A stretch of DNA of 64,000 nucleotides from positions 62,001 through 126,000 of the forward strand of contig NZ_FCOU01000003.1 of assembly GCF_900046475.1 (NCBI RefSeq), given 5' to 3'. Of this stretch, positions 1 to 64,000 are shown piece by piece. The stretch comes from Collinsella ihumii (GTDB taxonomy: Bacteria; Actinomycetota; Coriobacteriia; Coriobacteriales; Coriobacteriaceae). The position numbers and the translations under genes are program-made. The stretch's first letter is position 1. Every line of letters starts with the position of its first letter. The notes below the pieces were generated by a model that searched no databases, was not told the DNA's origin, and saw only the letters and a list, made by a program, of their open reading frames with translations.

Positions 1-17
1 TTTTTTGAGCGCTCGGG

Positions 18-54
18 GATGGGTTGATTGGGGACGGGTTCATTTCAACCCATC
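18..54. repeat. Short inverted repeat, copy 1 of a dispersed family
   Basis: Arms GATGGGTTG (18-26) and CAACCCATC (46-54) flank a GGGGACGGGTT core. The same arms and core, in the opposite orientation, occur at 31555-31593, so this is a dispersed element rather than a local hairpin. It lies upstream of the first esterase gene. Confidence 0.6.
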
Positions 55-164
55 AGCGCCCGTGCCGAGGGGCCGCTCGCCACGGGCGACCGGCGCGTTG
101 GCGTATACTTCGCAGAGGTATCATGCAATCTCCGTCGGCCCGCCCGACGCGCAAAGGAGGCCCC

Positions 165-1004
165 ATGGCGAGCATCAGTGTCGATTACTATTCCTCTTCG
201 CTCATGCGCACGACCACGCTGAACGTGATCTTGCCGTTTGATAACCCAAACGACGCGTGGGCGGTCGACGCCAGCCTGCGCCGCGACCCGCACAACTGGG
301 ACGCCGCCCCCTACCCGCCGCACAAGGCGCCGTTCCGCACGCTCATCCTGCTGCACGGCATCAATGGAAACCATACCGACATCATCTCGGAGACCCGCAT
401 CACCAAGTGGGCGGCCGACCACCAGCTCGCCGTCGTCATGCCCTCGGGCTACAACGCGTTCTACGTCGACAACCCCGAGACGCACAACTACTTCGGGCGC
501 TTCGTGGGCCTCGAGCTGCCGCACGTCGTCCGCCGCATGTTCCCGCTGTCCGAGCGCCGCGAGGACATGTTCATCGGCGGCATCTCCATGGGCGCGTACG
601 GCGCGCTGCGCAACGGCTTCAAGTACGCCGAGAACTTCGGCGCCATCATCGCCCTGTCCAGCGCCATGATCATCGACAACTTCGACGCGCTCATCCGCGA
701 CGAGCCGTTCTTCCTGTCCCGCCCCTTCCTCGAGTCGACGTTCGGCGACCTCAACCGCGTCATCGACTCCGACAAGGATCCCGCGCGCCTCGCCGCCGAC
801 GTGGTCTACTGCGATCGCCCGCGCCCGCGCGTCTTCATGGCCTGGGGATCCTCCGATCCCCTCGCGCAGCCCAACCGCGTGCTGGCGGCCCGCCTGCGCG
901 GCACGGGCATCGAGGTCGAACAGCGCGAGTTCGCCGGCGGCCACGACTGGGACTTCTGGAACCAGGCACTTCCCCAGGCGCTCGATTGGCTGCCGAGGGA
1001 CTAG
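165..1004 (+). CDS. Alpha/beta-hydrolase esterase (esterase D / tributyrin esterase-like), copy 1
   Basis: This 279-residue protein belongs to the esterase-D-like branch of the alpha/beta hydrolases, which hydrolyse acyl esters in the cytoplasm. The oxyanion-side motif LLHGING is followed by the nucleophile elbow GGISMGAYGA, with Ser141 as the probable nucleophile. The late GGHDWDFWNQ segment supplies the expected catalytic His, and the GSSDP segment probably the Asp. There is no signal peptide. The ATG at 165 was chosen over upstream in-frame starts because AAAGGAGG sits 5-6 bases before it. The next gene is a paralogue in the same orientation, so the two form a tandem duplication. The natural substrate cannot be read from the sequence; 'esterase family protein' is the safe name. 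Confidence 0.85.
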   Translation: MASISVDYYSSSLMRTTTLNVILPFDNPNDAWAVDASLRRDPHNWDAAPYPPHKAPFRTLILLHGINGNHTDIISETRITKWAADHQLAVVMPSGYNAFYVDNPETHNYFGRFVGLELPHVVRRMFPLSERREDMFIGGISMGAYGALRNGFKYAENFGAIIALSSAMIIDNFDALIRDEPFFLSRPFLESTFGDLNRVIDSDKDPARLAADVVYCDRPRPRVFMAWGSSDPLAQPNRVLAARLRGTGIEVEQREFAGGHDWDFWNQALPQALDWLPRD

Positions 1005-1015
1005 TTTTACCGAAT

Positions 1016-1041
1016 CGACGCGCCCTGCAAAAGGCGCGTCG
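1016..1041 (+). terminator. Intergenic stem-loop between the two esterase genes
   Basis: CGACGCGCC (1016-1024) pairs with GGCGCGTCG (1033-1041) around an 8-base loop. No T-run follows, so it may attenuate or protect the message rather than terminate it. GGTATAAC immediately after could serve as a -10 for the second gene, but no matching -35 is seen. Confidence 0.4.
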
Positions 1042-1095
1042 GGTATAACAGAATAAGTTCGGCTCCACGAGCTGCACGTGAAGGAGAGATCTGCA

Positions 1096-1983
1096 ATGGC
1101 ATTGCTCAAAGTCGATTTTTATTCCAACTACCTTCAGCGCAACGTCATCCTGACCGCCGTCATACCCGTCGACAAGATGGACGGCCCCAAGCTCGCCAAA
1201 CGCCGCCAGGGCCCGTACCGCACGGTCTATCTGCTGCACGGCCTGTTCGGTCGCGATTACGACTGGATCGACAAGACGCATGTCGTCGAGACCGCCGAGG
1301 CCCGCGACGTAGTCGTCATCATGCCGTCGGGCGAAGACGGTCTGTACCTGAACAAACCCGAGATCAACGAATGGCACGGCAAGTTCATCAGCGAGGAGCT
1401 CGTCGATGTGACCCGCCGCTTGTTCCCGCTGTCGCGCAAACGCGAGGACACCGCACTCGCCGGCATCTCCATCGGCGCCTACACCGCCCTGATCAACGGC
1501 CTGCAGCGACCCGATCGCTTCGGCAGCATCATCGCCCTGTCCGGCGCCTTCATGCGCGACCGCATCATCGAGGCGGTCGAATCCCACTCGCCGCGCAAGC
1601 GCAGGTACTACGAGCGCTGGTTCGGCGACCTCGACACGGTCATCGGCAGCGAGAAGGACTACGTCGCCATGATCGACCGCTTCAAGAACGACCCCGACCT
1701 GCCCAAGCCCAAGTTCTACGGCGCATGCGGCGAGCACGACAACCTGTGCGAGAACAACCGCGAGGTCGTGGAGCTTCTGCAGGACGCCGACTTCGACGTC
1801 ACGTACTGGGAGCCCGAGATCGGCAGCCACGAGTGGCCGTTCTGGAACGCATGGATCGACTGCGCGCTCGACTGGTTCGCCCCCGGCGAGATGAAACCGT
1901 CGTCGGCCAACGTCGACTACTCCGGCATCACCAACCTGCGCCCGCCCGATGAGGGCAAGTTCGTGCTCAAGGACAACGACTAG
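1096..1983 (+). CDS. Alpha/beta-hydrolase esterase, copy 2
   Basis: This 295-residue paralogue of the preceding gene shares its architecture: LLHGLFG, the nucleophile elbow AGISIGAYTAL and a C-terminal GSHEWPFWN histidine segment. Both proteins start with a short motif of the form xxxVDFYSxxLxR. The start at 1096 follows AAGGAGA with good spacing; an upstream in-frame GTG at 1078 has no ribosome-binding site. The C-terminus is about 25 residues longer than copy 1, with a polar tail. It is probably a cytoplasmic carboxylesterase of unknown substrate. The flavodoxin-fold gene follows 15 bases after its stop, suggesting co-transcription. Confidence 0.85.
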   Translation: MALLKVDFYSNYLQRNVILTAVIPVDKMDGPKLAKRRQGPYRTVYLLHGLFGRDYDWIDKTHVVETAEARDVVVIMPSGEDGLYLNKPEINEWHGKFISEELVDVTRRLFPLSRKREDTALAGISIGAYTALINGLQRPDRFGSIIALSGAFMRDRIIEAVESHSPRKRRYYERWFGDLDTVIGSEKDYVAMIDRFKNDPDLPKPKFYGACGEHDNLCENNREVVELLQDADFDVTYWEPEIGSHEWPFWNAWIDCALDWFAPGEMKPSSANVDYSGITNLRPPDEGKFVLKDND

Positions 1984-1998
1984 CTCAAAGGAGCCGCC

Positions 1999-2577
1999 AT
2001 GGCCGCGCCCATACTCGTCATCGTCGCGCACCCCGATCTCGGCGGGGCAAGCCGCGTGCACAAGCGCTGGGTCGAAGAGCTCGCACGGCACGCGGACGAA
2101 TTCGAGGTGCGCGACCTATACGCGCTCTATCCGAACGGCGCTATGGACGATGCGGGTATCGCCGCCGAGCGGGCCGCCCTGGAGGCGCACGGCACCGTCG
2201 TGTTCCAGTTCCCCGTCTACTGGTACAGCGCGCCGGCCCTTTTGCGCACCTGGACCGATGAGGTCTACGGCTTCGGCTGGGCATATGGCGGCGAGACCGC
2301 GGCGCCGGGCGAGCCGGGACGCGCCTTGGCCGGCAAGCATTTCGCCGTCGCCATGTCCGCAGGCGACATCGAGGCCAACTACTGCGCCGAGGGCACCGTC
2401 GGCTTCACGCCCTCAGAGGTCATCGTCCCCTTCCGCGCCACCGCGAACTATGTGGGCGCCACGTGCGAGCCCGAGCCGTTTGCCCTGTTCGGCACCGAGA
2501 ACGGCCTGACCGACGAGGAGCTTGAGAGGAGTGCCGCGGCCTACGTGTCGTGGTTGCGCGGGCTCCCGCGCGGGTAG
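1999..2577 (+). CDS. NAD(P)H oxidoreductase, flavodoxin-2 fold (KefF/MdaB-like)
   Basis: This 192-residue protein has the N-terminal beta-strand/phosphate-binding start (ILVIVAHPDLGGASRVHKRW) and the family signature VFQFPVYWYSAPALLRTWTDEVYGFGWAYG. It ends with a KHFAVAMSAG segment typical of FMN/FAD-binding quinone reductases. Such enzymes move two electrons from NAD(P)H to quinones or similar acceptors in the cytoplasm. AAAGGAG precedes the ATG by 5 bases, and it lies 15 bases behind the second esterase, so it is the last gene of that small operon and ends at the bidirectional terminator at 2608-2642. Confidence 0.85.
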   Translation: MAAPILVIVAHPDLGGASRVHKRWVEELARHADEFEVRDLYALYPNGAMDDAGIAAERAALEAHGTVVFQFPVYWYSAPALLRTWTDEVYGFGWAYGGETAAPGEPGRALAGKHFAVAMSAGDIEANYCAEGTVGFTPSEVIVPFRATANYVGATCEPEPFALFGTENGLTDEELERSAAAYVSWLRGLPRG

Positions 2578-2607
2578 GCAGGCCCGCGCCCCCACATGAT
2601 CCCATCC

Positions 2608-2642
2608 AAAAAGAGCACCACCCAAAAGGGTGGTGCTCTTTT
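2608..2642. terminator. Bidirectional intrinsic terminator
   Basis: AAAAAGAGCACCACCC (2608-2623), loop AAAA, then GGGTGGTGCTCTTTT (2628-2642). It has an A-run before and a T-run after the stem and lies between convergent genes, so it serves both strands. Confidence 0.9.
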
Positions 2643-2659
2643 GCTTCGGTTCTTCCGCC

Positions 2660-4537
2660 CTACATGAACTGGGAGTTGTACAGCGCCGCGTAGGCGCCGT
2701 CCGCCGCCAGCAGCTCGGCGTGCGTCCCCTGCTCGATGATGGTTCCGTGCTCCATGACCAAGATGAGGTCCGCGTCCACGATGGTGGACAGGCGGTGCGC
2801 GATCACAAAGCTCGTGCGCCCGTGCATGAGCGCCTCCATGGCGTGCACGATCGCGTGCTCGGTGCGCGTGTCCACGCTCGATGTCGCCTCGTCCAGGATG
2901 AGGATCTTCGGATCCGCCAGGATCGCGCGGGCGATGGTGAGCAGCTGCCGCTGCCCCTGGCTGATGTTCTCGGCGTCGTTGGCGACGCGCGTCTCGTAGC
3001 CGCGCGGCATCGTGCGCACGAAGAAGTCCACGTGCGCCATGCGCGCCGCCGCCACGACCTCCTCATGGGTGGCACCGGGCTTGCCGTAGGCGATGTTCTC
3101 CTCGATGGTCCCATCGAACAGCCACGCGTCCTGCAGCACCATGCCGAAGTTCTGGCGCAGCTCCTCGCGCGTCATGGCGTGCGTGTCGACGCCGTCGAGC
3201 GTGATGCGCCCGCCATCGACCTCGTAGAACCGCATGAGCAGGTTGATGAGGGTCGTCTTGCCCGCGCCCGTGGCGCCCACGATGGCGATCTTCTGGCCCG
3301 GCTCGACCGAAAACGACACATCGCGCATGAGCGGGCGCTCGGGATCGTAGCCGAAGCGCACGTGCTCGAAGGCCACGCGGCCGCACACGGGCTGCTCGAC
3401 GTGGGCCGCGAGCTCCGGCGTCGGGTCGGGCTCGACCTCCTGCTCATCCAGAATGTCGAACACGCGCTCCACGCTCGCCAGCGCGCTCTGCAGCGTGTTG
3501 ACGGTCATGGACATCTGCGTGAGCGGCTCGGACGCCTGCATGATGTACTGGAAAAACGCCTGGAACGTGCCGAGCGTGAGCCTTCCTGCCACGAGCATGC
3601 CGCAGCCGAGCACCGCGATGACCACCTGCGACACGCGTCCCACGAAGCGGATGGCGGGCGCCGCCGCATTGGTGAGGAAGTCGGCCCGGCGGCTCGCGTC
3701 GGCGAGCTTCCGCGTCAGCGCGCGCATGTCGGCAGAGCTTGCGCCCTCGCGGTTGAACGCGCGGATGATGACGCGGCCGCTGTAGGCCTCCTCGACCGCC
3801 GCGGTGAGATGCCCCACCCACTTCTGGCGCTCGGCGGCAAGAAGCAGCGTGCGACGCGCCGCGAGGCGGGTCAGCACGATGGACAGCGCCGAGAACACCA
3901 GGAACACGCAGGCGAGCATCGGGCTGTAGACGAACATCATGGTCACGGCGCCGATCACGCTGCCGATCGCCATCAGCAGGCGCAACAGACCGGTCTGCAG
4001 GACCTCGGACATCTTGTCCAGGTCGTTGGTGGCGCGGCTCACGACCTCGCCGGGCTTGCGGCTGTCGTAGAACGAAAGCGGCAGGCGGTTCAGCTTGCGC
4101 GCGATACGGTTGCGCAGCATCAGGTTCAGGCGCTCGGCAAAGCCGGCCATGGTGAACGTCTGGATCGAGTAGACCACGAACGCGATGGTCCATACGCCCA
4201 GGTAGACGGCGATCTGCCGGCCGCCGCGGTCCCAGGTCACCACGAAGTCGCGACCCTGGGCGAACGACGCCTGGATCTCGGTCCACAGCGTGTCGATGAC
4301 ATCGGCCGAAAACGCGGGCGCGGCGACGCTGAACACCGTGTAGAGCACGACGCACACGATCACGATCGCAAAGCGCCACTGCTGCCCGCGCGATTCGCTC
4401 CACAGGCGGCGGATGGTGCCCCAGGTGTCGCGCGGCGCCTGCGGCTCGTCGTCGGCGCCGTCGAGGGCACGCTCCTCGAGCTCGACGTCGCGCTCCGTAC
4501 GCTCGCGTTCGTCATCCCTATGCTTAGCGCTGGTCAT
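2660..4537 (-). CDS. ABC exporter half-transporter, catalytic-site subunit of a heterodimer
   Basis: This 625-residue protein has an N-terminal charged tail, an ABC transmembrane domain (about residues 60-350) and a nucleotide-binding domain. Walker A is GATGAGKTT, the signature is ISQGQRQ, and Walker B with its catalytic glutamate is ILILDEATSSVD. The start is set at the ATG at 4537, which has GGGAGG eight bases upstream; a GTG at 4546 lies too close to that site. It overlaps the stop of the upstream partner by 14 bases, indicating translational coupling. Family knowledge: heterodimeric type IV exporters pair a canonical and a degenerate ATPase and export drugs, lipids or peptides. The substrate is unknown. 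It is the last gene of a MarR-controlled operon. Confidence 0.9.
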   Translation of the reverse strand: MTSAKHRDDERERTERDVELEERALDGADDEPQAPRDTWGTIRRLWSESRGQQWRFAIVIVCVVLYTVFSVAAPAFSADVIDTLWTEIQASFAQGRDFVVTWDRGGRQIAVYLGVWTIAFVVYSIQTFTMAGFAERLNLMLRNRIARKLNRLPLSFYDSRKPGEVVSRATNDLDKMSEVLQTGLLRLLMAIGSVIGAVTMMFVYSPMLACVFLVFSALSIVLTRLAARRTLLLAAERQKWVGHLTAAVEEAYSGRVIIRAFNREGASSADMRALTRKLADASRRADFLTNAAAPAIRFVGRVSQVVIAVLGCGMLVAGRLTLGTFQAFFQYIMQASEPLTQMSMTVNTLQSALASVERVFDILDEQEVEPDPTPELAAHVEQPVCGRVAFEHVRFGYDPERPLMRDVSFSVEPGQKIAIVGATGAGKTTLINLLMRFYEVDGGRITLDGVDTHAMTREELRQNFGMVLQDAWLFDGTIEENIAYGKPGATHEEVVAAARMAHVDFFVRTMPRGYETRVANDAENISQGQRQLLTIARAILADPKILILDEATSSVDTRTEHAIVHAMEALMHGRTSFVIAHRLSTIVDADLILVMEHGTIIEQGTHAELLAADGAYAALYNSQFM

Positions 4538-6281
4538 CGCCCGCACCTCCCTTCATCTGAGAATCCGCAATCGCCCGGTACACCGCGCAATCACGCATGA
4601 GCTCCTCATGGGTCCCAAGACCCACGACGACGCCGTCTTTGAGCACGACGATCTGGTCGGCGTGCAGGATGGTCGAGATGCGCTGCGCGATGATGAGCAC
4701 CGCCGCGTCGCGCGTCTCGTCGACGAGCGCCCGGCGCAGCGCCGCGTCGGTCTTGAAGTCGAGCGCCGAGAAGCTGTCGTCGAAAATGTACAGGTCGGCG
4801 TGCTTCATGAGCGCACGCGCAATCGAAAGGCGCTGGCGCTGGCCTCCCGAGAAGTTCGTGCCGCCCTGCGCCACGCGCGCCTCGAGCCCGTCGGGCAGCT
4901 CGTCCACGAAGCCCGCCTGGGCGACCTCGAGCACATGGTGCATCTCGTCCTCGGTGGCGCCCTCGTTGCCGAACCGCAGGTTGCTCGCCACGGTTCCCGA
5001 GAACAGCCACGCCTTTTGCGGCACGTACGCGATGCGGTCGCGCAGGGATTCCTGCGTCATGGTGCGCACGTCGGCACCGCAGAAGCTCACCGAGCCGTCC
5101 GTCACATCATGGAAGCGCAGCAGCAGCTTGGCCACCGTCGACTTTCCCGAGCCGGTCGAACCGATGATCGCCGTGGTCTGCCCGCGGCGGCACGTGAAGG
5201 TGAGGTCGTGCAGCGTGTCCTCGTCGGCATCCGAGAACTTGAACGTCGCGTGGTCGAACGCCGCCACCGCCTCGTTTCCGCGCGCGTCCGCGGCAGCACC
5301 CTTGGCGGCGCCCGCGGCGTCCGCGCCGTCCCGGATCTCCGGCACGAGGTCGACGACCTCCGAGGCGCGGTCCAGGCACGCCTTGGCGCGCGGCAGCGTG
5401 AGGGCCACCATCTGCGCTGCCATGATGTAGAACAGGATGAGCATGGCGTACTCGAGCACCGCCGAGATGCTCGCGATCTCCATCGCATGCGCGCCCACTC
5501 GGTTTCCGCCCAGCCACAGCACGGCGACCTCGGCGATGTTCATCAGAAAGAAGCTCGCCGCGTCCACGCCCGCGAACATCATGTTCACCTTGATGGCCGA
5601 GCTGGCGTAGTCGGAGAACACCTCGTCCAGACGGCGCTCCTCGTGGCGCTCCTTGGTGAAGGCGCGGATGACGCGCACGCCGATGATGCTCTCGCGCAGC
5701 ACCACGTTCATCCGGTCGATCAGCTTCTGCAGGCGCATGAAGATCGGCGCCGCGTTCACGATGGTCACCACGGCGATGACCATGACGACAGCCGTCACGG
5801 CGGCGAGCAGCATGCCCATCTGCCAGTCGATCAGGCACGCCATGAAGATGCCGACGATGCACAAAAACGGCAACGGGAGCACCATCTGGATCGTGGCGAT
5901 GATCGACTGCTGGACCACATTCATGTCGTTCAACGAGCGCGTGATCATGGAACCGGTGCCGAAGCGCTCGAAGTCGCTGTTCGAAAACGCAAGCGAGCGC
6001 TCGTAGATGGCGTCCCTGATATCGCGGGCGACGTTTGACGCCAGGCGCGCCGCAAGATACGTGCCGGTGATCGCGCCACCGCTCGCCAGCATCGACGCGC
6101 CGAGCATGAGCGCACCGCCCTGCACGATGTGGTTGAAATCGCCAGTCGCGATGCCCGTGTTCACCATATTCGCCAGCATGGTGGGAACGAGCAGCGTGCC
6201 CGTGTTGTCGAGCAGCACGACCAGCAGCGTGATCGCCACGAGCTTCTTGTGCGGTCGTAAGAACCTGAGCAGCAGCCTCAT
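4524..6281 (-). CDS. ABC exporter half-transporter, degenerate-site subunit
   Basis: This 585-residue protein begins directly with the transmembrane domain (about residues 10-310), followed by an ATPase domain. Walker A is GSTGSGKST and the signature is FSGGQRQ. Walker B reads LYIFDDSFSALD, so the catalytic glutamate is replaced by aspartate. That is the hallmark of the non-catalytic subunit in heterodimeric exporters such as TM287/288 or BmrCD (family knowledge). A low-complexity Ala/Gly/Asp linker precedes the ATPase domain. The start overlaps the MarR stop by 4 bases (ATGA), and the end overlaps the partner gene, so regulator and both subunits are one translationally coupled operon. Confidence 0.9.
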   Translation of the reverse strand: MRLLLRFLRPHKKLVAITLLVVLLDNTGTLLVPTMLANMVNTGIATGDFNHIVQGGALMLGASMLASGGAITGTYLAARLASNVARDIRDAIYERSLAFSNSDFERFGTGSMITRSLNDMNVVQQSIIATIQMVLPLPFLCIVGIFMACLIDWQMGMLLAAVTAVVMVIAVVTIVNAAPIFMRLQKLIDRMNVVLRESIIGVRVIRAFTKERHEERRLDEVFSDYASSAIKVNMMFAGVDAASFFLMNIAEVAVLWLGGNRVGAHAMEIASISAVLEYAMLILFYIMAAQMVALTLPRAKACLDRASEVVDLVPEIRDGADAAGAAKGAAADARGNEAVAAFDHATFKFSDADEDTLHDLTFTCRRGQTTAIIGSTGSGKSTVAKLLLRFHDVTDGSVSFCGADVRTMTQESLRDRIAYVPQKAWLFSGTVASNLRFGNEGATEDEMHHVLEVAQAGFVDELPDGLEARVAQGGTNFSGGQRQRLSIARALMKHADLYIFDDSFSALDFKTDAALRRALVDETRDAAVLIIAQRISTILHADQIVVLKDGVVVGLGTHEELMRDCAVYRAIADSQMKGGAGDDQR

Positions 6282-6778
6282 GCATCCTCTCCCTTCCCGT
6301 TGCGCTCAGCGGCCGTGGCCCTGATACGGTTCATCTCTGCTACCAATGCGTTCGTGTAGGCGCGCGCATGATCGAGCAGCGCCCGGCGCTCCTGCGGCGT
6401 GAGCGAGCAGAACGCACGGCGCTCCGCCTGCTGGGCGGGCCGGATATACCGGTCCGCGAACGCCTCGCCCGCCTCGGTCAGCGAGACGGTCTTGTTGCGC
6501 CGGCTTCCCTCGACGAAGCCCAGCTCGATCAGGCCCTTCGCCTCCATGGCCTTAATCGCGGAGTTGATGGTCTGCTTGCTGTAGGCCCAGGAGTCGGACA
6601 GCACGCGCATCTCGACCGTGCCGCCCGCGCGCTCCACGTCGTACAGCATCCAGTACGCGCATGTCGACAGGCCGCAGTCCCGGGCGAACAGATAGTAGAC
6701 GCGGTCCGCCTCCTTGTACATGCAATCGAGTTCGCGCGGGTCGTTCGGCTCCTCCGCGCATGGACGATCCTGTTCCAC
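6278..6778 (-). CDS. MarR-family transcriptional regulator of the ABC exporter operon
   Basis: This 166-residue winged-helix protein has a dimerising N-terminal helix, the recognition-helix region SDSWAYSKQTINSAIKAMEAKGLIELG and a wing (EGSRRNKTVSLTEAG), followed by C-terminal dimerisation helices. It starts with GTG at 6778, five bases after GGAGGG. An ATG four bases upstream is in another frame. It is the first gene of the exporter operon and probably represses it: the promoter just upstream carries an inverted repeat exactly in its spacer. The family typically releases DNA upon binding small ligands, often substrates of the pump it controls. Confidence 0.9.
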   Translation of the reverse strand: MEQDRPCAEEPNDPRELDCMYKEADRVYYLFARDCGLSTCAYWMLYDVERAGGTVEMRVLSDSWAYSKQTINSAIKAMEAKGLIELGFVEGSRRNKTVSLTEAGEAFADRYIRPAQQAERRAFCSLTPQERRALLDHARAYTNALVAEMNRIRATAAERNGKGEDA

Positions 6779-6808
6779 GTCATCCCTCCGTCCTCAAATC
6801 GGCAAGCC

Positions 6809-6837
6809 ATACTAGTCCGATTTCGGATAAACGTCAA
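6809..6837 (-). promoter_or_regulatory. Sigma-70-type promoter with MarR operator in its spacer
   Basis: Reading the minus strand, -35 TTGACG (6832-6837) and -10 TAGTAT (6809-6814) are separated by exactly 17 bases. The spacer contains the inverted repeat TCCGA-AA-TCGGA (6816-6827). Its position over the promoter of the MarR gene makes it the obvious candidate for autorepression. Confidence 0.75.
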
Positions 6838-6895
6838 CAGGAGAAGCTCTGGACATTTCTTGCAGACCCATCTGGACCAGCCGCCGGACAGCCAT

Positions 6896-6933
6896 AAAAA
6901 ACACCCGCTTGCGCGCAGGCGCAGGCGGGTGTT
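6896..6933 (-). terminator. Intrinsic terminator of the 101-residue hypothetical gene
   Basis: On the minus strand a GC-rich stem (arms at 6901-6914 and 6919-6932, ACACCCGC paired with GCGGGTGT) is followed by a run of six T (6896-6901 on the plus strand are A). It ends the minus-strand gene at 6956 and isolates it from the MarR promoter. Confidence 0.85.
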
Positions 6934-6955
6934 CGGGGAAAGGCTTCGAGGGGCC

Positions 6956-7261
6956 CTACTGTTCCCAGCCCTCTTGAATCGACTCGTGGAACGCCGCGGA
7001 ATCGCACAGGTCGTGCAGGCTCTTGCCATCGTGCCACGGAAGCTCGGCGAGCTCGGAAAGCGTTGTGACCAGCTCAGAACAATCGGTGAAGCGGCCCTTG
7101 TCGTTCAGCTGCGAGCAGTCCTGCACGCGCCAATAGCCGTCGGTGTGCGTGATGTAGTACTGTCCGTCGTCAACGTCCATAAACACGCGAGTCTTCGAAC
7201 GCAGGTAGCCGAGGAGCTCCTCGAAGCTCAGGGATATCGTCTCGTCAGCTTTCAGTCCCAT
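6956..7261 (-). CDS. Small acidic hypothetical protein
   Basis: This 101-residue soluble protein is not recognised. It is acidic, rich in Asp/Glu and aromatic residues (for example DVDDGQYYITHTDGYW), with no signal peptide or membrane segment. The ATG at 7261 follows AGGAGG with good spacing, and the gene ends just before a strong terminator, so it is a genuine single-gene unit. Neighbouring genes do not suggest a role. Confidence 0.75.
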   Translation of the reverse strand: MGLKADETISLSFEELLGYLRSKTRVFMDVDDGQYYITHTDGYWRVQDCSQLNDKGRFTDCSELVTTLSELAELPWHDGKSLHDLCDSAAFHESIQEGWEQ

Positions 7262-7669
7262 AATTGGCCTCCTAGCTGTCGGGCGCCACACGGCGCGATT
7301 TGCCTTACTGGTACCTAGTAAACCCGTAGTTGTCCATATCTATGCGATGAAATTGGTAGGCGGTGCATAACTTTGGAGCAGCGGCCGTTTTGGGCGCTTC
7401 GCCGGCACCCCGCGCAAGGCGAAACGGGACGACCCCCTGCCGCGATGGCGGCGGCACGCTCACGCAGGCGACCCCGGTCACCTGCCGGCCCGGACTCAGC
7501 CGGCAGATCGCATCCGGACACCCCGTCCACGCCGACCACTCGTTTCCCCTGGAGTCCAGCCCCAAACCCTGGCGCGCGGACCGCCAGAGTCACAAATGAA
7601 CTCACAAAAGATAACTGAGGCTATGTTATGCTTAGCTAACTTGACTCACGAACACCGGAAGGGACTGCC
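7262..7669. other. Intergenic region, divergent control region
   Basis: No convincing gene is seen in these 408 bases; the open frames crossing it lack ribosome-binding sites and family features. Near the right end, TGTTATGCT (7624-7632) resembles an extended -10 for the ABC pair at 7670, and GTTA...GCTAAC around 7625-7640 is a weak inverted repeat that could be an operator. No -35 match is present. Confidence 0.35.
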
Positions 7670-9394
7670 ATGGTCAACGGCCGCCTCGTTCGGCTCGGCA
7701 ACCGCGCGATGCGCTATATGCTCGCGCAGGTTGCATTCCAATGGATCGCCCTCGTGGCGAACATCGCGCTCATCGGCGGCATCGCCTACCTCTTTCACCT
7801 CGTCATCGCGAAGAGCCTCGCCGCTCACCATATGGCCATCGGCGCATGCGCCGCGCTCGTATGCCTCACCATCCGATTCGCTGCCACGCGCGCCGCGGCC
7901 CATATGAGCCACCTGTCCGCACGCAGCGTGAAGGACACGTTGCGCCGCGCGCTGTTCGACAAGATGCTCGCGCTCGGTCCCGTATACGCGCAGCAGACGT
8001 CCACCTCCGAGGTCGTGCAGGTGGCGGGCGAGGGCGTCGAGCAGATTGAAACCTACTTCGGCCTCTACCTGCCGCAGTTGCTGTATGCGCTGCTTGCACC
8101 GCTTACGCTGTTCGCCGTTATCGCACCCATCTCGCTTCCGGTCGCCGTGGGCCTCATCGCCTGCGTCCCGCTCATCCCGCTCGCCATCGCGGCGGTCCAG
8201 ACCATCGCCAAGCGCCTGCTCGCCTCGTACTGGGACCAGTATGCCGAGCTGGGCGACAGCTTTTTGGAAAATCTCCAGGGCCTCACCACCCTCAAGGTCT
8301 ACGAGGCCGACGCGCACAAGGCCGAGCAGATGGATGCGGAGGCCGAGACGTTTCGCCGCGTGACCATGCGCGTGCTCACCATGCAGCTCAACTCGATCAT
8401 CGTCATGGACCTCGTCGCATACGGCGGTGCAGCCCTCGGCATCGCGCTCGCCGTCTCGGCACTCGCCGACGGACGCATCGGCCTGCCCGCCTGCCTTGCC
8501 ATCATCATCCTGTCGAGCGAGTTCTTCATCCCCATGCGCACGCTCGGCAGCTACTTCCACACCGCCATGAACGGCTCGGCGGCAGCGGACCGCATCTTCG
8601 CGATCCTCGACGCGCCCGAACCGTCCCCGGGCGCGCGCGAGCTCCCCGAACGGCGCAACCGCATCGAGATCCAAGGGCTCAGCTTCGCCTACACGCCAGA
8701 GCGCGAGGTCCTCCACGACGTCGCGCTCGCCATCGAACCCGGCTCGCTGGTGGGCGTCGCCGGCACCTCGGGATCGGGTAAGTCAACGCTCGCCTCCATC
8801 ATTTCCGGCAGGCTCACCGGCTATACGGGCACCGCGAGGATCGGCGGGGTCGACGTGCGCGATATCGAGCGTGAGAGCCTGGCACGCCACGTGGTCGTGG
8901 TCCCCACCTCCGGCTACCTGTTTAGCGGCACCCTGCGCGAAAACCTCCTTATGGGCAACCCGCATGCCACCGACGAGCAGCTCGAGCGCGCACTCGCCCA
9001 GGCGCGCATCGACGCGTTCGTGCGCGAAAACGGCGGACTCGACATGCCGATCACCGAGGGCGCGCGCAACCTCTCCGGCGGACAGCGCCAGCGGCTGTGC
9101 ATTGCCCGCGCGCTGCTGACGAGCGCCGAGACCCTCATCTTCGACGAGGCGAGCTCCAATATCGACGCGGACTCCGAAGCGGCCATCGCCGAGGTCATAC
9201 GCGAGATCGCAGGGGAGCGCACCGTCGTGGTGGTCAGCCATCGTCTGGCGAACCTCGTTCACGCCGACATGATCTATCTGCTCGACGGCGGGAGCGTGGC
9301 CGAACAGGGCACACACTCGGAGCTCGTGGCCGCGCATGGCGCCTACGCCGCGTTCTGGCGCGCCCAGCATGAGCTGGAAAGGAACGTCGCATGA
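7670..9394 (+). CDS. ABC transporter permease/ATPase, CydD-like
   Basis: This 574-residue fused membrane/ATPase protein has a six-helix transmembrane domain (residues 15-310). Its cytoplasmic loop YWDQYAELGDSFLENLQGLTTLKVYEAD matches the CydD branch of exporters. The ATPase domain has Walker A GTSGSGKST, signature LSGGQRQ and Walker B LIFDEASSNID. CydDC pairs export glutathione or cysteine and are needed for cytochrome bd assembly in other bacteria (family knowledge); no cyd oxidase genes are in this window, so the substrate here is open. The ATG at 7670 follows GGAAGGG. Its stop overlaps the partner's start by ATGA. Confidence 0.85.
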   Translation: MVNGRLVRLGNRAMRYMLAQVAFQWIALVANIALIGGIAYLFHLVIAKSLAAHHMAIGACAALVCLTIRFAATRAAAHMSHLSARSVKDTLRRALFDKMLALGPVYAQQTSTSEVVQVAGEGVEQIETYFGLYLPQLLYALLAPLTLFAVIAPISLPVAVGLIACVPLIPLAIAAVQTIAKRLLASYWDQYAELGDSFLENLQGLTTLKVYEADAHKAEQMDAEAETFRRVTMRVLTMQLNSIIVMDLVAYGGAALGIALAVSALADGRIGLPACLAIIILSSEFFIPMRTLGSYFHTAMNGSAAADRIFAILDAPEPSPGARELPERRNRIEIQGLSFAYTPEREVLHDVALAIEPGSLVGVAGTSGSGKSTLASIISGRLTGYTGTARIGGVDVRDIERESLARHVVVVPTSGYLFSGTLRENLLMGNPHATDEQLERALAQARIDAFVRENGGLDMPITEGARNLSGGQRQRLCIARALLTSAETLIFDEASSNIDADSEAAIAEVIREIAGERTVVVVSHRLANLVHADMIYLLDGGSVAEQGTHSELVAAHGAYAAFWRAQHELERNVA

Positions 9395-11040
9395 GCCGTC
9401 TGACCGTTATGAGACGCCTGATCGGCCTGGTCGGCCCCCTTTGGGGCATCATGGCGCTTGCAGTCGGAGCGGGCGTTGCCGGGCACCTCGCCGCTATCGC
9501 CGTTCCCACCCTCGGCACGACCGCCGCCCTGTCCGCGGCGGGTTTGGACGGCCTTCCGAACGCAGCGCAGCTGCTCGGGGTCCTTGTCGTCTGCGCCGTC
9601 GCACGCGGCATCCTGCATTACCTGGAGCAGATGGCGAACCATTACATCGCCTTCAAGCTGCTCGCACGCATCCGCCACCGCGTGTTCGCCGCACTGCGCC
9701 GTCTGGCGCCCGCGAAGCTCTCGGGCCGCAACCGGGGCGACCTCATCTCCCTTATCACGGGCGACATCGAGCTGCTCGAGGTCTTCTACGCGCACACCAT
9801 CTCGCCGATCGCCATCGCGCTGGGCGTGAGCTGCGCCGTCGTGGCGGTCGAGGCCGCCATCCATCCCCTGTTCGGCCTGCTCGCGGCCGTCGCCTTCGCC
9901 TTCGTGGGCATCGCGGTGCCCCTGGCGGCCAACCGAGCATCCGGGCAAGCCGGGCGCGCGTTTCGCCACGAGCTGGGCGACCTTGACGCCTATCTGCTCG
10001 ACACCCTGCGCGGCCTGGGCGAAGCCATGCAGTACCGCGTCGCCCGGGCGCGAGGCGAGGAGTTCTTCCGCCGCAGCAGCTCGCTTGCCGACCACGAGTC
10101 CCGCCTCAAGGATCGCGCCGGCGCCAACCAGGCGGTCATGGCCATCATCGTGTGGGCTTTCGACCTCGCCCTAGTCGGCGCGGGCGTATACCTGCACCAG
10201 ATGGGCCAGATTACTCTCGACCAACTGATGATCGGCGTCGTGCTCCTCATGAGCTCATTCGGCCCGGTGCTGGCGCTCGCGAGCCTGGGCACCGGGCTCC
10301 AGCAGACCTTCGCCGCCGGCGAACGCGTGCTGGAGCTTCTGGACGAGCAGCCGGTCGTCGAGGCAATCGCACACGGCGCGGCGCCCTCCGACGCAAGCGC
10401 CGAGATCGACCGGGTGTCGTTCGCCTACGCTGGCGACCCGGTGCTCGCCGACGTCTCCCTTGCCGTCGAACCCGGCTCCATCGTGGGCATTTCCGGAAAA
10501 AGCGGCTCGGGCAAATCGACCCTGCTCTCCCTCATGATGCGTTTTTACGACGTCGATACGGGCGCCGTCAAAATCGGCGGCGTCGACGTGCGCGACGCCT
10601 CGACGCATGCGCTGCGCGAAACCGAGGCCCTTGTGGAGCAGCAGACCCATCTGTTCAACGAGAGCCTGGCCGACAACATCCGCATCGGACGGCTCGACGC
10701 GACCGACGAGGAGGTCATGGCGGCCGCGCGTGCCGCATGCATCCACGACACCATCGCCCAGCTGCCCGAGGGCTACGCCACACGCGCCGGCGAGCTGGGC
10801 GACCGACTGTCCGCAGGCGAGAGGCAGCGCATCGGTCTTGCCCGCGCGCTGCTACGGCGCGCACCGATCCTGCTGCTCGATGAGCCGACCTCCAATCTTG
10901 ACAGCCTGAATGAGGCCGCCATCCTGCGCGTCCTTCGCGAGCAGCACGGCGAGCGCACCGTCGTTGTCGTCAGCCATCGAGAAAGCACCATGGCGATCAC
11001 CGATAGCGTCGTGTCGCTCGAGCGCGGCCGTGTGAGCTGA
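9391..11040 (+). CDS. ABC transporter permease/ATPase, CydC-like partner
   Basis: This 549-residue protein has a membrane domain (residues 10-310) and an ATPase domain with Walker A GKSGSGKST, signature LSAGERQ and Walker B LLLLDEPTSNLDS. The signature has Ala and Glu in place of the usual Gly-Gly, but Walker B keeps the catalytic glutamate. The gene overlaps the upstream CydD-like gene by 4 bases, so the two are translated together and presumably form a heterodimer. Other heterodimeric exporter families would be compatible. DUF454 and NOSP genes follow closely and may belong to the same transcript. Confidence 0.85.
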   Translation: MSRLTVMRRLIGLVGPLWGIMALAVGAGVAGHLAAIAVPTLGTTAALSAAGLDGLPNAAQLLGVLVVCAVARGILHYLEQMANHYIAFKLLARIRHRVFAALRRLAPAKLSGRNRGDLISLITGDIELLEVFYAHTISPIAIALGVSCAVVAVEAAIHPLFGLLAAVAFAFVGIAVPLAANRASGQAGRAFRHELGDLDAYLLDTLRGLGEAMQYRVARARGEEFFRRSSSLADHESRLKDRAGANQAVMAIIVWAFDLALVGAGVYLHQMGQITLDQLMIGVVLLMSSFGPVLALASLGTGLQQTFAAGERVLELLDEQPVVEAIAHGAAPSDASAEIDRVSFAYAGDPVLADVSLAVEPGSIVGISGKSGSGKSTLLSLMMRFYDVDTGAVKIGGVDVRDASTHALRETEALVEQQTHLFNESLADNIRIGRLDATDEEVMAAARAACIHDTIAQLPEGYATRAGELGDRLSAGERQRIGLARALLRRAPILLLDEPTSNLDSLNEAAILRVLREQHGERTVVVVSHRESTMAITDSVVSLERGRVS

Positions 11041-11095
11041 TACACGGGCACATCCCGACACCCCGTCTGACCCCAACCGTAAAGATTGGACTCCC

Positions 11096-11509
11096 ATGAT
11101 CAACAAGATTCTGTTCTGCCTCGCCTGGCTGGTCCTCGGCCTCGGCGCCATCGGCGTCGCGATTCCTCTGCTGCCCACCACGCCGCTCGTGCTGCTCGCC
11201 TCGGCGCTGTTCGCCAAAAGCAGTCCGCGCTTCGAGGCGTGGCTGCGCACCACGCGCCTCTACCGCAGCTACGTGGTCCCGTTTCGCGAGTCCGGCGGGA
11301 TGACGGCACGCAAGAAGGTGTCGATGTTTGCCGTCACGTCCGCGACCTGCCTGATCAGCTTCGCGCTGGTGGACGCCCTGCCCGCCCGCCTCGTTCTCAT
11401 CTGCGTGGTGTGCGGCATGGGCATCGCGCTTCTCACCAAGATCCGCACCATCTCGCCCGAGGAGGACGCGCTGCTGCGCGCCCAGTGGGACGAGACCGCG
11501 CAAGCATAG
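11096..11509 (+). CDS. DUF454 (YbaN-like) inner-membrane protein
   Basis: This 137-residue protein starts with the typical DUF454 opening, a hydrophobic helix followed by GAIGVAIPLLPTTPLVLLASALFAKSSPRFEAWL. Two further membrane helices lie around residues 77-115, and the C-terminus is soluble and acidic. The family is widespread, and its biochemical role is not established. It lies 55 bases after the CydC-like gene and 24 bases before the NOSP gene, all in the same direction. Confidence 0.85.
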   Translation: MINKILFCLAWLVLGLGAIGVAIPLLPTTPLVLLASALFAKSSPRFEAWLRTTRLYRSYVVPFRESGGMTARKKVSMFAVTSATCLISFALVDALPARLVLICVVCGMGIALLTKIRTISPEEDALLRAQWDETAQA

Positions 11510-11533
11510 CACCCGACCGCATGAGGAGCCCGC

Positions 11534-11887
11534 ATGCCCAAAGCACCTGATAGCCCCGCCGTCGCGCGCCGCCGCGAGCGAGAGAAGCGCGTCGTTTCGC
11601 AGATGATCGCCCTTTCCTGCCGTGCACACCACCAAGACGCCGCGCGCACCGAGACCGCATACTGCGGCGAGCCGGTCTGCCCCGCCTGCGCAAAGCTCGA
11701 CGCCTTCGCCGCGCGCCGTACCGAGCTGTGCCCCCACATGGCAACCAAGACTTCGTGCAACCGGTGCGCCACGCACTGCTACCCGCCCGCCATGCGCGAG
11801 CAGATCCGCGCGGTGATGCGCTTCGCAGGCCCACGCATGCTGCTGCACCATCCCATCGCCGCGGTTCGCCACCTTTTGGGAACGTAG
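11534..11887 (+). CDS. NOSP / YgbA-family cysteine-rich protein
   Basis: This 117-residue protein matches the 'nitrous oxide-stimulated promoter' family (YgbA in E. coli). The core REKRVVSQMIALSCRAHH is followed by paired cysteines in CGEPVCPAC, LCPHMATKTSCNRCATHCY and a C-terminal MRFAGPRMLLHHP segment. The cysteines suggest metal binding or redox sensing. In enterobacteria the homologue is induced by nitric oxide through NsrR (family knowledge). A good GAGGAG site precedes the ATG. Sitting behind a CydDC-like pair, it suggests a nitrosative or redox-stress theme for this cluster (inference). Confidence 0.8.
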   Translation: MPKAPDSPAVARRREREKRVVSQMIALSCRAHHQDAARTETAYCGEPVCPACAKLDAFAARRTELCPHMATKTSCNRCATHCYPPAMREQIRAVMRFAGPRMLLHHPIAAVRHLLGT

Positions 11888-11930
11888 GGGCGACGGCGCG
11901 AGCGACCCCGATCACCCGCCTACCCGAACC

Positions 11931-12959
11931 CTACTCGTCCTTCCCGAACGCGCGCATGAGCAGGGTGACGATGCCGCAGATCATGCCGCCGACGGGCCAG
12001 GTGACCCAAAACCACGCAGCCGAGGTGCCCAGCGGCTCGAATTCGTCCGGATTCGCCGACGTGAGCACCGGTGCGAACAGCAGGCCCAGGCCGACGATGG
12101 TGGCCACGATCATGATGGCACCGCAGATCGCACCGATCTTGCGGTCGGCGCGCTTGGTGGCAAGCAACGCCTCGCGGCGCGCATCGTCGAGCTCAACGGC
12201 GACGATCTCCTCGACCTCAAGCTCTTCGCCCACGGACCGGTTGTACTCCGCCACGTCGATGCGGCCGAGCAGCATGCCGTAGTGCGTGATGTTCCAGACG
12301 CCCAGGGCGATAAAGAACATGAGGAAGAACAGCGCGATGTTCTCCGCCGTCTTCTCGAGCATGATGAGGCAGCCGATGCCCGCAAAGATGAAGGCGATAC
12401 CCGCAATCAGACCGCCCGAGAACGCCTTCCGAGCAGCCAAACGGTCGTCTTCGGTATAGAAGTCCTCCACGTACGGGTGCGCGCGCTGGAATGCGGCGTG
12501 CTCCATACCGGCGGGAATAAGGAACGCGAGGCCTGCCAGGACGCCGGCGAGCACGATGATGACGAACAGCCCGTCGCGTGCCCCGACCGAAGCCAGCTCG
12601 ACCGCGCCTTCGAAGAACAGCCCGATCGCGATGCCCAGAAGGATCGCCGCGATACCCGTAGGGACCTTCCAGGCCATCATGCGCTGATGCTCGTCGTAGC
12701 CGCACACGTCGGTCGGCGGACCGGCGGGCACGGTCACCTCGGGCTCGGGAGCGCGCGAAGTGAGGTCGCCTTGGACAAGGTCGTCGAGCGTGCAGCCGAA
12801 GATCTGGCACATCTTGAGAAGCTTGTCCATCTCGGGATAGCTTTTCTCGGCTTCCCACTTGGTGACCGACTGGCGGGACACCCCGAGCAGCATGGCGAGC
12901 TGCTCTTGGGTCATGTTGCGCGAGGCGCGCAGGTGCTGAAGGTTGTCGCGAAAGCTCAT
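11931..12959 (-). CDS. XRE-family regulator with C-terminal membrane domain
   Basis: This 342-residue protein has an N-terminal Cro/C1-type helix-turn-helix (residues 3-60: LRASRNMTQEQLAMLLGVSRQSVTKWE). A linker follows, then about five hydrophobic helices in two blocks (residues 100-150 and 190-230) and a final pair near the C-terminus. Such membrane-tethered XRE regulators are common in Gram-positives and usually act on neighbouring membrane genes. The target here is unknown; the convergent NOSP/DUF454 cluster and the toxin-antitoxin locus are nearest. The ATG at 12959 is preceded by AAAGG. Confidence 0.85.
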   Translation of the reverse strand: MSFRDNLQHLRASRNMTQEQLAMLLGVSRQSVTKWEAEKSYPEMDKLLKMCQIFGCTLDDLVQGDLTSRAPEPEVTVPAGPPTDVCGYDEHQRMMAWKVPTGIAAILLGIAIGLFFEGAVELASVGARDGLFVIIVLAGVLAGLAFLIPAGMEHAAFQRAHPYVEDFYTEDDRLAARKAFSGGLIAGIAFIFAGIGCLIMLEKTAENIALFFLMFFIALGVWNITHYGMLLGRIDVAEYNRSVGEELEVEEIVAVELDDARREALLATKRADRKIGAICGAIMIVATIVGLGLLFAPVLTSANPDEFEPLGTSAAWFWVTWPVGGMICGIVTLLMRAFGKDE

Positions 12960-13388
12960 GGCGGGGCCTTTCTGGTAGATGCCGTTATGTCTTGCCGGCA
13001 CCTCCAGTATGCGGGCGCCATCGGCCCCATTCTACCAACCGGAGGGCTGCATTTTGGCCTCCAGCATGGCAACCATAAGGCGCCCTGCGGTTGCCATGCC
13101 CAGCTCAGAGGGCATGTTCAGGAATCTTCGGCCACCATGGAGCACGATTGCGCCCGCGCGGCAGCAACGCGGCCAACCCGCCATCCGCCCGAAGGGATCC
13201 GGGGCCGCGGGCGCTACCTGAGAGCCTCCTCGAGCATCCCCCTCACGGTGGCTATTTCCCGTTCGCATGCGGCATTCGACGTGCAGAGCCTGATGGCGGA
13301 GCCCAACGCGGACCCGCCCTCCTCATGTGCAACCGCACCCTTTGCGCTGACCCCACCCAATGCATCGTTTCGGATTGATCATCGTATA
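12960..13388. other. Intergenic region without a supported gene
   Basis: These 429 bases separate the XRE regulator from the MNT/HEPN pair. A minus-strand frame (about 13215-13375) is open and encodes an amphipathic C-terminal-like stretch, but it has no start codon with a ribosome-binding site. It may be a decayed gene end. Nothing else is recognised. Confidence 0.3.
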
Positions 13389-13408
13389 TGTATTCGATTT
13401 GCTATACA
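13389..13408 (+). promoter_or_regulatory. Candidate autoregulatory operator of the MNT/HEPN pair
   Basis: TGTAT (13389-13393) and ATACA (13404-13408) form an inverted repeat separated by 10 bases. It overlaps the -10-like TATACAAT, about 20 bases upstream of the antitoxin gene. A ribbon-helix-helix domain in the first gene makes autoregulation here plausible. Confidence 0.5.
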
Positions 13409-13429
13409 ATGTCATACAGAGGTGATCAT

Positions 13430-13930
13430 ATGTCGCAATCAGTTCTCAGTGTACGCATGGACAGCGATACCAAAGCCGCCTTTGCAGCATTTTGCGAAGA
13501 GGTTGGCATGAGCGTCTCCACCGCCATCAATCTGTTCGCTAGGCAAACCCTTCGTGAGCGGCGCATCCCGTTCGAAATCAGCACCGATCCCCTGCGCACC
13601 CGCGTGGCGGCGCAACCCGCACAGCGCGTTCTCTCGCGCGACGAGATAGCCGTCGCTGTCGCCCAAGCCGCCATGCGCGTGCCAGGCATTTCCGGCGTTG
13701 TGCTTTTTGGCTCGTATGCGCGCGGGGAAGCGCGACCCGACAGCGACATCGACCTGCGCATTGCTTACGACGAAGGAGCGCTGACGCTATTCGACCTTTC
13801 CGAATTCCTCCAAGACGTACAAGAGGCCACAGGGAAATCTGTTGACATCGTTTCTCGACACGACCTGGGAAACGATGACTTTGCCCGCGCAATCGAACGA
13901 GACGGGGTGACAATCTATGAGCGCACGTAA
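13430..13930 (+). CDS. Fusion antitoxin: RelB/DinJ-like RHH domain plus MNT nucleotidyltransferase
   Basis: Residues 1-50 of this 166-residue protein match RelB/DinJ antitoxins (VRMDSDTKAAFAAFCEEVGMSVSTAINLFARQ followed by IPFEI). Residues about 68-166 are a minimal nucleotidyltransferase with the motif GSYARGE at 94 and the acidic triad DSDID at 104-108. MntA-type enzymes neutralise HEPN toxins by adding AMP to them (family knowledge). The downstream HEPN gene overlaps by 14 bases. The start at 13430 follows AGAGGTG. Joining a DNA-binding RHH antitoxin domain to an MNT domain would let one protein repress the operon and modify the toxin. This is inferred from the domains; either domain could be inactive. 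Confidence 0.8.
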   Translation: MSQSVLSVRMDSDTKAAFAAFCEEVGMSVSTAINLFARQTLRERRIPFEISTDPLRTRVAAQPAQRVLSRDEIAVAVAQAAMRVPGISGVVLFGSYARGEARPDSDIDLRIAYDEGALTLFDLSEFLQDVQEATGKSVDIVSRHDLGNDDFARAIERDGVTIYERT

Positions 13931-14351
13931 CACGGATGACGGCCGTGTTGCTGAGCTTTGGCGCGTCCTAAACGAAACGGAGGAACGTGTCGCTGCACTC
14001 AAACTCACCAAAGAGCGCTTCGTATCAGATGAATCGCTACAAGGGCGCATCAATGTCGACGCGATCTTCATGTGCGTATTCCGCGCCACTGAGGAGGCTG
14101 GCAACATGTCTGACGAAACGAGGCGCGAGCACCCGACTATTCCATGGCGTGCCATTCACGGCATGCGTAATATCTTCGCCCACGACTATGGCAAGCTCGA
14201 TCGCGCAGCCATCTGGAACACGGTGGTTGCCGACTTCCCTGTGCTCAAAAGCTTTTGCCTAGATTATGCCGCACTCCACGGCATAGAGCTTTCTGGAGAC
14301 ACTGACCGATCCGTGCCGCGCCCTCTCGATACCTCTCCCGACGTCTTGTGA
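13917..14351 (+). CDS. HEPN (HepT-like) RNase toxin
   Basis: This 144-residue all-alpha protein is of the HEPN/DUF86 type. Its active-site motif RNIFAHDY (Arg84, His89, Tyr91) fits the family pattern R-x4-H-x-Y that defines HepT RNases. An upstream helix contains the typical DAIFMCVFRATEEAGNMS segment. HepT toxins cleave RNA, often tRNA 3' ends, and are silenced by tyrosine AMPylation from the adjacent MNT protein; Tyr91 is the expected target (family knowledge). It overlaps the antitoxin gene by 14 bases, so the two are co-translated. No frameshift or stop disrupts either gene, so the module appears intact. Confidence 0.8.
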   Translation: MSARNTDDGRVAELWRVLNETEERVAALKLTKERFVSDESLQGRINVDAIFMCVFRATEEAGNMSDETRREHPTIPWRAIHGMRNIFAHDYGKLDRAAIWNTVVADFPVLKSFCLDYAALHGIELSGDTDRSVPRPLDTSPDVL

Positions 14352-14650
14352 GGAGGCGGTATCGTCGCCCGGTGCCGTCGAGCCGTCCGCACCCGCTCCC
14401 GCCCCGCCGCCCCTCATCGAAGAGGAAGGCCTTAATTCATGAAAAACCTCGTGGTCGAACAGCCCTTTCCTGGGGAAACGCCAAACCGAACCTTCACTTA
14501 TTCATGAAAAAGTGCGGGGTTGACCGGAGACTCGGAGCACCGGTTGGCTGAACTCGGTCCACACAAGGAAACGGGGGCGGTCCTAAGACCGCCCCCGCGC
14601 AAAATAGGCTTTGTTGTCGTACGGGACATGCGCCCCTGCGAGCTCTTCCG
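14352..14650. other. Intergenic region with a terminator-like hairpin
   Basis: Between convergent genes lies a strong stem, GGGGGCGGTC with loop CTAA and GACCGCCCCC (within 14572-14597). It would end minus-strand transcription of the YeiH gene, although its T-run is poor. Two TTCATGAAAAA direct repeats occur about 70 bases apart (near 14436 and 14501). No gene is seen. Confidence 0.5.
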
Positions 14651-15703
14651 CTACCAGATGCCCAGAACGTGCTGCATGCCGAGCGACACGCACGCGATGG
14701 CGATCCAGCAGACAAGGCCCATCAGAATCGGCTTCCCGCCCGTGCGCACGAGCTTGACGATGTTCGTGTTGAAGCCGATCGCCGCCATCGCCATGATGAT
14801 GAAGAACTTCGAGAGCTCCTTGATGGGCGCGGTCACCGTCGCAGGCAATGCGAACACCGTGGTGATAACGCTCGCCAGCACGAAGAAGACGATGAAGAAC
14901 GGGAAGATCTTCTTGAGGTCGAACGTGCCTGCGGCCTGGCCGTCGCCCTCGCCCGCAGCTGCAGCGCGCTTGGCAAGACGCACCTGCCAGAACGCAAGCG
15001 CCAGCGTGATGGGGATGATGGCCAGCGTACGGGTCAACTTGACGATCGTCGCCGCGTCGAGCGTGTTGGCGCCGGGGTGCATGCCGTCCCATGCGGCCGC
15101 AGCCGCCGTCACCGACGAGGTGTCGTTGACCGCCGTTCCCGCGAACAGGCCGAAGCCCTCGTTGGAGAGGCCGAGCATCCCACCGAGCGTGGGAAACACC
15201 AGCGCTGCGATGACATTGAACAGGAAAATGACGCTGATGGCCTGGGCGATCTCCTCGTCATCGGCATCGATGACCGGCGCGGTGGCGGCGATGGCCGACC
15301 CTCCGCAGATAGACGAGCCCACGCCGACCAGCGTGGAGATCTTGCCGGGAATGTTCAGCGCACGGCAGAGCACGAAGGACACGATGAGCGACGTGGCGAT
15401 CGTGGAGACGATGATCGGCAGCGACGTAGCGCCCACCTGCGCGATCTGCGCGAGGTTCAAGCCGAAGCCGAGCAGGATGACGGCATACTGTAGCACCTTT
15501 TTCGACGTGAACTTGATGCCCTTCTGCAGCGGCTCTCCGGCACGCGCAGGCACCACGAGCGCCAGCACCATACCGATCAGGATGGCGAACACCGGCCCGC
15601 CGATCACCTCGAGCTGCTTGCCGAGCAGCCATGCGGGAATCGCGATGGCAAGGCAGAACAGCACGCCTTTCCACATACCCTTGAAGTCTTTCACCAGCTC
15701 CAT
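14651..15703 (-). CDS. YeiH-family membrane transporter (putative sulfate exporter family)
   Basis: This 350-residue protein has about ten hydrophobic helices and the conserved family segments [41 protein letters not shown] and [19 protein letters not shown]. It belongs to the UPF0324/YeiH family, sometimes annotated as sulfate exporters, with little direct evidence of substrate. The ATG at 15703 follows AGAGGA; an upstream in-frame start would add an unlikely 28-residue extension. A LysR regulator is transcribed divergently, the common arrangement for this family, and probably controls it. Confidence 0.85.
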
Positions 15704-15757
15704 GTCGTGTCCTCTCGTCTGCGATATCGTTCCGCATGACATGCTACTCCCTGCGGT

Positions 15758-15788
15758 TATAATGATTTCAGATGCTTTGCTTATCATT
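15758..15788. promoter_or_regulatory. Divergent promoter/operator region for YeiH and its LysR regulator
   Basis: AATGAT (15761-15766) and ATCATT (15783-15788) form an inverted repeat with 16 bases between, in the AT-rich part of the 139-base divergent gap. TATAAT (15758-15763) overlaps it. The layout fits a LysR binding site covering a promoter; no clear -35 is seen for either strand. Confidence 0.45.
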
Positions 15789-15842
15789 CAATTAGTATTC
15801 GTGATGTGAAAAAACCTCTGTCCTAATTTCACGGGAGGCGCG

Positions 15843-16727
15843 GTGCTGGACTATCGGGCACATACGTTTCTGGAGGTCTACCGGCAGCGCAGCTACACGC
15901 GCGCGGCGGACGCGCTGCACATTTCACAACCCGCCGTATCGCAGCACATCCGCCAACTTGAGCAGCACTACGGCTGCCGCCTGTTCATCAAATCTGGGCG
16001 TGGCGTCGATCCCACCGAGGCGGCCGATGTGCTCTACCGGGCACTCAGCACCATGGAGCACGACGAAGATCGCCTTCAGGCGGATATCGACTCCCTATCG
16101 GACGCGAAGGCGCGGCGGGCGCCGTTGCGGTTCGGCTGCACGCGCACCATCGCCGACTACGTGGCGCCCCGCCTGCTCGCCGGACATCTGGAGCGCCATC
16201 CGGATGAGCGCATCCTCATGCAGGTGGAGAACACCGCCGAGCTTGTGGCGCGCATCGACGCGGGCGCCATCGACTTCGCGCTCGTGGAGGGGTCGTTTGA
16301 CCGCACCGTCTTCGACCACGAGGTCCTCTCGCATGAGCGCTACATCGCCGTCGCCGATCGGCCGATTGCGGCGGCACGCCTCGAGGACCTGCTCGCCTGC
16401 CGCCTCATCCTGCGCGAGGCGGGCTCGGGCACGCGCGAGATCCTCGAGCAGCACCTCGCCGCACGCAACCTCACCGTCAGCGATTTCGCCGGCATCATCG
16501 AGCTCGCGAGCATTCCCGCCATCAAGGCGTGCGTGCGCTCGGGCGCGGGCATCACGTTTCTGTACCGGGCGGCCGTCGAGGCCGAGCTTGCGCACGGCGA
16601 GCTGTTCGACATCACCCCGGCCGACATGCACATCGAGCATGCCTTCGCCCTCATCTGGCAGCGCGGGAGCCTGTTTGCCGAGCGCTACCGCGCCCTGCTG
16701 CGCGCCTGGCAGAACGCCCTCACGTGA
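15843..16727 (+). CDS. LysR-family transcriptional regulator (CysB/YeiE-like)
   Basis: This 294-residue protein has the N-terminal winged helix (FLEVYRQRSYTRAADALHISQPAVSQHIRQLEQHYGCRLF). A substrate-binding domain of the type-2 periplasmic fold covers residues 90-290, with the motif RLILREAGSGTREILEQ typical of the CysL/YeiE group. It starts with GTG at 15843 behind GGGAGG. It is divergent from the YeiH gene and presumably activates it in response to a small anion. The effector is not predictable. Confidence 0.9.
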   Translation: MLDYRAHTFLEVYRQRSYTRAADALHISQPAVSQHIRQLEQHYGCRLFIKSGRGVDPTEAADVLYRALSTMEHDEDRLQADIDSLSDAKARRAPLRFGCTRTIADYVAPRLLAGHLERHPDERILMQVENTAELVARIDAGAIDFALVEGSFDRTVFDHEVLSHERYIAVADRPIAAARLEDLLACRLILREAGSGTREILEQHLAARNLTVSDFAGIIELASIPAIKACVRSGAGITFLYRAAVEAELAHGELFDITPADMHIEHAFALIWQRGSLFAERYRALLRAWQNALT

Positions 16728-16732
16728 TACAG

Positions 16733-16760
16733 TTGACTGGTCAGTTTGATCATTTTTACT
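16733..16760 (+). promoter_or_regulatory. Probable promoter of the C_GCAxxG_C_C gene
   Basis: TTGACT (16733-16738) and TTTACT (16755-16760) are 16 bases apart, 30 bases upstream of the ATG. A TGAC-TG-GTCA inverted repeat overlaps the -35, which hints at a regulator site. Confidence 0.4.
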
Positions 16761-16790
16761 CCGTCCCCAGATGAGCAAAAGGAGACGACC

Positions 16791-17243
16791 ATGCGAGAGT
16801 GCGTGAGCATCAGCGCGGTGGAGGCCGCGGCAAGAAGCAACAACCGGCCCGGTCCGGACCATATGAACTGCGGAGAGTCGGTTATCGCCGCGCTGTGGGA
16901 TGCCTTCGAGCCCGACTTTCCGCGCGCCGTCGTGGCCGCGGGCGCCGGTATGGGCGCGGGCGTGGGCGGCTCCGGCTGCATCTGCGGCGCGCTCGCCGGC
17001 GGCGTAGCCTTCCTCGGACTCATGCTGGAGACCAAGGAGCGCGCCAAGCCCGCTGCCGCCGAGCTGCACGACGCGTTTTGTGCCGGCGTCGGCAAGCGCA
17101 CGCCATGCTGCAGGGTCCTCACCCGCGGTATGGAGTGGACGAGCCCCGAGCGTATTGCCCACTGCCAGAGCAACTGCGCCCTCGCAGCAGCCGAGGCGGC
17201 CCGCATCCTCTGCCGCGAGCTTAACGTCCAGCTCGAGGCGTAG
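16791..17243 (+). CDS. C_GCAxxG_C_C family protein
   Basis: This 150-residue protein fits the C_GCAxxG_C_C family: an N-terminal helix with NCGESVIAALW, a glycine-rich redox helix (GAGMGAGVGGSGCICGALAGGVAFLGLML) and later CCRVLT and CQSNCALA cysteines. These proteins probably bind metal or act as thiol redox proteins, and some carry predicted export signals; none is seen here. The role is not established. The ATG at 16791 follows AAAAGGAGA; an upstream in-frame ATG at 16746 has no ribosome-binding site. Confidence 0.85.
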   Translation: MRECVSISAVEAAARSNNRPGPDHMNCGESVIAALWDAFEPDFPRAVVAAGAGMGAGVGGSGCICGALAGGVAFLGLMLETKERAKPAAAELHDAFCAGVGKRTPCCRVLTRGMEWTSPERIAHCQSNCALAAAEAARILCRELNVQLEA

Positions 17244-17277
17244 CGGAAGCACGGGCTCGGCTGCCTTTTCCGTCAAG

Positions 17278-17333
17278 AGTCCGGACGCGTCCGGACGCGT
17301 CCGGACGCGTCCGGACTCCTTGCATGCTATACT
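17278..17333 (+). promoter_or_regulatory. 40-bp palindromic repressor array over the AlbA_2 gene promoter
   Basis: Bases 17278-17317 are four GTCCGGAC units joined by GC, making a perfect 40-bp palindrome (first half AGTCCGGACGCGTCCGGACG). It is followed eleven bases later by TATACT (17328-17333), a good -10. The -35 position falls inside the array, so a repressor bound here would block transcription of the gene at 17370. Confidence 0.65.
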
Positions 17334-17369
17334 GCCAGGTGACTCCCATCTCGCCGAACGGAGCATCTC

Positions 17370-18848
17370 ATGGCCAAGCTATCCGACTTCGCGCATCTTC
17401 GCGAGCATGCCCGTCTCGAAGCCAAACGCGCGCAAGGCGGATTACCGAAAAGCATCTGGGAAACCTATTCCGCTTTTGCGAACACCGAGGGCGGCATCAT
17501 ACTGCTCGGCGTCGATGAAGAACCCGATGGGTCTCTCAAACCCGTCGGAATCTCCCATCCCGAACGCCTCGAACGAGATTTCTGGAACACTGTCAACAAC
17601 CCCAACCGCGCGAGCGTCAACATTCTCACCTCGCACGATGTCCGAATCGACACGGTCGAGGGCCCCGAAGAACCCGTCGACATTCTCGTCATCACAGTCC
17701 CCAGGGCTCCGCGCGAGCTGCGTCCCGTGTTCGTCGGAGGCAACCCCCTAACCGGGACCTATCGCCGAAATGGCGAAGGCGATTACCGCTGCAGTCCCGA
17801 AAGCTACCAGGCCATGGTCCGCGATGCGAGCGCGTCCCCACTCGACACCCTCCTGCTCGACGAGGTCACAACCGACGCCATCAGCCCCGACACGCTTGCT
17901 TCGTATCGCAACATGCTGTCGTCTCTGCGCCCCAATCACCCTTGGAACGAGCTGCCCGATGAGGACTTCCTCATCAAGCTTGGCGCCGCCGGCCCGAGCG
18001 CAGGATCCGCCGGGCTCCGGCTCACGCGCGCCGGCCTGCTAATGTTCGGCTACGAGCACGAGATCGTGCGCGAGTTTCCATCGTTCTTTCTTGACTATAG
18101 AGAAATATACGAGGAGGGCACAGCTCGGTGGACTGATCGCATCACGAGCAACAGCGGCGATTGGAGCGGAAACGTCTTCGAGTTCTGGTTCAGGGTTTCG
18201 AACCGCCTGACGGCAGACCTCCGGAAGCCGTTCGAGCTCGATAACAACCAGCTTCGCGTCGACAGCACACCGATGCATGATGCGGTGCGCGAAGGGCTTG
18301 TCAACGCACTCATTCACGCTGACTACCTGGGACGAAGGCCGGTTGTCGTTCAGAAATACCGTGATCGGGTGGAATTCTCGAACCCGGGCGACATGCGCGT
18401 GCCCGTCGACGTCGCCCTGCAGGGAGGCATCTCCGACGCGCGCAACCCGACGCTCATGAAGATGTTCAGCCTTCTGGCAGCATGCGAGCGCGCGGGCAGC
18501 GGCCTCGACGCCATACAGACCGCATGCCGCCAAGCACAGGCGGGACAGCCAATCATGCACGTCTCGTACGATCCCGACTGCACGAAGCTGGTTGTACCGC
18601 TTGGGACCGCATCCGCCTTTGCCGACGCGGCCCCGGCGAGCAACCCCACCGTCCTTAAGACCCCGTCGGGAGAACGCCAGCGGGTGCTTCGCTATATCGA
18701 GACGCACGGGCCGTCCAAGCGCGTTGAGATCCAGGAAGCCCTCGAGGTCGGCAGCACGAAGGCGAAGCGTCTGCTGAGCGCGATGGTCGCCGAGGGCTTG
18801 ATCCGCACCGAGGGGGCAAGCAACCAAACGGTCTACCTCTTGGCGTGA
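17370..18848 (+). CDS. AlbA_2 (Schlafen-like) DNA-binding regulator with ATPase-like domain
   Basis: This 492-residue protein combines an N-terminal AlbA_2 domain (residues 10-140, marked ARLEAKRAQGG and ANTEGGIILLGVDE) with an HATPase_c_4-like domain (residues about 290-410, DAVREGLVNALIHADYLGRRPVVV and RNPTLMKMFSLLAACERAGSGLDAI). A winged helix closes the protein (residues 430-492, VLRYIETHGPSKRVEIQEALEVGSTKAKRLLSAMV). Such proteins are annotated as transcriptional regulators, and the true activity is unclear. The palindromic array directly upstream suggests autoregulation. No partner gene is obvious, since the next gene is convergent. Confidence 0.8.
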   Translation: MAKLSDFAHLREHARLEAKRAQGGLPKSIWETYSAFANTEGGIILLGVDEEPDGSLKPVGISHPERLERDFWNTVNNPNRASVNILTSHDVRIDTVEGPEEPVDILVITVPRAPRELRPVFVGGNPLTGTYRRNGEGDYRCSPESYQAMVRDASASPLDTLLLDEVTTDAISPDTLASYRNMLSSLRPNHPWNELPDEDFLIKLGAAGPSAGSAGLRLTRAGLLMFGYEHEIVREFPSFFLDYREIYEEGTARWTDRITSNSGDWSGNVFEFWFRVSNRLTADLRKPFELDNNQLRVDSTPMHDAVREGLVNALIHADYLGRRPVVVQKYRDRVEFSNPGDMRVPVDVALQGGISDARNPTLMKMFSLLAACERAGSGLDAIQTACRQAQAGQPIMHVSYDPDCTKLVVPLGTASAFADAAPASNPTVLKTPSGERQRVLRYIETHGPSKRVEIQEALEVGSTKAKRLLSAMVAEGLIRTEGASNQTVYLLA

Positions 18849-18955
18849 AGTGCAGCAGGAAACCCGGCACGCCCGCAAGCTGCGGTATCTTGCCGGTCTG
18901 CCCAGACCGGAGGCGATGGAGATGCGTGCGACCCGGCGAAGTGCATAAGTAGGCC

Positions 18956-19042
18956 CCGATGACACAGAGTGGACCGTTTGGCACGCTAACCGGTTTTATG
19001 AACCCCCTTTAGCGTGCCAAACGGTCCGTTCTGTGTCATCGG
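18956..19042. repeat. Long imperfect inverted repeat between convergent genes
   Basis: CCGATGACACAGAGTGGACC...GCTAA (18956-18989) pairs with its complement at 19009-19042 around a 19-base loop, with a two-base mismatch. It resembles the long hairpins at 29512, 38501 and 42744 in size and placement, but its sequence differs. It may act as a bidirectional terminator for the AlbA_2 gene and the araD end. Confidence 0.6.
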
Positions 19043-19095
19043 CGCGCGGGTGTCGTGGAGAGCGCCGCGCGCGAGCCCCACCCCACCGACATGCC

Positions 19096-19117
19096 GAGGG
19101 CCCCGTGCGGGGCCCTC
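19096..19117 (-). terminator. Stem-loop after araD
   Basis: GAGGGCCCC and GGGGCCCTC pair around a short loop, 17 bases after the araD stop. No T-run follows on the minus strand, so it is a 3'-end hairpin of uncertain efficiency. Confidence 0.5.
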
Positions 19118-19133
19118 ATATCTAGCGTATGTG

Positions 19134-19844
19134 TTAGTGAGCGCCGCCCTGGCCGTAGTAGGCGTTGGGGCCGTGCTTGCGCAGGTAGTGCTTGTCCTGC
19201 AGATACTGCGGGGCGGGAGCCACGCCGTCCTGCAGCATCTCGGTGCGGGCGGCCATCTTGGCGACCTCGTCGAGCACGACCGCGTGGTACACGGCTGCAT
19301 CGGCGTCCTTGCCCCAGGTGAAGGGGCCGTGGTTGCGCACGAGCACCGCGGGCACGGCGACCGGGTCGATATCGCGCTCGGCGAAGCCCTCGACGATCAC
19401 CTTGCCGGTGTTGAGCTCGTAGGCCTCCTCGATCTCCTCCTCGGTCAGACCGCGCATGCAGGGGATGGGACCGTAGAAGTAGTCGGCGTGGGTCGTGCCG
19501 TACGCCGGGATGTCACGGCCGGCCTGCGCCCACGACACCGCCCACGCGGAATGCGTGTGCACCACGCCGCCGATCTTGTCGCCCCACTCGCGGTACAGGT
19601 ACGCGTGGGTGGGCGTGTCGGAAGACGGGTTGAGGTCGCCCTCGACGACCTTGCCGTCCAGATCGCACACGACCATGGACTCGGGCGAAAGCTTGTCGTA
19701 GTCAACGCCGGAGGGCTTGATCACGAACAGGCCGCTCTCGCGGTCGAACTCGGAGGCGTTGCCCCAGGTGAAGACGACCAGACCATGCTTGGGAAGGTCC
19801 ATGTTGGCCTCATAGACCTTCTCGCGAAGCTCCTTGAGCATCAT
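19134..19844 (-). CDS. araD: L-ribulose-5-phosphate 4-epimerase
   Basis: This 236-residue protein is a class II aldolase/epimerase converting L-ribulose 5-phosphate to D-xylulose 5-phosphate, the last step of L-arabinose entry into the pentose phosphate pathway. Visible family features are FTWGNASEFDRESGLFVIKPSGV, the zinc-binding HTHSAWAVSWAQ (His-x-His), the conserved YGTTHADYFYGPIPC segment and LVRNHGPFTWG. Two ATG codons abut at 19844 and 19841, with AAAGGA upstream. It is the last gene of the arabinose operon, separated from araB by two stem-loops. Confidence 0.95.
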   Translation of the reverse strand: MMLKELREKVYEANMDLPKHGLVVFTWGNASEFDRESGLFVIKPSGVDYDKLSPESMVVCDLDGKVVEGDLNPSSDTPTHAYLYREWGDKIGGVVHTHSAWAVSWAQAGRDIPAYGTTHADYFYGPIPCMRGLTEEEIEEAYELNTGKVIVEGFAERDIDPVAVPAVLVRNHGPFTWGKDADAAVYHAVVLDEVAKMAARTEMLQDGVAPAPQYLQDKHYLRKHGPNAYYGQGGAH

Positions 19845-19867
19845 GAGCGAATATCCTTTCTCGCAAA

Positions 19868-19934
19868 GGATGCGGATCGTTCCGCATCCCGGAAGGACGG
19901 TCGCCGGGCGCTCGGTGCGTCCCGCCCGGCGACC
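19868..19934 (-). other. Two stem-loops between araB and araD
   Basis: GGATGCGGA-TCGT-TCCGCATCC (19868-19889) and GGTCGCCGGGCG paired with CGCCCGGCGACC (19899-19934) are both perfect. Neither has a T-run. They probably shape message processing and lower downstream expression rather than end transcription. Confidence 0.6.
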
Positions 19935-19958
19935 GCTAGAAGGGGTGGCGAAAAACGG

Positions 19959-21566
19959 TTACGCGAAGGCGCGCTCGGCGGCCTTCTCGGCCTCGTTGGC
20001 GCGCTTGAACGTCGCCAGGAAGCTGCGATAGCCCTCGACGTCGGCAGGATCGGGCTCGATGGTCGTGCCCTCCATGTCGGCGAAGACCTTGTTGTTGAGG
20101 TAGTCGGCGAGCGACTCGCCCTCCTCATGCCACGCCATGTAGGCGGCGGCGACGGCCTGGCCCCAGGCGCCGCCCTCGCCGGCGGTGGCCATGACGGTCA
20201 CCGGCGCCTCGAGGGCTGCGGCGAGCAGGCTCTGGGCGACCTTCGGGGTCTTGAAGATGCCGCCGTGACCGTAGAGCTTGTCGATCTTGACGTCCTCGGC
20301 GCGCAGCGCCTCGTTGCCGGCGGCCAGGGCACCAAAGGCTGCCATGATGTTCATGCGCATGAAGTTGGCGATGCTGAACTTGGAGTTCTGACCGCGCAGG
20401 ACCATGGGATAGCCGGTCTGAACGCCCATGACGGTCTCGCCGGAGATGAACGGGATGGACACGAGGCCGCCGGCGTCCTTATCGCCGTCGAGCGCGGCGT
20501 TGAAGAGCTTCACGAAGGCGTCGCCCTTGTCCACGTCGGCACCCATGAGCGAAGCGAAGTCGCACAGCAGGTTGACCCAGCCGTTGATGTCGGAGGTGCA
20601 GTTGTTGCAGTGCACCATGGCGACGGGGTCGCCGACCGGCGTGGTCACGAGATCGATCTCGGGCGCCGTGGCGTCCTTCAGCGCATGCTCGAGCACGATC
20701 ATGGAGAACACGGAGGTGCCGGCCGACACGTTGCCGGTGCGCGGGGCGATGGAGTTGGTGGCGATCATGCCGGTGCCGGCATCGCCCTCGGGCGGGCAGA
20801 CGGGGCAGCCGGGCTCCAGGTCGCCGTCCGGATCGAGCAGACGCGCGCCCTCGACGGTCAGATGGCCGGCGCACTCGCCCGCGACCATGATCTTGGGCAG
20901 CAGGTCCTCGACCTTCCAGGCAACGCCCTTGGAAGCCACGAGCTCGTCGAACTTGGCGAGCATGGCGGCGTCGTAGTTGTGCGTCTCGGAGTCGATGGGG
21001 AACATGCCGGAGGCGTCGCCGATGGAGAGCACCTTCTCGCCGGTGAGGCGCCAGTGGGCGAAACCGGCAAGCGTGGTGAAGAAGTCGATCTTGTCCACAT
21101 GCTCCTCGCCGCCGAGCACGGCCTGGTAGATGTGGGAGACGCTCCAGCGCTCAGGGGTGTGGAACGCAAAGAGCTCGGACAGCTCGTGGGCGGCCTCGGT
21201 CGTGGTGGTGTTGCGCCAGGTGCGGAACGGCACGAGCAGGTTGCCCTCGGCGTCGAACGGCAGGTAGCCGTGCATCATGGCGGAGATGCCCAGCGCGCCG
21301 ACCTTCTTGAGCGTCACGCCGTACTTCTCGGCAACATCGGCCTTGCACGCGGCGTAGGCGGCGGCCAGACCCGCGAAGATCTCGTCCTCGCTATAGGTCC
21401 AATAGCCGTCGACCAGGGAATTCTCCCAGTCGAAGGCGCCGATGGCGATCGGCTCGTTGTCGGACGCCACAAGCACCGCCTTGATGCGGGTCGAGCCGTA
21501 CTCGATGCCCAACGCAGTCGCACCGGACTCGATATCGGCAACAATCTGTTCTTTCGTCATGGCCAT
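19959..21566 (-). CDS. araB: L-ribulokinase
   Basis: This 535-residue FGGY-family sugar kinase phosphorylates L-ribulose at O5 using ATP. The N-terminal actin-like domain has the phosphate-binding start ALGIEYGSTRIKAVL and the PFRTWRNTTTTEAAHELSELF segment. The C-terminal domain has GCPVCPPEGDAGTGMIATNSIAPRTGNVSAGTSVF and YGHGGIFKTPKVAQSLLAAAL. Its length is close to that of other AraB proteins. The ATG at 21566 lies just behind AAAGGAGAGG; a second ATG two codons later is possible. It lies between araA and araD in the operon, preceded by a hairpin. Confidence 0.95.
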   Translation of the reverse strand: MAMTKEQIVADIESGATALGIEYGSTRIKAVLVASDNEPIAIGAFDWENSLVDGYWTYSEDEIFAGLAAAYAACKADVAEKYGVTLKKVGALGISAMMHGYLPFDAEGNLLVPFRTWRNTTTTEAAHELSELFAFHTPERWSVSHIYQAVLGGEEHVDKIDFFTTLAGFAHWRLTGEKVLSIGDASGMFPIDSETHNYDAAMLAKFDELVASKGVAWKVEDLLPKIMVAGECAGHLTVEGARLLDPDGDLEPGCPVCPPEGDAGTGMIATNSIAPRTGNVSAGTSVFSMIVLEHALKDATAPEIDLVTTPVGDPVAMVHCNNCTSDINGWVNLLCDFASLMGADVDKGDAFVKLFNAALDGDKDAGGLVSIPFISGETVMGVQTGYPMVLRGQNSKFSIANFMRMNIMAAFGALAAGNEALRAEDVKIDKLYGHGGIFKTPKVAQSLLAAALEAPVTVMATAGEGGAWGQAVAAAYMAWHEEGESLADYLNNKVFADMEGTTIEPDPADVEGYRSFLATFKRANEAEKAAERAFA

Positions 21567-21589
21567 GAGCCTCTCCTTTTAAAGAAGAA

Positions 21590-21661
21590 GGCCGCGCCCC
21601 GACGGGGCGGGACGCGGCCGGTGATACCTGACAAGTTTGTACCTGGCCCCAAGTTGTCGGG
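21590..21661 (-). other. Stem-loops between araA and araB
   Basis: On the minus strand a GC-rich stem GGCCGCG...CGCGGCC (21590-21619) is followed by TTCTTCTTT, which looks like a weak or partial terminator inside the operon. A second inverted repeat, CCTGACAA/TTGTCGGG (21627-21661), precedes it. Together they could set the araA to araB expression ratio. Confidence 0.55.
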
Positions 21662-21677
21662 CGGTACGCGCTTGCGA

Positions 21678-23174
21678 TTAGCGGTAGTACACCTCGCCGA
21701 GCTTGAGGTCGCGCTTGAAGTCGCGGATGTTGGTGTTGGCGTCGATGACGACGGCCTCGATGCCCATGGCGTCGGCCCAGTCGACCATCTGGTCGGCGGT
21801 GAGGTCATAGGAGAACGCGGTGTGATGCGCGCCGCCGGCGTAGATCCAGGCCTCGGTGCCAACCTTGAGGTTGGGGCGCGGAGTCCAGAACACGGTGCCG
21901 GTGGGCAGCATCGGCATGGGCTTCTCGACCTTCTTGCAGTCGACGTCCTGGATGATCAGGCGGAAGCGGTTGCCCAGGTCGATGAGGGAGGTGGCGATGG
22001 CGGGGCCGGTCTTGGCGGTGAAGATCAGGCGAGCCGGATCCTCACGGTCGCCCATGGACAGCGGCGTGGCGCGGATCGCGATCTTGCCCTCGGCCACGGA
22101 CGGGTCGACCTCGGACATGTGGGACTCGAGGATGCCCTCCTTGCCCGGGACCAGGTTGTAGGTGTAGTCCTCCATGAGGGCGGAGCCCTTGGCGTTGGGG
22201 TCGCCGGCGGTCATGACCTTCATGAGGCGAACCATAGCCGGGGTCTTCCAGTCGCCCTCGGGGCCGAAGCCGTAGCCCTTCTGCATGAGGCGCTGGATGG
22301 CGAGCGACGGGAGCTGCTTCAGGCCGCCCAGGTCACCGAAGTGATCGGAGAAGGCGTTGTAGTTGTGGTCGACCAGGAAGCGCTCGATACCGATCTCCTG
22401 CTGGGCCTGGACCTCGACGTGACGACGGAACTCCTCCGGGTCACGGCCGTCGAGCACGAGCTCGTAGGTGTCGTAGTACTCGTCGGTCAGAGCCTTGATT
22501 TCCTCGGGCGTGACGGCGTCGACGTACGGGGTGAGGTCGTTGATGGGCCACGCGTCGACAGTCCAGCCGAAGACCTGCTGGGCCTCGATCTTGTCGCCGT
22601 CGGTCACCGCGACGTTGCGCATGGTGTCGGCGAAGCGGCACACGCGGATGTTGCGGCTCTCGTTGATGCCGACCGCGACGCGCTGCCACTGGCCCAGCTC
22701 GGCCAGGGCGGCCTCGTCCTGCCAGTACCCGAAGATGACCTTGTGGTTCCAGCGCATACGGGCAAAGATATGGCCGAACTCACGCTCGCCATGGGCGGCC
22801 TGGTTCTCGTTCATGAAGTCCATATCGATGGTGTCGTACGGGATCTCCTCGTTGTACTGCGTCGCGAACTGGCACAGCGGCTTGCGGAGATCGCGCAGAC
22901 CGGCGATGTAGTTCTTGGAGGGCGAGAAGGTGTGGGCCCAGGTGATGATGCCGGCGCACTCGGGATCCATGTTGGCCTCGTTGAAGGTGGCCTGGATGAC
23001 GTCGGCGGTCAGCAGATTGGGCTTGAGCACGACCTCGAAGGGAACCTTGTCGGAAGCGTTGAGCGCAGCCACGACCTCAGCGGAGTGCTCGGCGACATGC
23101 TGGAGCACCTCGTCGCCGTACAGGTCCTGGGTGCACGGGCAGAAATAGAACTTGTACTTCTTGATCTCGAGCAT
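21678..23174 (-). CDS. araA: L-arabinose isomerase
   Basis: This 498-residue enzyme interconverts L-arabinose and L-ribulose in the cytoplasm using Mn2+. Family landmarks are MLEIKKYKFYFCPCTQDLYG, ITWAHTFSPSKNYIAGL and the metal-site regions FGPEGDWK, VPGKEGILESHM and AGGAHHTAF, which hold the two glutamates and two histidines expected of AraA. Length matches the family (about 500). AGGAG precedes the ATG. It is the first catabolic gene after the transporter genes, which links import directly to catabolism. Confidence 0.97.
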   Translation of the reverse strand: MLEIKKYKFYFCPCTQDLYGDEVLQHVAEHSAEVVAALNASDKVPFEVVLKPNLLTADVIQATFNEANMDPECAGIITWAHTFSPSKNYIAGLRDLRKPLCQFATQYNEEIPYDTIDMDFMNENQAAHGEREFGHIFARMRWNHKVIFGYWQDEAALAELGQWQRVAVGINESRNIRVCRFADTMRNVAVTDGDKIEAQQVFGWTVDAWPINDLTPYVDAVTPEEIKALTDEYYDTYELVLDGRDPEEFRRHVEVQAQQEIGIERFLVDHNYNAFSDHFGDLGGLKQLPSLAIQRLMQKGYGFGPEGDWKTPAMVRLMKVMTAGDPNAKGSALMEDYTYNLVPGKEGILESHMSEVDPSVAEGKIAIRATPLSMGDREDPARLIFTAKTGPAIATSLIDLGNRFRLIIQDVDCKKVEKPMPMLPTGTVFWTPRPNLKVGTEAWIYAGGAHHTAFSYDLTADQMVDWADAMGIEAVVIDANTNIRDFKRDLKLGEVYYR

Positions 23175-23244
23175 AGCGTTTTTCTCCTTGCTCTAGAACC
23201 TTATAGACAAAACGGGATGATGCCAGGTGCATCCAACGCGGTAA

Positions 23245-23271
23245 GCGGGGACCGGTACGCCCGGCCCCCGC
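23245..23271 (-). other. Stem-loop between the second permease and araA
   Basis: GCGGGG-A-CCGG and CCGG-C-CCCCGC pair around TACGC. There is no T-run. It separates the transporter part of the operon from the catabolic part. Confidence 0.5.
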
Positions 23272-23277
23272 GAGTCG

Positions 23278-24249
23278 CTATTTGATGACTTGGTTAGCCG
23301 CACGCTCGGAGAAGACGGCGACCATGATGACGAACACGATACCGAGGATCAGCTGCTGGATCTCGGTGGTGAAGCCAAGCATCACGAGGCCGCGCTGGAG
23401 CACGAGGTAGGACAGGACGCCGGTGACCACGCTGGAGAAGCGGGAGCGGGCGCCGCCGTTGATGGGCATGCCGCCCAGAACCAGAGCGATGAGGATCTGG
23501 GTCTCGAGCATGTTGCCGGCCTGCGAGGTGACCGAACCGATGCGGATGGCGTTGATGAGCGCGGCAAAGCCAGTGATGGCGCCAGCGACGACGTAGATGA
23601 TGATCTTGGTGCGCTGGACGTTGATGCCGGCGAAGCGGGCACCGGTCTCGGAAGCACCGATGGCCTTGAGGTTGGAGCCCAGGGCGGTGAAATGCAGCAC
23701 CAGGTAGGCGATGACGAGCACCGCGACGACGATGCCGATGAGCAGCGGCGTGTTGGTGGTGAGCGCCGTCAGGTAGCTGGCAGCGTACACCGGGCTCGCG
23801 GTGGTGATGTAGGCGATGACGCCGCGAAGCAGGAACATCATGCACATCGTGACCACGAACGACTGGACCTGGCCCTTAACGTGGAAGATCGCGTTGATGA
23901 GGCCGATCAGGGCGCCGGTGGCCATGCCGCCGACGATGGCGAGAATCGGATTGTACTGCGACAGGAAGCAGACCACGGCGCAGGACAGACCCATCATGGA
24001 ACCCTGGGAGAAGTCCAGGCAGCCCATGGACATGATCATGTACACGCCCACGGTGGCGATCATGAGGGTGAAGCCGCCGGAGATGATCAGCGTGATGTTG
24101 CGCGGGGTGATCAGCGCGCCACGGGTCAGAATGGCGAAGATCGCCACAATCGCAACGAAACTGATGATAGGCAGGAGGCTCTTGATCTGATGCCAGTCGA
24201 ACTTCTTCTCCTGGGTCTCGGCAACAGCCTTGGTATTGGTAGAAGCCAT
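23278..24249 (-). CDS. Sugar ABC transporter permease (second of two)
   Basis: This 323-residue protein is a BPD_transp_2 permease of the RbsC/AraH type with about nine membrane helices. Family segments include CLDFSQGSMMGLSCAVVCFL, GLINAIFHVKGQVQSFVVTM, GSNLKAIGASETGARFAGINVQRTKI and LGGMPINGGARSRF. It lies 13 bases downstream of the ATPase gene. The operon has two different permease genes, as in the E. coli YtfQRT-YjfF system, so the channel is probably a heterodimer (inference). Confidence 0.9.
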   Translation of the reverse strand: MASTNTKAVAETQEKKFDWHQIKSLLPIISFVAIVAIFAILTRGALITPRNITLIISGGFTLMIATVGVYMIMSMGCLDFSQGSMMGLSCAVVCFLSQYNPILAIVGGMATGALIGLINAIFHVKGQVQSFVVTMCMMFLLRGVIAYITTASPVYAASYLTALTTNTPLLIGIVVAVLVIAYLVLHFTALGSNLKAIGASETGARFAGINVQRTKIIIYVVAGAITGFAALINAIRIGSVTSQAGNMLETQILIALVLGGMPINGGARSRFSSVVTGVLSYLVLQRGLVMLGFTTEIQQLILGIVFVIMVAVFSERAANQVIK

Positions 24250-24262
24250 CTGTTTCGCCTCC

Positions 24263-25765
24263 TTAAATCATCTTCGCGATGATGTCTTGCTCGGTAAGCT
24301 CGGGACTGCGGAAGAGCTGCCCGTTGATCTTGCCGTCCTTCATGACCAGAATGCGGTCGCACATACCGATGAGCTCCATGATCTCCTCGGAGATGATGAG
24401 GATCGCCTTGTCCTGGTTGCGCATCTCGGCCAGCAGCTGGTAGATGTCGGCCTTGACGCCGATGTCGATACCACGGGTCGGGGAGTCGAGCAGCAGGATG
24501 TCGGACTGCTTGCCCAGCCAGCGGGCCAGAACGACCTTCTGCTTGTTACCGCCGGACAGCGCCGAGACGTACTGGTCGACGCCGACCATCTTGGTGGACA
24601 TGATGTCCGCGTACTTCTTGGCGAACGCCTTGAGGTCCTTCTGCTTCAGGATGAAGCCCATGTCGCGCATCGAGGGCAGCGTGATGTTGTCCTGGATGGT
24701 GTCGTTGATGAGCAGCGACTCGTTGTCGCGGTCCTTGGAGGCGTAGGCGATGGAGTTGCTGATGGCGGCGTTGATGCTGTCGATCGGCGTGCCGTCGCCC
24801 AGCTGAACCGTGCCGGTGCGGTCGTAGGACGCGCCGAACATGGCCTTGCCGACCTCGTGCATACCGCACTCGGACAGGCCGCCGATGCCCAGGATCTCGC
24901 CCTTGTGGAGCTCGAGCGACACGTCGTTCAGCGAACCGGGGACGGAGACGTTCTGCATCATGATGGCGATCTCGCCCTGCGGCTCGGTCGCGTAGTTGGG
25001 GTAGTCGGTACGATAGTAGTTATCGCCCATCTCACGGCCGACCATGAGGGTCTTCAGCTTGTCCTCGTCGACATCGCTGGCGTTGATGGTGGTGATGAAG
25101 TCACCGTCGCGCAGGATGGAGATGCGGTCGGACATCTCCAGGACCTCGGCCATGTCGTGCGAGATGAAGATGACGCAGTGGCCCTTGGCGCGCACGTCGC
25201 GCATGACCTCGAACAGCTTCTCGCGGCCGTCCTGTGACAGGGCCGTGGTGGTCTCGTCAACGACCAGGATCTTCGGGTCGAACCACGTGGACTTCAGGAT
25301 CTCGATGATCTTGCGCTCCTCGAAGTTGTAGTTCTCGATGGGCGCGGTGGCGCGGACCTTGGACAGGCCGAAGCCGTCGAGCAGCTCCTGGGCCTTCTTG
25401 TTCATGGCGGCGGTGTTCTTGATGCCGTGCTTCATGAAGCGGCCCTCGTCGCCGAGGAAGAGGTTCTCGGCCACGGTTAGGCCGTTCAGGGTGCCGAGCT
25501 CCTGGACGATGACGGCCACGCCGTGGTGGTTGCCGTCGACCTGGTTCTTCGGGGCGATCTGCTCGCCGTCGAGGGTGAAGGTACCGCTGCCGATGGGCAG
25601 GATGCCCGTGAGCATGTTGGTGAACGTGGACTTGCCGGAGCCGTTCTCGCCGATCAGGGCGTGAATCTCACCAGCGTAGAAGTCGAGGGACACCTCTTTG
25701 ACAGCGTGCGTGGGGCCGAACTTCTTGTCGATCTTCTCAGCGTGAAGCAACAGTTTGTCTGACAT
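24263..25765 (-). CDS. Sugar ABC transporter ATPase, two fused nucleotide-binding domains (AraG/MglA type)
   Basis: This 500-residue protein has two ATPase domains. Domain 1 (residues 1-245) has Walker A GENGSGKST at 39-47 and Walker B with ILVVDETTTALS, but where the signature LSxGxxQ is expected it reads ENYNFEERKIIEIL. Domain 2 (250-500) lacks a proper Walker A (GGLSECGMHEVG), as is usual for this family, but has an intact signature ALSGGNKQKVVLARWL and LLLDSPTRGID. The divergent first signature is unusual, since MglA/RbsA normally keep one there. It energises the two permeases for arabinose uptake (inference from the operon). Confidence 0.9.
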   Translation of the reverse strand: MSDKLLLHAEKIDKKFGPTHAVKEVSLDFYAGEIHALIGENGSGKSTFTNMLTGILPIGSGTFTLDGEQIAPKNQVDGNHHGVAVIVQELGTLNGLTVAENLFLGDEGRFMKHGIKNTAAMNKKAQELLDGFGLSKVRATAPIENYNFEERKIIEILKSTWFDPKILVVDETTTALSQDGREKLFEVMRDVRAKGHCVIFISHDMAEVLEMSDRISILRDGDFITTINASDVDEDKLKTLMVGREMGDNYYRTDYPNYATEPQGEIAIMMQNVSVPGSLNDVSLELHKGEILGIGGLSECGMHEVGKAMFGASYDRTGTVQLGDGTPIDSINAAISNSIAYASKDRDNESLLINDTIQDNITLPSMRDMGFILKQKDLKAFAKKYADIMSTKMVGVDQYVSALSGGNKQKVVLARWLGKQSDILLLDSPTRGIDIGVKADIYQLLAEMRNQDKAILIISEEIMELIGMCDRILVMKDGKINGQLFRSPELTEQDIIAKMI

Positions 25766-25781
25766 GGTGCGTATCCCTCCT

Positions 25782-26729
25782 TTACTTTACGACAGCGCCC
25801 TTGACGCGCTTGACGGTCAGGGTAACGACGATCAGCAGCGTGGCGCCGGTGACGACGTTGTTGATGGTCGTGGGCATGCCGAGCGCCACGAAGCCGGCGA
25901 ACATCATGGAGATGATGAGCTCGCCGATGACGATGGCGACGACGGGATGACCGTACTTCTTGAAGGCCAGGCCGAAGAACGCGCCCATGAGCGGGGTGAA
26001 GTTCAGGGACTGGGAAAGCATGTTGGTCATCGGGGTCTGAGCGGTGCCGTAGCCGATGTAGAGAACGGCCATGACGCCCACGAAGCCCGAGCACAGGACG
26101 AACGCGATGAACTTGTACTTGTCGACGTCCACGCCCATGTTCTTAGCGGTGAGCTCGTTGGTGCCGATAGCGTTGATGTAGGTACCGACCTTGGTGTACT
26201 TCAGGATGAAGCCGCACAACAGGAACGCGATGAGCGCGAGGATCACGTTGTACGGATAGGAGCCGAACATGTTGTAGTCGGCGTCCAGACGGGTGCCGGC
26301 CCAGTTGGAGGCGAACACGCTGAAGCTCTCATAGATGAGCGACAGGCCCGTGGTGACGATCAGCGACGGAATGCGCAGGACCGTGTAGGCGAGGCCGTTG
26401 AAGAAGCCCAGCAGAATACCGCAGATGATCGGAGCGGCGACGAGGCCCACGATGCCGAACATCTGGCTGAAGCCGATCGAAAGCAGGCAGGAAAGCACGA
26501 GCACGGAGCCGATGGAGAAGTCCCACAGGCCCTGCGTGACGATGAAGTACATGCCGCAGCCGCCGACGGCGTAGATGAGCGCGCTCTGAAGATACGTCAT
26601 GATCTGGGTAGGCGAGCCAAACGTCTCGGGGCGCAGCACCTTGAAGATCGCCCAGCAAATGACCGTGAGGATGACGAGGAAGCCCACGCCAAACCACTGG
26701 CTTTGCTGAAGCTTTTTGATTGCGTCCAT
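25782..26729 (-). CDS. Sugar ABC transporter permease (first of two)
   Basis: This 315-residue BPD_transp_2 permease has about nine membrane helices and family segments LWDFSIGSVLVLSCLLSIGF, GFFNGLAYTVLRIPSLIVTTGL and TYINAIGTNELTAKNMGVDVDKYKFIAF. The start at 26729 follows GGAAGGAGAGG; the upstream in-frame start would add 16 residues without a ribosome-binding site. It is co-transcribed with the lipoprotein gene upstream and the ATPase 16 bases downstream. Confidence 0.9.
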   Translation of the reverse strand: MDAIKKLQQSQWFGVGFLVILTVICWAIFKVLRPETFGSPTQIMTYLQSALIYAVGGCGMYFIVTQGLWDFSIGSVLVLSCLLSIGFSQMFGIVGLVAAPIICGILLGFFNGLAYTVLRIPSLIVTTGLSLIYESFSVFASNWAGTRLDADYNMFGSYPYNVILALIAFLLCGFILKYTKVGTYINAIGTNELTAKNMGVDVDKYKFIAFVLCSGFVGVMAVLYIGYGTAQTPMTNMLSQSLNFTPLMGAFFGLAFKKYGHPVVAIVIGELIISMMFAGFVALGMPTTINNVVTGATLLIVVTLTVKRVKGAVVK

Positions 26730-26829
26730 ACACCTCTCCTTCCAATGGTGATGGCTAGCGTGAAAGCGGGGGGGCAAGCTCCGGTAAGGGAACTTACCCC
26801 CCGCTTCAGGAAGATGGCACGGTGTGCTA

Positions 26830-28041
26830 TTAGCCGTGACGCTCCATAACGTCCTCGATGGACAGCGAAGTGGCGGCGGCGTTGAGGTCGTCGTAGCTCA
26901 TGTCAGCGAGCTCCTTGATCTCATCGTCGTTGTACGGATCGTCGTCGACGAAGTACTTCTCGTAGTTCTCGTACTCGGCCACGGAGGACACGAAGACGTA
27001 CGGGAACTGGATGTCCTTGCCGAACTCGCCCTGGACAGGGACGTAGTCCTCCTTGCCGCGGATGGCGTTGTAGACGAGCAGCAGCGCGTACAGCGGGTCG
27101 CAGAAGTGACCGCCGGACTCGCAGTACATACCACCGGTCTCGAGCTGCTCCTTGAGGTCCTCAAGGAAGTCGGTGGAGGCAACGCGGATGGTGCCGGTGA
27201 GGCCCATGTTGGCGAGCTGGCCGATGGAGCCGACCAGCGGGTCGCCGCCGCCGCCGGCGACGATCAGGGCGTCCATGTCGGGGTTGTTGTTCACGAACTG
27301 CTGCGTGACCTTAGCGCCCTCGGAGGAGGAGGTGTTGGCGTAAACCGGCTCGGTCATGGTCACCGGATCGTCAGCGTGCTCCTTGTTCCACTTGTCGACG
27401 CCGTTCTGGTAGCCGATCCAGCGCTGCTGGAAGGTGGCGTCGCCGACGGTCCAAGCCTCGAGGCAGATGTTGCGAGCGCCCTTCTGGATGCCCTCGAAGG
27501 CATCGGGGTTGTCCATGGTGAGGAGCTCGATGAGCTTCTCGCCGTTGCCGACCTCGTCCTCGTGGACGGCGCCGACGTAGTACTGGGAGTTCTGAGCGGT
27601 GGCGTAGACCTCGGGGCTGTTCTCCTCGCTGATGATGCGATAGAACTGAGCCAGATAGACCATGTTCTGGTCGCAGGTGGAGATAGCGGCCTGCATCTCG
27701 GAGTCAGCGGAGTTGCAGACAACGATGCCCTGGCAGCCAGCGGCGCAGAGGGTCTCGATGGAAGCGGTAACCTGCTCGGAGACGTGACCCTGGTCGACGT
27801 AGGACAGCTCGATGCCGAGGATGCCGGCGGCCTTGTCCAGAATGTTCTTGGACAGGGAGCCCAGAGCGTCCGTGGAGCTCCAGATGGAGACGCCGATCTT
27901 AATCTTCTCGCCGGAGCCGCCGCCGGAACCGGAACCGCCGGCACCGCCGTCATCGCAGCCCGCAAGCGCGCCAGCGGTCAGACCGAGACCGGCCGTAGCT
28001 GCGCTCAACTTGACGAAGTCGCGCCTCGAAACCTCTTTCAT
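26830..28041 (-). CDS. Sugar-binding lipoprotein of the arabinose ABC importer, Tat-type signal
   Basis: This 403-residue Peripla_BP_4 protein begins with a twin-arginine motif (SRRDFVKLS), a hydrophobic stretch and a lipobox LAGC with Cys29. A Gly/Ser linker follows and then the sugar-binding fold (KIKIGVSIWSSTDALGSLSKNILDKAA ... GIVVCNSADSEM ... DALIVAGGGGDPLVGSIGQL). It is expected to be exported folded and anchored to the membrane. As first gene of the operon with araA, araB and araD it is most likely an L-arabinose receptor (inference). A Tat signal on a sugar-binding lipoprotein is less common than Sec. Confidence 0.9.
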   Translation of the reverse strand: MKEVSRRDFVKLSAATAGLGLTAGALAGCDDGGAGGSGSGGGSGEKIKIGVSIWSSTDALGSLSKNILDKAAGILGIELSYVDQGHVSEQVTASIETLCAAGCQGIVVCNSADSEMQAAISTCDQNMVYLAQFYRIISEENSPEVYATAQNSQYYVGAVHEDEVGNGEKLIELLTMDNPDAFEGIQKGARNICLEAWTVGDATFQQRWIGYQNGVDKWNKEHADDPVTMTEPVYANTSSSEGAKVTQQFVNNNPDMDALIVAGGGGDPLVGSIGQLANMGLTGTIRVASTDFLEDLKEQLETGGMYCESGGHFCDPLYALLLVYNAIRGKEDYVPVQGEFGKDIQFPYVFVSSVAEYENYEKYFVDDDPYNDDEIKELADMSYDDLNAAATSLSIEDVMERHG

Positions 28042-28171
28042 GGAATACCCCTTCCATACACCCCAGCGCGCTCTCCCGCACGCCGGAAAACTATAGGCCT
28101 TGCAGCCTGTATGCCTAATGGGCGTCTCCGCCCGATCGGTGAGGATGTTTGCTGAACGAACGCTTAATAAA

Positions 28172-28457
28172 CTTTACCAAACAGTTCACCAAACATCGAC
28201 AAAACATTTATATGACGATGACCGTTTATTGTGGTGGTCCAACCTGTGAACGGTAGCAATCCGTTGGCGAACGGCATTTGAAATTTGCCACTTTAAGGAG
28301 GTCATTTGTTGAACACCTCCGAAAGCATCAGCGATGGATTGCACCGCTCGCGCCATCCGATTACCGGCAAAACTGTTTACCTACCGTTCACAGGAAGCTA
28401 AACGGCTTTCGAACTGTTTGGCTTGATTTGGGAGTACACTGCCAAGTGTTTAGTAAA
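28172..28457. promoter_or_regulatory. Operator-like repeats in the divergent arabinose control region
   Basis: In the 438-base gap between the importer operon and its LacI-type regulator, GAACTGTTTGG or a close variant occurs four times. It is at 28172-28189 (minus orientation, GTGAACTGTTTGGTAAAG), 28369-28382 (AAAACTGTTTACC), 28411-28422 (GAACTGTTTGGC) and 28444-28457 (AAGTGTTTAGTAAA). The clustering on both sides of an AT-rich centre suggests repressor sites that shut both transcripts, possibly by looping. Clear promoters are not seen; the minus strand has a weak TATAAA near 28210. Confidence 0.6.
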
Positions 28458-28479
28458 TGTTTTGTTCTCGGGAGGCCCC

Positions 28480-29496
28480 ATGCCGTCCTCGAAGATAAGC
28501 GTTCGCGAGATCAGCCGCCGGACGGGTTACTCCCCCGCCACCGTCTCCAACGCCCTGAACAACAAGCGCGGCGTGAGCGACCAGACCGCCTCGGAGATCA
28601 GGCGCGTGGCGGCCGACCTCGGGTACCGCCGCACCACGAAGCTCCGCCAGGTCCAGTTCGTCATGGGCCGCAACTCCGGACGCATGCTCGACGAGGGCTC
28701 GTTTCGCGTCGCCGTGGTCAACGGCGTCGAGGAGGAGGCGCGCAACCACGGCCTGACCGTCTCCTACACCACCGTCGAGCTCGCCGACTGCGCGGCGCGC
28801 GAGCACGAGCTCGCCAAGATCATGGGCGACCCGACCTCCGGCATCATCCTGCTCGGCACCGAGATGACGCAAAACGACTACGACCTGTTCGCCCACTGCC
28901 CCGTGCCGCTTGTGCTCGTCGACGGCCAGAGCGACAACCATTTCATCGAGTCGATCCTGTTCTCCAACGAGGGGTCGGCCTACCGCGCCGTGCGCTACCT
29001 CGTGCGCATGGGGCACCGCCAGATCGGCTATCTCGCCGGCAAGCTGCGCATCCGCAACTTCCCGCTGCGCGAGCGTGGCTACGAGCGCGCGCTCGCCGAG
29101 GTCGGCGCGGTGCCGCAGGACAAGTTCCGCGTGTCGCTCGGCACCGACAAGATGGAAAGCGCCTACCGCGACATGCTCGCCTGGCTCAAGACGGATCCCG
29201 AGCTGCCCACGGCGTTTTTCGCCGAGAACGACGCGCTGGCCGTCGGCGCCATGAAGGCGCTTGCCGAATGCGGCTACGACATCCCCGGCGACATCTCCAT
29301 GGTCGGCTTCGACGACGTCGAGTTCGCCAGCATCGTGCACCCGGGGCTGACCTCGGTGCACATCCCCCGCACCGACCTCGGCCGCATCGCGGTGCGCAAG
29401 CTCATCGAGCAGGTCGAGCACCCCAAGGCCTACACCTGCGTCACCCACATGAGCACGACCTTCATCGAGCGCGAGAGCGTCCGCTCTCTGCTATAA
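28480..29496 (+). CDS. LacI-family regulator of the arabinose locus
   Basis: This 338-residue protein has a LacI helix-turn-helix (ISVREISRRTGYSPATVSNALNNKRGVSDQTASEIRRVAADLGYR) and a periplasmic-binding-like effector domain. The latter shows TSGIILLGTEMTQNDYDLF, VRYLVRMGHRQIGYLAG and the family's VGFDDVEFASIVHPGLTSVHIP. It begins at 28480 behind GGGAGG. It is transcribed divergently from the importer/araABD operon, with repeated sites between, so it is probably its repressor, relieved by arabinose or a derivative. It belongs to LacI, not to the GntR-LacI hybrid AraR of Bacillus, because the N-terminal domain is LacI-type. Confidence 0.85.
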   Translation: MPSSKISVREISRRTGYSPATVSNALNNKRGVSDQTASEIRRVAADLGYRRTTKLRQVQFVMGRNSGRMLDEGSFRVAVVNGVEEEARNHGLTVSYTTVELADCAAREHELAKIMGDPTSGIILLGTEMTQNDYDLFAHCPVPLVLVDGQSDNHFIESILFSNEGSAYRAVRYLVRMGHRQIGYLAGKLRIRNFPLRERGYERALAEVGAVPQDKFRVSLGTDKMESAYRDMLAWLKTDPELPTAFFAENDALAVGAMKALAECGYDIPGDISMVGFDDVEFASIVHPGLTSVHIPRTDLGRIAVRKLIEQVEHPKAYTCVTHMSTTFIERESVRSLL

Positions 29497-29511
29497 GGCC
29501 ACGGGGCCCCT

Positions 29512-29579
29512 GTGCAAATCGGGGGACGTACCTTCCGCGTGCATACATGCACGCGGAAGGTACGTCCCCCGATTTGCAC
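29512..29579. repeat. Long perfect hairpin, dispersed family copy A
   Basis: Two perfectly complementary 32-base arms (29512-29543 and 29548-29579) begin GTGCAAATCGGGGG, contain GGACGTACCTTCCGC and enclose loop TACA. It lies between the convergent LacI gene and glmS. The same arm sequence recurs at 38501 and 42744. Confidence 0.85.
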
Positions 29580-29594
29580 TGCCTGCTGGCCGCG

Positions 29595-31442
<1,848 letters not shown>

Positions 31443-31554
31443 AGCCGAATCCTTTCGATTCATCCCGAGGGGGTTTATCACGCCTGACAGCTCATTGTAT
31501 GGGACGCGCACCCGTCTCTCGCTAACTGGTACCTTATGTAACATACCAGTAACG

Positions 31555-31593
31555 TAATGGGTTGGAACGAACCCGTCCCCAAACAACCCATTA
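31555..31593. repeat. Short inverted repeat, copy 2 of a dispersed family
   Basis: TAATGGGTTG (31555-31564) and CAACCCATTA (31584-31593) flank GAACCCGTCCCC. This is the reverse-orientation relative of the element at 18-54. It lies in the glmS/LacI divergent gap. Confidence 0.6.
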
Positions 31594-31604
31594 AAGCGCT
31601 TCAA
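31591..31604 (+). promoter_or_regulatory. LacI-type operator in front of the LacI gene
   Basis: TTAAAGCGCTTCAA is a near-perfect palindrome centred on the AAGCGCTT core typical of LacI/CcpA-family operators. It lies about 15 bases upstream of a TACACT (-10-like, 31617-31622) and 50 bases before the LacI start, where it would cover the -35. Confidence 0.55.
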
Positions 31605-31655
31605 TACCGGTCGTGATACACTGCTCTCGGCACTATGAAACGAAAAGAGGCTCAG

Positions 31656-32735
31656 ATGGCAAAGGTGACGATCGGCGATGTGGCCCGCGAGGCGGGCGTC
31701 GCGCTCGGCACGGTATCCAACGCCCTCAACCATCCCGAAAAGGTGCGGCCCGAAACGCTCAAGGCGGTCAACGACGCCATCAGGCGCCTGGGCTACGCCC
31801 CCAACCAGAGCGCACGCCTGCTCGCAGGCGGCAGAAACCCCACGTTCGGGCTGGTGCTGCCGCGCCTCAGCCACGGCCTGAGCCTACAGATCGCGAGCGG
31901 CGCGAGCGTCGAGGCGAACCGGCAGGGCTACGGCCTGCTTATCGCCAACGCAGACAACGACGAGGCGCTCGAGTCGCGCTACACGCGCTACTTCATGGGC
32001 ACGCAGATGTCCGGCGTGCTCGTGCAGGCGCCCTCCTCAGATGCGGCCCTTCCCGCCGTCCAACCGGGGCGAATCCCCGTGGTCTTCCTCGACGCCATCA
32101 GCGATGAGCCCGGCTTCTTCGTCGCCGCCGACCATCGCGAACAGGGAGCCCTGCTCGCCGATCACGCCATCGGCCTGGGCGCGCAGCGCGTCGCCGTGCT
32201 CGGCCGCGCGGAGTCGCCGCAGGACCGGCGCCGCCTCAACGGCATCTGCTCCATCATGGAGCGCTATCCCGATGTCGCCCTCACCGTGCTCGACAGCGGC
32301 AACGTCGACCTTGCGCTCGATGGCTACGAGCTGGGGCAGGAACTCGCCGCGCTGCCGGCCGCCGAGCGCCCCGATTTCATCATCGGCCTGTCCGACGTGC
32401 TCGCCTGCGGCGCCATCGAGGGCATCGAGGCGGCGGGGCTCGCGGTGCCCGAAGACATCGCGGTGGCCGGCTGCGACGGCAACCCTCTGGCATGGAGCGG
32501 CAGCGTCCCGCTCACCACCTGCGCGCCCACCGGATACGAGCTGGGACGTCGCGGCGTGCATTTCCTGATCGAGCAGATCCAGGCGGCGAAATCGGGCGAG
32601 GCCTACGCCGAGCTGATGGCCGAAAACCATCAGGCCCTGGTGAAGCCCTTCATGCTGACGCGCGCGAGCACCGTCGGGGCGACGCCATTCCAGGTGTCAG
32701 ACGCCATCGGCCTGAACCTCGGCACCTTCCTGTAG
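31656..32735 (+). CDS. LacI-family transcriptional regulator, target unknown
   Basis: This 359-residue protein has a classic N-terminal LacI helix-turn-helix (VTIGDVAREAGVALGTVSNALNHPEKVRPETLKAVNDAIRRLGYAPNQSARLLAGG). The sugar-binding-like core includes FGLVLPRLSHGLSLQIASGA, ADHREQGALLADHAIGLGAQRVAVLG and IAVAGCDGNPLAWSGSVPLTTCAPTGYELGRRGVHFLI. ATG 31656 follows AAGAGG; an upstream in-frame ATG at 31635 is possible. No sugar-metabolism genes adjoin it: glmS is divergent and larE follows. The palindrome at 31591 suggests autoregulation, and it may control glmS or act elsewhere. Confidence 0.85.
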   Translation: MAKVTIGDVAREAGVALGTVSNALNHPEKVRPETLKAVNDAIRRLGYAPNQSARLLAGGRNPTFGLVLPRLSHGLSLQIASGASVEANRQGYGLLIANADNDEALESRYTRYFMGTQMSGVLVQAPSSDAALPAVQPGRIPVVFLDAISDEPGFFVAADHREQGALLADHAIGLGAQRVAVLGRAESPQDRRRLNGICSIMERYPDVALTVLDSGNVDLALDGYELGQELAALPAAERPDFIIGLSDVLACGAIEGIEAAGLAVPEDIAVAGCDGNPLAWSGSVPLTTCAPTGYELGRRGVHFLIEQIQAAKSGEAYAELMAENHQALVKPFMLTRASTVGATPFQVSDAIGLNLGTFL

Positions 32736-32800
32736 CACGGTGCGCATGGGCCGGCATGAAGACGGGTATGACATGCCGCGGACAACGACGAGGAGGACCC

Positions 32801-33601
32801 GTGGAATCTCAACTTGACCAGCTTGTCGCCCTGCTCGACTCCTACGGCCGCGTTTCCGTGGGCTACTCGGGCGGCGTCGACAGCGCGTTTCTCGCCGCCG
32901 TCTGCGCTCGGCACCTGCCCGATCGCGCCGCGCTCATCCATCTGGTGAACCCCTTCATGGGCACACCCGAGCGCGCGGCCTACGAGCGCGACGCCCGGCG
33001 ATTCGGCCTGCCCGTCTTTGAGACCGCCATCGACCCGCTGTCCGTCCCCGAGGTCGCCGCCAACCCCAAGGACCGCTGCTATCACTGCAAGCGCGCCGGC
33101 TTCCGGAGAATCGTCGCCACGGCGCGCGAGCGCGGCTTTGATGTCGTCGTCGACGGCAGCAATGCCGACGATGCGGGCGACTTCCGTCCCGGCATGCGCG
33201 CACTGACCGAACTCGACGTGCGCTCGCCACTCATGGAGACCGGCTGGCACAAAGCCGAGGAGCGCGAGATGCTCAAACGCTGGGGATTCGAGGTGTGGAA
33301 CATGCCGGCGGGCGCCTGCCTGGCGACGCGCATCCCCTGCGGGGAGCCGCTCGATACGGGCAAACTCGAGCTTGTCCGCGCATGCGAGGACGCGCTGCAC
33401 GTCCGCGGCTTGAAGCAGGTCCGCGTCCGCCTCGTGGCCGGCACGGTACGCATCGAGGCGTCTGACGAGGATCTCGCCGAAGCATGCGCGGCAGAAGGCG
33501 CCTCGCTGCCCCAAGGCATCCTCGATTCGCTGCGCGACGCGGGCGCCGCCAGCATCGACCCCGTCTGGCATCACTACGCCCGCGGCAGCATGAACGCCTG
33601 A
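32801..33601 (+). CDS. larE: ATP-dependent sacrificial sulfur transferase LarE
   Basis: This 266-residue PP-loop ATPase has SGGVDS at 23-28, followed by CYHCKR and DGSNADDAGDFRPGMRAL. The segment PAGACLATRIPCGEP contains Cys173 at about the place of the sulfur-donating cysteine of LarE. LarE inserts sulfur into the nickel-pincer cofactor of lactate racemase and related enzymes (family knowledge). No larB, larC or racemase gene is within the window. It starts with GTG at 32801 behind an ideal AGGAGG; an upstream ATG lacks one. Other PP-loop sulfur enzymes are possible but less likely. Confidence 0.8.
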   Translation: MESQLDQLVALLDSYGRVSVGYSGGVDSAFLAAVCARHLPDRAALIHLVNPFMGTPERAAYERDARRFGLPVFETAIDPLSVPEVAANPKDRCYHCKRAGFRRIVATARERGFDVVVDGSNADDAGDFRPGMRALTELDVRSPLMETGWHKAEEREMLKRWGFEVWNMPAGACLATRIPCGEPLDTGKLELVRACEDALHVRGLKQVRVRLVAGTVRIEASDEDLAEACAAEGASLPQGILDSLRDAGAASIDPVWHHYARGSMNA

Positions 33602-33689
33602 TACTTTTATGAGACGGGTCATTTGCCCGCTCGCGCGAGCGTGAATAAGCCGCGCGAAGCAAGCCGCAAGGCCGCTTCGATCCGCCCCG

Positions 33690-34325
33690 CTACAGCCAGC
33701 TGTGAGGCTCCATCACGACCATGCCGCCCGCGATGGCCGTCAGATCGTCATCGTCGAGTTCACCCTGGATCTTGTCCAAATCGTCGATCCCCGAACCGTT
33801 CCATGCGGGCGCCGCAGGCACCCTCTCGGGCTCGGGCGCCGCCCAGCGCTTCACGATGCGAACCTCGTTCGCGCCATCGACGCGCCGGTAGAAGCACTCG
33901 TCCATAAGGCCCTTCACCATCACGATGCCAAGGCCTCCGATCGGTGCCTCCTCGACGCTGTCCGCCTTCAAGGGCCGCGCCGCCGCATAACTGAACGGGT
34001 CGAACGGGACGCCCCAGTCGGTGAGCGTCACCGTAACCGTGTGCGCATCGCCGTCGACGGTCACGGACAGCTCGATATCGCCGACCGACGCGTACGCATA
34101 GGAGGCGACGTTGACGAACAGCTCCTCCACGGCGATGCGGATGTCGTTTTTGACCTTGAGCGGGACACCGTCCACGCGATCGAGCACGGCGACCAGCACA
34201 TCCTGCGCGGTCTCCTCGTTGGCCATCACCGCTTTCAGGCGGCAGCGATCGTGCGCAAGGGACGTGTCGGCAGGAGCGTCCGCGGCGGCATGCGTTGCGT
34301 CGTGCGACAACGAGCTTGCATCCAT
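33690..34325 (-). CDS. Anti-sigma-factor-like ATP-binding protein (HATPase_c_2, RsbW/SpoIIAB type)
   Basis: This 211-residue protein carries a GHKL ATPase domain (residues 30-165). The N-box is KNDIRIAVEELFVNVASYAYAS, the G1 box is DWGVPFDPF and the G2 box is GGLGIVMVKGLMDE. Such kinases bind and phosphorylate STAS anti-anti-sigma proteins; no STAS gene is near. After the domain is a 45-residue tail ending in a stretch that resembles a double-glycine leader (LDDDDLTAIAGG then ten residues), which is unusual. The start at 34325 has AGGAGGG; an alternative ATG at 34373 also has AAGGAG and would add 16 residues. Confidence 0.75.
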   Translation of the reverse strand: MDASSLSHDATHAAADAPADTSLAHDRCRLKAVMANEETAQDVLVAVLDRVDGVPLKVKNDIRIAVEELFVNVASYAYASVGDIELSVTVDGDAHTVTVTLTDWGVPFDPFSYAAARPLKADSVEEAPIGGLGIVMVKGLMDECFYRRVDGANEVRIVKRWAAPEPERVPAAPAWNGSGIDDLDKIQGELDDDDLTAIAGGMVVMEPHSWL

Positions 34326-34628
34326 GGCGGTCCCTCCTGCATAGGGCGCGCGGGCGCCCGATATGTATCCCATGTTCTCCTTCACAAGGATACGTAAAAA
34401 AGCTCCGGCACATCCGACAAAAAGAGCAGAAGGCGCGATTTTGGGAATAAATATCCCGTCCGAAAGGGACCCTAGGCGGCCTTTCTCTCGCCGTGAGGCG
34501 CATTCACTCTCCCATCGCGAGCTTTCACTCCGCTTAACCATGCGGGAACACGGCGCGCGTATAATATGGCAATCGGCTCGGGTATACCCTGATGCCGCAT
34601 GGAGCCAGACGACCGTCGGGGGTATCTC
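34326..34628. other. Divergent control region of the anti-sigma-like gene and LytTR gene
   Basis: The gap holds TATAAT (34560-34565), a perfect -10 for the plus-strand LytTR gene, with only a poor -35 (TTAACC) at a 20-base distance. The AT-rich stretch 34385-34450 may contain the minus-strand promoter. No gene is seen. Confidence 0.45.
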
Positions 34629-35546
34629 ATGGCAGCACATACGTCGTCATATGACGCGTCGCATCGCACGCCTGGCGACGCTGCGCCCGCAAGCAGCGCC
34701 GGCGCGCTCCAACGTGAACCCCTCGAGCAGCTCCCTGCAATCGTCGAGCGCGTCATCGCGTCCTATTACGCCAAGGACTACCAGCCCCTGCTCGACCGCG
34801 CGACGAGCGACTGCATCTTCATCGGCGCGGGCAACATGGTCTTCAACGGCCGGGACGACATGCTCCGCCAGCTGCCCGAGATCGAGACCGCGCCCTCGAT
34901 CTTCCTGCGCAACGCGCGCTTCGGCTTCGTCGGCCGTCCCAGCGCCGACGCGACGGACGCCACGGTGTACGGCACGTACCGCCTGTTCACCGGGGCGCGC
35001 GAGCCCGTTCTGCTCGCAGCCAAACAGCGCATCACCGTCTGCTGCTCGCTGGTCGACGGCATCTGGAAGGCATACCACGTCCACTCCTCCAACGAATGGA
35101 ACGAGCTGGTGGGCGAAGACGTGTTCCCGCTGCAGATCAGCATGGAAACCTACGCGTACGTGCGCGGCATCCTGCAGGCGGGCCAGCGCGCAGGCAACCT
35201 GCCCACCCGCGTCGCGCTCGGAACGAGCAAGGCGACCCGCTATGTGGACCCGACGCAGGTCCTCTATATCGAAGCCGACGGCAAACGCAGCACGCTGCAC
35301 CTTGCCGACGGCGACACGATCACGCTGAACGTCCTGCTCAACGACATCCAACCCCAACTCCCGGGCACGTTCTTCCGCGTCCACCGCAGTTTCGTCGTCA
35401 ACTCCGCCCAGGTAAGCGGCATCCGCAAGTTCACGCTCGAGCTCTCGGACGGCACGCAGATCCCCATCCCCGAGCGCCGTTACAGCATCGTGCGCCGCGA
35501 GATGGCGCTTCGCGTCACGGGCGGCCTCGACCCCCAGAAGAGCTGA
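34629..35546 (+). CDS. LytTR DNA-binding regulator fused to an NTF2/SnoaL-like domain
   Basis: Residues about 28-165 of this 305-residue protein look like an NTF2-like (SnoaL/DUF4440) fold: IVERVIASYYAKDYQPLLDRATSDCIFIGAGNMVFNGRDDMLRQL ... GTYRLFTG ... IWKAYHVHSS. Residues about 190-300 are a LytTR DNA-binding domain (DPTQVLYIEADGKRSTLHLADGDTITLNVLLNDIQPQLPGTFFRVHRSFVVNSAQV). There is no receiver domain, so the NTF2-like part probably senses a small ligand. It may regulate the secreted peptidase downstream or the divergent anti-sigma-like gene (inference). The start at 34629 is preceded by GGGGGT. Confidence 0.8.
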   Translation: MAAHTSSYDASHRTPGDAAPASSAGALQREPLEQLPAIVERVIASYYAKDYQPLLDRATSDCIFIGAGNMVFNGRDDMLRQLPEIETAPSIFLRNARFGFVGRPSADATDATVYGTYRLFTGAREPVLLAAKQRITVCCSLVDGIWKAYHVHSSNEWNELVGEDVFPLQISMETYAYVRGILQAGQRAGNLPTRVALGTSKATRYVDPTQVLYIEADGKRSTLHLADGDTITLNVLLNDIQPQLPGTFFRVHRSFVVNSAQVSGIRKFTLELSDGTQIPIPERRYSIVRREMALRVTGGLDPQKS

Positions 35547-35613
35547 CGGCACGGCGCGGCCCCGCCCGACAAGCGCGCCGAAGCCTGATCGGTCGACGCG
35601 CACTAGATCCACG

Positions 35614-35699
35614 CCTCGTTCATTCATGAATGAACGAGGGCCGTTTCGGCATTTCCGCAGGATTCGATTGTTTGACGCCCCTCTTCATTCATGAATGAA
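35614..35699. promoter_or_regulatory. Twin palindromes TTCATTCATGAATGAA upstream of the secreted peptidase
   Basis: Bases 35614-35639 are a perfect 26-bp palindrome with half CCTCGTTCATTCA. Bases 35684-35699 repeat its 16-bp core TTCATTCATGAATGAA about 66 bases further on. AT-rich, evenly spaced and intergenic, they look like a pair of operator sites rather than terminators. They lie between the LytTR regulator and the C1 peptidase gene. LytTR sites are usually direct repeats, so another protein may bind here. The rest of the 372-base gap shows no gene. Confidence 0.6.
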
Positions 35700-35918
35700 C
35701 GGGACGCACCCGGCGAGGTGAGGCCCCCCGCCGCCCTGCCGGCTACGGCATCACGCCCATCCGACCATGTCCGATGGCAATCTGGAGAGGCGGTACCCCT
35801 TTCATTCCCAAAATCCGCCCGTCTGTTTCCACACGCACGGCGGCACGCCCTGGCATCCTTCATACTTGCTTCTGAATAGCCAATCGCACCGCACCACCCA
35901 ACCGAGGAAGGATGTTCC

Positions 35919-38468
35919 ATGAAGCGTCCCGAAGGATTCTGGAAGCAATGCTGCACCTCGCTCATTCGCCGCAGCGCCGTCGCGCTCTCGCTCGCCGTCG
36001 GCTTCTCGCTCGCCGCGGCGCCCGTCGCAAGCGCCCTCGAGGCGAGCCCGCTGGACAGCCACAACAGCGCGCTCAACTTCGCGTCCGATACCACCGGCGT
36101 CGACCTGCTCTCCGCAGACGAGCTGCCCGCCTCGTTCGACCTGCGCGATCGCGGCGTCGTGACGCCCGTCAAGAACCAGGGCGTCTGGAGCACGTGCTGG
36201 GGATTCGCCGCCGTCGCGGCCGCCGAGACCAGCCTGCTCTCCGATCTCAACACCACGTACGAGCGAACCGGCCTCGACCTGTCGGAACGGCAGCTCGCAT
36301 ATTTCTCGACCACGGCCCTGCCCGACGGCGAGGAAGGCGACCGCCTCTACAACGACCAGGGCGGCGAGGGCATGCACAACGTGCTGCTCGAAAATGGCGA
36401 TCTTCCCGATGACGAAACCATGGAGGACATCCTCGGCTACCAGCCGCAAAGCGCTCCCCTCCTCTATGGCGGCCTCAGCGCATATGCCACCTCGCTCTAT
36501 TCGTCAGGCATCGGCCCCATCTCCGAGTCGCTCGCTCCCTATCAAAACGACGAGGGCATCCTGCATCCATCGGGGAAGATGTACGCCGCGTCCGGCACCT
36601 GGGCACTCGACGAGAGCCTTCGCCTGCAGACCGGCGCGCAGCTCGAGGAGTCCCTCATGCTCCCGTGCCCCGCCACCTTTAACGAAGACGGAACCTATTC
36701 GTACGACGAGCGCGCCACCCGCGCCATCAAAGAGCAGCTTACGGAAGGCCGCGCGGTCTCAATCGCCCTCTACGCCGACCAGTCGCACGCCAGCGACGAG
36801 CTTGCCGCCGACGGCTTCATGAACGCCACGACCTGGGCCAACTACGGCTACGAATATGCGCCGGCGAACCACGCGGTCACCATCGTGGGCTGGGATGACA
36901 CCTATGCGGCCGAGAACTTCGGCACCCCCGACCCCGAGACCGGCGAGGTCGACCCGTCGCATCGCCCGCCTGCCGACGGCGCATGGATCGTCAAGAACAG
37001 CTGGGGCGCCGAGAGCAGCGAGTTTCCGAACCAAGCCAGCTGGGGCGACGACGGCTACTTCTACCTCTCCTATTACGATCAGACGCTCACCATGCCCGAG
37101 GCGTTCGTTCTCGACGCCGAGCACCTGGGCACCGACGAGCTCGAACCGTTCTACACCAACCAGTACGACTACCTCCCGACATGCAAGCAGGGCGCATACA
37201 GCGCCACCGAAAGGCTCAGCGGCGCGAACATCTTTACCGCTGAAGGCCCTCAGGTCATCGACCGGCTGTCCTGCGAGACCGTCAAGCCCAACACCACGGT
37301 CACCTACCAGCTGTACCGCCTGAACGAGGGGGCGACCGGCCCCACCGACGGCGAGCTGCTGGTCACGTTGAGCGATACCTACGAGTACGGTGGCTACCAC
37401 CTCATCGAGATTCCCGAGTCGGACCACGACAAGACGCGCATGGCGACCGGCGAGCGCTTCTCGGTCGTCGTGACCGAATACTGCAACGACGACGCGACCT
37501 ACTACGTCCCCCTGCAGGCTCAAGCCAGCAAGCAGCAGCGCGATGCACAGGTCGCCGACCTCTACGCCCAGGAAAACGAGACGCATGCGCTCGCGAGCAA
37601 GGCCGCCGAGAGCATCTCCGAGCGCTATTTCGACGAGCATGAGGGCGCGACGGATGAGGATTATCAGGCCTGGTCGCAGGAAAACGCACAGGCCATCCAG
37701 GACGAGATCGACGACTACGTCACCGTGCAGATCGAGGCGATGGCGCCCGTCTATGGGCAAAGCGTCATCAACCGGGGAGAGAGCTTCGTTTTCGACAGCG
37801 AGGAGGTGCTCGACTGGAACGATGCGATCGCCGATTTCCTCACCGAGGAGGAGCTCGCGCTGTGGGCCTTCGACAATCTGCCGTACAAGGCCTATGGCAC
37901 CGCGGTCGAGCCGCCGTTTGCCGACATCCCCGCCGACGCGTGGTACTTCGAGGCGGTCGAGTACGCCAAGGAGCACGGCTACATGCACGGCTACGACGAT
38001 ACGGGCCTGTTCGACCCCGAAGCCACCGTCACACGCGAGCAGGCGGCGTGCGTCATGTACAACTGGCTCGGCAACGGCGCCAAGGTCGAAGCCGCCGACC
38101 TGAACGACGTCGCGCAGGGCACGTACTACAGCGACGCCGTCAACTGGGCCGTCAAGAACAAGATCATGAACGGCTACGGCGACGGCACCTTCGGCGTGGG
38201 CGACTCGCTCACCCGCGAGCAGTTCGCCTGCATTCTGGCCAACGCGCTCTCCGCCGAGCCCGGGGATGTGGGGGCGATCGAGGGCATGCTCGGGGCCGAC
38301 CGGGTTTCCGACTGGGCGGAAAGCGGCGTCGCCTGGGCGGTCGAGCACGGCGTCATGAACGGCGTCGAGACCGAGGACGGCCAGCGCGACCTGCAGCCGC
38401 AGGCGAGCGTGAGCCGCGCACAAATCGCCGCGTTCGTCATGAACTTCCTGGAAAGCGGCGTCGCGTAG
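35919..38468 (+). CDS. Secreted C1-family (papain-like) peptidase with SLH domains
   Basis: This 849-residue protein has a Sec signal peptide (residues 1-40, RRSAVALSLAVGFSLAAAPVASA) and a papain-like domain. The catalytic Cys93 is in NQGVWSTCWGF, His318 in NHAVTIVGWDD and Asn359 in VKNSWG. A lectin-like/beta region and a charged helical spacer (500-640) follow. Three C-terminal SLH repeats (from residue 667: FADIPADAWYFEAVEYAKEHGYMHGYDD ... TREQAACVMYNWL ... DGTFGVGDSLTREQFACILANAL) bind secondary wall polymers. It is therefore a cell-surface protease. The twin palindromes upstream may control it. Confidence 0.9.
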   Translation: MKRPEGFWKQCCTSLIRRSAVALSLAVGFSLAAAPVASALEASPLDSHNSALNFASDTTGVDLLSADELPASFDLRDRGVVTPVKNQGVWSTCWGFAAVAAAETSLLSDLNTTYERTGLDLSERQLAYFSTTALPDGEEGDRLYNDQGGEGMHNVLLENGDLPDDETMEDILGYQPQSAPLLYGGLSAYATSLYSSGIGPISESLAPYQNDEGILHPSGKMYAASGTWALDESLRLQTGAQLEESLMLPCPATFNEDGTYSYDERATRAIKEQLTEGRAVSIALYADQSHASDELAADGFMNATTWANYGYEYAPANHAVTIVGWDDTYAAENFGTPDPETGEVDPSHRPPADGAWIVKNSWGAESSEFPNQASWGDDGYFYLSYYDQTLTMPEAFVLDAEHLGTDELEPFYTNQYDYLPTCKQGAYSATERLSGANIFTAEGPQVIDRLSCETVKPNTTVTYQLYRLNEGATGPTDGELLVTLSDTYEYGGYHLIEIPESDHDKTRMATGERFSVVVTEYCNDDATYYVPLQAQASKQQRDAQVADLYAQENETHALASKAAESISERYFDEHEGATDEDYQAWSQENAQAIQDEIDDYVTVQIEAMAPVYGQSVINRGESFVFDSEEVLDWNDAIADFLTEEELALWAFDNLPYKAYGTAVEPPFADIPADAWYFEAVEYAKEHGYMHGYDDTGLFDPEATVTREQAACVMYNWLGNGAKVEAADLNDVAQGTYYSDAVNWAVKNKIMNGYGDGTFGVGDSLTREQFACILANALSAEPGDVGAIEGMLGADRVSDWAESGVAWAVEHGVMNGVETEDGQRDLQPQASVSRAQIAAFVMNFLESGVA

Positions 38469-38500
38469 CGTGTATGAACGGGCGGCCCCACAGGGCCGCC

Positions 38501-38593
38501 CCGGTGCAAATTGGGGACGTACCTTCCGCATGCACTCTTGCACGCCAAGCGTGCAAGAGTGCATGCGGAAGGTACGTCCCCAATTTGCACCGG
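38501..38593. repeat. Long perfect hairpin, dispersed family copy B
   Basis: Two perfect 45-base arms (38501-38545, 38549-38593) around a 3-base loop CAA start CCGGTGCAAATTGGGGACG and share GGACGTACCTTCCGCATGCA with copies A and C. A short GGGCGGCCC/GGGCCGCCC hairpin at 38480-38501 immediately precedes it and probably terminates the peptidase transcript. Confidence 0.85.
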
Positions 38594-38894
38594 TGGCGAG
38601 CGCGTCGGCAGTTGTCTTCTCGGCGTGAAGAAAACGTAAGGCCTTCCTGATACTTTGACTTCCACTGCGATTTGGCAGAGCCCTTGCGGTATCGTGAGCG
38701 CGGCCAAAACGTGGCCGGGAAACGCTGACCAATTTCTTTCGCGCCCGGCGGCGCCGTAATGAGACGGATACGGACAAAGATATGGCAAGGCTGCGCCCGA
38801 GCAGCCTGAACGTGCAAGCGCTCGCACAGGAGCAGCTGACACGAAAGAGATTGCTCAACATTTCCTCAAGTTACCGCAACGGAAGGGGGCATCC
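38594..38894. other. Intergenic region upstream of corA
   Basis: No gene or known riboswitch is recognised; in particular an M-box consensus was looked for and is not seen. The region has mixed GC content with several short inverted repeats and could be a long 5' leader. Confidence 0.3.
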
Positions 38895-39866
38895 ATGGTC
38901 GAGTGCTTCATGACCGGACTTGATGGCATCACAACGAAAATCGATAATCCGGAACCCGGATGCTGGGTCAACGTCGTCAATCCCTCACCCGATGAGACGT
39001 CGTGGCTCGAGAGCACCGTCGGCATCGTGCCGGAATTCGTGCGCTCCGCCCTCGACGAGGAGGAGACCTCGCACATCGACTACGACGAGGATGTCAACCA
39101 GACCCTCGTCATCGTCGACTACCCGAGCGCAGAAGACGTCGAGGACATGCAGGATCCCTCGATGCTGCAGTACACCACGCTGCCCATCTCGATCATCTTT
39201 CTGCGCAACCAGAACATCATCGTGACGGTCAGTCTGCAGGAAAGCCCGATCGTGCAGGATATGGCCTCCGGTCGCGTCCGTCAGGTCAACACCCGCATGC
39301 GCACGCGCTTTTTGCTGCAGATGCTGCTGCGCATCTCGCAGAGCTACCTGGTGTGCCTGCGCCGCATCGACCGCCTGTCGACCAAAACCGAACAGCACCT
39401 CTACGGCTCCATGCGCAACGAGGAGCTGCTGCAGATGCTGTCGCTCGAGAAGTCGCTCGTCTACTTCTCCACATCGCTCAAATCCGCCGAGGTCACGCTC
39501 AACAAGATCATGCACGGGCACATGATCACCCTCTATGAGGAGGATCAGGACCTCATGGAGGACGTCATGATCGAGGTCCATCAGGCCCAGGAGATGTGCA
39601 ACATCTACAGCAACATCCTGTCGGGCACCATGGACGCCTACGCGAGCGTGATCTCCAACAACCTGAACATCGTCATGAAGGTGCTGACGGTCATCACCAT
39701 CGTGATGGCCATCCCCAACATCGTCTTCGGCTTCTACGGCATGAACGTGGGCCTGCCGTTCGAAGGCCTTCCCTTTGTGGACTCGTGGCTATTCCCGACG
39801 CTGCTGGCCGTTGCGGCCTGCCTGGTCGCAGCCTACATCTTCAAGCGCAAGGGACTTTGGCGCTAG
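38895..39866 (+). CDS. corA: CorA-family magnesium/divalent metal transporter
   Basis: This 323-residue protein has the cytoplasmic funnel domain (residues 1-250, with a long helix around LLQMLLRISQSYLVCLRRIDRLSTKTEQHL). Two C-terminal membrane helices follow: NIVMKVLTVITIVMAIPNIVFGFYGMNVGLP, containing the GMN selectivity motif, and WLFPTLLAVAACLVAAYIFKRKG. It forms pentameric channels for Mg2+ or Co2+. AAGGGGG precedes the ATG at 38895; ATG 38910 is an alternative. It stands alone between peptidase genes. Confidence 0.92.
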   Translation: MVECFMTGLDGITTKIDNPEPGCWVNVVNPSPDETSWLESTVGIVPEFVRSALDEEETSHIDYDEDVNQTLVIVDYPSAEDVEDMQDPSMLQYTTLPISIIFLRNQNIIVTVSLQESPIVQDMASGRVRQVNTRMRTRFLLQMLLRISQSYLVCLRRIDRLSTKTEQHLYGSMRNEELLQMLSLEKSLVYFSTSLKSAEVTLNKIMHGHMITLYEEDQDLMEDVMIEVHQAQEMCNIYSNILSGTMDAYASVISNNLNIVMKVLTVITIVMAIPNIVFGFYGMNVGLPFEGLPFVDSWLFPTLLAVAACLVAAYIFKRKGLWR

Positions 39867-39995
39867 AGATAGCTGCCGTCGCGGCGGCCGGCGCGGGCGG
39901 CGCGGCCGGGCCTCACCCATCCATGGAATCGGCTCGGAGATGCTGCGGCGTTTGCACATCCGTGGTAGAGTTGCTTCCAAATGAAAGGAGCACTT

Positions 39996-41069
39996 GTGAC
40001 ATCTCTGTGCCAGCGCGCCGGTGCCGTCGCGGCATCTGCGGCTTTTGCCCTCGCTCTCGGCGGCGCCTTCGCCCAGCCCGCGTGGGCCAGCTCGTTTATC
40101 GACGTTCCCGCAGGCCATTGGGCCGAAATCTCCGGTGTGATCGACGATGCCGTCGAGCAGGGCATCGTCAAGGGAGACAACGGGTACCTGCGCCCTGACG
40201 ACCAGGTCACGCGCGCCGAGGTCGCCACGATGCTCATGCGCATCGCCGGCGTGTCCGCAGGCGAGTTCCCCGATACCAACGAGACCCCGTTCGTCGACCT
40301 TGCCGACGGGCAGTGGTACACCGCCTCCATCAACTGGGCCTACGAGGCCGGCATCATCAGCGGAACCCGAGGCTACGTGCGCCCCGAGGCCGCCGTCTCC
40401 CGCGAGGAGCTCGCGTGCATGCTCGGCAACTTCATGACCAGCGTCACCGGGACCTCCCTGAGCGGAGACACGTCCTGCCTGAATGCGTATTCCGACCGCG
40501 GCTCGATCAACAGCTGGGCGCTCCAGAGCATGGTATGGGCCGTCGACTCCGGCATCCTGGGCGGCAGCGCGCAGCTGATGCCGACGGCGAGCGCGAGCCG
40601 CGCCGAAGCCGCTAAGATGCTCGTCGTGTTCAACGGGATTCTGGACGATTTCGAGAACGCGCCCGCGGATGACGACATCATCGACGGCTCCGTTGGAGAC
40701 GATACCAGCGCGGTCGGCACCGCCGCAGTCGAGCTCGCGCTGCAGTACGAGGGCTTCCCGTACGCATACGGCGGCGACTCGCCCGAGGAGGGTTTCGACT
40801 GCTCCGGCCTGGTCTATTACGTCTATAGCCGTCTGGGCTACACTCTGCCGCACGGCTCGAACAGCCAGCTCGACTACTTCAGGGAGCATGCGACCCGCTT
40901 TGTGACCGACGAGGACGACCTGCACTACGGCGACGTCGTCTTCTTCCCCGGTCACGTGGCGTTCTACGTGGGCGACGGCATCTGCTTCGGCGCCCGCAAG
41001 CCCGGCACGCCGGCAAGCGAGTGCCCCATGTACGCCTTCGGTGAGTTCCTGGGCGGCGGGCAGCTGTAA
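39996..41069 (+). CDS. Secreted SLH-domain NlpC/P60 endopeptidase
   Basis: This 357-residue protein has an export signal (SLCQRAGAVAASAAFALALGGAFAQPAWA). Three SLH repeats (about residues 34-205: FIDVPAGHWAEISGVIDDAVEQGIV, FVDLADGQWYTASINWAYEAGIISG, SINSWALQSMVWAVDSGIL) anchor it to the wall. A C-terminal NlpC/P60 domain has catalytic Cys269 in GFDCSGLVYYVY and His320 in PGHVAFYVGDG. It should cleave peptidoglycan stem peptides. GTG at 39996 is chosen over the in-frame ATG at 39981, because AAAGGAG lies between them, five bases before the GTG. It shares SLH anchoring with the protease at 35919. Confidence 0.9.
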   Translation: MTSLCQRAGAVAASAAFALALGGAFAQPAWASSFIDVPAGHWAEISGVIDDAVEQGIVKGDNGYLRPDDQVTRAEVATMLMRIAGVSAGEFPDTNETPFVDLADGQWYTASINWAYEAGIISGTRGYVRPEAAVSREELACMLGNFMTSVTGTSLSGDTSCLNAYSDRGSINSWALQSMVWAVDSGILGGSAQLMPTASASRAEAAKMLVVFNGILDDFENAPADDDIIDGSVGDDTSAVGTAAVELALQYEGFPYAYGGDSPEEGFDCSGLVYYVYSRLGYTLPHGSNSQLDYFREHATRFVTDEDDLHYGDVVFFPGHVAFYVGDGICFGARKPGTPASECPMYAFGEFLGGGQL

Positions 41070-41093
41070 AGCGGCCGCCCGCGCCGCCTTCGC

Positions 41094-42170
41094 TCAGCCG
41101 CGCGCCACGAGCGGGGCATCCGTCTCGCCTGCGCACCCATCGGTATCGATATCCCCGCCCTCGAGCAGCAGGACGATATCGGCATGGAAGGCCAAGCCTT
41201 CCGAGGAGAGCTCCAGCTCCCCTCCGGTCACGGCGATCGACGCATTGGTGTGCAGCGCGTCGCGCTCGGCATCGACGGCGAGCGCACCGCCCGTCACCAG
41301 CAGATTCGATTCGGTGCTGATGCCATCGTCACCCGCAGAGAGCGCCACCGACCCGCCGGAGAGGTAGGCGAACCCGGTCTCGGGATCGTCCTCGTCCTTC
41401 ACATGGATGCCGTCCTTGCCGGAAGATACCGCCAGCTCGGTCCCCTCGCCCACGCGCACGCTCTTGCGCGCCTTCACGCCATGCCGGGATGCGGTCACCG
41501 CGAAGCTGCCGCCGCAGAAGGCGAGGTCGCGGTTGCATACGATGCCGTGCCCCGCGGGCGAGCTCACCGTGAGCGCACCCGACCCGTTGAACGTGAGGTC
41601 GCGGCGCGAGAAGACCGCACCGTCCACGTTCACGTCGTCGACGGGCTGGAAGGCGCCCTTGCTGACAAGCATGTTCTCGCTGCCCTGCCCGAGCGTGACG
41701 TAAACCTTGTCGGCCTCAAGCACGAGCAGGGCGGCCGAGTTCGAACTTGTCACCCGTGCGCCGTCGAGCACAAGGTGCACCTTGGCGTCCTCGGGCGCGT
41801 CGACGACGATCGAGCCGTCCTGCAGCATCCCGGAAACGCGATAGATCCCCGCCTCCCGAATCGTGACGACCGGTCCGGACACGTCGACCGCCTCGTCCGG
41901 GCACGTCGCCCCCGCGCCGTCCAGCACGATATCGACGACCTCGTCTGCCGCAAAGGATGCATCCCGGTCGCGTTCTGAGAACATCTTGTCGTCGGTGGCG
42001 TCGCGAACCTCTGAGCGAAGGGCCTCGAGCACCTCCTTCTCGGCAGCAGAGCTCTGCTGCTCGATGGCGGGCGCATCGGTTGCTGCAGACCCGGCGACAT
42101 CATTGCCGGAGCAGCCGGCCAGCAGCGCAAGCGACGCCAACGTGGTCGCAATCGCACGCGTCCCCTTCAT
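41094..42170 (-). CDS. Carbohydrate-binding (DUF4353-type) lipoprotein
   Basis: This 358-residue lipoprotein (lipobox LLAGC, Cys20) has an acidic linker and then a right-handed beta-helix-like region of repeating turns: VVDAPEDAKVHLVLDGARVTSSNSAALLV, GHGIVCNRDLAFCGGSF, SSGKDGIHVKDEDD, SAGDDGISTESNLLVTGG. These match DUF4353 'carbohydrate-binding domain' proteins. It is expected on the outer face of the membrane, and the ligand is unknown. The start at 42170 follows GGAGGGGAG. It is convergent with the NlpC/P60 gene and divergent from the carbonic anhydrase gene. Confidence 0.8.
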   Translation of the reverse strand: MKGTRAIATTLASLALLAGCSGNDVAGSAATDAPAIEQQSSAAEKEVLEALRSEVRDATDDKMFSERDRDASFAADEVVDIVLDGAGATCPDEAVDVSGPVVTIREAGIYRVSGMLQDGSIVVDAPEDAKVHLVLDGARVTSSNSAALLVLEADKVYVTLGQGSENMLVSKGAFQPVDDVNVDGAVFSRRDLTFNGSGALTVSSPAGHGIVCNRDLAFCGGSFAVTASRHGVKARKSVRVGEGTELAVSSGKDGIHVKDEDDPETGFAYLSGGSVALSAGDDGISTESNLLVTGGALAVDAERDALHTNASIAVTGGELELSSEGLAFHADIVLLLEGGDIDTDGCAGETDAPLVARG

Positions 42171-42218
42171 GCGCGCTCCCCTCCTGCCATGAGGTACCAT
42201 ATCCGTCAAGGAGGAACC

Positions 42219-42728
42219 ATGACCGATCTTGCCGAACCCCCTGTTATCCATCCTAGCGCATTCGTCGCCGAGGGAGCCGTTATCAGCGGCGACGTGACGC
42301 TGGAGCGCGACGTGAGCATCTGGCACAACGCCGTGCTGCGCGCCGACTGCGACCGCATCGTCGTCGGTGCTGGCAGCAACATCCAGGACGGATGCGTCGT
42401 CCACGAAGATCGCGGCAAGCCCGTGGTCATCGGGCGCGACGTGACCGTCGGACACGGGGCGATCATCCACGGCTGCACCATCGGTGACGGCACGCTCGTC
42501 GGCATGGGTGCCATCGTGCTCAACGGCGCGCAGGTCGGGGCGGGATGCACCATCGGAGCGGGCGCGCTCGTCACGCAGGACACCGTCATCCCCGACGGCT
42601 TCCTGGCGTTCGGAAGCCCGGCGCGCGTCGTCCGCAAGCTCACCGAACAGGAGCAGGAAGCCAATATCCGCGGCGCCCGCCGCTATGCCGAGGAGGCGCG
42701 CCTCCTGCGGGATGACGAAGGGCGCTGA
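42219..42728 (+). CDS. Gamma-class carbonic anhydrase / hexapeptide-repeat protein
   Basis: This 169-residue left-handed beta-helix protein has hexapeptide repeats (VISGDVTLERDVSIWHNAVLRADCDRIVVGAGSNIQDGCVVHED ... VTVGHGAIIHGCTIGDGTLVGMGAIVLNGA). The zinc-binding histidines sit in VVHED, VGHGAIIHG. It is a YrdA/CaiE-type gamma-carbonic-anhydrase homologue, and many such proteins show little or no carbonic anhydrase activity. AAGGAGG supports the ATG at 42219 rather than 42189. The long hairpin at 42744 follows its stop. Confidence 0.85.
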   Translation: MTDLAEPPVIHPSAFVAEGAVISGDVTLERDVSIWHNAVLRADCDRIVVGAGSNIQDGCVVHEDRGKPVVIGRDVTVGHGAIIHGCTIGDGTLVGMGAIVLNGAQVGAGCTIGAGALVTQDTVIPDGFLAFGSPARVVRKLTEQEQEANIRGARRYAEEARLLRDDEGR

Positions 42729-42743
42729 TCCGCCCGCCGCAGC

Positions 42744-42828
42744 GCATATCGGGGGACGTACCTTCCGCATGCAAGGGGCGCGCTTTCGGCGCGCCCCTTG
42801 CATGCGGAAGGTACGTCCCCCGATATGC
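42744..42828. repeat. Long perfect hairpin, dispersed family copy C
   Basis: Perfect 40-base arms (42744-42783 and 42789-42828) begin GCATATCGGGGGACG and include GGACGTACCTTCCGCATGCA, as in copies A and B; the loop is TTTCG and the inner stem is a different GGGGCGCGC. It lies between convergent genes. Confidence 0.85.
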
Positions 42829-42837
42829 ACCGGTCCC

Positions 42838-43884
42838 CTAATCGGCCTCGGCCTGCTCCTCCAGATAGGCGTCGAGGCGGTCCTCGACGTTTTCCTGCAG
42901 GTTGCGGTAGAAGAACTGATAGTCGTACAGGTGGTAGACACCGTCCTCGAAGATCGAGAGGCCGGCAGGATACTCGTCCTCGGACACATCGGGCACCTTG
43001 AGCGCGCCGCGCTCCTCGTCGATATAGGCGCCGGTCAGTTGATCGATCTCGCTCGTGATCTCCCCGCTGTAGTCCGTGAAGCACGCGCCCTCGTTCAAGC
43101 TCCTGTCGGCGGGCGTGCCGTCCGTTTTCCAGTTCAACGGGTTGATGGCAAACGTCTTGGTCCCCTCGGGAATCAGCAGCGAACCGTCCGTCTCCGGGGA
43201 TTCGCTGTTGAACGATACGATCACGCCGGTATCGTCCTCGCCCTGCGCCATCTCGAGCTGCGGATACTCATCCACCTCATCGGCCGTTACGCGCCAGCCG
43301 ATGGCGTAGCAGGCAACAAGCTGGTCTTGCAGCCCCTCCTCGTCAAAGCGGTCCTTCATGAGGCGGATGCACATATCGGCACCCTGCGAGAAGCCCGCCA
43401 AGATGATGGGCCTGCCGTCGTTGTAGTGCTCGAGATAATATTCGAACGCCGCCTCGACGTCCCGGTAGGCGATCTCCAGATAAGGCTCGCGCTCTTCCTC
43501 GGGCAATTCGTAGACGTTGAGGCCGATTTGCTGATAGTACGGCGCAAAGAAGCGGTTGTCTTCCTCGGTGCCATCCTGGTCGTAGATGCCCTTTTCCATG
43601 TTGATGGCGCCGACGAAGCTCTCCTTGGTCTCCTCGTCGTCAAGCGGCATGTTGTTCGCGTCGTCTTCGCCCGCATAGACCGACGGGCAGACGAAGAAGA
43701 CGTCCGCATCCCTTCCCGCAACATCGGTCTCCAAATACGCCCAGTTGCCGCTCTCCGCGTAGTCGGTCACGACGGGCGCGGACGTGCCGCAGCCGGCCGC
43801 GAACAGGCACGCGCCCACCAGCGCCATGGACACCGCAGGAAGCTTCAAGCGAAGGCTCGATGATCGCCTGCTAATCCCCTTCAT
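42838..43884 (-). CDS. DUF3089 alpha/beta-hydrolase lipoprotein
   Basis: This 348-residue lipoprotein (signal with CLFAAGC lipobox) belongs to DUF3089. It shows DVFFVCPSVYAG, YYQQIGLNVYELPEEEREPYLEIAYRDVEAAFEYYLEHYNDGRPIILAGFSQGADMC, with the nucleophile elbow GFSQG, and the later VACYAIGWRVT and VSFNSESPETDGSLLIPEGTKTFAINPLNWKTDG. It is probably a surface esterase or lipase; the substrate is unknown. The start at 43884 lies behind GGGGG. It is convergent with the carbonic anhydrase gene across hairpin copy C. Confidence 0.85.
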   Translation of the reverse strand: MKGISRRSSSLRLKLPAVSMALVGACLFAAGCGTSAPVVTDYAESGNWAYLETDVAGRDADVFFVCPSVYAGEDDANNMPLDDEETKESFVGAINMEKGIYDQDGTEEDNRFFAPYYQQIGLNVYELPEEEREPYLEIAYRDVEAAFEYYLEHYNDGRPIILAGFSQGADMCIRLMKDRFDEEGLQDQLVACYAIGWRVTADEVDEYPQLEMAQGEDDTGVIVSFNSESPETDGSLLIPEGTKTFAINPLNWKTDGTPADRSLNEGACFTDYSGEITSEIDQLTGAYIDEERGALKVPDVSEDEYPAGLSIFEDGVYHLYDYQFFYRNLQENVEDRLDAYLEEQAEAD

Positions 43885-43941
43885 GGACCGCCCCCTCATG
43901 CCGGAATGAACAAAGATGACCCCGTCCCGAACCGTTTCATG

Positions 43942-46900
43942 TTATCCGTTCAGCAGCGCCAGGATATCGTCGCGGCTGAGCGATGTCGAGCGCACGCCCT
44001 CGCCCGAAAGCAGGCCTTCGGCAAGCTCGCGCTTGGACTCCTGCATGGCGACGATGCGCTCCTCGATCGTGTCCGCACAGATAAGCTTGTAGACCGACAC
44101 GTTGCGCTCCTGGCCGATGCGATACGCGCGGTCGGTCGCCTGGTTTTGCGCAGCCAGGTTCCACCACGGGTCGTAGTGGATCACGACGTCCGCAGCCGTG
44201 AGGTTCAAGCCGACGCCGCCCGCGCGCAGCGAGATGAGAAAGACCGGCGCCTCGCCCGCTTGGAACCGCGCGACCAGACGGCGGCGCTCTTCCTTGCTGG
44301 TCGACCCCGTCAGAACAAAACAGGAGACCTTCGCCTGCGCCAACCGGGTGGCGATGATGTCGAGCATCGAGGTGAACTGGGAGAACAGCAGCACCCGATG
44401 CCCGCCGTCGATGGCGCTCGACACCAGCTCGAGGCACATGTCCAGCTTGGCGCTGCCACCCGCGTAGTCCTCGTAGGCAAGCGACGGGTCGCAGCAGATC
44501 TGGCGCAGGCGCGTGAGCTCGGAGAGCACCTGCAGCTTCTTTCTCCCGAACTCCGCCGGCAGCTCATGGGAGATCTGCCGCGCCAGACGGTCTTGATTCG
44601 CCTGATAGAGCTTGAGCTGTTCACCGGCCATGCGCGCGACCAGGATGTTTTCGGTCTTTTTCGGAAGATCGCGCAGCACGTCGGTCTTGAGGCGACGCAG
44701 GATGAACGGAGCGACCAGGCAGCGCAGGCGCTCCGTCGCGCGCTCGTCTCCGCCTTCGACCGGCCCCTCGTACGCCTTGGAAAACGCATCGCGCGAGCCG
44801 AGCACACCGGGCATGAGGAAATCGAAGATGCTCCAGAGCTCGGCCGTTCGGTTCTCGATCGGCGTGCCCGTCAGCGCAAAGCGCACACGGGACGGCAGGC
44901 GCTTGGCGGCACGGGCGACCTGCGTCACCGGATTCTTGATGTATTGGGCCTCGTCGAGGATGACGCGCGCGAACGCTTCCTGCTCGTACAGGTCGACATC
45001 GCGTCGCATCAGGTCGTAGGAGGTCACCAGCACATCGTGGTCGCGCGCCGCAGCGATAAGCTTGCGGCGCGCAGCCTTGGAACCCAGCACCGCGACGACG
45101 TCGAGCGCCGGCGCGAACCGCTCGAGCTCGCTGGTCCAGTTGTACACCAGCGATGCGGGGCACACCACGAGCGTCGTGGCGCTATCGGCCTTATCCGCCG
45201 GAACATCCGCCTTCTCCCCCGCCTCCTTGCGCGCAAGGATATGGGCGATGACCTGCAGCGTCTTGCCGAGTCCCATGTCGTCGGCGAGAATCCCGCCGAA
45301 GCCGAAGCGCTCGAGCATCTCGAGCCAGCGGAAACCGTCCTGCTGATAGGGGCGCAGCACGCCGGCAAGGCTCGCCGGCACCTCGAAATCGGCGTCGGCG
45401 AACGTGTCGAAGTCGCGAATCAGGGCGCGGAACTCGTCGTTGCGCGACAGGCGCAGGCCCGGCGCGTGCCTGAGCAGGCCGTCGACAAACAGCGCGCGGT
45501 TGACGGGCAGGTCGCTCACGCCCGCCGCGAGGTCGGTTGCGTCCACACCCAACCCGTCGGCAAGCTCGCCCACGGCCGCCACGCCTTCGCCCAGGCGCAT
45601 GATGTCGCCGTTTTTGAGGCGCACGAACTTCTGCTTTCGCTTGTACGAGGCGAGATAGGCCACAAGATCGGGAGCCGACAGCCCGCTCGTGTTGACGGCG
45701 ACGTCGAGCAGCCCGCTTGTCACCGTGGCGCGCACCGTCAGATTCGGGCTGTCCTGCACGTGGATGGACCGCAGGCGTTCCGAAAGAAGCACCTCGCCCA
45801 ACTCGTCGAGCTCATGCAGCCCTTCCGTCAGCAGGTTATAGAGCAGCTCGTCATCGTCCTCATCGAACCCGGGCAGGTCGCCGGCCTCGATGATGCCGCC
45901 CGGGAAGATCGCCTCGACCGCATCCATGACGCGGTATTCGGCGGCGCGGTCGCGAACGGGCTCGACCGCGCGCACGGTCGATGCCGGCGGCACCCAGCGG
46001 ATATGCGCGGCCTGACGCTGGGCCTCGCCATACAGCGACGCCTCCCAGGCACCATAGGCGACGGTTGCATCGCAGGCGACGCGGCCGTCATCCAGGCCCA
46101 CCTTGAACGTGAAGATGGGCTCCGGGGGAACGAGCGCATCCAGCTCGGCCGGCGCCTCCAGATCCGTCGCAGCGCGCAGGGCGGGCAGGATGTCGCGACA
46201 GAATGCCGGCAGATCGTGCTGGGCGACATGGAGCTCGATCTGACACGGCAGGATCTGCGCAAGAAACGCTCCCGCACGCTCCGCGTACTCTGGTGAACAG
46301 CGCCACGCATGCTCCTCGTCCAGCAGGTACATCCTGTTACCAACCGCGAACGGAAAGACCGATTTGGGCGCCTTCAAGCTGCATCCGCCATCGGGCGCAA
46401 GCTCCAAACGCGTGTGGATCATCGGATCGCCCGGCTGCACACGAAGCGTGCGCGATGCTCCGCGCGACCCGTACGGGCCATCGTTCGGCTCAAACGTGAC
46501 CGTTGCGCCGTCGAGCAGGTCGAGCATCTCGATCAAGTCGGCTGCGGCCATCGGCAGCTCCTTGATCTCGGTGCCGCTCCCCGCCTCTTGGTACTTCCAG
46601 CGCGAGAGGAACAGCGCCCGCTGGCTCGCGACGACACGCGATACGAGTTTCAGCAGCTCCCGGGCGCGTTCCGTGAACGCCTCGGGCGTATGCGCGAACG
46701 ACAGGTTCTTGCCATAGGTCACCGTGGAGCCGCTGCGCCACGCATCCACGAGCGCGGAGATGTTCATGACGACATACGTGGCGCTTCCGCTGCGCACGCG
46801 CAGCTTGATGCACCAGGTCTGCTCACTCGACGAATAGATGCTGTCGCGGGCAGGCAGGATGGTGGGCAGCAGCTCGACGGGAGCGGTTGCGCCGCGCGGC

Positions 46901-47379
46901 GCACGTCCGAATTCCGATCGAGCACGCCGTGTCCCGGACATGAGGCGAGTCGACTGCTCGTTCAGCAGACGGACGATCTGCGGACTCGTCGGCATCTGTC
47001 GCGCACGACGGGATGCGGGAGCGGAAGCCTTGCGCCCAAGGCGTGCCGCGTAGGCGGGACCGACCCCGTTGCGAGCAAGATAATCGAGCACGAGGGCGAT
47101 CTCATGCTTGCACATGCCGTCATAGTTCTCAGCCGCCGGACAGGTGCAGGAGTAGTCGAGCATATCCCCCGAGTCCGCATCGAGCTGGACATCGGTGCGG
47201 TAGCGCTCCCCATGGGAGCCCTCGACACGGCCGGTCAGCGAAACCGTCGACCCAAGCGATCCAGCCACCAGCTCGAACTTGCCAACCGCACCGCCTTTTG
47301 CCAGCTGCAGCCCCCTGCCGTACGTCGACGACAACGCAGCCTCCGCACGCAGACCCTCGATAATGCGATCGGCATCCAT
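43942..47379 (-). CDS. SNF2/SWI2-family DNA-dependent ATPase with SWIM zinc finger
   Basis: This 1145-residue protein has an N-terminal SWIM finger (CTCPAAENYDGMCKHEIALVLDYL, residues about 72-95), a long middle region and the SNF2 ATPase core. Motif I is LADDMGLGKTLQVIAHIL (near 700), followed by VVCPASLVYNW, the motif II form VILDEAQYIKNP (near 810), and the C-terminal helicase half with VLLFSQFTSMLDIIATRL and QATDRAYRIGQERNV (near 1083). Bacterial SNF2/HepA-like proteins remodel protein-DNA or RNA polymerase complexes. The start at 47379 has GGGGG and excludes an upstream non-coding extension. Confidence 0.92.
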   Translation of the reverse strand: MDADRIIEGLRAEAALSSTYGRGLQLAKGGAVGKFELVAGSLGSTVSLTGRVEGSHGERYRTDVQLDADSGDMLDYSCTCPAAENYDGMCKHEIALVLDYLARNGVGPAYAARLGRKASAPASRRARQMPTSPQIVRLLNEQSTRLMSGTRRARSEFGRAPRGATAPVELLPTILPARDSIYSSSEQTWCIKLRVRSGSATYVVMNISALVDAWRSGSTVTYGKNLSFAHTPEAFTERARELLKLVSRVVASQRALFLSRWKYQEAGSGTEIKELPMAAADLIEMLDLLDGATVTFEPNDGPYGSRGASRTLRVQPGDPMIHTRLELAPDGGCSLKAPKSVFPFAVGNRMYLLDEEHAWRCSPEYAERAGAFLAQILPCQIELHVAQHDLPAFCRDILPALRAATDLEAPAELDALVPPEPIFTFKVGLDDGRVACDATVAYGAWEASLYGEAQRQAAHIRWVPPASTVRAVEPVRDRAAEYRVMDAVEAIFPGGIIEAGDLPGFDEDDDELLYNLLTEGLHELDELGEVLLSERLRSIHVQDSPNLTVRATVTSGLLDVAVNTSGLSAPDLVAYLASYKRKQKFVRLKNGDIMRLGEGVAAVGELADGLGVDATDLAAGVSDLPVNRALFVDGLLRHAPGLRLSRNDEFRALIRDFDTFADADFEVPASLAGVLRPYQQDGFRWLEMLERFGFGGILADDMGLGKTLQVIAHILARKEAGEKADVPADKADSATTLVVCPASLVYNWTSELERFAPALDVVAVLGSKAARRKLIAAARDHDVLVTSYDLMRRDVDLYEQEAFARVILDEAQYIKNPVTQVARAAKRLPSRVRFALTGTPIENRTAELWSIFDFLMPGVLGSRDAFSKAYEGPVEGGDERATERLRCLVAPFILRRLKTDVLRDLPKKTENILVARMAGEQLKLYQANQDRLARQISHELPAEFGRKKLQVLSELTRLRQICCDPSLAYEDYAGGSAKLDMCLELVSSAIDGGHRVLLFSQFTSMLDIIATRLAQAKVSCFVLTGSTSKEERRRLVARFQAGEAPVFLISLRAGGVGLNLTAADVVIHYDPWWNLAAQNQATDRAYRIGQERNVSVYKLICADTIEERIVAMQESKRELAEGLLSGEGVRSTSLSRDDILALLNG

Positions 47380-47505
47380 GGCACGCCCCCTTCCGGTTCG
47401 ATCCCCACAAACTATACCCGACCGCGCGGACATGCACCTGGGCAAGGCCGTACCGCAACGCGGGTACAATAGGGCGATCGAACAATCGCAACGAACGGAG
47501 GCGCC

Positions 47506-47985
47506 GTGTACAAGGCAAAGCAGATGATCGTGATGCGCCGCGACCTGAAGATGCGCAAGGGCAAGATAGCGGCGCAGGCGGGCCACGCCTGCGTAGAGGC
47601 CGTGCTGCTGGCCCTCGTGCGCGATGAGCGCCTTGACGATATCCGCGTGTCGGGGGATGACTGGATCACGCTCACGCCGACACCCATCGCCCTGGAAGAC
47701 GCCACGTTCGATGTCGAAACCGGCGAGATCAGCGCCGATGCTGCCCTATCTCCCCTTGAGGCATGGTTCTCCGAGGGAGTCGCCAAGGTCTGCGTGTACG
47801 TCGATTCGGAGGAAGAGCTACTCGACCTGCACCGCCGCGCGCAAGAAGCCGGCTTCATCTCGGCGCTCGTGCGTGATGCCGGCTACACGGAGTTCCACGG
47901 GGAACCGACCTATACGTGCCTCGCGCTCGAACCGCTCTATCCGGAGCAGGTCGATCCGCTCACCGGGGAGCTGCCGCTGTACTGA
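47506..47985 (+). CDS. pth2: Peptidyl-tRNA hydrolase, Pth2 family
   Basis: This 159-residue protein matches the archaeal/eukaryotic-type Pth2 family: KQMIVMRRDLKMRKGKIAAQAGHACVEAVLLAL, then VAKVCVYVDSEEELLDLHRRAQEAGFISALVRDAGYTEFHGEPTYTCLALEPLYPEQVDPLTGELPLY. It would recycle peptidyl-tRNAs that dropped off the ribosome. The start is GTG at 47506 behind CGGAGG, and GGGTACAAT upstream resembles a -10. A Pth2-type gene in a bacterium is less common than PthA; whether this genome also has PthA is not visible here. Confidence 0.88.
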   Translation: MYKAKQMIVMRRDLKMRKGKIAAQAGHACVEAVLLALVRDERLDDIRVSGDDWITLTPTPIALEDATFDVETGEISADAALSPLEAWFSEGVAKVCVYVDSEEELLDLHRRAQEAGFISALVRDAGYTEFHGEPTYTCLALEPLYPEQVDPLTGELPLY

Positions 47986-48104
47986 GCGGGACCCGCGCGC
48001 GGGATGGGCAAAATCGGGCCCATTACCGTATTAGCCAACCAGCCCGGGCCGGCCGACCGCATCCGGATTACGATTGGTCCGGCCCGCACGGGGCGGGCCG
48101 CCGG

Positions 48105-48266
48105 CGGAGCCGGCAGGCACGAGAGCGCCTGCGCCAAGTGGATCACGGTGTCCGCCGACGCTTTTGAGGTGTCCCTCTGCCGCCGCTCGCACTGCTGGAT
48201 GGTTCTTATCGGCACCTCGGCCAGCTCAGCGAGCTCCGCGCTGCTCCTCTGGAAGTATGTCAGAGC
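48105..48266 (-). pseudogene. Remnant of an XRE-type helix-turn-helix regulator
   Basis: A minus-strand frame retains only the middle of a helix-turn-helix protein (SSAELAELAEVPIRTIQQCERRQRDTSKASADTVIHLAQALSC), as in small Cro/C1-type regulators. The N-terminal first helix and any proper C-terminus are missing, and the frame continues into GC-rich hairpin sequence. No ribosome-binding site fits. It is most likely decayed. Confidence 0.5.
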
Positions 48267-48431
48267 AATACACGTAGGCGATGTGCGATGCACCGCAGGG
48301 CCGATTCCACGCCTCAATACATCCAGTTCGTTGGATAGATTTACCACTTTACCGATATCTGTCTAGTAAAATGGATACAATTGAGATGTCTCCTTGGTTT
48401 ATCTATTTGGTTGGACAGATTGGACTCACCC

Positions 48432-49643
48432 ATGACAAACCAGCCGGTCATCGTCCCGCGCCCCCAGGCAACCGAATGGCTCCTCCGCTGGAAGGACCGT
48501 GACGTCATCAAGGTTGTGACCGGCCTGAGGCGCTGCGGTAAGTCAACCGCGCTCAAGCTGGCCCAGCAAGCCCTTGGCGAATCCGGCGTGGACGAGGGGT
48601 CGATTGTCTCGATTGATCTTGAGCGCATGGGCTTTTCCGCCCCCACCACGCCACAGGAGCTCTACGATTACGCTGTCGCCCGCATCAGCTCCCCGAACTG
48701 CTACGTGTTTATCGACGAGCCCCAGCGCATCAAGGGCTTCGAGCGAGCAGTCGACGCGCTGTACGCACGCGAAGACTGCGACGTTTACGTCACCGGCTCG
48801 AACTCCGATCTGCTCTCGAGCGAGCTTGCCACGCTGCTTACCGGCCGTTATGTTGAGTTCCGGCTCCTGCCGCTCTCGTTCGCGGAGTATCGTGACGCCC
48901 GTGCAGCCCTTGCGGAGGGCGCGGACGATACCGAGCTGCTCAACCGCTATCTCTCGCTGGGGGGCATGCCGTACGCCTCCCTCCTGCCCACCGAGAACGT
49001 GTCCGAGTACCTTGACGGCGCGCTCAACACCATCCTCGTCAAAGACGTGGCGACGCGGCACCCCCGCATCAGCATGCCAGTCCTGCGCGCTCTTCTCGCC
49101 TTTCTCGCCGATAACGTGGGAAATCGCTTCTCGTTCAAAACGATTGCGGACACGCTGACGGCCAACGGCTCAAAAGTCTCCCCAACCACCGTCGGCGAGT
49201 ACCTCGACGCGCTCATGGAGTGCTACCTCGTCTTCAAGGCCGACCCCTATGATGCCAAGGGTCGGCGCCTGCTGCAGCAGGGGGGCAAATACTACCTCGG
49301 CGACCTTGGCTTCAGGCACCTGCTGCTCGGACGCGACGGCAGCGACCTCGGACACCGTGTGGAAAACGTCGTGTACCTAGAGCTGCTGCGGCGCTACCAC
49401 ACGGCGCGCGTGGGGCGCGTGGGAGATTTGGAGATCGACTTCGTTGCCGAGCGCGAGGGCAAGCCGCATTACTATCAGGTCGCGCTGTCCGTACTGGACG
49501 AGGCGACGCTGCGTCGCGAACTGCGTCCACTCGAGCTGCTGGGGGACGCCTACCCCAAGACGCTGCTCACCCTGGACCGCATCGGCGCAACGGACCATAA
49601 CGGCATCGAGCAACGCAACCTCGTTGATTGGCTGCTGGAATAG
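48432..49643 (+). CDS. AAA ATPase with DUF4143 domain
   Basis: This 403-residue protein has an AAA_14 ATPase domain (VVTGLRRCGKSTALKLAQQAL, Walker B CYVFIDEPQRI, sensor YVTGSNSDLLSSELATLLTGRYVEFRLLPLSFAEY). A DUF4143 C-terminal nuclease-like domain follows (HRVENVVYLELLRRYHTARVGRVGDLEIDFVAE). Such proteins are abundant in anaerobes and are often considered mobile or defence-linked; their role is not established. ATG 48432 has only a weak Shine-Dalgarno. Direct repeats GTTGGATAGAT (48329) and GTTGGACAGAT (48411) flank its AT-rich promoter zone. It is the last chromosomal gene before the integrated element. Confidence 0.85.
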   Translation: MTNQPVIVPRPQATEWLLRWKDRDVIKVVTGLRRCGKSTALKLAQQALGESGVDEGSIVSIDLERMGFSAPTTPQELYDYAVARISSPNCYVFIDEPQRIKGFERAVDALYAREDCDVYVTGSNSDLLSSELATLLTGRYVEFRLLPLSFAEYRDARAALAEGADDTELLNRYLSLGGMPYASLLPTENVSEYLDGALNTILVKDVATRHPRISMPVLRALLAFLADNVGNRFSFKTIADTLTANGSKVSPTTVGEYLDALMECYLVFKADPYDAKGRRLLQQGGKYYLGDLGFRHLLLGRDGSDLGHRVENVVYLELLRRYHTARVGRVGDLEIDFVAEREGKPHYYQVALSVLDEATLRRELRPLELLGDAYPKTLLTLDRIGATDHNGIEQRNLVDWLLE

Positions 49644-49849
49644 GTTGGGAGCGCGCTCCTCGGCAGCAAGGCTGCGGCGCTCGTATGAAACGTGTACCGC
49701 TGCAGACTCGTAAAACTTGAGACGCGAGCGAAGTTGCGCGCACAGTCGGACTAAGCGGCTGATCTGATCGGCGGCCGTCGGGAAGCGTGCCCGGCGGCCG
49801 TCGAAGCTGTATACGTACATCCTGATGTATATCTAGGCCTATTGGAACG

Positions 49850-49881
49850 AAAAAAGCTCGGAGGCCATATGACCTCCGAGC
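49850..49881 (-). terminator. Intrinsic terminator of the tRNA-fMet gene
   Basis: On the minus strand GCTCGGAGG (49873-49881 complement) pairs with CCTCCGAGC and is followed by TTTTTT (49850-49855). It lies 11 bases beyond the tRNA 3' end, so it is the native terminator of the tRNA that served as integration target. Confidence 0.85.
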
Positions 49882-49891
49882 TGCAAGTTCT

Positions 49892-49934
49892 TGGTCGCGG
49901 GGGCAGGATTTGAACCTACGACCTCCGGGTTATG
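49892..49934 (-). other. att site: 3' fragment of an initiator tRNA-Met gene
   Basis: The minus strand gives 43 bases of tRNA 3' half starting at anticodon CAT: anticodon-stem CCCGGAGG, T-arm GTAGGTTCAAATCCTGC, acceptor CCCCGCG, then ACCA. The CGCGGGG-type acceptor and CAT anticodon identify initiator tRNA-Met. The 5' half is missing and replaced by element DNA, so this is the duplicated end (attL or attR) left by integration; the intact tRNA should stand at the other end of the element. Confidence 0.8.
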
Positions 49935-49950
49935 ATGAGCTTAAAAAATA

Positions 49951-50100
49951 TCACCTGATAAAGCACCCTGTCACAGTATTTCACCTGATAAATCGCAGTT
50001 TCGCTTTTCACGGTATTTAACCCCATTTCACCCTGTTTCACCGCCTGATGTACATACAATCGTACATACAACTTTGCGAGACTTTCACGGTATTTAACCC
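49951..50100. promoter_or_regulatory. Integrase arm-type and core-adjacent repeats
   Basis: TCACCTGATAAA occurs at 49951-49962 and 49981-49992. TTTCACGGTATTTAACCC occurs at 50006-50023 and again at 50083-50100, with TCACAGTATTT at 49971. CTGATGTACATACAAT occurs at 50045-50060 and again upstream of int at 51392-51407. Repeats clustered between att and a tyrosine integrase gene are what arm-binding sites look like. Confidence 0.65.
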
Positions 50101-51374
50101 TGTTCCACTTGCTCGCGGAGCGCCGTCAGGTCGGTGAAGTCGGTGTAGCGGGACCGGTTCATCTCGGGCGAGTGGCCGAAGTAGGCAGCGCGGCGCTCGA
50201 CCGGCACGTGCTTGTCAGCCCACTCGGAGTTGAGCGTTGTGCGCCACACGTGCGTGCCCACCTCGCGCAGAAGCGGGATGTCGAGCTCGTCTGCGAGCTC
50301 GTCGTAGAACGCGCGGACGGCCTTCTGGCAGTTCCCGCGTTCCCACACCTTGCCGGTCACGGGCGTGGGGAACAGCGGGGTGTCGGGCTCCTTCGGGAGC
50401 CTCCGCAGGCGGCGGCGCAGGCGCTTGACCACGCGCTCGTCGAAGACGGGCACCTCGCGGCCACGCTTGGTCTTCGACGCCTCGGGCAGCACCTCGAGAA
50501 TGAACATGCCGTCGCGCGTGTAGACGTTCTCGCGCTTGAGCAGGCGGCACTCGCCGACGCGAAGGCCGCAGGTGGCCTGCGTGAGCGTCATGTCAATCAG
50601 GTTGAGCCGTTTCGCGGTCATCTGCTCGGCGGACCAGCGCTTTCGCGCGGGTGCTGTCGGATTCATTTTGAGCAGGTGGTTGACCACGCGGCGGCGCTCT
50701 TCCGCGCTCAAGGCCTGCCCGCCCTCGGGCTTGTCCTCGCCGCGGTGCGGCTTGACCATCTCGTCGGGCACCGTGACCTCGAGCGTGAGCGGGCGAAGCG
50801 GGTTCGACGCGATGACCTGCCGGTTGCGCGCGACCTCCATGACGTAGCGGCTCACGATCTTGGCGGCTTGCTTGGCTGACGGGTTGCCGTGATTCACGGC
50901 GATATCCTTAAATACGTTGCTGAGCGTCGCCGGCACGATGGCATCCTTGATGAGCATGCCTTGCGTGCGCTCATGGAAGAGAGTGAGGCAGCGCAGGTAG
51001 CGCGCCTGCGTCCTCGGCCTGAGCGGCGAGGCGTACTCGTTGGCCTTGACGCTCGCGATGCAGACCTTATCGACGAACTCGCCCATGTCGTTGTACATGT
51101 TCCAGTTGCCGCTGCCCGGCAGAAGGTGTAGGTCGCGCAGCTTCCGCGCGTGCGCCCGCGCCTGCTGCGTGCACGCGCGGGTGTCGTTCCCGACCGTGCG
51201 GGTGCAGTGCTTCGATACGGTGCCGTCGAGGTTGATGTACCATTGCATTTCACAAAAGGTCTTCTTGTGCGTGACCTTGTGACCATTGACGGTCTTGGTT
51301 TTCTCCTTGGTGTATTTTCTCGGCTTCGATTCGGCGATGTTGTCTTCGCCGATTTCCAAACGTCGACGTGACAT
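50094..51374 (-). CDS. int: Tyrosine integrase
   Basis: This 426-residue recombinase has an N-terminal arm-binding part (WYINLDGTVSKHCTRTVG), a SAM-like core-binding domain and the catalytic domain. Visible catalytic residues are Arg in TCGLRVGECRLLK, His and Arg in GTHVWRTTLNSEWADKHV, His in YFGHSPEMNRSRYTDF and the nucleophile Tyr in the same segment. Starting at 51374 behind AAGGAG, it points toward the att site. It would integrate and excise the element at the tRNA-fMet gene. It looks intact, so excision could still occur if a partner att remains. Confidence 0.93.
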   Translation of the reverse strand: MSRRRLEIGEDNIAESKPRKYTKEKTKTVNGHKVTHKKTFCEMQWYINLDGTVSKHCTRTVGNDTRACTQQARAHARKLRDLHLLPGSGNWNMYNDMGEFVDKVCIASVKANEYASPLRPRTQARYLRCLTLFHERTQGMLIKDAIVPATLSNVFKDIAVNHGNPSAKQAAKIVSRYVMEVARNRQVIASNPLRPLTLEVTVPDEMVKPHRGEDKPEGGQALSAEERRRVVNHLLKMNPTAPARKRWSAEQMTAKRLNLIDMTLTQATCGLRVGECRLLKRENVYTRDGMFILEVLPEASKTKRGREVPVFDERVVKRLRRRLRRLPKEPDTPLFPTPVTGKVWERGNCQKAVRAFYDELADELDIPLLREVGTHVWRTTLNSEWADKHVPVERRAAYFGHSPEMNRSRYTDFTDLTALREQVEQG

Positions 51375-51424
51375 AGATGCTCCTTAGAGGTCTGATGTAC
51401 ATACAATTCTAGCGCAAAATGCGA

Positions 51425-51453
51425 TTGACGCGTGATGAGCGTAGTGATACATT
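51425..51453 (+). promoter_or_regulatory. Promoter of the element's replication/mobilization module
   Basis: TTGACG (51425-51430) and TACATT (51448-51453) are separated by exactly 17 bases. It points away from int toward the xis-like and primase genes, and begins a roughly 220-base leader. Confidence 0.7.
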
Positions 51454-51479
51454 AAGCGTGAACCGTATACAGCAGGGGC

Positions 51480-51635
51480 GGCGGGATGACCACCCGCTAA
51501 GTCTCGAAGAGCATCGCTCCATAAGCACCGGGGTTCGTCGTCCGGCCGGAGCACTCGCCGACCGCTCGGCACAGAATGTGCAGCGGTGAACCGCGACAGC
51601 GCGGAAGGACTGGCGACCGAGCCCCGCTTTTTGGT
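51480..51635 (+). ncRNA. Candidate structured leader RNA
   Basis: Downstream of the promoter and upstream of the xis-like gene, the sequence folds into several stems. The best is ACCGCT-CG-GCACA-GAA-TGTGC-AGCGGT (51561-51587), followed by CGGTGAACCG and CGCGACAGCGCG. It then ends in CCCCGCTTTTTGG (51621-51633), which looks like a terminator tract. It may be an attenuator or a copy-control RNA. There is no match to a named RNA family, and no computed folding was done. Confidence 0.4.
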
Positions 51636-51682
51636 AAATGTCGAGCTGCCGAAACCGACCCTAGAAGGGGGTGTGGTTTCGC

Positions 51683-51928
51683 ATGTCGACTCCATCGCTT
51701 GTAACAAAGGAAGGTAAGGCGTTCATCGTCAGCATTGACGATCTCGACGCCCTCGCCGTCGACGAGCACCGCGCCGCCGAGATGCTGTCGCTCTCGGTCG
51801 GCACGCTGCGCAATTGGCGCTGCCGTCGCTCGAAGAACGGCCCGAAGTGGGCGCGTCTCGGCGGCCGTGTCGTGTATCCCGTTGAGTGGCTCAAAGAGTG
51901 GTTGAACAGCTGCATTGTGCAGGGTTAA
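51683..51928 (+). CDS. Small helix-turn-helix protein, excisionase-like
   Basis: This 81-residue protein contains a MerR/excisionase-type helix-turn-helix (VDEHRAAEMLSLSVGTLRNWRCRRSKNGPKWARLGGRVVYPVEWLKEWL). It is the kind found in recombination directionality factors and in plasmid replication regulators. It lies between the leader and the primase-helicase gene, transcribed away from int. ATG 51683 follows AAGGGGG at a long spacing. It may act as excisionase or as a regulator of the downstream genes. Confidence 0.75.
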   Translation: MSTPSLVTKEGKAFIVSIDDLDALAVDEHRAAEMLSLSVGTLRNWRCRRSKNGPKWARLGGRVVYPVEWLKEWLNSCIVQG

Positions 51929-51946
51929 TCGAGGGCGGTGCTTCCT

Positions 51947-54900
51947 ATGAATAAAACGGAAGAAGTCCGCCCCACGCCTGCCAGCGTATCCGGGACGGAC
52001 TCCAACACCAAACCTAGTTGTGATATTACTACAACTAATGATTTGGACATACATATAAGTAAAACTAATAGTGACGAACACGCAGCGCACGCGTCTGCCG
52101 ACGCGACCGATGTGGTCGACGACGCCCCCGAGTCCGTGGCAGCGGACGACGAGGCGGTAGACCTCAAGGCTCAGTCCGCGTCGGAGGACGACGGGCCGGA
52201 CGCTGACGGCTATTACCGCGTGAACCGCTATATCCGCGCGCGCCAGCCCAAGATTATGTCGAAGTCGCTATTCCAGATCAGCGTTTCACAGTTCGTGATT
52301 GACGACATCGTCGCTAAAACCACGAACATGCAGGTCAATCTTCCACCGCTGCCAGAGGACCTCAAGGACGAGGACGAGATGGAGCGCTGGAACGACGAGT
52401 ACGCGGCGTATCAGCGGCAGATCATGCCGCCGGCGTTCGCGTGCGAGCAGCTTGTCCCCGAGCTCCGCCGCTACTGCGAGAATTGGGCCGACGGCCGCTT
52501 CCCGGGCGTGAGAGAGTCCATGGCTGTTATCGAAGCGGTGCTCAAGCGCGAGACGAGAGTCTACGACCCGAAGCAGAAGAAGAACCCGTGGGTCAAGGTG
52601 CCTTCGGGCATGATTCCCTTGTACCAGCGCGACTACGATAAACGCGTCAATCCGGGCCACTTCCCCATGCCTTATATCGTCGCCCAGCTCCTCGAGTGGA
52701 AGGGGCAGTCGTTCGGCTCGCGCTATATCTACGGTGTGGACGGCGAGCGCGGCGAGGGCATGCTCATGCAGCGTGACTCCTCGAGCAAGGGCCCCTACCG
52801 CATCATCGAGGGCCCGCTGGGCCCGAAAGAGGCGAGCCCCGAGATCATGCAGATGGTGCAGCCGTTTTTGCCGGGGTGCACGCACGAGACGGCGATCGCG
52901 GTCTACCAGCAGCTCGTGCAGCTCGTCCCGCGCGTGCCCGTCAAGCGCGAAGACCCGCGCCTCGTGGCGCTGGGCAGCGGCTGGATGATTGATCCTATTA
53001 CCAAGCGCGGCCGCCGCATGACCGATGACGACGTCATCAACGGCTGCCTCGCCGGCCTCACGTTCGGCTGCAACGAGGACGGCACCATCGAGCGCGTGCC
53101 CTACCCTTACATCTGCGAGGACGGCACCGTCGTCTACGACGACCCGACCTTGGCCGAGGAGCACGGCGGCGTGGCGTTCGACCCGCTTTCGTGGCTCGAG
53201 AAAATCATGCCCGACCCGCTCGGGCGTGGGACATGGTGGGGCATCATTCAGGCGTCGGCGACCCCCGGGGTTGACCGCGGGAAGGCGGTGTTCCTAATCG
53301 GAAAACCCCGCGCCGGCAAGGGTTCCACGCTGCTAGTCGTCCGTGAGGCGTACGGCGGCGACAACGCTCGTCGCGGCGTCATCGCAGGCGTTTCCCTCGA
53401 CCAGATGGGCAAGCCGGAGTACGTCACCATGACGCGCGGCGCGTCGGTGCTGCTGAGCGACGAATCGAACCCCTCGGGCTACGTCAGTGATTCCGGCTAC
53501 CTCAAGGCGTGGATTACCAACGATATTATCGTGTCGCGTGACCTGTATAAAAGCGCCATCATGTGGCGCAATCATGCCTTTGGCATCTGGTGTCTCAATA
53601 GTGAAGTCGGTTTCAACGACAAGACCGAGGCGATGTTCACGCGCACCCTCATGCTCGCATTTAACGAGAGCTGGGCGGGTCGCGAGGATCGACGCATGCG
53701 CGACTGGGTACAGCATCCGGCGGTCGTGAACTGGATTTACTATCACGCCATCGTCGAGATGGACTTCATCGGCGAGCTCAAGGAGAACGCCTACACGCTC
53801 GCCGCGAAGCAGAGGTACCAGTTCGCGACCGACCCGCTGCGCCAGTTCGTCGAGGAGGAGCTGCCGAAGCTCGGCAAGAGGACGCCGCTCGAGCAGGTAT
53901 ACGACATGTACAAGTGCTGGGCTCAGCACAACAACCCGACGGGCAAGCCTGTCGGCAAGGCCAAGTTCTGCGACAGTCTCGAGGAGATCGTCGAGAAGGG
54001 CGACAAGTTCTACGTGCCCCGCGATTCCGCAGGTAAACGTGCGGCCTACGACATCCGCAAGAACTGTAACCCGGACGAGTCGGCGCAGTACCTCGAGGAC
54101 GCGACGCTGTACTGCACGCGACGTGAGAGCGGCGAGTGGACGCCCGCGAAGCTCCATGCATGGTGCCGTCGCTCGACGCTCCCTGACAGCCGCAAGCGCG
54201 GGTGGCTCTTCCGCGTGGACGACGGTCCCGACGGCGGTGACAACGGCTTCGATGATACGCCCGAGACCACGCCCGACGACACGTCTACGTGCACGTTCGA
54301 GGAGGCGAAGCCGCTGTTGGATGCCGTCGAGGCCTCCGGGGCGTCCATCGTCGCCGACGTGGGCGGCGAGCTCGACCCCATCGAGCCCTATTGCGCGCCT
54401 GCGACCGCGGACGAGTGGGTCGCGGCTGGTCGCGTGAGCGCGCTGCTGAAAAGCGAGGGCCTGTTCCCGATCGGCGACTACACCCCCGTCGGCACGGGCC
54501 GCAACGTGCCGAATAATCACGCGGGCCGTGAGCTGATGCTGCACGTGCCCGGCATCGGCCCGTGCGTCCTCACGCCGGACTACCCCGATCGCGCCCGGAG
54601 CGAGCTGCTGAGCCGGATGCAGAGGGTCACGACCGACGATATTCTCCGCATCAGCGAGGACGACACGAGCAACGAAACCCCAGCTCAGACGCCTGACCGG
54701 CTGTCAGCGCCCGCTGACGGCGAGGAGAGGGCCCCCGCGTCCACCGGTGAGCCCGCCCCTGCGAACGAGCCGCCAGCAGGCTCTGAGGCGGCCGCGTCGC
54801 CCGACACGCAGCCGGCAGCACCGCTGAAGAAGCCGTCAGCGCGTGCTCAGGCCCGTAAGCCGGCGCGTGGGCCGCGTCCTACCGAGTCCGGCGGGTTCAC

Positions 54901-54973
54901 GTGGGCTCCTTGGCCGCCGTCACCGCCCGCCGAGCCGGCACCAGGCCCAGACCCCGCCCCGAGCGCGCCCTAG
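51947..54973 (+). CDS. Primase-helicase-like replication protein (DUF5906/D5-type)
   Basis: This protein of about 1008 residues has a low-complexity acidic N-terminus (1-90) and a middle region. An SF3-like helicase domain follows, with Walker A IGKPRAGKGSTLL (near 451) and Walker B SVLLSDESN (near 501). Its next segments (SGYLKAWITNDIIVSRDLYKSAIMWRNHAFGIWCLN) are typical of phage/plasmid DUF5906 replication helicases. A C-terminal 200-residue Ala/Pro/Glu-rich tail is probably disordered. It likely unwinds or primes the element's origin. No separate origin was identified. The ATG at 51947 has a weak ribosome-binding site; GTG 51938 is an alternative. Confidence 0.8.
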   Translation: MNKTEEVRPTPASVSGTDSNTKPSCDITTTNDLDIHISKTNSDEHAAHASADATDVVDDAPESVAADDEAVDLKAQSASEDDGPDADGYYRVNRYIRARQPKIMSKSLFQISVSQFVIDDIVAKTTNMQVNLPPLPEDLKDEDEMERWNDEYAAYQRQIMPPAFACEQLVPELRRYCENWADGRFPGVRESMAVIEAVLKRETRVYDPKQKKNPWVKVPSGMIPLYQRDYDKRVNPGHFPMPYIVAQLLEWKGQSFGSRYIYGVDGERGEGMLMQRDSSSKGPYRIIEGPLGPKEASPEIMQMVQPFLPGCTHETAIAVYQQLVQLVPRVPVKREDPRLVALGSGWMIDPITKRGRRMTDDDVINGCLAGLTFGCNEDGTIERVPYPYICEDGTVVYDDPTLAEEHGGVAFDPLSWLEKIMPDPLGRGTWWGIIQASATPGVDRGKAVFLIGKPRAGKGSTLLVVREAYGGDNARRGVIAGVSLDQMGKPEYVTMTRGASVLLSDESNPSGYVSDSGYLKAWITNDIIVSRDLYKSAIMWRNHAFGIWCLNSEVGFNDKTEAMFTRTLMLAFNESWAGREDRRMRDWVQHPAVVNWIYYHAIVEMDFIGELKENAYTLAAKQRYQFATDPLRQFVEEELPKLGKRTPLEQVYDMYKCWAQHNNPTGKPVGKAKFCDSLEEIVEKGDKFYVPRDSAGKRAAYDIRKNCNPDESAQYLEDATLYCTRRESGEWTPAKLHAWCRRSTLPDSRKRGWLFRVDDGPDGGDNGFDDTPETTPDDTSTCTFEEAKPLLDAVEASGASIVADVGGELDPIEPYCAPATADEWVAAGRVSALLKSEGLFPIGDYTPVGTGRNVPNNHAGRELMLHVPGIGPCVLTPDYPDRARSELLSRMQRVTTDDILRISEDDTSNETPAQTPDRLSAPADGEERAPASTGEPAPANEPPAGSEAAASPDTQPAAPLKKPSARAQARKPARGPRPTESGGFTWAPWPPSPPAEPAPGPDPAPSAP

Positions 54974-55053
54974 CGCTCACCCTGCACGAACCAGCCCGCG
55001 CACTCCGCGCGGTGCGCGGGCTCCTAACCACCCTCAACGATTGGAGATCCACC

Positions 55054-55533
55054 ATGACCATTCCTACCACCACCACCAACGTCGTGTCTATGCGCGACTT
55101 CGGCCGTGGCGCGCTCTGCGACGCGCTGCGTCACGCGGGCGCATCCGACGAGGCCCTGCAGCGGCTCCGCCGCAGGTTCGCCGAGCTCGACGACGTGCAG
55201 GGGCAGGTTCTCGACGTGCTCGGCGCGTCCTACGCCGACGAGGCGGCGTTCGCCGCCGAAGCGCCTCTTTGCGGCTCGTTCGACGACGACCCGGTCTATG
55301 AGGAGGTGATGCAGAGGTACCAGGCCGAGCTCGACCGGCTCAGCAGCACCGTGGCCGGTATCAAGGACGCCCTGCGCGAGCAGGTGCGCGACATCATGGC
55401 CGGGCTCGGTGCCGACGGTGCCGTCGAGGCGATGGGCCATGTGCTGCGCGCGTACGTCGACCTCTACGGCCGCGAGACCGGCCTCAAGCCGCCGCAGATC
55501 CGCTGGCAACCGACCGAGGAGACCGTCGCCTAG
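55054..55533 (+). CDS. Hypothetical protein of the mobile element
   Basis: This 159-residue, largely alpha-helical acidic protein is not recognised. It has a helix-rich core (DALRHAGASDEALQRLRRRFAELDDVQGQVLDVL; QRYQAELDRLSSTVAGIKDALREQVRDIMAGL) and no signal or membrane segment. The start follows TTGGAG after a GC-rich stem-loop (AGCCCGCGCA/TGCGCGGGCT, 54993-55022). It is placed between the helicase and the coiled-coil gene in the element's operon. Confidence 0.7.
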   Translation: MTIPTTTTNVVSMRDFGRGALCDALRHAGASDEALQRLRRRFAELDDVQGQVLDVLGASYADEAAFAAEAPLCGSFDDDPVYEEVMQRYQAELDRLSSTVAGIKDALREQVRDIMAGLGADGAVEAMGHVLRAYVDLYGRETGLKPPQIRWQPTEETVA

Positions 55534-55659
55534 CGCCAACCCCCCGGCCCCAACCGGGATGTTTCTCGTCGTGCCCGGCTCCGCGCGCGGAGCCACCGCG
55601 TCAAACGACGCGGATACGAGCGAAGAGCAACCGTAACGACAGTAAGGAGTGAGTGAACG

Positions 55660-56046
55660 ATGAGCGATCAGATGACCGAGAGCACCGAGCAGCGGGCCGC
55701 GATGCCTGCTGCCGATGTGCGCGAGGGCGCGGCGGACGTGACCGCGAACGAGGCGGCCGTGAGTGCCGACGAGGTCACGGACAAGTCCGCTGCGGACGGT
55801 GAGGGCGGCGTCGAGAAGACGCGGCTCGAAGCGGCCGAGGAGAGCGTCGCGAAGCTCGAGCAGAGCTTCAAGGATGCCGAGGCGCGGATTGCGAAGGAGA
55901 CGGCGGATCATCGCCGTCGCATGAGGAACCTGCGCGGCAACCGCGACGCTCTCGGGCAGGCGCTCGAAGCCGCGCGCGTGCGTGCGGAGAACGAGCGCCT
56001 GCGCTCCGAGCTCGAGCGCATCCGTCGCGCGGGCTCGGGCGCGTAA
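55660..56046 (+). CDS. Coiled-coil hypothetical protein of the mobile element
   Basis: This 128-residue acidic protein has an Ala/Glu-rich first half and a C-terminal coiled coil with basic patches (AEESVAKLEQSFKDAEARIAKETADHRRRMRNLRGNRDALGQALEAARVRAENERLRSELERIRR). This resembles small accessory proteins of mobilization modules, but no family is recognised. A good site (AAGGAGTGAGTG) precedes the ATG. It is the last gene before the candidate oriT region. Confidence 0.7.
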   Translation: MSDQMTESTEQRAAMPAADVREGAADVTANEAAVSADEVTDKSAADGEGGVEKTRLEAAEESVAKLEQSFKDAEARIAKETADHRRRMRNLRGNRDALGQALEAARVRAENERLRSELERIRRAGSGA

Positions 56047-56614
56047 GCGCCGGCATGCGGGCATCTGTCCCGCACGCGGCGCGCACGCGCAGCGCGGCGA
56101 GCGAGCACGGCAGTCCCCCGTGAGTGGGGCGTGAGTGCGAGCGAGACCGCGCATGTGTCGCCGCGCCGTCGACGTTGCGAGCACATCGGTGCGAGTGACG
56201 AGACGGGCGCGGCGACACGGAGCCGCGAGCACATCGGTGCGAGCGGCTTTTGGGACGGCGTGTTATCGCCGGCCGAGGGGGTGCCCCTGCGGCGGGGAGC
56301 GCAGCTTCCCGAGAGCAGGCCCGTCGGACTTCTGGAGCGAGCCATCAGGCGAGCAGAGGAAGTCCTACGGGCGCTGACCTTAGGACTTTGGGTCGGATGT
56401 TTCCGACCAGAGTCCTAGCGCCTTTTGGCGCACGCACGCGAGCCGATGCTCGTGGGCGCTTTTCCTTCTGCGGGCTGATGCCCGCGAGAGCACGGGGAGC
56501 TCCGCGAGCCGTGCGTCGCATCCCACGCGTGCCCATGCACGCGAAGCTCACACCATCACGGGCCGATGCCCGCATGTATCTGTTCCACGTCCATTGACGA
56601 GAGGAGTGATTCGA
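56047..56614. other. Non-coding region upstream of the relaxase, candidate oriT
   Basis: These 568 bases hold no supported gene. GCGAGCACATCGGTGCGAG occurs twice, at 56177-56195 and 56225-56243. AGTCCTA (56361-56367), TAGGACT (56381-56387) and AGTCCTA (56411-56417) can form two mutually exclusive hairpins; the second contains TTTGGGTCGGA/TCCGACC. GCGCC-TTTT-GGCGC (56418-56431) follows. A repeat-rich, hairpin-forming segment just before a MobV-like gene is the usual position of an oriT. Confidence 0.5.
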
Positions 56615-58864
56615 ATGCCATCGTTCGGCTGCGGCGTGTCCGTCATGACGATGAACCAGACGGGCGCGTCGTCGATGAACACCATCGCCGCGACCAAGGC
56701 CTGCGCCGAGTTCGGCGAGGAGCGCGCCTCACTCACGGCGAACCTCGACCGCTCGCGCTCGGCCGGCAACGAGTACCACTTCCCCGATGGCTGCGGCAAC
56801 TCCGGTGCCGCGCTCGGGAACTGGTTCCTCGAGCAATTCGAGGATTACGCCAAGGGTTACAAGGAGGAGCACGGCCGCCGCCCGCCCGTCTCGACCGCGC
56901 TCGGCGTGACGACGGTCGTCACGCCCGACGAGGAGGCGGTCGCGCAATGGGACGAGCGGCTGCGGAGCAAGTTCGTGCGCGATGCCGTCGAGGTCCTGGA
57001 GCTGTGGTATGGTCGGCCGCTCGACGGATGGGCGAAGCACGTCGACGAGGGCGCGATCGAGGAGCGCGGGCTCACGCGCTCAGACCCGCTCGGCGACGAG
57101 GGCCTGCACATCCACGGCGCGGGGCGTCTGGTCGACAAGCTGCCGGACGACGACGCACTCGTGAGGTACCTCGGCGCGAAGGGCGCGAAGAACCACAGCG
57201 ACCGCTATCGCGGGAAGAACGACGGGTGCATGTACCGCACCGGCACCATCCTCAACAAGGGCAAGCTGCATCTGCTCCATCAGATGTTCGCGATCGAGAT
57301 GGCAGAGCGCGGTTGGCGCGAGCCGGTCGACGAGAAAGACTTCGAAGCGACCGGCTGGTCGATGAAGCCGCACATCACCGGCGCTGAAAAGCGCGAGCGC
57401 GAGAAGCAGGGCGAGGTGTTCCCCGAGGCCGGCCGTTCCGCGAACAAGTACGCACGTCAGGCGAAGTGGGTGCGCAAGCAGAAAGCTGCGCAGGAGGAAG
57501 CCGAGGACGCGCGCGATGCTGCGCTCACCGAGGAGGCTAACTCGAAGGCTCGCCGCGAGCACCTCAAGAACGACGAACGCGAGGCACGCAAGGCGTACAA
57601 CGAGGTCCAGCGCGAGCTCTCGGATGCGCTCGATGACCTCGAGCAGGCACGCTCCGACCTCGAGACGGTGCAGATCCAGCAGGAGTTCGCCGAGCTCAAG
57701 CTCCGCGAGGCGAACCAGATGAGGTGGGGCAGCGAGTGCCGCGCGGAGCGCGCCGAGGCCTATGTCGACCTCGTCACGAACGGCTACCGGCCGCCTGCGG
57801 GCGTGACGTTCATCCCCCTCGAGGCACTGCCGCCAGAGATCCGCCGCCTGCGCGGCTACATGGACGGCGACTACGACGAGGAGGAGCTGCTCGAGGAGTT
57901 CCTTTACGAGGGCGAGCTGGACACCGACGCGGTCGGCGACCGCCTCGCGCCGCTCGAGGAGGACTACGCTCGCGAGCACGGCGCGGGCGTGGGCTACAGC
58001 ACCGACCGCGGCATCTACCTCGTCGACCTGCCCGAGGACTACGTCTCGGAGGACGGTGAGACGCCCGACGAGATGGATGATGGGACGTACAGGAACGAGT
58101 GCGCGGAGTACACAAACGAGGTCGTTTCAAAGCTGGTTCAGTTCGCCGAGAACGCCGGCATCGACCCGCTGCGGCCGCAGATGCCGCTGCATGAGCGCGA
58201 GAAGGCCGTCGAGGTGAGGGAGCGCGAGCTCGACGAGCGCTCCGAGCGCATCGGCCGCGAGCTCGAATCGGCGAACGCGAGGATCGACGGCGCGAAGCGC
58301 GAGGCGGAGGGCATCAGGTCGGGTGCCGAGAGCGACGCCGCGGATATCCTCGCGGCCGCGAAACGCGATGCGGAGGGCATCCGAGCCGGCGCACGGGCAA
58401 AGGCCTACGCCGAGGCGAAGGAGGAGGCCGGCGGGCACGTCGACCGGTACCTCCGGCGCATCGTCGGCGCGGCCTCGATGATCGCCTCGATGGTGCTGAG
58501 GTACATGCGCCGAGAGCTGGACCTCGGCGAGGGGTTCGACCGCGCCGCCGAGGTCTGCATCGGCACCCTCCAGGAGCTCTCGGAGCAGGACGTGCGCGAC
58601 GCCCGATGGGGTGGAGACCCGCGCAACAGCTATACCAACCGCATCCAGCGCGGCGTCTCGAGGTTCTTCCGAGACGAGCTGGGGAGCCGGCTCGACGATG
58701 CCGCCCGCGAGGACGGGCCGGCCGAGGCCGCTCCCGCGAGCCCCGCTTTTTTTGGTCAAGTCCGTCTTTCTGAAATGATCACGGAAAACTTTCGGGTTTG
58801 GGCACGCAACTTTTTCGGGTTCGGTCACGGGCGCGCCGCTAGCTTCCCGACTTGCCCAGCATGA
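56615..58864 (+). CDS. MobV-family (Mob_Pre-like) relaxase, 3' end disrupted by IS21
   Basis: The 749 codons encode an N-terminal relaxase-like domain (residues 1-250) that can be aligned with Mob_Pre proteins. It shows ANLDRSRSAGNEYH, VTTVVTPDEEAVAQWDERLRSKFVRDAVEVLELWYG, the metal-binding-type GLHIHGAGRLVD (near 165) and KLHLLHQMFAIEMAERGWREPV. A long coiled-coil region and a region with AREAEGIRSGAESDAADIL-type repeats follow. The last about 40 residues (from FFGQVRLSEMITENF) are translated from IS21 end sequence, so the native C-terminus is lost. ATG 56615 has AGGAG eight bases upstream. The relaxase would nick the element at oriT for transfer. Confidence 0.65.
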   Translation: MPSFGCGVSVMTMNQTGASSMNTIAATKACAEFGEERASLTANLDRSRSAGNEYHFPDGCGNSGAALGNWFLEQFEDYAKGYKEEHGRRPPVSTALGVTTVVTPDEEAVAQWDERLRSKFVRDAVEVLELWYGRPLDGWAKHVDEGAIEERGLTRSDPLGDEGLHIHGAGRLVDKLPDDDALVRYLGAKGAKNHSDRYRGKNDGCMYRTGTILNKGKLHLLHQMFAIEMAERGWREPVDEKDFEATGWSMKPHITGAEKREREKQGEVFPEAGRSANKYARQAKWVRKQKAAQEEAEDARDAALTEEANSKARREHLKNDEREARKAYNEVQRELSDALDDLEQARSDLETVQIQQEFAELKLREANQMRWGSECRAERAEAYVDLVTNGYRPPAGVTFIPLEALPPEIRRLRGYMDGDYDEEELLEEFLYEGELDTDAVGDRLAPLEEDYAREHGAGVGYSTDRGIYLVDLPEDYVSEDGETPDEMDDGTYRNECAEYTNEVVSKLVQFAENAGIDPLRPQMPLHEREKAVEVRERELDERSERIGRELESANARIDGAKREAEGIRSGAESDAADILAAAKRDAEGIRAGARAKAYAEAKEEAGGHVDRYLRRIVGAASMIASMVLRYMRRELDLGEGFDRAAEVCIGTLQELSEQDVRDARWGGDPRNSYTNRIQRGVSRFFRDELGSRLDDAAREDGPAEAAPASPAFFGQVRLSEMITENFRVWARNFFGFGHGRAASFPTCPA

Positions 58865-59596
58865 GTGACTCCTCGAGACGGTGGCTTGGGCCGCCGAACT
58901 CGACGAGCCTGCCGTGGTGGACGACGCGGTCCACGATCGCGGCGGCGAGCTTGTCGTCCGCGAAGACCGTGCCCCACCGGCTGAACTCGACGTTCGTGGT
59001 GAACACTATGCTCCTCCTTTCGTAAGAGTCGGATATGACCTGGTAGAGCAGGCGCGCGCCGTCGACGTCGAAGGGGACGTAGCCGAACTCGTCGAGGATC
59101 ACGAGCTCGGCCCTGCCGACGTCCGCCAGCAGCCTGTCGAGCGTCCCCTCGCGCTTCGCCTTGCCGAGCTGCAGCACCAGCGCCGCCGTCTGGAAGAAGC
59201 GCACGGGCACCCCGCGCCGGGTCGCCTCGATGCCGAGGGCCGTCGCCACGTGCGTCTTGCCGCGGCCGGTCGGGCCGTGGAAGACGAGGTCCTCGGCGCG
59301 CTCCACGAAGTCGAGCGAGAGCATCTCACGGCTCGACCCCAGCCCTCGGGAAAGCGCACGTTGGACCAGTCGAACCCCTCCACGGCCTTGGGCACGGGGA
59401 AGCGGGCCTGGCGCAGCAGCCGGGCGCGCTTCGACCGCTCGCGGGACTCGAGCTCGCGCGCGAGCATCCCCGAGCACGCGGCGAGCTGGCCCGGGGTCGC
59501 CGTCTCGAGGAACCACGCTATCGTCGCCTTCGATATGAACAGCGACCTGGCGCGCGAGGAGAACTCCTCGCGCTCGGCGTCCGGGATCCTAGGCAC
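58839..59596 (-). pseudogene. istB: istB, IS21 helper ATPase (frameshifted)
   Basis: The N-terminal half (MPRIPDAEREEFSSRARSLFISKATIAWFLETATPGQ ... GFDWSNVRFPEGWG) and the C-terminal half (REMLSLDFVERAEDLVFHGPTGRGKTHVATALG, Walker A GPTGRGKTH, Walker B LVILDEFGYVPFD) lie in different frames. The break is at a run of four C (59337-59340, minus-strand CTGGGGTCG); one lost G would explain it. The N-terminal start overlaps the istA end by 8 bases, as in other IS21 elements. Confidence 0.8.
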
Positions 59597-61092
59597 TGGC
59601 GGCGCCCCCCTCCAGCAGCTCGAAGGCCCGGTCGTACCCCGCGAGGTCGACCGGCTCGTCGTACTCGACGAGCGCGTCGCCGGCGGCCGCCCTAGCGGCG
59701 GCGAGCTCCAGGGTGGCGGCGTCGACGCCGCCCGTGGCCCCGAGCGACCTCAGCGCGCCCTCCACGGTCGCCGCCCAGCCCCGCCTGGCGCTCACGTCGC
59801 GCAGCGCCCTGAGGTCGGCTCCGAGGTCGGCGGGCGACTCCGAGTCGAGGAACGCCACGAGCTGCTCGGGCAGGGACCCCCGCACGACGCTGTCGCGCCA
59901 GCCGCCGGGGCGCACGCAGAGCAGCCTCAGCTGCAGCATTGGGTCGGCGGAGTCCGTCGGCGCGTCGCCCCACTCGCGCGGGTACTCGGCGACGACCTCG
60001 CCTCCGGCGCCGACGACCGTGACGTCGAAGGCGCCCATCGCGACGGCGACCTCGCGGGAGGCGTTGACGGGCCCCGCCGAGTAGCGGTGCTCGCCGCCCG
60101 CCCTGAACGAGCCCTGCTTGTCGCACCTCCTGGTGAGCCACGTCACGCACGCGAACGGAGCCGCGGGCAGCGGCGAGAGCGCGGCGCGGTCGTCCCCGAA
60201 GAGCTCGGACTCGCTCGCGCCCTTGCGGTAGTGCGGCTTGCCGTCCGAGAGCGCCAGGCACGTCCCGAGCAGCCGCTCGTTGTAGGCCTTCACGTCCCAG
60301 ACCTGCGGGACCGGGACGAAGAGGTTGCGCCTGAGCGTCCCGACCTTGTTCTCCACGGAGCCCTTCTCGTTCCCCGAGTAGGGGTTGGTGAAGCTGTAGT
60401 CGAGCCCGTAGTGCGCGGCGAACCGGCGGAAGAGCGCCGAGGTCCTCATCTCGGCGCCGACCCTGCGGCCGACCTCGGTGGCGTTGTCGAACACGGCCCG
60501 CAGCGGCACGCCCCCGAGGAACTCGAAGACGTCGCGGAGCCCCTGGCAGACGCACTCCGCGGTCTCGCCCCAGAAGACCTGCGCGAGCCCGACGTTTGAG
60601 TGCGGGAACGTGACCACGAGGAAGTGGCCGCGGGTGACGACGCCTCGCACGCGGAAGTCGGCCTGCCCGAAGTCGACCTGGCACTCGCCCGGGAGCCAGT
60701 CGAGCAGCAGGAACCCCTGCGCCTCGCGGGCGTCGAGCTCGGCGGCGAGCTCCTCGCGATCGCCTCCGCACGTACCTCCTGACGGTCGAGTACGAGCCCT
60801 CGAAGCCCTTCTCCGCGACGAGCCGGTCGAAGACCCTCTTCGCGGTGTGGCGCTGCTTGTACCAGCAGCGCCTGTCCTCGAGCAGCCACGAATCGACCAG
60901 CGCCGCGAAGGGCTCGAGCAGGGGCGACTCGGGCGCCCTGCCGACCGCCGGCGGCCTCTCGGAGAGGTCGGTCTCCCTCAGGTACTTCCTCACCGTGGGC
61001 TCGGAGACCCCGGTTTCCCGGGCGATCGAGGCGACGCTCGCCCCGCCCCTCCCGAGCCTTCTGATATCGTCGATCTTGTCCACGCCGATCAT
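59589..61092 (-). pseudogene. istA: istA, IS21 transposase (frameshifted)
   Basis: The N-terminal part (MIGVDKIDDIRRLGRGGASVASIARETGVSEPTVRKYLRETDL ... YSTVRRYVRR) and the rest (GDREELAAELDAREAQGFLLLDWLPGECQVDFGQADFRVRGVVTRGHFLVVTFPHSNVG ... GVPLRAVFDNAT ... NPYSGNEKGSVENKVG, the DDE core) are in different frames. The shift lies near 60765. The catalytic residues visible in the second part are intact, so decay is recent. Confidence 0.8.
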
Positions 61093-61230
61093 TTCCTTCC
61101 CGGCCTCCCATCGTCGCAACCGTAGCAGCGACAACGTTAGGCCCCGTTGGGGATGGTCGGCGTGCCCATGCCCAAACCCGAAAGTTTTTCGTGACCATTC
61201 CCGAAAGCTCCGGGTGATCAAATCCGCAAG

Positions 61231-62532
61231 TCAGACGTTATCAAACACAAGCGGCCCGTCACCCCTCTCGGCGCGGGCGCGCTCGATGCACCCCGGCGTC
61301 AGGTCGAGCTCCGAGGGGTCCAGCACCTCGACGCCGAGCCCGTCGAGGAGCGCCCGGGCGGCGTCCTCGTAGTCGTCGCCACCGGCCTCGGCGACGGCCA
61401 TCATGAAGGCGAGCGAGCCCCTCGGCTCGGAGTTCACGTGGCTCATCAGCAGGGCGCAGTCGGCCGGCGCCAGCCGGTCGAAGGATATCCCGCGGCCCTT
61501 CGGCAGCAGCTTCCTGATCTCGACGTGGTTGCGCTCGCAGGAGCCCTTCTGGTCCGAGCGCATCGGGTCGCAGTAGAACAGCCTCGTCTCGCCCGGCCGC
61601 TCGCAGAGCGCGGCGGCGATGCCGGCCTCGTCGGCGAACTCGGAGCCGTTGTCGGTGAGCACGACGGCGAAGACCCGGCGCACGCCGTCCTCCCCGAGCA
61701 GGGCGCGCAGGGCGCCCAGCGCGCGAACGGTCTCGGCCGAGGTCTGGGCGGCCATCGGCAGCGCCAGCTGGAACCTCGTCGCCCTGTTCAGCAGCGTCAG
61801 CACGACGGCGGAGTCGCCGGAGCGCCCCTCGACCGTGTCCATCTCCCAGCGTCCGTCCCGCGCGTCCCGCGGCAGCGCGAGGAACGCGGCGTGCGACCTG
61901 CGGTCGGAGTGGGGCGTCGGCCTGCGCGGGACCTTCCTCCTCCTCGGCTTGTAGCCGACCTTGCGCCGCAGCTCCATGTTGCTCATGCCCCCGTAGCCCT
62001 CGTCGGCCCAGCGGTATATCGTCGACTTCGAGACGCCGAGCGACGGCCTCGTGGCCGCGATCTGCTCCGGCGACAGGCCGCGGGCGAGGTCGGAGCGGAT
62101 GACCTCGAGCTTCATGGCCATGCCCTCCTCGGTCTCGTCCACGCCCCTGCGCGCCCCCCGGAGCTCCTCGTCGGCGAGCGCGTGCGCCCTCGCCGCGCGG
62201 TAGACGGCCTTCGGGGTCCTCGAGCAGCCGCACGCCCTCTTCCTGCACCCGTTGCACACGCCCGGCGACCTCGCGAGCAGGCCGCACAGCCCGTCCGGCC
62301 CCTCCGCGGGGAACCGCTCGCCCTCCATGCCCCTGGGCCTCAGGTACACCCTGTTCCTCTTGACCTCGCGCGGCACCTCGGCGAGCGACTGCTCGATCAT
62401 GCGCGCGATCTCGCGCATGCTCTCGCCCCCGTCCAGGCCGCGCTCGATGCCCCGCCTGTCGTCGAGCGTGAGCCTCGGGTAGGCGCGCCGCGCGGCGAGC
62501 GGGGCGGCCTTCGCCCTCTTCGAGCCCTTCAT
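61231..62532 (-). CDS. IS30-family transposase
   Basis: This 433-residue transposase has an N-terminal helix-turn-helix (YPRLTLDDRRGIERGLDGGESMREIARMIEQSLAEVPREVKRN), a cysteine-rich zinc-binding stretch (CNGCRKRACGCS) and the DDE integrase core. Core segments are DGRWEMDTVEGRSGDSAVVLTLLNRATRF (first Asp), VFAVVLTDNGSEFADEAGI (second Asp) and YCDPMRSDQKGSCERNHVEIRKLLPKG (Glu). The start at 62532 lies behind GGAGGCCGGAAT; the longer frame upstream crosses the palindrome. It appears complete and may be active. Confidence 0.9.
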   Translation of the reverse strand: MKGSKRAKAAPLAARRAYPRLTLDDRRGIERGLDGGESMREIARMIEQSLAEVPREVKRNRVYLRPRGMEGERFPAEGPDGLCGLLARSPGVCNGCRKRACGCSRTPKAVYRAARAHALADEELRGARRGVDETEEGMAMKLEVIRSDLARGLSPEQIAATRPSLGVSKSTIYRWADEGYGGMSNMELRRKVGYKPRRRKVPRRPTPHSDRRSHAAFLALPRDARDGRWEMDTVEGRSGDSAVVLTLLNRATRFQLALPMAAQTSAETVRALGALRALLGEDGVRRVFAVVLTDNGSEFADEAGIAAALCERPGETRLFYCDPMRSDQKGSCERNHVEIRKLLPKGRGISFDRLAPADCALLMSHVNSEPRGSLAFMMAVAEAGGDDYEDAARALLDGLGVEVLDPSELDLTPGCIERARAERGDGPLVFDNV

Positions 62533-62567
62533 ATTCCGGCCTCCTTGCCGGGGCCGCCGACCGGCCC
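61231..62567 (-). mobile_element. IS30-family insertion sequence
   Basis: One full-length transposase gene with short flanks occupies the interval. Its upstream end stops exactly at the 66-bp palindrome (62568), and its downstream end runs into the IS21 right end, so the IS30 left terminus is either lost or within about 30 bases. IS30 elements often insert in or beside palindromes (family knowledge). No terminal repeat was confirmed. Confidence 0.65.
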
Positions 62568-62633
62568 CACGCCCCAAGGATTCCAGAACCCAGCGCAACG
62601 CGTTGCGCTGGGTTCTGGAATCCTTGGGGCGTG
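62568..62633. repeat. 66-bp perfect palindrome
   Basis: The 33-base half CACGCCCCAAGGATTCC...GCAACG (62568-62600) is followed without loop by its exact complement to 62633. Outward on the right it continues TTGCAC, the end sequence of the long hairpin family (GTGCAA...TTGCAC). That suggests an original hairpin element cut at its left foot by the IS30 insertion. Confidence 0.8.
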
Positions 62634-62914
62634 TTGCACTGAGGTTGAAACTCTACGAAAGCGCTTCTATCGATTTTCACATTGCGGAAAACCGCATATG
62701 GAGGCCTCAGTACATCTTTCTGATGATATACTGATTTATTTATGGTTCCCGTTTCAGTCGACTGGCGTGAACGGGATCGAACGACCTTGGAATGGACCGC
62801 CGCCGTACGGCGCAGGATACGCAGCTGGGCTGCCCCGGTGGACGCGGCAGCCCCTGCAGGCCGATCGGATGCGGCACCCGCCGGAACCCGACCCGGTGCC
62901 CGGACGAGACGCCC
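62634..62914. other. Non-coding stretch between IS30/hairpin and the 4Fe-4S gene
   Basis: AT-rich in the first half with TATACT near 62730, GC-rich in the second with a GGCTGCC/GGCAGCC stem near 62830-62855. No gene, tRNA or att sequence was found. Confidence 0.35.
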
Positions 62915-64000
62915 CTACTCCGCCAGCTTCTCCACGCCGTCAAGGACCTTGGTCAGGGTCTTCTTTGCCTGAGCCTTGGTCTTCTCGACCTCGGCATGGG
63001 TCTTGGCCGCCTCCGCCGCACGGCGCTCGGACTCGGGATCGGGAACGACCAGATCGCTCGCATCGTGCTGCACCATCGTAAGCGCGTGCTCCTCGCACAC
63101 CTCCGCGCACAGCCCGCAGCCGACGCAAAACGTCGGCTCGACGGTGAAGCGGCCGGCGCCGACCAGGTCGGTCGCGTGCGTGGGGCAGATGCGCACGCAC
63201 TCGCCGCACAGCGTGCACTTGGAGAAATCGCACTCGGGCGTGCTCACCTGGATGTTCTGGGCGAGCTCGGGATGCTCCTGCAGGGTGGACAGCACGAGCT
63301 GGCGCCCCTGCGTCAGCACGCGGCGGCGCTTGGCGGTCGTGGTGCCGCAGGCCTCCTTGAGCGCCTTTTCGAGCGCGGAGATCTTTTTCGTATGGTCGCG
63401 CAGGCGCTGCGCCACCGACGTCACGGCGGCCGTGGCGGGGTTCAGCTTGCTCACCGCGAGGCCAGTGGTCTTCATGATGTTGTCCATGAACTCCTTGCGC
63501 TCATATTCGCGACGCTTCTCGCACTTGAGGCGCTTGGGATCGACCTCCAGCCCGAGGCCTGTGCCCGCCCACTCCTCGGCGGTGGCGATGGCGTCGCCCA
63601 AGATCTCCTCACCCGTCGTGTTCTTGCAGTTCGTGCAGATGTCGAGCGGCAGGTACACGCTCACGTTGGGATAGTCAGCCATGATCGAGAACCACACCTC
63701 GGGCTTGACGTCCCCGATGCAGGCGACGACCACCTCATTCTCACGCGGGACGCGGCGCAGGGCGCGCGTGCACGTCACGTACGCCGTCTTGTAGGCGGCC
63801 GCGGCGCCGGCGATGGCGTCGTACAGGCGCTTGGGCTGCAGGCGCTTCGCGGAGATGGCCTCTGTGGGGCACACCGACGTGCACAGGCCGCACTTGCGGC
63901 ACATGTCCTTGATGTCGATGCTGAACTCCTCGATATCGATCGCCTTCACCGGGCACGCGTCGATGCACGCGCGGCAGCTGCTCTTCTCGTAATTGCACAG
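62915..64000 (-). CDS. Multi-cluster 4Fe-4S ferredoxin-like protein (5' end beyond window)
   Basis: The 361 visible codons hold four [4Fe-4S] motifs: CNYEKSSCRACIDACP and CRKCGLCTSVCP at the N-terminal side, then CDFSKCTLCGECVRICP and CVGCGLCAEVCEEHAL. Between them is a conserved-looking region VACIGDVKPEVWFSIMADYPNVSVYLPLDICTNCKNTTGEEI. It is a soluble electron carrier or subunit of an anaerobic oxidoreductase; the partner is not in view. A charged coiled-coil tail follows the last cluster. The frame is open to the window edge, so the start lies outside. Confidence 0.8.
   Translation of the reverse strand: MCNYEKSSCRACIDACPVKAIDIEEFSIDIKDMCRKCGLCTSVCPTEAISAKRLQPKRLYDAIAGAAAAYKTAYVTCTRALRRVPRENEVVVACIGDVKPEVWFSIMADYPNVSVYLPLDICTNCKNTTGEEILGDAIATAEEWAGTGLGLEVDPKRLKCEKRREYERKEFMDNIMKTTGLAVSKLNPATAAVTSVAQRLRDHTKKISALEKALKEACGTTTAKRRRVLTQGRQLVLSTLQEHPELAQNIQVSTPECDFSKCTLCGECVRICPTHATDLVGAGRFTVEPTFCVGCGLCAEVCEEHALTMVQHDASDLVVPDPESERRAAEAAKTHAEVEKTKAQAKKTLTKVLDGVEKLAE

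Follow-up and report, generated by a model that had tools for sequence, protein, structure and literature searches.

Between the stop codon of the open reading frame (ORF) at 55660-56046 and the ATG of a relaxase gene at 56615, the stretch of Collinsella ihumii DNA analysed here (64,000 nt, 'the window') has a 568-nt gap, 56047-56614. The question is whether this gap is the origin of transfer (oriT) of the relaxase, and which hairpins would make it one. An earlier note had proposed an oriT with mutually exclusive hairpins upstream of a MobV-like relaxase, and on re-reading the sequence we found all the repeats that it named: AGTCCTA at 56361-56367 and again at 56411-56417, TAGGACT at 56381-56387, GCGCC-TTTT-GGCGC at 56418-56431, and the two exact copies of a 19-nt direct repeat (56177-56195 and 56225-56243). 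We consider these features real and the oriT reading by far the best. The interval very probably holds the oriT of an integrative mobilizable element that is inserted in a tRNA-Met gene, at its 3' end, with a relaxase of predicted MobV fold and a processing similar to that of pMV158. Covariation, linkage to the relaxase and the predicted fold of the enzyme support the proposal, except for the pair of hairpins that it named.

The perfect 7-bp triple (X/X'/X) is by itself weak evidence, since 216 of 2000 dinucleotide shuffles of the interval contain one. As single-stranded DNA, the whole interval folds at -183.2 kcal/mol, against -144.1 +/- 4.6 kcal/mol for shuffled versions (z -8.5, 0/100 as good), and a 111-nt stretch with the core gives z -6.1 (0/200 shuffles as good). 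At the level of sequence comparison, it is conservation with covariation, not the repeat triple, that provides the real and main support for the feature. The frequency of chance triples might suggest functionless G+C-rich palindromes, an idea that we give practically no credence, as both stems described below covary and the core is linked to the relaxase. The features are listed in Table 1; the row for the core is based on the six-sequence alignment A6, on covariation and on core-pattern matches across 395 genomes.

Table 1. Features of the element, by position in the window (IR, inverted repeat)
Feature	Position	Strand	Remarks
Probable attL, 3' part of tRNA-Met gene	49890..49935	-	Adjoins the integrase end of the element
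Tyrosine integrase	50094..51374	-	PF00589
HTH_17 protein, probable excisionase	51671..51928	+	Domain match
P4-type primase/helicase	51938..54973	+	Pox_D5 over cut-off; TIGR01613 below cut-off
Small ORF, possible accessory protein	55660..56046	+	G058 and G059 have it in this place too
19-nt direct repeat, copy 1	56177..56195	+	Contains GCAC-ATCG-GTGC
19-nt direct repeat, copy 2	56225..56243	+	Identical in G058 and G059
Candidate oriT core	56320..56389	+	Comprises IR1/IR3 hairpin, predicted nick region and right arm of IR2
IR3 left arm	56320..56332	+	CCCGT 56320-56324, 1 unpaired base, X1 = GGACTTC 56326-56332
IR3 right arm	56359..56371	+	X'2 = GAAGTCC 56359-56365, 1 unpaired base, ACGGG 56367-56371
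Predicted nick, G/C	56371..56372	+ (coding)	By analogy with pMV158; 3' end of IR3 right arm
X3 = TAGGACTT, IR2 right arm	56381..56388	+	45/48 cells paired, 3 pairs double-changed
Small hairpin GGTCGGA-tgtt-TCCGACC	56391..56408	+	Directly 3' of X3
AGTCCTA, third copy of the earlier note	56411..56417	+	Not conserved
GCGCC-TTTT-GGCGC hairpin	56418..56431	+	GCGCC-CCTT-GGCGC in G058 and G059
MobV-like relaxase	56615..58750	+	About 711 native residues

Of the traits of an integrative mobilizable element, we observed an integrase, a relaxase predicted to have the MobM fold and a candidate oriT. The small ORF that precedes the gap gave no Pfam match over cut-off. In the related genome G058, the att sequence recurs about 21.5 kb further on as an intact tRNA-Met gene. 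The right end of the element lies outside the window, and the only other att copy of the window's genome is an intact tRNA-Met on another contig. The relaxase gene is followed by a 3.9-kb stretch of insertion sequences (about 58750-62657), with IS21-type istA/istB and an IS30-like transposase. As a 98% copy of this stretch is found on another contig (L075, 6719-10612), about 2.7 kb from the intact tRNA-Met where the other end of the element would be expected, the element has probably been split, by IS recombination or by assembly. Repeats of the TTTCACGGTATTTAACC type, possible arm sites for the integrase, separate the att site from the integrase gene (49969-50108). Positions 49939-50100 are identical in G058, and an exact 16-nt repeat, CTGATGTACATACAAT, flanks the integrase gene (50045-50060 and 51392-51407).

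As for the relaxase itself, no Pfam or NCBIfam relaxase model matched it, including PF01076 and NF041497 at their curated cut-offs. Its distant relative L035 gave matches below the cut-offs, with 22.9 bits for PF01076 (cut-off 25.5; E 8.4e-5) and 20.8 for NF041497 (cut-off 100). A PF01076 search of the window's own genome returned no match, which is no proof of absence since the control genomes likewise remained unmatched; in the order, PF01076 matched in 16 of 197 genomes, 14 of them above the cut-off. A structure model built from nine sequences (mean pLDDT 68, pTM 0.69, pLDDT below 50 over residues 36-47) superseded a poor one built from three (pLDDT 45). The best fold match of this predicted model in the PDB is MobM of pMV158 (4lvk; Foldseek E 5.8e-5), to which it aligns with Z 14.2 and an rmsd of 3.7 over 186 residues, compared with Z 8.2 for the next family. 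MobM was also the sole match, a weak one (E 0.16), when the five-sequence profile A4 was run against the PDB with E up to 10. Using hhalign, a profile of nine proteins (the window's and eight relatives) aligned to one of 11 ordinary MobV proteins (14 taken out, L056, L060 and L064 omitted) with a probability of 97.6, the catalytic motifs being aligned with one another; the probability was 59.8 for a profile limited to the five close proteins and 91.2 for one limited to the four distant ones. The fold match, the alignment with motifs in register and the sub-cut-off matches of L035 together argue that the protein is MobV-like, in its predicted fold and, less firmly, in sequence. Its tail has been cut by the IS21-type insertion, into which the ORF continues up to 58864, so that the border is approximate; according to the alignment, the last residues only are affected, outside the catalytic domain.

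Close relatives were found in G058 and G059 by sequence search, and a second family, f2 (G168, G176 and G169), by profile search. Of 395 genomes of the order, the profile search matched 12, the window's own included: six close matches (E < 1e-80), five weak MobV-like or partial ones and one with an internal stop. Searching 140 genomes from the family of G176 and 296 from the class brought no further close relative. G168 is absent from protein alignments A4 and A5 but included in A6 and in the ten-protein motif count given below. Searches of genome contigs with the full relaxase, and of viral contigs with its N-terminus and with profiles A3 and A4, gave no useful matches. There was no match for the oriT DNA in plasmids and phages, for the G156 protein in plasmids or for the L032 protein in phages, and five plasmid matches to the relaxase N-terminus were spurious. 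L010 and L011 were rejected as relatives since their match is limited to the coiled-coil part; L015 (G011), L026/L037 (G095) and L028/L039 (G097, with an internal stop) were dropped as chance, partial or broken matches, and a tRNA-Gly call inside the relaxase of L016 was taken as false. Literature searches found nothing on this relaxase clade, nor nicking or transfer data for it.

The proposal would lose its basis if the region were not conserved upstream of related relaxases. The locus is present in 6 of 395 Coriobacteriales genomes, the window's and five others, and the core is found in the window and in all five close relatives, where it starts 237-411 bp before the relaxase ATG. The core pattern CTAYGGGCRNNNAYCTTAG has seven matches in the 395 genomes of the order and its reversed control one; six of the seven are the sites upstream of this relaxase, and the seventh, inside an unrelated coding gene of G038, was set aside as a chance match. 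The covariation analysis was performed on six sequences that carry only three arm types and therefore reflect few independent events, with shuffles that ignore relatedness; in this set, the 12-bp stem of IR3 (56320-56332 with 56359-56371) is paired in 72/72 cells and has five pairs changed on both sides. None of 500 shuffles was as good on four of five measures, although 223 equalled the stem in further pair types, the remaining measure; sliding the stem gave a worse result in all six versions. In the 8-bp stem of IR2 (56360-56367 with 56381-56388), every one of the three f2 sequences has a single mismatch; one of 500 shuffles was as good in cells paired and in covariation score, and 128 of 500 reached its number of double-changed pairs. 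X1 serves as left arm of IR1 as well, and 56360-56367 doubles as the left arm of IR2; because of this common middle arm, IR1/IR3 and IR2 are mutually exclusive.

Across the six upstream regions (A6), the arms are exchanged as sets. As X1/X'2/X3, the window has GGACTTC/GAAGTCC/TAGGACTT, while G058 and G059 have GACGTTT/AAACGTC/TAGACGTT and f2 has GGGGTTT/AAACCCC, with TAGGGCTT or TAGGAGTT as X3; the outer stem has the consensus CCCRT/AYGGG over all six. The distant relatives G156 and G110 have other arms in a similar X1/X'2/X3 arrangement upstream, with 0/60 mononucleotide shuffles as good in each case. For the other distant relatives, the best-triple search gave 1/60 (G129) and 5/60 (G099) mononucleotide shuffles as good, and it gave 1/60 each for the window, G058 and G168; in G176 a different triple was picked (14/60). 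By eye, this X1/X'2/X3 layout can also be seen in the DNA upstream of L058, L060 and L064, which are ordinary MobV proteins of Coriobacteriales. The relaxase and its upstream DNA are possibly a mosaic module, judging from the sequences. The N-terminus of the window relaxase is nearer to the f2 proteins (62 and 59%) than to those of G058 and G059 (48%), yet by eye the upstream intergenic DNA of the window is far nearer to that of G058 and G059 than to that of f2.

These data also bear on the pairings. The earlier note had correctly identified the middle pair, 56361-56367 with 56381-56387, and had taken the third copy at 56411 as the competing arm; the conserved partner is GGACTTC at 56326-56332, an extra copy of the arm that it had overlooked, together with the outer CCCGT/ACGGG stem (56320-56324 with 56367-56371), also a conserved partner. 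A switch made of exactly the three arms that it proposed (56361-56367, 56381-56387 and, downstream, 56411-56417) is very improbable in our view. In the window, none of the three arms has a mismatch, and in its minimum-energy DNA fold the 56381/56411 pairing does form, around the small hairpin and along with IR3, IR2 being absent. However, the window is the one sequence in which 56381-56387 pairs completely with 56411-56417: over the six sequences, 19 of 42 cells are paired, fewer than the shuffled mean, no pair is changed on both sides, and the relatives read AAACCCA or CAGGCGA at the third copy. Among the f2 sequences, the lowest-energy folds contain the upstream hairpin in two cases and an extended IR2 in one. 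As for the small hairpin, the relatives have a different G+C-rich hairpin at its position; the folding of this region reaches z -5.0 for the segments of both the window and G058 and is weaker in f2, with 4/200 shuffles as good in G176 and 24/200 in G168.

The site had also been described as different from textbook ones. On the contrary, three overlapping inverted repeats, IR1 lying within IR3, that give rise to mutually exclusive hairpins are what PMC5863519 describes for oriT of pMV158. As this opposition of IR1/IR3 to IR2 is published, the site is nearer to the textbook than had been thought. The window has the pMV158-type exclusive IR1/IR3 and IR2 upstream of the mob gene, and it shares with pMV158 the predicted fold of the relaxase, the location of oriT upstream of its gene, an IR1 nested in an imperfect, longer IR3 of 12 bp, an IR2 that overlaps the right arm of IR1/IR3, and a direct repeat found in both IR1 (left arm) and IR2 (right arm). 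This repeat is GGACTT in the window (at 56326 and 56383, X3 thus repeating the core of X1) and GACGTTT in both arms in G058 and G059; in f2, GGGGTTT is matched by GGGCTTT or GGAGTTT, with one mismatch each. The real departures from the textbook are the 26-nt loop of the upstream hairpin, compared with 4 nt for IR1 of pMV158, the G+C-rich arms and the enzyme. Besides, the window IR2 has a 13-nt loop, IR3 has a 1x1 mismatch where pMV158 has a 3-nt bulge, and the predicted nick is G/C rather than G/T; in the clade, the distance of the core from the ATG is a further difference. The predicted nick position sits in the IR2 loop, whose GGGC is invariant in 6/6 sequences (A6).

A similar organisation is found in IMESag-rpsI of Streptococcus agalactiae, an integrative mobilizable element with a MobV-type relaxase, MobSag, and an oriT with three partly overlapping inverted repeats, in which no coupling protein or type IV secretion system (T4SS) of the element's own was seen (PMC5090054). 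MobSag differs from the window relaxase in that it keeps all the MOBV1 motifs (HxxR, NYD/EL and HxDExxPHUH), and it belongs to a different phylum (PMC5090054).

Could the hairpins act in RNA rather than in DNA processing, as an attenuator, a terminator or a leader that controls relaxase expression? They are stable and lie between two co-oriented genes. Since oriT of pMV158 also carries the mob promoters (PMC5863519), RNA and oriT roles can coexist. Nevertheless, in GCGCC-TTTT-GGCGC the run of T sits in the loop instead of following the stem, and all Rfam matches between 48000 and 64000 (E up to 1) are at 62567-62634, none in the interval. Stems that exclude each other through a shared arm, a conserved loop and a neighbouring relaxase of MobM fold are specifically the layout of a MobV oriT, and we regard a purely RNA-level role as very improbable. 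The Rfam matches at 62567-62634, miRNA-like and on both strands, coincide with a roughly 66-nt palindrome close to the IS30-like transposase, which is probably an IS end.

It is possible, although we think it unlikely, that the 568-nt interval also functions as a replication or single-strand initiation origin for the P4-type primase, with the oriT as its core only and with the 19-nt repeats and a large inverted repeat as the sites of that origin. This would complement the oriT core, not replace it. The primase is encoded in the same element, the entire interval folds strongly, and the 19-nt repeats and the 13-bp inverted repeat that encloses copy 1 (56155-56167/56206-56218) are located outside the oriT core and kept in G058, where copy 1 is identical; it has four changes in G059. 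By contrast, the three f2 stretches (L031-L033) have no copy of the 19-nt repeat with up to three mismatches. Several short GCGGGC-loop-GCCCGC hairpins, whose loop contains or adjoins an ATG, occur here and there in 56055-56575, and similar ones can be seen by eye in G058 and G059.

Returning to the oriT reading, the enzyme is its most unusual component. The histidine with which MobM cleaves DNA is that of motif I, HxxR. The MOBV1 motifs are HxxR (I), NY(D/E)L (II) and HxDExxPHUH (III) (PMC5090054), and cleavage by MobM is described as proceeding through a histidine (PMC5863519). In place of motif I, the window protein has G34-E-E-R37 (GxxR), whose G34, E36 and R37 are invariant in 9/9 aligned sequences, and its first His and its first Tyr come no earlier than residues 55 and 54, respectively. 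Catalysis is therefore not assured. Instead of NY(D/E)L, all ten proteins have N-x-Y (N52-E53-Y54 in the window). As for motif III, H142-V-D144-E145 is followed by 19 residues and H165-I-H167, a spacing unlike that of HxDExxPHUH; H142, D144, E145, H165 and H167 are invariant in 9/9, the f2 members reading HGH. The long spacer between HxDE and HxH is not special, because ordinary MobV proteins (L054, L057 and L058) have one too; it was also seen in L060. Ordinary PF01076 MobV proteins of Coriobacteriales have colinear catalytic motifs and, for some, this long spacer; unlike the window protein, they match PF01076 and mostly keep HxxR, which precedes motif II in 8 of 11 (L069 is without it, and the set contains only incomplete sequences of L063 and L065). 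MOBL relaxases such as Rel of pLS20 are also missed by the usual domain models and have a 3-His motif (PMC5313138). They are described as closest to MOBP, with Tyr26 as the catalytic residue (PMC5313138). The window protein differs from them by the position of its first Tyr and by its best fold match, MobM; a Tyr is found at position 26 in G058 and G059 only, the other 8 of 10 proteins being without it.

It is tempting to speculate, with somewhat less than even confidence, that the clade is a branch of the MobV fold that has lost the histidine nucleophile of MobM, and in which the invariant Tyr of motif II (Tyr54) forms the covalent bond with DNA, at an oriT that retains the hairpin switch of pMV158. 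If so, His and Tyr chemistries would have been exchanged within one relaxase fold, with the DNA switch unchanged.

In pMV158, the nick is just 3' of the right arm of IR3 and the coding strand is transferred; binding of MobM shifts IR3 to IR1 and melts the nick region (PMC5863519). By analogy, the MobV-fold relaxase would recognise the 12-bp IR3 hairpin, with IR1 within it, its binding would melt the adjacent DNA, and the coding strand would be cut near 56371/56372, directly past the 3' side of the hairpin. After this, the enzyme would remain on the 5' end and lead the strand into the recipient, using a conjugation apparatus provided by another element. The alternative IR2 hairpin, which excludes IR1/IR3, may represent a silent state or serve to re-close the DNA after transfer. 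The copy in the window may still function in this manner today.

The locus thus looks like a pMV158-type oriT layout associated with a relaxase branch without the key histidine of MobM, as far as its sequence tells. Seen comparatively, the compensatory changes speak for selection on both of the alternative stems of a pMV158-type oriT, here outside Bacillota and in G+C-rich DNA, and this covariation supports the switch model that was derived from footprinting on pMV158. Since the Pfam and NCBIfam models that we tried miss this relaxase clade, such elements may be typed as non-mobilizable. Finally, the clade offers a direct test of how MobV enzymes acquired the use of histidine.
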